Positions 1 to 23,738 of a stretch of DNA of 23,738 bases are shown here, piece after piece. The notes beneath the pieces are model-generated. The model saw only the letters and a program-made list of their open reading frames with translations. It had not been told where the DNA came from and searched no databases. The DNA lies in IMG/VR virus record IMGVR_UViG_3300030118_002457, positions 1-23,738 of that record, one strand, 5' to 3'. This stretch comes from a virus. Made by a program: the position numbers and the translations under genes. Position 1 is the stretch's first letter; each line of letters begins with the position of its first letter.

Positions 1-88
1 GGAGATACATTTCGGTAGAAATGGTGAATATGGTGAAAAAGATATAGAAAAACTAGCAAAAAGACTTGACGCGGTTGCATTTATGTGA
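1..88 (+). CDS. 3' end of the last gene, repeated across the contig junction (partial)
   Basis: This is the last 28 codons plus the TGA (86-88) of the 91-residue protein that is complete at 23455-23730. The reading frame is codon-aligned from base 2. It carries one conservative Lys-to-Arg difference from the full copy. It has no start here because the contig begins inside the gene. In a circular genome it is the same gene, not a second one. No function is recognised. Confidence 0.8.
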   Translation, partial: EIHFGRNGEYGEKDIEKLAKRLDAVAFM

Positions 89-94
89 TATAGT
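66..94 (+). promoter_or_regulatory. Candidate sigma70-type promoter inside the last gene
   Basis: TTGACG (66-71) is followed after 17 bases by TATAGT (89-94). That is five of six matches at each box with ideal spacing. It lies in the last codons of the terminal gene and is repeated at the right end (23708-23736). It points into the small-RNA region that follows. It is a sequence match only, and coding constraint on the -35 box makes chance possible. Confidence 0.45.
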
Positions 95-109
95 AGTAAA
101 TATAATACG

Positions 110-141
110 TTGACAAGGTGTATTATACTCCGTAGTATATT
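110..141 (+). promoter_or_regulatory. Candidate promoter with overlapping palindromic operator
   Basis: TTGACA (110-115) is a perfect -35 box. After 17 bases comes TAGTAT (133-138, four of six matches); TATATT (136-141) is an alternative at 20 bases. A perfect inverted repeat, TATACT-CCGT-AGTATA (124-139), overlaps the -10 box and could be an operator for a repressor. Predicted initiation near 145 coincides with the first G of the structured RNA described next, which strengthens the call. Confidence 0.55.
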
Positions 142-144
142 ATA

Positions 145-277
145 GGTAGTGACATTTTATATTTGCCATATATTCCCCGGCATTACCTATAAATACAAAA
201 GTAATATTATGTTGTACAGACATTTTGTTACTCCTTATCGAAATAGGCTCTTTTCTTAGGATTTGAGCCTATTTTTT
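145..277 (+). ncRNA. Candidate phage small RNA, about 130 nt
   Basis: This is a promoter-to-terminator unit without an open reading frame. Transcription from the promoter at 110-138 should begin about 145. Bases 141-151 pair with 181-191 over 11 base pairs with one G-U wobble, which closes a first domain. A weak five-pair helix joins 200-204 with 228-232. The RNA ends in the strong hairpin and U-run at 241-277. Bases 231-238 (CTCCTTAT) match the anti-Shine-Dalgarno tail of 16S rRNA and are complementary to ATAAGGAG ribosome sites at 319-326 and 16975-16982. The role is unknown; an RNA that base-pairs with phage mRNAs is one possibility. The alternative is untranslated trailer of the late transcript. 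Confidence 0.5.
241..277 (+). terminator. Strong intrinsic terminator at the genome end
   Basis: AAATAGGCTC (241-250) pairs perfectly with GAGCCTATTT (265-274) over ten base pairs with a 14-base loop. The 3' arm runs into a tract of six T (272-277). It would end both the candidate small RNA and, in a circular genome, read-through from the late structural genes, before the promoter of the early genes at 280. Confidence 0.88.
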
Positions 278-279
278 AC

Positions 280-308
280 TTGACTTAGATAAATACTTGT
301 AGTAATAT
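280..308 (+). promoter_or_regulatory. Candidate early promoter upstream of the first gene cluster
   Basis: TTGACT (280-285) is followed after 17 bases by TAATAT (303-308). Initiation near 315 leaves a short leader containing the AAGGAG ribosome site (321-326) of the gene at 333. The spacer also holds GATAAATAC (288-296), a box that recurs in other intergenic gaps. Its place just after a strong terminator fits a new transcription unit. Confidence 0.55.
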
Positions 309-332
309 AGTATATAACATAAGGAGAATAAA

Positions 333-725
333 ATGTTAGATTACGAACAAATAGAGCATCATATACACGCCCTAAAATGTTCATTCGAAATAATAGGACG
401 AGCGGCGGGTATAACACCAGACGAACTCGTAGCAGTACGACAAGAGATGGTGAAAAGACACGGTAAGCATGATATAGACTGGAAAGGCGATCCACTAGCA
501 AAACTTGCCGCAGATTACTTTTACTGCATAGAACAAGATAGCAGATTAAAAGATAAACACTTCCTATCACCAAACATAAGATTACGATTATATCGAATGG
601 CGACAATGAATAAAGACGTTAAAGATATGTGGGATCAACTAGAAGAACTAGATCCAAACTGCTTCCTACAAGAAAGCGAAAAAGTATTTAAGAAAGTAAA
701 AAAGTTTAGGAGATATAAAGGATGA
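333..725 (+). CDS. Hypothetical protein, 130 aa, first early-type gene
   Basis: I do not recognise this family. The ATG follows AAGGAG by six bases and sits about 20 bases from a predicted transcription start, so it is probably the leader gene of a small early operon. The product is soluble-looking, with no membrane segment. It appears largely helical and charged, with an acidic middle (around residues 100-115) and a Lys/Arg-rich tail. Its stop overlaps the next start (ATGA at 722-725), which implies translational coupling. Position after a terminator and promoter and before the structural genes suggests a host-takeover or regulatory role, but nothing in the sequence proves it. It is also a candidate for a missing replication or transcription function. 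Confidence 0.8.
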   Translation: MLDYEQIEHHIHALKCSFEIIGRAAGITPDELVAVRQEMVKRHGKHDIDWKGDPLAKLAADYFYCIEQDSRLKDKHFLSPNIRLRLYRMATMNKDVKDMWDQLEELDPNCFLQESEKVFKKVKKFRRYKG

Positions 726-880
726 CATACGATGACGAATACGCTTACATGGTATTATTATACGGAGAGTTATTTAAAAACATATTAAACTCAATGCGTA
801 AAGGACAACAGTTCAAAGTACCTAAACGATATAAAGAAGCAACAGAACATACAAGAAAGTTTTACGATAAGTGGGGATAG
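722..880 (+). CDS. Small hypothetical protein, 52 aa
   Basis: The ATG overlaps the preceding stop in an ATGA. The frame stays open to TAG at 878-880, four bases before the next start, so the three genes are tightly coupled. The product begins MTYDDEYAYMVLLYG, an acidic, aromatic N-terminal half, and ends in a basic half (KVPKRYKEATEHTRKFYDKWG, residues 32-52, read in two parts). It has no membrane span or known motif. Coding is supported by AT-rich codon use like its neighbours and by exact packing between two genes. Function unknown. Confidence 0.7.
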   Translation: MTYDDEYAYMVLLYGELFKNILNSMRKGQQFKVPKRYKEATEHTRKFYDKWG

Positions 881-883
881 GCA

Positions 884-1300
884 ATGACAAAAGCATTTAA
901 AGATAAGATAACAAAAGTAGGGGACTGCGATATGTGGATAGCAGGCTGTCACATGCAAGGTTACCCGATGATGAGAAACCCAGATAATATGAAACAGATG
1001 GTAGTAGTAGTACGACATCTAGCAGAAAAGAAACTGGGATATAAACTAGATAGAAATACAAGAGTAAAGAATAACTGTGGTAATATAAAATGCGTAAATA
1101 TAGACCATTACGATATAGTTCATAAAGACGAAGATATCGATAGATGGAAGTGTACGCCACATCAAATAGCAGAAGAAATAAGACAAGAGATACGAGATGA
1201 CTATAATAACACAGAAAAGTATCACGGTCAAAAGCGAGACCTAAAAAAGAAGTACAATATAACATACGAGACATTAACGAAGATATTGAGTGGAAGATAA
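884..1300 (+). CDS. Degenerate HNH-type protein with C-terminal helix-turn-helix
   Basis: Residues 15-75 follow the phage HNH endonuclease pattern that usually reads C-x-x-W, GY, VHRLAY, then H-x-C and C-V-N-P-x-H. Here I see C15, W18, G26-Y27, VRHLAE (43-48), C65, N67, C70-V71-N72 and H75. The catalytic His that normally sits two residues before the first zinc-ribbon Cys is Asn63. The zinc-binding cysteines and last His are kept, so the fold is probably intact but cleavage is doubtful. Residues about 111-138 (RDLKKKYNITYETLTKILSGR, in part) look like the helix-turn-helix found after such domains. I infer a DNA-binding protein, possibly a regulator. It starts four bases after the previous stop and ends just before the long non-coding region. 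Confidence 0.7.
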   Translation: MTKAFKDKITKVGDCDMWIAGCHMQGYPMMRNPDNMKQMVVVVRHLAEKKLGYKLDRNTRVKNNCGNIKCVNIDHYDIVHKDEDIDRWKCTPHQIAEEIRQEIRDDYNNTEKYHGQKRDLKKKYNITYETLTKILSGR

Positions 1301-1315
1301 AAGCATAAATAATAT
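1286..1315 (+). promoter_or_regulatory. Weak candidate promoter for the structured RNA region
   Basis: TTGAGT (1286-1291) and TAATAT (1310-1315) are 18 bases apart. The -10 box equals that of the promoter at 280-308 and overlaps a CATAAATAA box (1304-1312). Initiation near 1322 would place the whole hairpin-rich region on one transcript. The match is modest and partly inside coding sequence. Confidence 0.25.
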
Positions 1316-1316
1316 A

Positions 1317-1371
1317 TGTAATGTTCAGCCATTACAAGTTTTAAAAAATGTTTTCTAACAACATTTTTATT
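1317..1371 (+). terminator. Two tandem AT-rich hairpins after the early genes
   Basis: TGTAATG (1317-1323) pairs with CATTACA (1330-1336) and is followed by AGTTTT. Next, AAAAATGTT (1344-1352) pairs with AACATTTTT (1360-1368), whose 3' arm is itself a T-run. Together they could act as a weak terminator for the genes at 333-1300. They could equally be the first helices of the structured RNA that follows. GC content of the stems is low, so termination strength is uncertain. Confidence 0.4.
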
Positions 1372-1372
1372 C

Positions 1373-2031
1373 TCTTAAAATCGATAGACCCTGTTATGCG
1401 AGTGTATAGCAGGGTCATTTATTATAAAAAGGGCAGAAAAAGGTTGACTTGGAAGCGTTTATATGATATGTTGATAAATAATACTAAGAGAAAAACTAAT
1501 ACATCGATTTTAAGACTAATATCTATCCCCACATATAGCAAACATAGTATCCTGAAAAAACGGGAAAAGGTTGCAAATCCGATAGAAATATAATCCCATG
1601 ATACCGTTGGTGTTGGCGTTAGCAACACAAGGTAGGTGTAAAAATCAGCAAGGCATTACGGTATATCGAGGCTGATGTAAAATCAAATAACGTGCCAAGA
1701 AGCAGGTAAGCACACCCATACACAATACTACCTAAGCGAAAGCAAAACAAGTCTTCTGGCGGCAGGTAAGCCGGCATTTTGCTGGCGAACCGTGGATAAA
1801 GAGGAGATATAATATACTCCATATATAACACATTATCCAAACATATAATAGGTAAAAGAAAACAAATAACGAAGTTCTAAATGAGCGATAGCGAATAAGG
1901 AACTGAGTTATTAGGTCTTGTAAAGACCTTAGCATAATGACTTAGCCAGTAAGGAACAAACTGACTAAGCCAAGATGGAAAAAATACCCAGGATAATAAG
2001 GGTATGGATATCTACCTTATGATAGGTATCC
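1373..2031 (+). ncRNA. Candidate large structured non-coding RNA, about 660 nt, class not recognised
   Basis: No credible gene lies between 1301 and 2092, yet the stretch is dense with nested, non-overlapping helices. They are 1373-1385/1503-1515 (13 perfect pairs), 1387-1397/1406-1416 (11), 1522-1527/1581-1586, 1610-1614 plus 1616-1617 with 1622-1628, 1630-1635/1728-1733, 1644-1649/1671-1676, 1770-1776/1780-1786, 1793-1799/1833-1839 (enclosing 1803-1806/1817-1820), 1865-1912 (with two tandem G-A motifs), 1913-1919/1923-1929, 1941-1950/1960-1969, 1984-1989/2000-2005 and, directly abutting, 2006-2014/2023-2031. Several helices contain G-U wobbles that would be A-C mismatches on the other strand, so the + strand is the RNA. 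Size, phage context and ornate folding recall giant RNAs such as GOLLD and ROOL, but I cannot match either. A replication primer RNA is another possibility. Confidence 0.68.
1444..1472 (+). promoter_or_regulatory. Candidate promoter within the non-coding region
   Basis: TTGACT (1444-1449) and TATGTT (1467-1472) are 17 bases apart. Initiation near 1480 would start an RNA of about 550 nt covering the 1522-2031 helices and lacking the left arm of the 13-pair helix. A GATAAATAA box (1473-1481) follows immediately. This and the candidate at 1286 are competing explanations for where the RNA begins. Confidence 0.35.
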
Positions 2032-2058
2032 ATTCGTATTTAATCAAAAAACAGTCAG

Positions 2059-2067
2059 CATAAATAC
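2059..2067 (+). promoter_or_regulatory. ATAAATAC box ahead of the structural genes
   Basis: CATAAATAC sits 26 bases before the ATG at 2093, between the end of the structured RNA and the ribosome site. The same core occurs at 188-196, 288-296 and 10602-10610, and nearly so at 1304-1312 and 1473-1481. It resembles the T4 late promoter TATAAATA. It would give a leader of about 20 bases with TAGGAG in it. No T4-type late sigma factor is recognised here. Confidence 0.35.
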
Positions 2068-2092
2068 ATATATAACATTTTAGGAGAAATAA

Positions 2093-2227
2093 ATGAAACT
2101 ACCAAATGAAGATGAACTTTACAAAACAAAGATTTTAACATATAAAATAATCAATGGTATATTAGCATTAATATTCATTGGTATGATAGCCACACCTATC
2201 GCATGGGTGGCAAGCATATTATTCTAA
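2093..2227 (+). CDS. Small single-span membrane protein, 44 aa
   Basis: The ATG follows TAGGAG with good spacing, and the frame runs to TAA at 2225-2227, ten bases before the next start. Residues 1-18 are charged and hydrophilic. Residues 19-44 form one hydrophobic helix (IINGILALIFIGMIA and on to the end) interrupted by a Pro. With a short cytoplasmic N-terminus and the span at the very end, it could be a small holin or lysis-timing protein, or a membrane peptide of unknown use. It is the first gene after the structured RNA and precedes the fibre genes. The lysis idea rests only on size and topology. Confidence 0.7.
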   Translation: MKLPNEDELYKTKILTYKIINGILALIFIGMIATPIAWVASILF

Positions 2228-2237
2228 GGAGATTATA

Positions 2238-2576
2238 ATGTCTGGAGCATTAGATTTAACAATAGAACAAGGTGCAACATTCAGCCGTACGATAACTATC
2301 AAGGATAGTGCAAACTCAGCCATCAATATATCAAGCGATAGTTTTGCAGGACAGGTAAGAAAAAGACATCAGAGTTCAGACACAGAAGCGGCCTTCTCAT
2401 TTAGTATAACAGATGGATCAAACGGTGTAGTAGTAGCAACAATATCAAGCACAAATACAGCACTTATGGAACCAGGCGACTTCGTATATGATATCGAATG
2501 GACACAAGCATCAGATTCCTCAGTTACTAGATTATTAGAGGGAACTGCGACAGTCACACCACAGGTGACAAGATAA
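2238..2576 (+). CDS. Ig-like fibre-associated structural protein, 112 aa
   Basis: The product is rich in Ser, Thr and alternating hydrophobics, as in an all-beta domain. It begins with the pattern LTIEQGATFSRTITIKDSAN (from residue 6) and later has GDFVYDIEWTQ. This pattern is common in small proteins beside tail fibres of marine phages and resembles the N-terminal domain of baseplate upper proteins (BppU-like). I infer a virion component that helps attach or decorate the fibre. AAGGAG lies seven bases before the ATG. Its stop overlaps the fibre start by one base (TAATG), so the two are translationally coupled. Confidence 0.7.
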   Translation: MSGALDLTIEQGATFSRTITIKDSANSAINISSDSFAGQVRKRHQSSDTEAAFSFSITDGSNGVVVATISSTNTALMEPGDFVYDIEWTQASDSSVTRLLEGTATVTPQVTR

Positions 2577-5575
2577 TGACAAACGTTACGGTATCAGAAA
2601 CAAAATATAACGTTACGATTGCAGAGACAAATCAAAACGTTACAACAACAAGCACAGGTGCGATTAATGTATCAGTTAACGCAACTGACTTAGCAACAAG
2701 CATAGCAAACGCAGGCGGTGGTGCAGAAGTACTTAAAACATTAGAAAACAATGTATTAACAGCAAGAACCATTACAGCAAATACAGAAGGCGATATCGTA
2801 GTATCCACAGTAGGCGATAATATCGACTTAGCATTATCAGACAATATTGAAGTAGCATCACTAAACGTTAGCGGTACAATAACAAATACAGCCGGAGGCG
2901 CAGTAGCCAACTTCGCAACAGCAAATGTAAATGGAACATTAACAGCAGGAAACATAGACGGAGCGGCGACTATCGATGGTACGGGTAATATTATTATTAC
3001 ACCTGGCTCAAGCAACTTCGTACATGTAAATACAAACTTAAGCGTAGGTAATACTTCAACACCACAAGGCGTAGAAATATTAGGAACAAGCATAGGTAAA
3101 ACTAGTGGATCAGCAACAGACATTACATTCACAGGAAACTTCAACGGTGACTTAACTGCAGGAACAACAAACATAAGTGGGCATCTTATCCCAGTTACAG
3201 ATGATACACACGACTTAGGTTCATCATCAAAAAGATTTAGAGATTTATATTTAGGACCCGGGTCCCTTTTTATCAACAACCAGAAAGTATTAGAAGACGA
3301 TAGTGGTACTATTAAAGTTAGTTCAACAAACAACTTAACAATAGAAAGTGGTGGAGACTTAACACTATTATCAACAAACAATACATCAACAATACAAGAT
3401 ACAACAATCAATCTAGGACCGTCAAATAATACAGGAACAACAAATATTAGAGGCACTCTAGATGTAGTTACAAAACTAGAAGTAGGTGATACAGACTTAA
3501 CATCAGGGTTATTACACCACGATGCATCAAACGGAAACTTCGAACTTAGAACAAACGGCACAGGCTTTACACATATAAACACAGCAGACTTATATGTAGG
3601 GCCACTGTCAGGTGCAGTAAAGATTGACGAAAATAGTATAGGTGTTACAGCAGGAACTCTAACAGTTACAGGTAATCTAGTAGGTAATGTTACAGGACAG
3701 GTATCAGACTTAAGTAATAAATCAACATCAGACTTAAGTGAAGGGTCAAACTTATATTATACAAACGCAAGAGCAGACGCAAGAGTTAATAACGCAATAT
3801 TAGACGAAGACGATTTTAGTTCAGACAGTGCAACCAAAGTCCCGTCACAACAAAGTACAAAGGCGTATATCGCTTCACAAATACAAACAAAAGATAATAC
3901 AGATGAGATAACAGAAGGCTCAAGCAACTTATACTTTACAAATGCAAGAGCAAGAGCGGCTATCTCAGAAGATAGCACACAGTTATCATATAACAGTTCA
4001 ACAGGTGTATTATCATATACACAAGGTAATACAGATACAGTAGCAGAAGGTAGTTCAAACCTTTATCACACATCAGCAAGAGCAATCTCTGCCGTAGAAG
4101 GTGAAAGCACACTAGACTTAAGTGGAGCAGTTACAGTCACAGGACAACTTACAGCAAACGATATTATCAAAGTAGATGATGGCTTTATCTTAACAGCGTT
4201 CAATCCATATGGCACAGGATCAAATATGCCTACAAGTATTATGGGTGTAGGACAAGAAGATGGATGGGCAGGCGTACATGTAAGAAACAGAGGCGCACAC
4301 GACTTCGGATTAGGCTCAGGACTTAACTTCTCACCAAGAGCATTGATGGTTATGTCAGCAGGTCGTAAGTCAGGATCAAGTGACGATTACTTAGATAACG
4401 GAGATGAGTTCGGCGTATTATCATTCAATCCATACACAGGATATAAGACTGGTGCAGAATGGTTGACAGGCTCAGCAGAGATTAGTGCATTAGCAACTGA
4501 AGACCATAGTACAACAGGCTTAGGAACTAAAGTCCGTATCGCAACAACAGAGAACGGTGAAGAAGCAGGAGCATCAGAAAGTTCTCATACAAATAAACAT
4601 ATCGATATTCAAGGCACAACTATCACAACAAGTGATACACTAAAGATTGATGACGCCTTAATCATTACAGGTAATATTACAAACGATGGTGGCGATGTTA
4701 CAGTAGCAGATACATTGAAAGTTACAGGAGCAACAAGCAACTTCACAACGTTCGGTGATAATACTATTACATCAAATAACTATGCAATACATGGGTTAAA
4801 GATACAAGCAGACGATACAAAGTGGGGCGCACTAGTACTAAAAGAGTTCGTAGGTGGTGCAAACAAACCAGCAGTATCAGGCTTCTCAAATCCAACGTTC
4901 GGAACAGAACTAGTAGGTGGCACTCCGAGTTCTCCAGCGGCAGTGGCGTCAGGTAAAAGAACTTTAGTATTACAATCTATAGCGGCAAACGAAAGTGACG
5001 GAACATTACCAGGCACAGCAGGTGCAATGGTTAAGTTCGAAACAAACGAAGCACAAACAACTTCAGCGATGGGACATAAAGTAGCCATTGAAAGTATAGG
5101 TAATGGTAATACAACACGTGCATCAAGTATTGTATGTAATGGTGCAAACATTACTTTACATGCAGAAGGCACAGCAAACTTATCAACTGGTGGAGACCTA
5201 AACATCAATGACGATGTTATTATTACAGGCACACTAAATCAGCAAGGTGCAATCTCAAATAGTACAGGTGACGTTACAGTAAATGATAACTTAAAAGTTA
5301 ATAACAATCTTACAGTAGATGGTAATACACAGTTAGGTAATGCAAATACAGATACAGCAACCGCAACTGCTAAACTTATAGCACAAAACGGTTTCAACAA
5401 TACAGTATTAACAACAACAGTAGCAAATCAACTTATAGGCTTCGGAGTAGTTCAAGCAGGAGACCAAGCATTCATATCAGATGGAAACGCAGGATCCCCT
5501 TGCATGGCCTTTAGCCCAGACGGATCATCCTGGAAGAAAATGCATTCACCAGGCGATAATATTAGTAGTTCATAA
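2576..5575 (+). CDS. Large tail fibre / receptor-binding protein, 999 aa
   Basis: This is a long beta-rich, Thr/Ser/Asn-rich protein of the marine phage fibre type. Residues 3-29 are three 9-residue repeats beginning NVT. Around residue 220 is the widely seen fibre motif RFRDLYLGPGSLFINNQ. Three EGSxNLYxTxAR repeats follow near residues 387, 445 and 489. Two larger modules, at about 535-690 and 735-865, resemble each other and a module in the second fibre gene at 21366. They share a GDEFGVL/GDRFGVI-type core, or its equivalent, and an ATTENGEEA/MTTEAQTGS-like strand. The C-terminus (GSPCMAFSPDGSSWKKMH) resembles a fibre tip. No Shine-Dalgarno site is seen; initiation is probably coupled to the gene before. 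The role in host recognition is inferred from family style and composition. Confidence 0.88.
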   Translation: MTNVTVSETKYNVTIAETNQNVTTTSTGAINVSVNATDLATSIANAGGGAEVLKTLENNVLTARTITANTEGDIVVSTVGDNIDLALSDNIEVASLNVSGTITNTAGGAVANFATANVNGTLTAGNIDGAATIDGTGNIIITPGSSNFVHVNTNLSVGNTSTPQGVEILGTSIGKTSGSATDITFTGNFNGDLTAGTTNISGHLIPVTDDTHDLGSSSKRFRDLYLGPGSLFINNQKVLEDDSGTIKVSSTNNLTIESGGDLTLLSTNNTSTIQDTTINLGPSNNTGTTNIRGTLDVVTKLEVGDTDLTSGLLHHDASNGNFELRTNGTGFTHINTADLYVGPLSGAVKIDENSIGVTAGTLTVTGNLVGNVTGQVSDLSNKSTSDLSEGSNLYYTNARADARVNNAILDEDDFSSDSATKVPSQQSTKAYIASQIQTKDNTDEITEGSSNLYFTNARARAAISEDSTQLSYNSSTGVLSYTQGNTDTVAEGSSNLYHTSARAISAVEGESTLDLSGAVTVTGQLTANDIIKVDDGFILTAFNPYGTGSNMPTSIMGVGQEDGWAGVHVRNRGAHDFGLGSGLNFSPRALMVMSAGRKSGSSDDYLDNGDEFGVLSFNPYTGYKTGAEWLTGSAEISALATEDHSTTGLGTKVRIATTENGEEAGASESSHTNKHIDIQGTTITTSDTLKIDDALIITGNITNDGGDVTVADTLKVTGATSNFTTFGDNTITSNNYAIHGLKIQADDTKWGALVLKEFVGGANKPAVSGFSNPTFGTELVGGTPSSPAAVASGKRTLVLQSIAANESDGTLPGTAGAMVKFETNEAQTTSAMGHKVAIESIGNGNTTRASSIVCNGANITLHAEGTANLSTGGDLNINDDVIITGTLNQQGAISNSTGDVTVNDNLKVNNNLTVDGNTQLGNANTDTATATAKLIAQNGFNNTVLTTTVANQLIGFGVVQAGDQAFISDGNAGSPCMAFSPDGSSWKKMHSPGDNISSS
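2582..2662 (+). repeat. Three 27-bp repeats at the fibre N-terminus
   Basis: Codons 3-29 of the fibre encode NVTVSETKY, NVTIAETNQ and NVTTTSTGA. The DNA repeats the core AACGTTAC at the start of each unit. The first two units match well and the third only in its first half. This looks like a recent internal duplication in the likely virion-attachment end of the fibre. Confidence 0.6.
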
Positions 5576-5805
5576 TGATAAAGACACAGGCAAAAACGGA
5601 AAGGGTCACGATGAAAGAAACAGACACAGAAATAGCACTGTTAAAGCGTGATATCCAAAACATCCGGGATAACCATCTTAAGCATATGAAACAAGATATA
5701 GACAGAATAGAAAGAAAAGTAGATAAGATTGACAATAGATTATATTGGGTGCTTGGAGTTCTTATATCGACCCAGGTAGCGTCAATGATAGCAAATATGT
5801 TATAA
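5575..5805 (+). CDS. XhlA-like holin or holin accessory protein, 76 aa
   Basis: The protein has a charged heptad-like helix with ALLKRDIQNIRDNH and QDIDRIERKVDKIDNR, then a single C-terminal membrane helix (YWVLGVLISTQVASMIANML). This is the architecture of the XhlA haemolysin family, which works with holins to release endolysin. The coupled start overlaps the fibre stop (TAATG). A second ATG at 5611, preceded by AAAGGG, would give 64 residues that begin exactly where the family homology begins, and it may be the true start. No endolysin is adjacent, which is unusual for a lysis cassette. A structural membrane-anchored coiled coil is the alternative. Confidence 0.65.
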   Translation: MIKTQAKTERVTMKETDTEIALLKRDIQNIRDNHLKHMKQDIDRIERKVDKIDNRLYWVLGVLISTQVASMIANML

Positions 5806-5838
5806 CCTCAGACCAGAGGGCATAAAAGGGAGATGTAA

Positions 5839-7173
5839 ATGCAAATAGAACAAATGGAGATAACCAGTCTCCAGCCTTATGAACGCAATCCGCGTAAAAA
5901 CGATAAGGCAGTAAAAGTGGTGGCGAACTCTATAGAACAATATGGATTTCAACAGCCTATAGTAGTAGATAACGATAGAGTAATCATCGTTGGACACACT
6001 AGATACAGAGCGGCAAAAACACTGGGACTACAGAAAGTACCAGTATTAGTAGCAAACGAACTGACTGATAAACAAGCACAGGCGTATCGTATTATGGATA
6101 ATAGATCCAACGAGAACGCAGACTGGGACGAACAAGCATTGTTCCAAGAGTTAGAAGACTTGATAACAGACAGTACGATACAAGATTTAGCGTATGACAC
6201 AGGTTATACTGAGAACGAACTTGAAAGATTATTCAGAGAAGATGAAGATCCAGTAGAGAAGTACGCAGAAACACAACAGGTCAAAGCAAAGCGTGGAGAC
6301 CTATATACATTAGGAGAACATAAGTTAGTATGTGGAGATAGTACAAACGCAGAACACTTAAAGTTACTATTAGGAGACGAGAAAGTAGATTTAATATGGG
6401 AAGATCCGCCTTATGGAATATCTTATGTTACAGCAAATAACATAAACTATAACACAAGAGAAAATACACTCAGAGATAGACATAGAGCGATTAAGAATGA
6501 CGACTTAACACCAGAACAACTAGACGAACTGTTGAATGGTCATATGGAAGCAATCTTACCATATTGGAGACAAGGCGCATCGATATATTGGAGTCACGAT
6601 ATAAGATTTACGCAACAGTTTAGAGACATGCTAAACAAACACGGCGTACATATAAGTGACACCTTAATATGGAAGAAAAAGAACGCATCTAACTGGATGG
6701 CAGATTACGCAAAGTTCTATGAACCAGTATTATATGGATGGCGCAAAGGAGCAGAACACAACTGGTACGGGAAGAATATGAACCCGAATGTAAATGACTT
6801 AGATGAGTACGACAAGATGTCGAGAGACCAACTATTAAAAATAGTAAAGTCCATACACACAAATGTCTTTACTTTCGGTAGAGAAGATGCTAAAACAGTA
6901 GATATTCATCCTACAGTAAAGCCAGTAAAACTTATAGGGTATCATATAATGAACTCTACACAACCTGGGCAAATCGTATATGACGGCTTCTCAGGATCAG
7001 GATCAACACTGATGGCGTGTGAGAAAACAGGCAGAACTGGTAGAGCAATAGAATATGAACCAAAATATGTAGATGCTATCATAAAAAGATGGCAAGAAAA
7101 GACAGGAGCAGTAGCAAGACACATAGACGGAACGCTATGGAATGACAAGGAGTATTACGATGAAGGGCAGTAA
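5839..7173 (+). CDS. ParB-like nuclease domain / DNA methyltransferase fusion, 444 aa
   Basis: Residues 5-100 are a ParB N-terminal-like domain with the signature GHTRYRAAK (52-60). The rest is a beta-class amino-methyltransferase, with catalytic motif IV DPPYG (189-193) before the AdoMet motif I FSGSGST (384-390), and HPTVKPV (357-363) just ahead of motif I. Such fusions (COG1475 plus COG0863 type) methylate adenine N6 or cytosine N4 in DNA and are common just upstream of phage terminases. The role is probably protection of phage DNA from host restriction or marking of DNA for packaging. Target specificity cannot be read from sequence. GGGAG precedes the ATG by six bases. Its end overlaps the small terminase start. 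Confidence 0.92.
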   Translation: MQIEQMEITSLQPYERNPRKNDKAVKVVANSIEQYGFQQPIVVDNDRVIIVGHTRYRAAKTLGLQKVPVLVANELTDKQAQAYRIMDNRSNENADWDEQALFQELEDLITDSTIQDLAYDTGYTENELERLFREDEDPVEKYAETQQVKAKRGDLYTLGEHKLVCGDSTNAEHLKLLLGDEKVDLIWEDPPYGISYVTANNINYNTRENTLRDRHRAIKNDDLTPEQLDELLNGHMEAILPYWRQGASIYWSHDIRFTQQFRDMLNKHGVHISDTLIWKKKNASNWMADYAKFYEPVLYGWRKGAEHNWYGKNMNPNVNDLDEYDKMSRDQLLKIVKSIHTNVFTFGREDAKTVDIHPTVKPVKLIGYHIMNSTQPGQIVYDGFSGSGSTLMACEKTGRTGRAIEYEPKYVDAIIKRWQEKTGAVARHIDGTLWNDKEYYDEGQ

Positions 7174-7528
7174 AAAAGATAAGAGTGGAACTGTCACTAA
7201 AAAAGGTATCGTAGTAGGCAGAAACAAGAAAGTAGTAGTTCCAGAAGAAGTAGAAAAACTCGCAAAACTCTGGTGCACAAACCAAGAAATAGCAGAATGG
7301 TTCGGCATCGATACAAACACACTAAAGTACAACTTTAGCGATTTAATAGCAAAAGGGCGTAGCGAGACAAAGCAGGCACTTCGTAGGGCACAACTAAAGA
7401 ATGCATTAGAAGGGAATACTACTATGCAGATATGGTTAGGGAAGAATATTCTTGGTCAAAAGGATGGAACTTCACTAAACGAAGATATGAATAAGATCCT
7501 ACCGTGGAGTGACGATGCCACTGAATAA
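7160..7528 (+). CDS. terS: Terminase small subunit, 122 aa
   Basis: The protein has a basic N-terminus, then a helix-turn-helix (CTNQEIAEWFGIDTNTLKYN) and a helical oligomerisation region with KNALEGNTTMQIWLGKN, a pattern typical of phage small terminases that recognise DNA for packaging. I chose the ATG at 7160 because AAGGAG (7147-7152) lies seven bases upstream; the in-frame ATG at 7142 has no such site and would overlap the methyltransferase further. It is directly followed by, and overlaps, the large subunit. Length is in the normal range for the family. Confidence 0.87.
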   Translation: MKGSKKDKSGTVTKKGIVVGRNKKVVVPEEVEKLAKLWCTNQEIAEWFGIDTNTLKYNFSDLIAKGRSETKQALRRAQLKNALEGNTTMQIWLGKNILGQKDGTSLNEDMNKILPWSDDATE

Positions 7529-8744
7529 ACCACAACAAGAAGTGGCAGACTGCGATAAAAGATTTAGGGTGCTCGTAGCGGGCAGAAGATTAGGTAAAAC
7601 CTATCTTGCTATACGAGAACTAGCAAGGTTCGCCAGACACCCAGATAAGAAGGTATTGTATATATGCCCAACCTATCAACAGGCTCGTGATATTATCTGG
7701 GCCGACTTAAAAGAAAGATTAAGTAGGATAGGATGGATAAGTGAAACGAATGAAAGCAGACTGGAGATAACACTGATAAACGGTAGTAAAATAATGTTAA
7801 GAAGCGGCGATGCAGGAGAAAGACTGCGTGGTCAAGGGTTCGATTTTATCTGTATGGATGAGACATCAGACCTTAATAGTGCATTATGGCAAGAAATAAT
7901 AAGACCGTCATTATCAGCACAAAAGCCTCCAGGACACGCATTATTCTGTGGAACCCCGAAAGGGATAGGAAACTGGTTTAAGGATCTATATGACCTTGGT
8001 AGAGGGTCTGATCCTGACTGGGCGAGTTTCCAGTACCGTACCATCGAGAGTGGAAATGTTCCTGAAGAAGAAATACTTGCCGCGAAAAGGGATCTAGACC
8101 TTAAAACGTGGAGACAAGAGTATGAAGCATCCTTCGAAACATTCAGTGGAAGGATAGCATATAACTTCTCAGATGATAACATAAAGGACTGGAAGCCGCA
8201 CCCAGCGAAACAACTTATCATAGGATGCGACTTTAACGTTGAACCTTTATGTGCAGTAGTATATGTACGCACATCAGACGGCTTACATGCTATAGACGAA
8301 ATAGTATTAACAGGATCACACACAGAAGAACTAGCACAAGAAATAAAAAATAGATATCCAGATAAATCTATAGTAATGTTTCCTGACCCGAGTGGGCAGG
8401 CTCGTAAAACTAGTGCTGGTGGGAAAACAGATATCTCTATATTACAGAACGCAGGCTTCAGAGTAATGTATAGAAACAAACAGCCTGCAGTAAGAGATAG
8501 GATAAACGCAATGAACTCATTGTTAAAGAACTCAGACGGACACATACGATACTTCGTAGATCCCAAGTGTAAATACTTAATAAAGAGTTTAGAACGTTAT
8601 ATCTATAAATCCGGTACGCAAATACCTGATAGAGGTGAGTGGGATCATATGTTCGATGCGGCAACATACGCAGTAGAATATCTGTTTCCGATTACCCGGG
8701 ACGTGAACCCCGATATTAACATTCAAACATTTGGAGTATATTAA
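7515..8744 (+). CDS. terL: Terminase large subunit, 409 aa
   Basis: This is the ATP-driven packaging motor and nuclease. Residues 21-29 are the Walker A motif VAGRRLGKT, and 111-116 the Walker B motif FICMDE. GTPKG (146-150) follows as the coupling motif. The RNase H-like nuclease shows D239 in GCDFN, D291 in FPDPSG and D381 in DHMFDAATYA. All catalytic elements are present and the length is usual. The ATG at 7515 has GGAG five bases before it; a GTG at 7509 is the in-frame alternative. It overlaps the end of the small subunit by 14 bases, which suggests coupling. Confidence 0.95.
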   Translation: MPLNKPQQEVADCDKRFRVLVAGRRLGKTYLAIRELARFARHPDKKVLYICPTYQQARDIIWADLKERLSRIGWISETNESRLEITLINGSKIMLRSGDAGERLRGQGFDFICMDETSDLNSALWQEIIRPSLSAQKPPGHALFCGTPKGIGNWFKDLYDLGRGSDPDWASFQYRTIESGNVPEEEILAAKRDLDLKTWRQEYEASFETFSGRIAYNFSDDNIKDWKPHPAKQLIIGCDFNVEPLCAVVYVRTSDGLHAIDEIVLTGSHTEELAQEIKNRYPDKSIVMFPDPSGQARKTSAGGKTDISILQNAGFRVMYRNKQPAVRDRINAMNSLLKNSDGHIRYFVDPKCKYLIKSLERYIYKSGTQIPDRGEWDHMFDAATYAVEYLFPITRDVNPDINIQTFGVY

Positions 8745-8746
8745 CA

Positions 8747-10270
8747 ATGGACTTAGATTATAAACATCCGTTATACGAGCATTATTTAAGTAGTTGGAAC
8801 TATTACTCGGCAAGTTATAAAGGTGGTGACGATTATAGACACCATAGTTTAAGGATGCTCCGTGAGTATCTATTCGAACACGATGCACCGGGTAATCAAT
8901 ATGGACAACGATTAGAATACACTGCTTTAGACAACTTAACAAAACTAACAGTAGATACATACAGAAGTTTCCTATTCAGAAGTCTTCCAGTAAGAACCTT
9001 TGGATATTTACAAGGCAACACTTTAGTAGAGCGTTTCCTATACGATGTAGATTTCGAAGGGCAAGACTTAGATGACTTTATGAAAGAAGCAAACAACATG
9101 GCTATGGTATATGGTCAGGTATGGATCTTAGTTACAAAAGGCTTCCAAGAAGGAGTCATTACACTAGAACAAGAAATAGAAAACGATATTAGACCGTACG
9201 CTAAAATCTTTACGCCTGAGAATGTATGCGATTGGCAATACCTTAAACAGGCAAACGGTGCAGAAAAACTAGTATATGTAAAAACAAAAGAATATGTATC
9301 ACCAACAATAACACGATACATAGAATGGACAACAGAAGAAATCAGAACATTCGAAGTACTGTATGACGAGAACGGTCAAGAGAAAACAGTAGCGATGACT
9401 GAACTGCAAACAAATCCGATTGGTGAAGTCCCATTCGTTCAACTCAAAGCAAACCCATCACAGTACAAGGGTATAGGTATGAGTGATGTAGCAGATGTAT
9501 CAAAAATACAACAAGCAATATTCAACTTACTAAGTGAAGCAGAACAAGGTATTAGAATATCAAACCATCCAACTTTAGTTAAAACAATGGATGTAAATGC
9601 TACAGCAGGAGCGGGCGCAGTTATCAACTTAGATAACACAATGGATCCAAATCTTCGTCCTTATCTTATAGAACCAAACGGTACAAACATAGATAGCATT
9701 GTAGCAATGTTAGAACAGCATATACAAGCATTCTTAAGAATGACACACTTAGGTGCAATCATGGCCGCAAAAGGACTGAGCATTAAAAGTGGTATAGCAT
9801 TATCAACAGAGTTCGAAATGTTGAATACAAGACTAGCAGATAAGTCCGCAAAACTAGAACAAGCAGAGTACAATATGTGGCAACTGTTCTATAAGTGGAC
9901 AAACCTACAAGCAGATCCAGAGTTCAATGTAATATATAAAAAGACATTCGACTTACGAGATGAACACGCTGACCTATCACTATTAAATCAAGCATTACAA
10001 ATAGGTGTAGAAAGCGATACATTTAAAAAAGAGATCCATAAACAAATCGCAAGAATAGTCGTAGAGAACGGCGATAAACTTGACGATATCATGGCAGAGA
10101 TAGATGGTGGCACACTAGAACACGATCCAGTGACAGCAGAAACAAAGCAACCACATATCGAAGCAATGATAATGGAAGGAATGACTGATAAACAAATGCT
10201 AGAACTTCATCCAGAACTAAAACAAGAAGACTTAGATGAAGCGAAAGCCAAACTATTGGAGAACAACTAA
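8747..10270 (+). CDS. Portal protein, 507 aa
   Basis: The gene follows the large terminase by two bases, the standard place for the portal. The protein has the expected size and a mixed alpha/beta sequence, with a long helical stretch near residues 320-410 (including LRMTHLGAIMAAKGLSIKSG) and an acidic C-terminal tail. These features fit the SPP1/HK97-type portal that forms the 12-fold ring for DNA entry and tail attachment. I identify it from position, length and overall pattern rather than a single diagnostic motif. GGAG lies about ten bases before the ATG. Its stop overlaps the next small gene by one base. Confidence 0.87.
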   Translation: MDLDYKHPLYEHYLSSWNYYSASYKGGDDYRHHSLRMLREYLFEHDAPGNQYGQRLEYTALDNLTKLTVDTYRSFLFRSLPVRTFGYLQGNTLVERFLYDVDFEGQDLDDFMKEANNMAMVYGQVWILVTKGFQEGVITLEQEIENDIRPYAKIFTPENVCDWQYLKQANGAEKLVYVKTKEYVSPTITRYIEWTTEEIRTFEVLYDENGQEKTVAMTELQTNPIGEVPFVQLKANPSQYKGIGMSDVADVSKIQQAIFNLLSEAEQGIRISNHPTLVKTMDVNATAGAGAVINLDNTMDPNLRPYLIEPNGTNIDSIVAMLEQHIQAFLRMTHLGAIMAAKGLSIKSGIALSTEFEMLNTRLADKSAKLEQAEYNMWQLFYKWTNLQADPEFNVIYKKTFDLRDEHADLSLLNQALQIGVESDTFKKEIHKQIARIVVENGDKLDDIMAEIDGGTLEHDPVTAETKQPHIEAMIMEGMTDKQMLELHPELKQEDLDEAKAKLLENN

Positions 10271-10368
10271 TGCCATATCATACAAAAGGTAAAAAGAAAG
10301 ATAAGAAGAAAACATCCAAATCATCATACGGTTCAAAGCGTAAGATGACAAAAGGGAGAAAAAGATAA
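10270..10368 (+). CDS. Very small, highly basic protein, 32 aa
   Basis: The ATG overlaps the portal stop (TAATG), and the TAA overlaps the next ATG in the same way, so the frame is exactly packed between two genes. Of 32 residues, about half are Lys or Arg, with Ser, Gly and Tyr making up most of the rest (MPYHTKGKKKDKKKTSKSSY and SKRKMTKGRKR). It has no acidic surface apart from one Asp. Possible roles are binding DNA or RNA, neutralising charge inside the head, or interaction with the acidic scaffold or portal tail. The function is not known. AT-rich Lys codons could arise by chance, but the double overlap argues for a real gene. Confidence 0.65.
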   Translation: MPYHTKGKKKDKKKTSKSSYGSKRKMTKGRKR

Positions 10369-10601
10369 TGACTAAGACACCAGCAAAGATATACAACGGT
10401 GATACCTATGTTGCTAAGTTAGTATTAGAACTAGACGCACAAGGTAATCCAGTCGTAGATGAGAAGTATGTATCAGCATACGGCGAGTGGACAACAATCG
10501 TATGGGACAGAGGTTCTTACGAGAAGTCTGCAAAAAAAGACAAGAAAAAAGTAAAAGAAGAAGACATCATTACCAACGAAGATAATGGTGATTTAGAGTA
10601 A
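10368..10601 (+). CDS. Hypothetical protein between portal and scaffold, 77 aa
   Basis: The first 50 residues look like a small beta domain (YVAKLVLELDAQGNPVVDE, then GEWTTIVWDRG). The last 25 are alternately lysine-rich and acidic (KSAKKDKKKVKEEDIIT). AAAGGGAG precedes the ATG with suitable spacing and lies within the preceding small gene. I do not recognise the family. Position between portal and scaffold suggests a head-assembly or minor head role. Confidence 0.75.
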   Translation: MTKTPAKIYNGDTYVAKLVLELDAQGNPVVDEKYVSAYGEWTTIVWDRGSYEKSAKKDKKKVKEEDIITNEDNGDLE

Positions 10602-10610
10602 GATAAATAC
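10602..10610 (+). promoter_or_regulatory. ATAAATAC box ahead of scaffold and capsid genes
   Basis: GATAAATAC lies directly after the previous stop and 30 bases before the scaffold ATG. It is identical over nine bases to 288-296. It could mark an extra promoter that raises capsid expression. Evidence is only the repetition of the motif in intergenic gaps. Confidence 0.35.
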
Positions 10611-10639
10611 TAAAAAGGAACACAAAGGAGATTATAACT

Positions 10640-11329
10640 ATGACCGAACAGAGTGCAACTTCGGGTGATGTAAATGTAGCAGATACTGGTACTGACGTTA
10701 ATACTACATCGGAAGAAAATCAAAACCAGGAAGACCGTATCTTTTCACAAAAAGACGTGGACAAAATCGTACAAGCAAGATTAGAGAAATATAAAAGACG
10801 TTTCTCCGATATTGACTTAAACGAATATAAGTCACTAAAGAGTGCTGAAGAACAACGGGAAATAGAGGCGATGAAGAAACGTGAGGAGTTCGACGCCATA
10901 CTTAGTCAGCAAAAGACAAAGTACGATGAAGAACTAGGCACACTTCGATCCCAACTAACAAGCCTAAAAGTAGATGGTACGTTACTTGATAGTGCGGCAA
11001 AGCGTAATGCAGTAAGCCCAGAACAGGTAGCAACACTATTGAAAGACAAGGTTGGGTTAGATGAGACAGGTCGCCCAGTCGTATATGACAATAACAATGT
11101 CGTATATGATCCTGAAACATCGGAGCCAAAAACATTAGAAAGTTTAGTGAATGAGTTCCTGGATGCAAATCCACACTTCATTCGTTCTGGACCGTCTGGT
11201 GTTACATCAAACGGCGCAACAGGTAATGTTGCATCAACAACCCGTAAGATTGACTTGGCTTCACTTGATATGAACAAAGCGTCGGATCGTCAAATCTATA
11301 AACAGATGAAACGTGAAGGCAAAATATAA
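10640..11329 (+). CDS. Capsid scaffolding protein, 229 aa
   Basis: The acidic, disordered N-terminus (residues 1-30) is followed by FSQKDVDKIVQARLEKYKRR, the pattern seen at the start of many phage scaffold and gp20-like minor structural proteins. A coiled-coil stretch (about residues 65-115) and a helical C-terminal end with IYKQMKREGKI follow. It lies directly upstream of the major capsid gene, as scaffolds do. No protease domain is present here or nearby, so removal of the scaffold may not need phage proteolysis. AAAGGAG precedes the ATG. Confidence 0.85.
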   Translation: MTEQSATSGDVNVADTGTDVNTTSEENQNQEDRIFSQKDVDKIVQARLEKYKRRFSDIDLNEYKSLKSAEEQREIEAMKKREEFDAILSQQKTKYDEELGTLRSQLTSLKVDGTLLDSAAKRNAVSPEQVATLLKDKVGLDETGRPVVYDNNNVVYDPETSEPKTLESLVNEFLDANPHFIRSGPSGVTSNGATGNVASTTRKIDLASLDMNKASDRQIYKQMKREGKI

Positions 11330-11355
11330 TATAGTATTAACAAAGGAGACCTACA

Positions 11356-12165
11356 ATGGCAAATGAAAACTATATGTCAGCGATTAACTCCGCAGGTATG
11401 CTTCCTGAGGTTCTAGCGGCCGCAGTATATGAAGCACAGGAGTCTTCGTTATTCTTAGGGGGTGAAATCATCCCTATCGTAAATGCTCCGAACGGTATTG
11501 CAAAAGTACCATTCTTAGCACACAACACAGTCACTGCTGACCAAATCACTGGTTCAGAAACAGCGGCTGACTTAGAAACAGAACTAGTACCAGTTACAGA
11601 TAACACAATCGTATGCGACTTGTTCGCGGTAAGGACTGTTATCCGTGACCTAGGGAATGTTGACCCACAATCAGTAGCGGTATCACTTGGTAAAAGTGTA
11701 GCGGCTAAGTTCGACAGTCACGTGTTCTCAAAGTTAGATGGTGCAGGCGACAGTTCTTTCGACAGTGTTCCACTAACAGTTGACGATGTCCTTGATGGCA
11801 TTGCAGACATTCGTGGGAACGGTGAGATGGGTCAGATTTATGGAATCTTCTCTCCAGCAGAAGCAATGAACTTAATGAAAAACGTTGCATCAACATCATT
11901 CGCAGGCGGAGACTTTCAATCGGAAGTTTTAAGAGCGGGTGTTCTAGGTAGCATTGGTGGAGCGACAATAATGATGTCCCCACAAGTTACTAGTGGTGCA
12001 GGTTATCTGTTCGGCAAAGACGCAATGCGTATTGCACAACAGGCTCCAGTTAACGTGAATATTCAAGATAGAGCGGCGGCTGTAGGTAAAGATGTAGTAG
12101 TATCATATCATGGTGCGGCTAAACTTATCGATACCGAAAGAGCAATCAAACTAGTTAACGTTTAA
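11356..12165 (+). CDS. Major capsid protein, HK97 fold, 269 aa
   Basis: Position after the scaffold, a strong AAAGGAG site and codon usage richer than neighbouring genes all point to the abundant coat protein. The sequence begins with a short helical arm and has an E-loop-like segment around GSETAADLETELVPVTDN. A central domain with GQIYGIFSPAEAMNLMKN and a final strand ending in YHGAAKLIDTERAIKLVNV follow, all usual for small HK97-fold coats. At 269 residues it is at the short end for the fold. There is no cleavable delta domain, which fits the separate scaffold and the lack of a protease. Confidence 0.9.
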   Translation: MANENYMSAINSAGMLPEVLAAAVYEAQESSLFLGGEIIPIVNAPNGIAKVPFLAHNTVTADQITGSETAADLETELVPVTDNTIVCDLFAVRTVIRDLGNVDPQSVAVSLGKSVAAKFDSHVFSKLDGAGDSSFDSVPLTVDDVLDGIADIRGNGEMGQIYGIFSPAEAMNLMKNVASTSFAGGDFQSEVLRAGVLGSIGGATIMMSPQVTSGAGYLFGKDAMRIAQQAPVNVNIQDRAAAVGKDVVVSYHGAAKLIDTERAIKLVNV

Positions 12166-12190
12166 TACTAGAAATAGTTAGGAGAGTACA

Positions 12191-12607
12191 ATGAGTGCAT
12201 ATGCAACAGATGAAGACTTAGTAGCGATTATACCAGACATCTTCGACCACGGTGTCGATAGTTTTAACGATGAACTTACACGTTCAACAACGGATGTGCA
12301 AAGGCGTATTAAAAGCGATTGGTGGATGCTAGGACATGACCCAAACGACTTTACAACGACAAAGTTAAAAGCGTCTGAACATAAGCGTACAACAGTCTAT
12401 CACGCATTAGCATATTATATACTACCTCGACTATCAAACTTTAGTGAAGACGATACGTTCCAAAGACAAATGGTATTCTACCGTGAAAGATATCAGGAAG
12501 AGTTCGCGGCTGTATTAGCGGCGGGTATTTCTTATGACGATGACGGTGATGGATCATATGAGTCCTCGGAAATAGATTATATTAGAAACGATAGGTTGTA
12601 CAGATAA
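12191..12607 (+). CDS. Head-tail connector / adaptor protein, 138 aa
   Basis: The protein opens with MSAYATDEDLVAIIPDIFDH, typical of gp6/gp15-like adaptors that dock on the portal. A helical bundle (including HKRTTVYHALAYYILPRLS) and an acidic C-terminus follow. It is the first gene after the capsid gene, the usual adaptor position. TAGGAGAG precedes the ATG. Its stop overlaps the next ATG by one base. The family is inferred from position and pattern. Confidence 0.75.
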   Translation: MSAYATDEDLVAIIPDIFDHGVDSFNDELTRSTTDVQRRIKSDWWMLGHDPNDFTTTKLKASEHKRTTVYHALAYYILPRLSNFSEDDTFQRQMVFYRERYQEEFAAVLAAGISYDDDGDGSYESSEIDYIRNDRLYR

Positions 12608-13041
12608 TGGCAAGCATCCGTAAAGATATAATCAACGATGTAATAGCAAAGTTAAAAACTATAACATCACCTCGTATCGGTAAAGTAAGCGAGAAGCCAA
12701 GCGACTTCGCAAGACTAGCCAGAACAGCATACCCCTTCGTACAGGTTAGTGTTGAGAGTGAAACAAAAGAAGACATAGCAATGGAGTGGAGACTATCCAC
12801 ACTAGAACTAGCAATCACTGTTCACTTAGAAGGTAAATCCAAAACTGAAAAAGCAGAGGAACAACTTTCCGAAATCGTAGAAGCAATCGAAGAAAAACTA
12901 GAAGTAGATAGAACAAGAGGCAGTAAGGCTCAAATAACTGAAGTATTAGAAGTGGGTGAGATAGAAGTATCTTCTTATCCAACAGTTAGTCAAACTATCA
13001 GAGTAGGTATTCAATATACATACTCAAGAGCAAACACTTAA
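12607..13041 (+). CDS. Tail terminator / tail completion protein, 144 aa
   Basis: An N-terminal helix (RKDIINDVIAKLKT) is followed by a mixed alpha/beta core, then a beta hairpin ending QTIRVGIQYTYSRANT. This is the pattern of lambda gpU-like and related tail terminators, which cap the tail tube and join it to the head. It lies immediately before the tail tube gene, the expected place. A one-base TAATG overlap couples it to the adaptor gene. No separate head-tail stopper gene is visible between adaptor and terminator. Confidence 0.72.
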   Translation: MASIRKDIINDVIAKLKTITSPRIGKVSEKPSDFARLARTAYPFVQVSVESETKEDIAMEWRLSTLELAITVHLEGKSKTEKAEEQLSEIVEAIEEKLEVDRTRGSKAQITEVLEVGEIEVSSYPTVSQTIRVGIQYTYSRANT

Positions 13042-13058
13042 CATAATGGAGACCAACA

Positions 13059-13532
13059 ATGGCAAACACAATCTATAGTGGTAGCACTGGCACAATCTAC
13101 ATTGGTGCAACAGCGGTGGCTTCTTTACGTTCCTTCTCAATCGAAGAAACACAAGAAGTTATCGATGCGACAACAATGAGTGTGACAGGAGTTGCATTTA
13201 GAACAAACAAAGCAACGTTTAAGTCAGTGTCTGGCTCAGCAGATGTTTTCTGGACAGCAGATGAACCATCATCTCCAGGAGACCACGATGACAAAACTTC
13301 AACAACTGGTCCAACTGGTATCGCAGATACACAGCCAGGATCAACTGAAGTTACAGTCAACTTCTGGCCTACAGGTGATGACCAGTATGAAATCGGTTAC
13401 AGTTTTCCTGCATTGATTACTTCAAGAACTATCTCATCTTCAGTAGATGGTATGGTCGAAGCATCAATCACGTTCACTGGAACAGGTGCGATTACTAAAG
13501 TCAACGGCACAACAAACGATAACGGTGCGTAA
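13059..13532 (+). CDS. Major tail tube protein, 157 aa
   Basis: The sequence is beta-rich and Thr/Ser/Gly-rich. It includes GSTGTIYIGATAVASLRSFS near the start, ETQEVIDATTM, and a final strand pattern VEASITFTGTGAITK. This is typical of lambda gpV/HK97-type tail tube subunits that stack in hexameric rings. The gene follows the terminator and precedes the assembly chaperone, within the standard order. TGGAG lies before the ATG. The length fits a tube protein with one domain. Confidence 0.87.
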   Translation: MANTIYSGSTGTIYIGATAVASLRSFSIEETQEVIDATTMSVTGVAFRTNKATFKSVSGSADVFWTADEPSSPGDHDDKTSTTGPTGIADTQPGSTEVTVNFWPTGDDQYEIGYSFPALITSRTISSSVDGMVEASITFTGTGAITKVNGTTNDNGA

Positions 13533-13535
13533 TAA

Positions 13536-13871
13536 ATGATATCGACCCGTGTTAATACAAGAGTGAAAGGATCACTTCTTAAAAAAGTTACTGATATGGT
13601 AAAACATATGAAAGATGACTTACATAAAGAAGCAATCTCACTTACTCCTGTCGACACGGGTCGTGCTAAACGTGGATGGAAAAGAAACAGAGAAGGTACT
13701 AGTAATGATGTGCCTTACATTGTAGTATTAGATAAAGGAAGAAAGGCTGGAACTCGCAAAGGTGCAAAAAAGACATTTATGCAAGGTTCAGACCAAGCAC
13801 CAGACGGTATATCTAAGCCTGCATTAAATAGAGTAAAAGACAAACTAAAAAGAGGAACATATTTAAAATGA
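13536..13871 (+). CDS. HK97 gp10-like neck / tail-component protein, 111 aa
   Basis: The motif LTPVDTGRAKRGW (around residues 36-48) followed by a DVPYIVVLDKGRKAG stretch is the signature of the HK97 gp10-like family, small basic proteins of the head-tail interface. In most phages this gene precedes the tail terminator; here it follows the tail tube. The C-terminus is Lys-rich. There is no clear ribosome site, and the start is four bases after the tube stop, so reinitiation is likely. Its stop overlaps the chaperone start (ATGA). Confidence 0.8.
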   Translation: MISTRVNTRVKGSLLKKVTDMVKHMKDDLHKEAISLTPVDTGRAKRGWKRNREGTSNDVPYIVVLDKGRKAGTRKGAKKTFMQGSDQAPDGISKPALNRVKDKLKRGTYLK

Positions 13872-14215
13872 GCAAGAAAATATTAGATAATGCTAGAAAG
13901 CATTTTAATGAAACAGTAATAGGTGAACTAAAAGAAATGGAAGTTCCAGAATGGGATACTACAATCTATTACCGTAATGGAACTAACTTCGCACAAGAGG
14001 CGAAAGTAATAGAACTACAAAACAGTGGCAAATCAGCAGAAGCACTAGTACAGGTGTTAATCAATCGTGCTTTAGATAAAAATGGTAAAAGATTATTTAC
14101 TGATATGGAAAAAGCAGAACTGATGAATGGTGTTGATCCTGCTGTTATATTAAAGATTGTTACAGGTTTGAACAATGCAAAAGGACCCAGTGTGGATGAA
14201 GCGTTGGGAAACTAA
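13868..14215 (+). CDS. Tail assembly chaperone, short form (G-like), 115 aa
   Basis: This is the unshifted product of the chaperone gene between tail tube and tape measure. It has the family pattern: a W-containing strand followed by TIYYRNGTNFAQEAKVIEL, then EALVQVLINRALDKNGKRLF and a terminal helix. It should bind the tape measure during tail assembly, as lambda gpG does, and be absent from virions. It ends at TAA 14213-14215, directly after a GGGAAAC slip site. The start overlaps the gp10-like stop by four bases. Confidence 0.87.
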   Translation: MSKKILDNARKHFNETVIGELKEMEVPEWDTTIYYRNGTNFAQEAKVIELQNSGKSAEALVQVLINRALDKNGKRLFTDMEKAELMNGVDPAVILKIVTGLNNAKGPSVDEALGN

Positions 14216-14418
14216 AAGCCGATAGGCACCTCTGGAGCCTATTCTATCTTGCACACGAAACCGGCTACAAGATAGAAGAAGTTCTACAAATGGATTACAC
14301 CATTGTGACCTATTGGTTAGCATTCTTAAAGGAGAAAGCAGATGGCAACATCAGAAACAATAGAACTCAAAATAAAACTGGACGACAGAGCATCCCGGCA
14401 GTTAAAAGACATAGATAA
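13868..14418 (+). CDS. Tail assembly chaperone, frameshifted long form (GT-like), about 183 aa
   Basis: After the heptamer GGGAAAC (14206-14212) the -1 frame is open to TAA at 14416-14418. The added 68 residues begin LKADRHLWSLFYLAHETGY and continue IEEVLQMDYTIVTYWLAFLK. They resemble the T domain of lambda-type chaperones (a WxLxYLAxETG-like helix followed by a YWLAFL helix). No start codon with a ribosome site exists for a separate T protein, so frameshifting is the natural route. The T frame overlaps the tape measure start by 77 bases, as in lambda. The long form would recruit tail tube subunits to the tape measure; the ratio to the short form is set by slippage. Confidence 0.85.
14206..14266 (+). 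promoter_or_regulatory. Programmed -1 frameshift signal: slippery heptamer plus structured stimulator
   Basis: In the 0 frame, G GGA AAC is followed at once by the TAA stop; slippage re-pairs on GGG AAA. Nine bases after it, ATAGGC (14222-14227) pairs with GCCTAT (14237-14242), with CC/GG inside the loop. An outer helix AGCCG (14217-14221) with CGGCT (14262-14266) can enclose it, only four bases from the slip site. Heptamer, adjacent stop and stem spacing all match known -1 signals. Confidence 0.85.
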
Positions 14419-16978
14419 AGCACTTAACAGCCTGAATGGTCGCATGGGCGGTCTTGCTACGAGTTCAAATGTGTCAGCCGGTGCAATAGGTGGCCTAGTC
14501 AGTAGATTAGGTGTCGCAAAGATAGCCATGGGTGCTTTAGGTATCGCTTCCGTGGCAGTTACCAAAGCAGTCTTAAATAATGCAAGAGCATTTGAGTCCG
14601 TTACAGCACAACTTCAAATATTAGATGGTGATACTAATCAATACATCGCTACGCTATCAAAAATAGCAAAAGAAACAAGGTCAGACTTTCCTGCTGTCGT
14701 TGAGTTGTTTACAAAACTAAAAGCAACTACAGGAGAGTTAGGATTTTCAACTGCACAGGTTGAAGAACTTACCACAAAGTTTTCTAAAGCACTAGTTGTT
14801 GCTGGTGCCGACGCACAGACATCCGCAGGTGTTATTAGACAGTTCGGTCAAGCAATGGCATCCGGATCAGTTCGTGGTGATGAGTTTATATCTATCTCAG
14901 AAGGTCTAGGTATCGTACTTGCTGATTTGGCAAAAGAAAGCGGACATACAATCGGATCACTAAGAGAGATGTCGCAAAAAGGCGAACTGACTGCTGAAGT
15001 CTTTGCCGATATGATATTTAGGTCTGAGGAGATTGACAGAAAGTTTGACAAGATGTCAATCACAACGGATCAACTTCGAACACAGTTAGCGAACAATGTT
15101 ATGCAACTAAGTGCCCTTGTTGCAGAAGGCTCAAAGGTAAAACCAGTATTTGATTTAGCAACAGAGGCATTGAATAACTTTCTTGAGGTAATACTTGAAG
15201 GTAATAGAGCCGCAAACGCAATAAGTCCTATAACAAAATCTATCAATAAACTTAAAGGTGAACTAAAAGCATTACAAGCCGTCGAAGATGGTTTAGATGT
15301 TAGAATAGGCTTCGAAGAAGGTGATGCATCTCCTGGACTAGAACAAGGTGATAACATGCTTGACTTCGCTAATGACTTAGCGTCAAAATATGCGGAATCA
15401 TATGGTATTGCTACAAAAGAAACTGAAAAGAATACTGAAGCATTAACTAAAAATCAACAGAAAATAAAAGAAATAAAGGCACTTATTGCAGATTTAGAAA
15501 GTTTCCAAAGAGCCCAAACTAACGCCTTAAAAGAACAAAATCAAGAACTTGATACTAGTGCATCTAAAGAAGAAGCACATAGAAAAGAACTATTAGAAAC
15601 AGTATATGTTTATGGTGATGCCTTAAAAGAGGCTATGGCATATAAGACAGAACTTCAAACACTTGAAGAAGAACTACGAAAAAATCAACTTGCATTACAC
15701 AACTATAACAGAGCCTTCCACGCAGGTGTCAATCGTGTAGGTGAAGGTGAAGAAGCCAGTCGAAAGTACAAAGAAGAAACAACTGCTTTAAGCGAAGCCA
15801 TTATGCGTACAGTAGAAAAGATTGCAAAACTAAAACACGAAATGGAGTTAGCCGCAAATCCTTACTTAGTATTGATTGAAGAACATAAAAAACTTACAAA
15901 AGAATCCGCACTACTTAGTGAGCAGTTAGAGATTGCAAAACAAAAAATGAAAGAAAAAGGTGCTGACACTGAAGTATATGCATATGTTATAGCAGGTCTG
16001 GAAGAACAAATAAAAGGTGTAAATGAAGAACTAGATAAGTTCAATGAAAAAGCAGACCCATCATTAGAAGAACAGGTTAATAAAACTCTTAAACTAAATG
16101 AAGAAAATGAAAAGTTATTCAAACAATATGCAGAAGGTACTAGAACAGTAGAACAACTTGCAGAAGCGGCAAGAATATTAGGTGTAGAGTTTGAGATGGA
16201 AGAAGAGTTAGAAACTTTCAAAGAGTTTACCGACAGAATGAATAAAGCCTCAAGAGCATCAGTTAATCTAACAAACAATCAAAAGAAACTATTAGCCGAA
16301 CTTGAAAAACAGAAAAAAGCAGGTAAAGAACTAACAGATATACAAAAACATCAGTTTGAAACACTATCTAAGTTATATCAAGATGCAGATGACAATGCAT
16401 TCAACTTAGCAAAATCTGTAGCAGAAGCATTCGATAAAAGTATTAGTTCTGTATCAGGTGCAATGGCAGACATGCTGTTAGGACTAGGCAACGGGTTTAG
16501 TTCATTAGAAGACATAGCATTACAAACATTAAGAAGCATTACATCAGCACTGATAGAAGCATTCATAAGACAACAAATCTTAGGACAATCTTTAGGTGCA
16601 GGATCAGCCGGACTACTAAGTGGAGTAGGTGGTCTATTATCTGCCGCAGGTCCGGCTGGTATAGCCGCGGGCTTAGGTCTAGCGGCAGTAGGTATGTTCT
16701 TAGGCAGACGAGCAGACGGAGGCAATGTATCTGCGAATAGACCATACTTAGTGGGCGAGCGTGGCCCAGAACTTATGATCCCAAATAAACAAGGGACAAT
16801 AATATCAAACGAAGAACTTAACGCACCTGGAAATAAAGGAGACTTAACAGTTAACTTTAACATAAACGCAATCGACACACAAACAGGTACAGAGTTCTTA
16901 ATAGAAAACAAAAGAGTTATAACAGGTGTCGTGCAGGATGCATTTAGAAGAAGGGCTACTGCAGGACCATTAGGATAA
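14342..16978 (+). CDS. Tail tape measure protein, 878 aa
   Basis: This is the longest gene of the tail module and follows the chaperone. Residues about 75-255 are a tape measure domain (ESVTAQLQILDG, then GVIRQFGQAMASGSVRGDEF, SISEGLGIVLADLAK and GELTAEVFADMI). Residues about 350-680 are long charged coiled coils. A hydrophobic, Gly/Ala-rich stretch lies near 748-790 and may become a membrane-spanning part during DNA ejection. The C-terminus has the typical VGERGPELMIPN motif. At roughly 0.15 nm per residue the tail would be about 130 nm. AAGGAG lies eight bases before the ATG, inside the chaperone T frame. Confidence 0.95.
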   Translation: MATSETIELKIKLDDRASRQLKDIDKALNSLNGRMGGLATSSNVSAGAIGGLVSRLGVAKIAMGALGIASVAVTKAVLNNARAFESVTAQLQILDGDTNQYIATLSKIAKETRSDFPAVVELFTKLKATTGELGFSTAQVEELTTKFSKALVVAGADAQTSAGVIRQFGQAMASGSVRGDEFISISEGLGIVLADLAKESGHTIGSLREMSQKGELTAEVFADMIFRSEEIDRKFDKMSITTDQLRTQLANNVMQLSALVAEGSKVKPVFDLATEALNNFLEVILEGNRAANAISPITKSINKLKGELKALQAVEDGLDVRIGFEEGDASPGLEQGDNMLDFANDLASKYAESYGIATKETEKNTEALTKNQQKIKEIKALIADLESFQRAQTNALKEQNQELDTSASKEEAHRKELLETVYVYGDALKEAMAYKTELQTLEEELRKNQLALHNYNRAFHAGVNRVGEGEEASRKYKEETTALSEAIMRTVEKIAKLKHEMELAANPYLVLIEEHKKLTKESALLSEQLEIAKQKMKEKGADTEVYAYVIAGLEEQIKGVNEELDKFNEKADPSLEEQVNKTLKLNEENEKLFKQYAEGTRTVEQLAEAARILGVEFEMEEELETFKEFTDRMNKASRASVNLTNNQKKLLAELEKQKKAGKELTDIQKHQFETLSKLYQDADDNAFNLAKSVAEAFDKSISSVSGAMADMLLGLGNGFSSLEDIALQTLRSITSALIEAFIRQQILGQSLGAGSAGLLSGVGGLLSAAGPAGIAAGLGLAAVGMFLGRRADGGNVSANRPYLVGERGPELMIPNKQGTIISNEELNAPGNKGDLTVNFNINAIDTQTGTEFLIENKRVITGVVQDAFRRRATAGPLG

Positions 16979-16988
16979 GGAGCAAAAC

Positions 16989-18926
16989 ATGGGATACGAC
17001 TTAAGACATTATACACAAACATTTCAATCAAGCAGTAGAGCAAACGGAGACAGCAATGCAATACTTCGTAAATATCCATTCGTTGTATCAAGACAGGCAT
17101 TAGTAGCATCAATCAAAGAAGCAAACGTGCTAGATAGTCAAAGAAATCCAAACGGATATACAGCCGCACAAATGGCAGATAAGATTATCGAAGCGTGGGA
17201 TAATATTATGTATTACGATTGGGCAAATACATCAAATACAATGAACGGAACAGGATATGGATACGCAAATCCTAAACCGATAGATCCAGGAATATCTAAT
17301 GGATCATCATGGGCAGATCCAGGCTTCTGGAGTTTTAATGCAATGTATTTTATAGCATATAAGGCAACAGGAGCACCAACATCAGGTATTAGAACAGCAG
17401 AACAAGTTTTTGCAGATACAAGCATTATTTTATTACCAAGCAAAGGATATACAGTTAATAGTAAGAACTATCAAAGACCACCGTTCTTAGGACTAGACAA
17501 AAGAGGTTATATACAGAACGATACAACAAATGCATATACAGCCATACAAGCAACTACGCCAGGTGGTGACGATTTTGGTCTAACTTTAACACTAGACGGA
17601 AGCAATAGGGTGACTGGTATAAGCAATCCAGCATCATCGACACACGATGATGTATCTAGTTCAACATCAGGCAACACTTTGAACCCACAACTGCTTACAA
17701 TCCATGAGTTTGACATATATCACGATGATTTAAATGTAAATGGTAATGATTTTTCATATAATACAGCATATAGTGGCGCAGATAACATAGAAACATCAAC
17801 AAAATACTTCGATTTACAAGCAGGTAAGTTTTCAGTGACGATTTCAGGCGGAAAAGTCACAGCAATCACACCTGTAGCACGAAATGACGGTGATGGCACC
17901 AGTTGTTCGGGTGGTTGGAACTATGACGCAACAAATAATGACTATATGGAGTTATCTTTTCAGATTGGATCAATAGATAACACAAAAATACGACCAAGAG
18001 TATTATACAGAACAAATAGTTCAGCAGATAACGGTGTAGGAAACAAAGCAACAGTAGATATTACAGATGTAGATAGTGAGTTTGATCCAGGACATAACTT
18101 AGTACAAGGTGACTGCACAACAGCATTCGCAACAGGTCCATTTGGTGATACAAATCACGGCTTCAAAGTAGATCCTACTGTAGGACTGATGTCTACACTA
18201 GATAGTGGATTCACAAACAGAACATGGCCAAACGGATCAGATGTAAATGCAGTAGATCCAGCAACAGTTAGAATAACACACGAAAGACCTATTCTAACAA
18301 CACAATCAAGAAGTTTAAAATCAACAACAGTAGGGACAGGAGCACATAGATTATCATTTGAGTTCGAATACGCTCCAATGGAAGCAGATGTAGGACAAAG
18401 ATTTATTAGAGCATTCGAAGAATATAAAGGTGCATCACAATCAATAAACTTATACATCCCAAACGTTGCGATTGACCACTGGGAAGGATACGTTACAGAT
18501 AATATATCAAAAACTGACCAGTCAGAGATGTGGAACTATAGACAACATATTCACACAGGTTCAGCAGGTGATAGACAGATAGTAGTAGGCGGACATGTCC
18601 CAGGTGGAGGTGGAGTCCCTGCAGGAACTTACTTCGTTACAACTAAAAACGATAAGATATATCAGGTCATGGGCAACTCAAACGCCGCAGATGAATATGG
18701 TAGAATGGCATATTCGGTTGAACCACCGTTGATAGATAACTGTTCAGGTCATAGTATTTTATCAAATAGCAGGGCTCTGTCTGGTGATAACCAAGACGGA
18801 TCGTTAGATGCAGTAAGAGGTAAATACTTCTTAGTAAAAGTATTCTTAGTAGATGACGTTTTAGATTACACAGTAGATGCCGCAGGCTTCTATAGAATGT
18901 CGTTTAAGTTTAGGGAAGCATTATAA
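16989..18926 (+). CDS. Distal tail / minor tail protein with long N-terminal extension, 645 aa
   Basis: The C-terminal 215 residues resemble DUF2460-like or lambda M-like distal tail proteins. The pattern is ERPILTTQSRSLKSTTVGTG, then LSFEFEYAPMEADVG, a strand SINLYIPNVAIDHWEG, and a closing FYRMSFKFREAL. The first 430 residues are not recognised. They are Gly/Asn/Thr/Asp-rich and look like an inserted or added surface domain. The gene follows the tape measure and precedes a DUF2163-like gene, the order of gene transfer agents. ATAAGGAG gives a strong ribosome site. Its stop overlaps the next start by one base. Confidence 0.72.
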   Translation: MGYDLRHYTQTFQSSSRANGDSNAILRKYPFVVSRQALVASIKEANVLDSQRNPNGYTAAQMADKIIEAWDNIMYYDWANTSNTMNGTGYGYANPKPIDPGISNGSSWADPGFWSFNAMYFIAYKATGAPTSGIRTAEQVFADTSIILLPSKGYTVNSKNYQRPPFLGLDKRGYIQNDTTNAYTAIQATTPGGDDFGLTLTLDGSNRVTGISNPASSTHDDVSSSTSGNTLNPQLLTIHEFDIYHDDLNVNGNDFSYNTAYSGADNIETSTKYFDLQAGKFSVTISGGKVTAITPVARNDGDGTSCSGGWNYDATNNDYMELSFQIGSIDNTKIRPRVLYRTNSSADNGVGNKATVDITDVDSEFDPGHNLVQGDCTTAFATGPFGDTNHGFKVDPTVGLMSTLDSGFTNRTWPNGSDVNAVDPATVRITHERPILTTQSRSLKSTTVGTGAHRLSFEFEYAPMEADVGQRFIRAFEEYKGASQSINLYIPNVAIDHWEGYVTDNISKTDQSEMWNYRQHIHTGSAGDRQIVVGGHVPGGGGVPAGTYFVTTKNDKIYQVMGNSNAADEYGRMAYSVEPPLIDNCSGHSILSNSRALSGDNQDGSLDAVRGKYFLVKVFLVDDVLDYTVDAAGFYRMSFKFREAL

Positions 18927-19492
18927 TGGCAAGAGGTGTAGCGTCAGCAACAGCAACAGAACTAGCAACAAAGAACTTCAACATAGTAAATCTGTTGGAG
19001 TTCCAAAACATAGGTGGTTCAAATACATATCTTACAGACGCACCAACAGATATAACTTACAGTAGTAATACATATGTATCAACAAGAGGTATGCTAGGTG
19101 TAAGTGATATTACAGAAGAAAACGAAATAAAGATTGAAAGTGTAGATATAACATTAAGTGCAGTAGCAACCGAAAACGTTAAACTATTCTTAGATTACGA
19201 TTATATAGATAGACGGGTACTAATACACAGAACAGTAATAGACGATAACTATACAATCATAGGAACACCTATCTTAGTGTTCGATGGTAGATTGGATCAA
19301 CCAAGAATACAAGAAGACTTTAAAAACAGAACAGCAACACTGGCAGTTACAGCAACATCACACTGGGCAGACTTCGAAGCAACAGAAGGCAGACACACAA
19401 ACGATACAGAACAACAAACATTGTTTGCAGGTGATAACTTCTTCGAAAACGCATCAGAAACACAAAAGGACACAAAGTGGGGACGAAGTTAA
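18926..19492 (+). CDS. DUF2163-like tail tip protein (lambda L position), 188 aa
   Basis: The sequence has the features of small tail-tip hub proteins: an N-terminal region on ligand and position (NLLEFQNIGGSNTYLTDAPT), a VFDGRLDQPRI strand and a C-terminal stretch GDNFFENASETQKDTKWGRS. The order with the NlpC/P60-like gene next and the J-like gene after it is the DUF2163/NlpC/J arrangement of gene transfer agents and lambdoid phages. A role in linking distal tail protein to the tip is inferred. It starts in a TAATG overlap and its end overlaps the next gene by 16 bases. Confidence 0.75.
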   Translation: MARGVASATATELATKNFNIVNLLEFQNIGGSNTYLTDAPTDITYSSNTYVSTRGMLGVSDITEENEIKIESVDITLSAVATENVKLFLDYDYIDRRVLIHRTVIDDNYTIIGTPILVFDGRLDQPRIQEDFKNRTATLAVTATSHWADFEATEGRHTNDTEQQTLFAGDNFFENASETQKDTKWGRS

Positions 19493-19899
19493 TAGATACA
19501 TGGGCACAAAACTTACTCAAGCAAACATTCGCTTGGGGAGTAAATGACTGTCATCAGTTATTATACCAGTTCGTAAAACTAACCAACCCACAATGGTCGG
19601 ATCCAAATAATCTAGGTAGATTAGCAGGAACATATAGTACGTGGAGAGAAGCAAACGAAGTAGCAAAAACACTAAAGATAGATGAATGGTTCAAAGAAAT
19701 AAACTATACAAAAAGACCAGTAAATAAAACACAAACAGGCGATATAGTATGGATGCCAAGCAAGAATAGAGCATGGGATATGTATATGCCAGTAATCTTC
19801 GGAGAAACAGTACTCTGTGGAGATCCAAGAACTAAAAAAATAGAAATGAAACATATGAGAGAGTTCGATAGATACTTCGAAGTATATAGGAGAAACTGA
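19477..19899 (+). CDS. NlpC/P60-like (DUF6950-type) tail tip protein, probably inactive, 140 aa
   Basis: FAWGVNDCHQLL (residues 18-29) is the Cys-containing motif of NlpC/P60-like tail peptidases, with C25 in the nucleophile place. TGDIVW (87-92) is the following strand. The His expected in the next strand is absent: the segment reads DMYMPVIFGE (101-110). It is probably a structural hub rather than an active wall hydrolase. The start is GTG 19477, supported by AAAAGGA six to seven bases upstream and by the lack of an in-frame ATG before the conserved motif. It lies in the lambda K position before the J-like gene. Confidence 0.75.
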   Translation: MGTKLIDTWAQNLLKQTFAWGVNDCHQLLYQFVKLTNPQWSDPNNLGRLAGTYSTWREANEVAKTLKIDEWFKEINYTKRPVNKTQTGDIVWMPSKNRAWDMYMPVIFGETVLCGDPRTKKIEMKHMREFDRYFEVYRRN

Positions 19900-21365
19900 T
19901 GCCAACAGCAATAGGTACCGCAATATTAACAGCAGTAGGATCAGCACTTGTTAAGAGTGCAGTAGCAACCTTTATCGTTGGTGCAGTAGTTATCGTAGGA
20001 ACAGTTGCATTAGCAACAAGAGCCTTAACAAGAAAACAAAGTCAAAGACAAAGAAGCACAGGCGGAACACTAGTTACAAAGTCAGGAACAAGCGTATCAA
20101 TACCTGTAGTATATGGTAAAAGAAGGATGGGTGGTCATCGTAGTCATATCTCAAGCGATGGAACAGATAATGTAAATCTACACTTAGTAGAAAGTTTATG
20201 CGAAGGACCGATAGAACATTTAGAAAAAGTATTCTTCAACGATGAACTAGTAGCAACATCAACACAAAGTTCCGGATCAAATGCAAACGCAAACTGGAAC
20301 TATGAAAGTAAGTATAACAGTACAGTAGAAATATACTTCTACGATGGATCACAAACAGCAGAAGCAGGACAAACTATACCTGGCTTCAACGATAGTGATA
20401 ATACAAGAGTAGGAAACAAAGTAGCATATGTATATCTTAAACTAACATGGGACGAAGATGTATATGGATCAGGTGCACCAAACATTACATATACAATCAA
20501 AGGCAAAAAAGTCCCAGCGATTGGTGGAGTAGAAAGTAATGACGCAGGAGCATCACTTACATATTCAAGCAATCCTGCAAGATGTATATACGATTATCTT
20601 ACAAATAGTTTATATGGAAAAAGCATTCCAAAAGATTTATTAGATACAACAACATTCAATAACGCAAAAACATATTCAGACGAAACAGTAGCAAAGACAG
20701 CCTCAGATGCAACAGCAGTTACAAGATATGAGTGCAACGCATATATTGATACACAACAAAGCGTATTAAACAATGTAGAAGAACTCTTAACAACATGCAG
20801 AGCAGGACTTATTACAGGCGACAAATATAAACTTATAGTAGATGAACCAGTATCAGCGTCAGGCGTAGCAATCAATGACGATAATATTATTGGTGATATC
20901 AACTATCTACAAGCAAATAAAAAGACACTGTTGAACTCCCTTAGAGTGACGTTTCCAAACGAAGATAGCACATTTAACTTCCAAGAAGATGTAGTTACAG
21001 TGCAAAGTACAACGTTGCAAAATAGTTCAAACGATAACATCGTACTAAAACAAGATATGGAACTACCAAATACAACAAACAAAGAGATGGTTCAGCGTAT
21101 CGCAACAGAAGAAATAAATCAAAGCAGACAGTCAGGTATTGTAGAAGTAGAAGTAGATCCAAGCCTTATCAACTTAACAGTAGGAGATGTAGTTACATTT
21201 ACAAATACAACGTTAGGTCAAACAAACAAGACATATCGTATCCTACAAACCGTGATAAAACCGGATCATCGCATAGGGCTAAATATGAGAGAGTACGATA
21301 CAAACGTGTACTGGGATAACAACAAAAATATTATAACAAATAACAAAGACGATACGGATCATTAA
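19899..21365 (+). CDS. J-like tail tip attachment protein, 488 aa
   Basis: The N-terminus has a hydrophobic segment (about residues 20-42) and a basic turn. It is followed by SIPVVYGKRRMGG and VNLHLVESLCEGPIEHLEKV, both characteristic of lambda J-type tip proteins. The middle includes RCIYDYLTNSLYGKSIPKD, also a J-type pattern. At 488 residues it is less than half the length of lambda J and lacks the C-terminal receptor-binding repeats; the fibre gene that follows immediately may supply that function. Its ATG overlaps the previous stop (TGATG). Role: baseplate hub and host contact. Confidence 0.85.
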   Translation: MPTAIGTAILTAVGSALVKSAVATFIVGAVVIVGTVALATRALTRKQSQRQRSTGGTLVTKSGTSVSIPVVYGKRRMGGHRSHISSDGTDNVNLHLVESLCEGPIEHLEKVFFNDELVATSTQSSGSNANANWNYESKYNSTVEIYFYDGSQTAEAGQTIPGFNDSDNTRVGNKVAYVYLKLTWDEDVYGSGAPNITYTIKGKKVPAIGGVESNDAGASLTYSSNPARCIYDYLTNSLYGKSIPKDLLDTTTFNNAKTYSDETVAKTASDATAVTRYECNAYIDTQQSVLNNVEELLTTCRAGLITGDKYKLIVDEPVSASGVAINDDNIIGDINYLQANKKTLLNSLRVTFPNEDSTFNFQEDVVTVQSTTLQNSSNDNIVLKQDMELPNTTNKEMVQRIATEEINQSRQSGIVEVEVDPSLINLTVGDVVTFTNTTLGQTNKTYRILQTVIKPDHRIGLNMREYDTNVYWDNNKNIITNNKDDTDH

Positions 21366-22466
21366 ATGAGCATCATTACACCAGGAACAGCGGCGGCAGG
21401 ATCGATAACAACATCACAGTTGGCAAACGATAGTGTCGATGATACAAAGATTAACTTCGGTACGGGAACAAACCAGGTTAATACAGATGACTTACCTGAA
21501 GGCTCAACAAATCAATATCACACAAACGAAAGAGTAGATGATAGAGTAAATGCATTATTACAAGCAGGTGCAAATATTACTTTAACATATGACGATACAG
21601 CAAATACACTTACGATAGCGGCTGTAGAAGACAACTTATCAAACAACGATACAGACGATTTAAGTGAAGGGAGTTCAAACTTATACTTCACAAACGCAAG
21701 AGCAAAGTCCGGAGTACTAACAACACATAGTGGTAATATTACTTTAGGTTCAGATGCAATCGTAAATATCGTAGGCGGAACAGATAGTGGCGAATACATA
21801 TACCTTAACGCACCACAGAACTTCATAGGCGTCAGTGGAGTAGGCTTTCAGTTCGATACAACAACAGGACCGAACGCCGCAAAAATAAGTGCATATGGTA
21901 CAACAGATATAGCAATAGATGAAAACTTAGACTTAAATGGCAACTTAGATGTAAGCGGACATATAGCAAACGATAGAACATTATTAGGTGCATATAATGT
22001 ATCAGCGGCACAAATCAAAGCAGACAATAATAGTAGATGGCCTGCAATGATTATCGAAGGATATGGAGACGGTCCATTTAGCATGACTAATCCTTCCATA
22101 TTCTTTATTCAAGGTGCAGGTAGTTCTGGATCAATAACAGCATTAGACAGTGGTGATAGATTTGGAGTAATAGGTGCAATCGCTTCAAATGGTGCAACAT
22201 TACCTACAACTGCAAATACACAGATTGAAATGATGACCACAGAAGCACAAACAGGATCAGCACGTGGTGCCAAAGTTACTGTGAATACAACTTCAAATGG
22301 TTCAACATCAAGAGTAGAAACAGCAAAGTTCCACGGTAATGATACAACACTGATTAATCTTATCGCTAGTGGTACAATAGTATTATCAAATCTACCTACA
22401 TCAGATCCAACAAACGCAGGACAGTTATATAACGATAGCGGAACATTAAAAGTGAGTGCAGGATAA
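21366..22466 (+). CDS. Second tail fibre protein sharing modules with the large fibre, 366 aa
   Basis: The start is directly after the J-like stop. The N-terminus reads PGTAAAGSITTSQLANDSVD, a common marine phage fibre opening. EGSTNQYHTNERVDDRV (about residues 42-58) and EGSSNLYFTNARAKSG (about 99-114) match repeats in the 999-residue fibre. Residues about 207-328 match the two large modules of that fibre (IKADNNSRWPAMI; GDRFGVIGAIASNGATLP; MTTEAQTGSARGAKVTV). The C-terminus ends in LPTSDPTNAGQLYNDSGTLK, also a recurrent fibre ending. I infer a second or attachment-side fibre that evolved by module duplication. Confidence 0.85.
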   Translation: MSIITPGTAAAGSITTSQLANDSVDDTKINFGTGTNQVNTDDLPEGSTNQYHTNERVDDRVNALLQAGANITLTYDDTANTLTIAAVEDNLSNNDTDDLSEGSSNLYFTNARAKSGVLTTHSGNITLGSDAIVNIVGGTDSGEYIYLNAPQNFIGVSGVGFQFDTTTGPNAAKISAYGTTDIAIDENLDLNGNLDVSGHIANDRTLLGAYNVSAAQIKADNNSRWPAMIIEGYGDGPFSMTNPSIFFIQGAGSSGSITALDSGDRFGVIGAIASNGATLPTTANTQIEMMTTEAQTGSARGAKVTVNTTSNGSTSRVETAKFHGNDTTLINLIASGTIVLSNLPTSDPTNAGQLYNDSGTLKVSAG

Positions 22467-22684
22467 TGTTAGAACAAAGAGCAAACACAAAACATAGTTA
22501 CACAGTTATGAGATTAGATTTTATGTTAGATAGATATAAAGATTATGGCTTCATAGACTTAACAGAGTTGCATGAGTTCGTAGTAGAGTTCAGACAACTA
22601 CCAAAAAATAAACAAACAAAGTACGCATTCTTATTAGACGAATGTGCAGAACTGTGGGACGCCGCAGAACAACCTATGAGATAA
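22466..22684 (+). CDS. Hypothetical protein, 72 aa
   Basis: The ATG overlaps the fibre stop (TAATG), with no Shine-Dalgarno site, so translation is probably coupled. The sequence is helical and charged (FMLDRYKDYGFIDLTELHEF, and LPKNKQTKYAFLLDECAELW). It has no membrane span and I do not recognise a family. Being last in the fibre transcript, it could be a fibre chaperone or a small accessory factor, but this is a guess from position. Confidence 0.72.
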   Translation: MLEQRANTKHSYTVMRLDFMLDRYKDYGFIDLTELHEFVVEFRQLPKNKQTKYAFLLDECAELWDAAEQPMR

Positions 22685-22689
22685 CTAAG

Positions 22690-22944
22690 ATGGCTAAAAA
22701 AAGAACACCTAAACCATTAAACGCTAGTGTAAAGAAAAACTTACAAGCACGTGCAAAGCGTAGTACAAGATATACATATGGAGACTTAGCAAAAGTCTTC
22801 CGTAGAGGTCAAGGTGCATTTCTTGGGGCTGGGGCTCGTCCAGGTCAAACTAGTACTAGTTGGGCGTACGCAAGAGTGAGAAGTTTTATCAGAGGCGGAG
22901 CACACGACCAAGATATTCGTAGAGCCGCAAGGAAAAGAAAATGA
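22690..22944 (+). CDS. Basic phage protein resembling the DUF5824 family, 84 aa
   Basis: A basic N-terminus precedes the motif RYTYGDLAKVFRRGQGAFLG, then ARPGQTSTSWAYARVRSFIR and DQDIRRA. The GQGAF...ARPG...WAYARV pattern is one I associate with a conserved phage family annotated as DUF5824, of unknown function. The ATG at 22690 is preferred. An upstream in-frame start at 22642 would add 16 residues lying wholly inside the previous gene. Net charge is strongly positive. It begins a run of three basic proteins packed head to tail and ends in an ATGA overlap. Confidence 0.75.
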   Translation: MAKKRTPKPLNASVKKNLQARAKRSTRYTYGDLAKVFRRGQGAFLGAGARPGQTSTSWAYARVRSFIRGGAHDQDIRRAARKRK

Positions 22945-23126
22945 AGCGTAGAGTACCAAAAGATAAAGCATCTGGATTACCAAAGAAATATCTTTCTGGT
23001 GTAAAAGGATCAGATAGAACAAAACTAGCACAGATAATACAGAGAATAAGTAGATTATATAGACAAGGTAAAAATATACCTCAATCACTTATAGATGAAA
23101 GAATAAGATTAGGTAGAAAGAAATAG
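22941..23126 (+). CDS. Small basic protein with a SGLPKKYLSG motif, 61 aa
   Basis: The N-terminal half carries KDKASGLPKKYLSGVKGSDR, a short motif seen in small proteins of marine viruses, sometimes as part of larger proteins. The rest is one amphipathic basic helix (AQIIQRISRLYRQGKNIP). The start overlaps the previous stop in an ATGA and the stop abuts the next ATG, so it is clearly part of the same translated cluster. Function is unknown; nucleic-acid or virion contacts would suit its charge. Confidence 0.75.
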   Translation: MKRRVPKDKASGLPKKYLSGVKGSDRTKLAQIIQRISRLYRQGKNIPQSLIDERIRLGRKK

Positions 23127-23447
23127 ATGCCATATAAACCAACACAGCAGATGAGAGATGCGGCAAAGACTGCACTAGAGTACAATCAAAGAGCACCTCA
23201 ATCACAGAGGTGGGGTACTAGTGTTGGGAGGAGACGAGCCAGAAAGATAGCAGATAATGGCTCATTCGACAAACCAGAGATATCGCAAATCTTTGCATTC
23301 TTAAGTAGATTTAAGAAAGATTACGATACACAGCGGGCAAGCAAGAAGTACGGTAAGGCTTATTATGCGTACTTAGGCTGGGGCGGACCAGCAGGACTTA
23401 CTTGGGCAAAAGACAAACTAGAACGCTACGAGAGAGCGGGAGAGTGA
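23127..23447 (+). CDS. Conserved phage domain protein (VGRRRARKIAD / WGGPAG), 106 aa
   Basis: The order of motifs is an N-terminal helix (QQMRDAAKTALEYNQ), GTSVGRRRARKIAD, ISQIFAFLSRFKKDYD, YYAYLGWGGPAGLTWAK and a terminal helix. This matches a domain common in phage head-gene neighbourhoods and polyvalent proteins, usually read as T-x-VG-x-x-RAR, RM-x-x-Y(F)xRHxxD and LWGG. The RH pair of the middle motif is RF here. Function is not established. The gene starts immediately after the previous stop, in a basic-protein cluster. Confidence 0.75.
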   Translation: MPYKPTQQMRDAAKTALEYNQRAPQSQRWGTSVGRRRARKIADNGSFDKPEISQIFAFLSRFKKDYDTQRASKKYGKAYYAYLGWGGPAGLTWAKDKLERYERAGE

Positions 23448-23454
23448 GAATGAA

Positions 23455-23730
23455 GTGCCCAGGAAAAAATACACAGTTCTAAACCCTGATAAGTTCAAAT
23501 ACGCAGGTGCAAGAATAAAGAACCGAAAACAACCATTAAATGGTAGAGATGGTACCATAATCGTAGATCCTGCGGTTAACATGCAACTGATACCTACAAA
23601 CGCAATAATCACAACAACACTAACACCAAGAGTATCCTTCTGGGAGATACATTTCGGTAAAAATGGTGAATATGGTGAAAAAGATATAGAAAAACTCGCA
23701 AAAAGACTTGACGCGGTTGCATTTATGTGA
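23455..23730 (+). CDS. Last gene of the genome, hypothetical, 91 aa (GTG start)
   Basis: The frame opens at GTG 23455, seven bases after the previous stop. A GGGAGAG site lies about ten bases upstream. No ATG exists in this frame before the conserved-looking core, so GTG is likely. The product has a basic start (RKKYTVLNPDKFKYAG), a small beta region (GRDGTIIVDPAVNMQLIPTN) and an acidic/basic helical end. I do not recognise a family. Its 3' end is repeated at 1-88, and in the circular genome it runs up to the promoter and small-RNA region. Confidence 0.75.
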   Translation: MPRKKYTVLNPDKFKYAGARIKNRKQPLNGRDGTIIVDPAVNMQLIPTNAIITTTLTPRVSFWEIHFGKNGEYGEKDIEKLAKRLDAVAFM

Positions 23731-23738
23731 TATAGTAG
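23643..23738. repeat. Right copy of 96-bp terminal direct repeat
   Basis: This matches bases 1-96 except at two positions (A here versus G18; C here versus A55). It covers the 3' end of the last gene and the promoter-like TTGACG/TATAGT pair. See the left copy for the meaning of the overlap. Confidence 0.85.

Follow-up and report, generated by a model that had tools for sequence, protein, structure and literature searches.

The gene-free gap and the limits of the transcript

The stretch of DNA analyzed here (the window) is 23,738 bases long and tightly packed with genes, its total non-coding sequence amounting to ~1.5 kb. The largest gene-free gap of the record, 792 bases at positions 1301 to 2092, lies between a gene for a 138-aa HNH-like protein (884–1300) and a small membrane-protein-like ORF (2093–2227). 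The longest plus-strand ORF within the gap is 81 aa (1348–1593), the ORFs inside the gap had no match in Pfam, and an alignment of the region with the nearest relative contains gaps whose lengths are not multiples of three; no reading frame is therefore conserved. The initial annotation had proposed that the region holds no credible gene and had read it as an ornate plus-strand RNA of 660 to 790 nt. The absence of a gene was confirmed, and the RNA is large, structured, and of plus sense, but its size is closer to 450 nt, since the same 660 to 790 nt also include the terminator of the previous unit, a promoter, and a downstream terminator.

Folding was more stable than expected by shuffling. 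The plus strand of positions 1373–2031 gave a z-score of -4.87 (minus strand, -3.44) and the plus strand of 1478–2092 a z-score of -5.02, with the observed energy reached by none of the 20 shuffles. The corresponding regions of relatives gave -4.47 (L054), -4.39 (phage DSL-LC06), -3.49 (L055), and -2.95 (L322), and L053, taken singly, folded only modestly better than its shuffles (-1.64).

On the plus strand, a hairpin at 1387–1416 with a T-rich tail reaching 1424 has the form of an intrinsic terminator for the transcript before it; equivalent hairpins are present in L053, L054, L248, L051, and L052. In the window it is followed by a sigma-70-type promoter, TTGACT (1444–1449) and TATGTT (1467–1472) separated by a 17-bp spacer, with TG before the second hexamer. 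By itself, a promoter consensus scan did not exceed shuffles, so the assignment rests on recurrence: a similar promoter with 17-bp spacing heads the copies in L054, L053, L248, L322, L328, and L055 (seven copies with the window), while inspection or scanning revealed no such promoter at the RNA start in L036 and DSL-LC06. From the placement of terminator and promoter, the structured RNA proper was taken as ~1478–1929 (~450 nt), its start set by the promoter and its end by a 3′ hairpin. A terminator scan placed a second terminator-like hairpin downstream at 2004–2033, the element extending to 2040. Two of the G-U wobbles that had been offered as marks of the sense strand belong to the flanking elements, 1394/1409 to the terminator hairpin of the preceding transcript and 2011/2026 to the downstream hairpin; the plus sense itself is supported.

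A perfect 13-bp inverted repeat has its left arm at 1373–1385, just 5′ of the upstream terminator, and its right arm at 1503–1515, near the 5′ end of the RNA, the two arms flanking the terminator and the promoter. It had been drawn as a helix within the RNA. Because it crosses both elements, a transcript started at the promoter cannot form this helix internally; the right arm has its complement in the 3′ UTR of the transcript before it, and the 5′ end of the RNA could pair there. The repeat appears at the same place, with other letters and perfect complementarity, in L054 (11 bp) and L053 (13 bp), and in a shorter form in L248 (8 bp). None was seen by inspection in L322, L328, and L055, and it is therefore not universal.

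The T4-late-promoter-like motif ATAAATA occurs at 1474–1480, overlapping the promoter region, and at 2060–2066, upstream of the gene at 2093–2227; it equals NATAAATA, the late promoter motif of T4-like cyanophages (PMC2984593). All six copies in the window (at 189, 289, 1305, 1474, 2060, and 10603) are intergenic and on the plus strand, with none on the minus strand, against a shuffling expectation of 11.4 over both strands. Related contigs displayed a similar bias, and no T4-type late sigma factor was recognized despite these motifs.

Structure and covariation of the 3′ module

In the 3′ module (1865–1929, plus strand), a long hairpin carrying tandem G-A motifs at two places abuts a 7-bp terminator-like hairpin. 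The outer helix of the long hairpin (1865–1870/1907–1912) is followed by the first tandem G-A (1871–1872/1905–1906), an inner helix (1873–1877/1900–1904), the second tandem G-A (1883–1884/1893–1894), and, at the tip, a 2-bp stem (1885–1886/1891–1892) closing a loop at 1887–1890. The abutting hairpin, AGGUCUU-GUA-AAGACCU (1913–1929), is the likely 3′ end of the RNA; it has no good T run in the window, and a T run comes after its equivalent in DSL-LC06. The coaxial junction noted at 1912/1913 is correct and conserved among the copies.

Relatives of the locus were collected from either side of the gap, L050 to L056 via the gene at 2238–2576 and the terminase, and L248 to L250 and L255 via the HNH-like gene queried as an alignment. 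The HNH-like protein as a single query found no relatives, and its alignment retrieved only distant proteins from bacterial genomes; in alignment A2 of this family, lysine or asparagine seems to stand where the catalytic histidine is usually found (RVKN). Since L250 is identical to L053 over the region and L249 over its first 567 bases, the three were counted once.

The 3′ module is common to L053 and L054, and a covariance model built from these two only, with the window left out (R1), found the window at E = 5.8e-7 (E-values here and below are rough, because the model calibration was short). R1 also matched L328 (3.5e-14), L322 (5e-14), and L055 (~1e-4 to 0.001); L055 pointed to a DNA methylase beside the RNA, and the methylase search yielded L322 and L328. 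A model from six copies (R2) then found L036 (2.4e-4) and matched the GenBank phage DSL-LC06 (OR003941) at 1209–1287 (1.4e-4), in an unannotated gap; the annotated genes on its two sides stop at 572 and begin at 1328. The shape of the RNA is kept, with its letters changed, in at least eight different phages, the relatives being aquatic phage contigs plus DSL-LC06, for which its authors reported Pseudomonadota hosts and proposed a new family (PMC10611076). The terms "non-coding" and "ncRNA" are absent from the searched text of that paper.

Searches by other routes added little. Querying GenBank phages at the nucleotide level with the window and with L322 returned nothing significant, and matches to the pattern TTAWYRGGTCTTGTAAA in IMG/VR were mostly due to chance. 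The covariance model, run against further records behind the terminase and HNH relatives, gave only a weak match beyond L036. A weak match at L335 1501–1573 (8117–8189 of the L003 record; E = 0.08 with R2 and 0.05 with R3) was not counted as a member; that contig carries a terminase 81% identical.

In the six-copy alignment, 96.8% of cells were paired and 18 of 27 pairs had changed on both sides; none of 500 shuffles reached either value, and slid structures reached at most 4. With eight copies, 96.6% of cells were paired and the doubly changed pairs rose to 22 of 27 (0 of 500 shuffles), so that covariation is present at the 3′ module across eight sequences. Of the three outcomes that the initial annotation had named as refuting, none held for this module: the helices covary, no frame is conserved, and the fold is better than that of shuffled sequence. 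Helices were misplaced when MAFFT aligned the copies that had diverged most; A8 and A12 are alignments made to fit the model, which biases them towards the structure. Independently of the model, the minimum-energy fold of L055 alone reproduced the same 3′ module. Most copies show both tandem G-A motifs, and G-U pairs outnumbered A-C mismatches 4:1, a small count in line with the plus strand. We consider a conserved structured RNA well supported and, for the 3′ module, very nearly certain.

The 5′ module and the promoter slot

The 5′ module is more variable than the 3′ module, with some compensatory changes. Between the window and L322 it is 81% identical over ~300 nt, and the two-sequence alifold consensus has a z-score of -6.5. 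Pairs predicted from the window only were kept in 76% of cells in L322, against 33–44% for slid pairs. Double changes between the two numbered 6 (shuffled mean 3.8, maximum 9), and with so few, support for the 5′ module comes mainly from energy and weakly from covariation.

Among the candidate helices of the plus strand, a hand-picked one at 1547–1551/1600–1604 reads GUAUC/GAUAC in the window and GUCUC/GAGAC in L322 and L054; it competes with the alifold consensus pairing 1550–1553/1802–1805. Helix 1562–1565/1594–1597 has one double change, as does 1644–1649/1671–1676 relative to L322, and the hairpin GUGUUGGC/GCAACAC (1610–1628) is invariant between the window and L322. Further 3′, helix 1751–1756/1803–1808 encloses hairpin 1770–1776/1780–1786 with compensatory changes relative to L322, the alifold consensus offering as an alternative the pairing of 1754–1755 with 1798–1799. 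The RNA looks mosaic in its build, as the 5′ part of L322 resembles the window and its 3′ part is closest to L053 and L054.

In L052, L056, and L255, a gene for a 183–195-aa protein takes the place of the RNA behind the equivalent promoter (4980–5567, 4061–4612, and 1828–2415, respectively; 48–41% identical). The same slot in L051 holds a gene for a 184-aa protein that is 16% identical and maybe unrelated. The 183–195-aa family had no significant match in Pfam or PHROG, and the low-confidence predicted structure of the 195-aa protein (pLDDT 68) had no Foldseek match. RNA and slot protein occur together in none of the sequences in hand; as most relatives are contig fragments, the absence of either from a relative is a weak test.

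A small conserved protein, 60% identical between L055 (729–917) and L325 (2441–2650), is encoded ahead of the RNA in L055; in L325 its gene comes before a different long stretch of non-coding DNA, where neither R1 nor R2 gave a match.

Known RNA families and the role of the RNA

Comparison with Rfam 15 disclosed no match in the window at the gathering threshold and nothing credible at lax thresholds (E up to 10 for the window, L053, L054, and L055; up to 5 for L036 and L322), GOLLD, ROOL, OLE, introns, tmRNA, and HEARO included. Neither tRNA genes nor, with ARAGORN, a tmRNA were found in the window and eight related loci, and there was no Rfam match to HEARO or omega RNA; in place of the IscB-like gene that accompanies those RNAs, the neighboring gene encodes the 138-aa HNH-like protein. 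The RNA belongs to an undescribed family, in no Rfam family, in agreement with the initial annotation, which could match it to none.

The best reading of these sequences, ahead of a leader, a particle, a primer, or an intron, is in our view a free-standing, trans-acting early phage RNA of ~450 nt, which we hold to be somewhat more probable than its alternatives taken together. Host RNA polymerase would make the RNA early in infection, the transcript would end at the 3′ hairpin, and the RNA would act in trans. The 3′ module could be a common handle, for stability or protein binding, and the variable, exchangeable 5′ module could carry the phage-specific activity; its most probable mode of action would be binding to a protein or RNA of the host or the phage, in favor of takeover or gene control. 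The RNA may have the host-hijacking role suggested earlier. A more speculative extension, which we think improbable, is a new class whose members share a 3′ module and exchange their 5′ modules, and in which RNA and protein fill the same promoter slot with the same early function in an aquatic phage family without recognizable replication genes. The RNA is of compact size, can be detected in new genomes by its covariance model, and is present in a named GenBank phage; it offers structure determination, and searches of other aquatic phage genomes, a defined target.

Alternatively, the RNA could be a cis-acting leader. It would then form a long 5′ UTR and regulate the gene downstream, for instance through attenuation or antitermination, as phage put or riboswitch-like leaders do. 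It lies directly after a promoter, and put-type antiterminator RNAs and phage leaders are likewise structured RNAs just downstream of a phage promoter. In L053, L328, and L055, a DNA methylase gene starts just after the RNA, which fits a leader and speaks against a free-standing RNA; the window and L054 have no methylase gene directly after it. However, the RNA is much larger than the put type, downstream genes vary among the phages, and no riboswitch family gave a credible match at lax Rfam thresholds. The 3′ hairpin of DSL-LC06 is a terminator, after which comes a 12/12 promoter for the next gene, and the next gene in L322 also has its own promoter, which points to a separate unit. The window itself has a terminator-like hairpin and ATAAATA before the next gene. 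A leader is unlikely in our estimate.

Few families of large structured RNAs are known to come from phages, and even the best-known, GOLLD and ROOL, have yet to be assigned a function. GOLLD is often near tRNA islands, and ROOL forms an RNA-only oligomeric cage. The present RNA might similarly assemble into an RNA-only particle, like GOLLD or ROOL in action and unrelated to them in sequence. It shares with ROOL the character of a large structured phage RNA, and with GOLLD, which is encoded by phages or prophages and is large, with a conserved 3′ region and a variable 5′ region (PMC12286853), a likeness in plan, though not in sequence or structure. Unlike either, it has no tRNA genes nearby; it is shorter than ROOL and about half the length of GOLLD, and neither covariance model matched any of the six copies at the lax thresholds (E up to 10 in four of them, up to 5 in L036 and L322). 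We regard a particle as decidedly unlikely.

The replication primer raised in the initial annotation could be a preprimer at an origin, by analogy with the RNA II of ColE1, a structured RNA of similar length (~500 nt) that a strong promoter drives in a replicon lacking a replicase of its own. The present RNA would likewise be promoter-driven, and no replication protein was recognized among the scanned proteins (a subset of ORFs), to which the support for this idea is limited. GC skew has no turning point at the region, direct origin evidence and a family match are both lacking, and the same slot in related phages is occupied by an unrelated protein gene; we think a primer very improbable. A degenerate self-splicing intron or other mobile ribozyme, to which the HNH-like gene upstream and a GGGA/UCCC pairing reminiscent of P4 of group I introns had pointed, is largely refuted and scarcely probable: the RNA interrupts no gene, the group I reading of the 5′ module was dropped when no P7/P3 core fitting both the window and L322 could be drawn by eye, and at lax Rfam thresholds the six copies gave no credible intron match, the sole intron-type match being to a plastid group II domain V model on the minus strand of L053 (E = 6.1).

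Elsewhere in the window, a gene at 5839–7173 encodes a ParB N-terminal domain fused to an N6/N4 DNA methylase and adjoins the small terminase. The two ends of the record (1–101 and 23638–23738) repeat each other with about two mismatches, which suggests a circular or terminally redundant genome and some strain variation.
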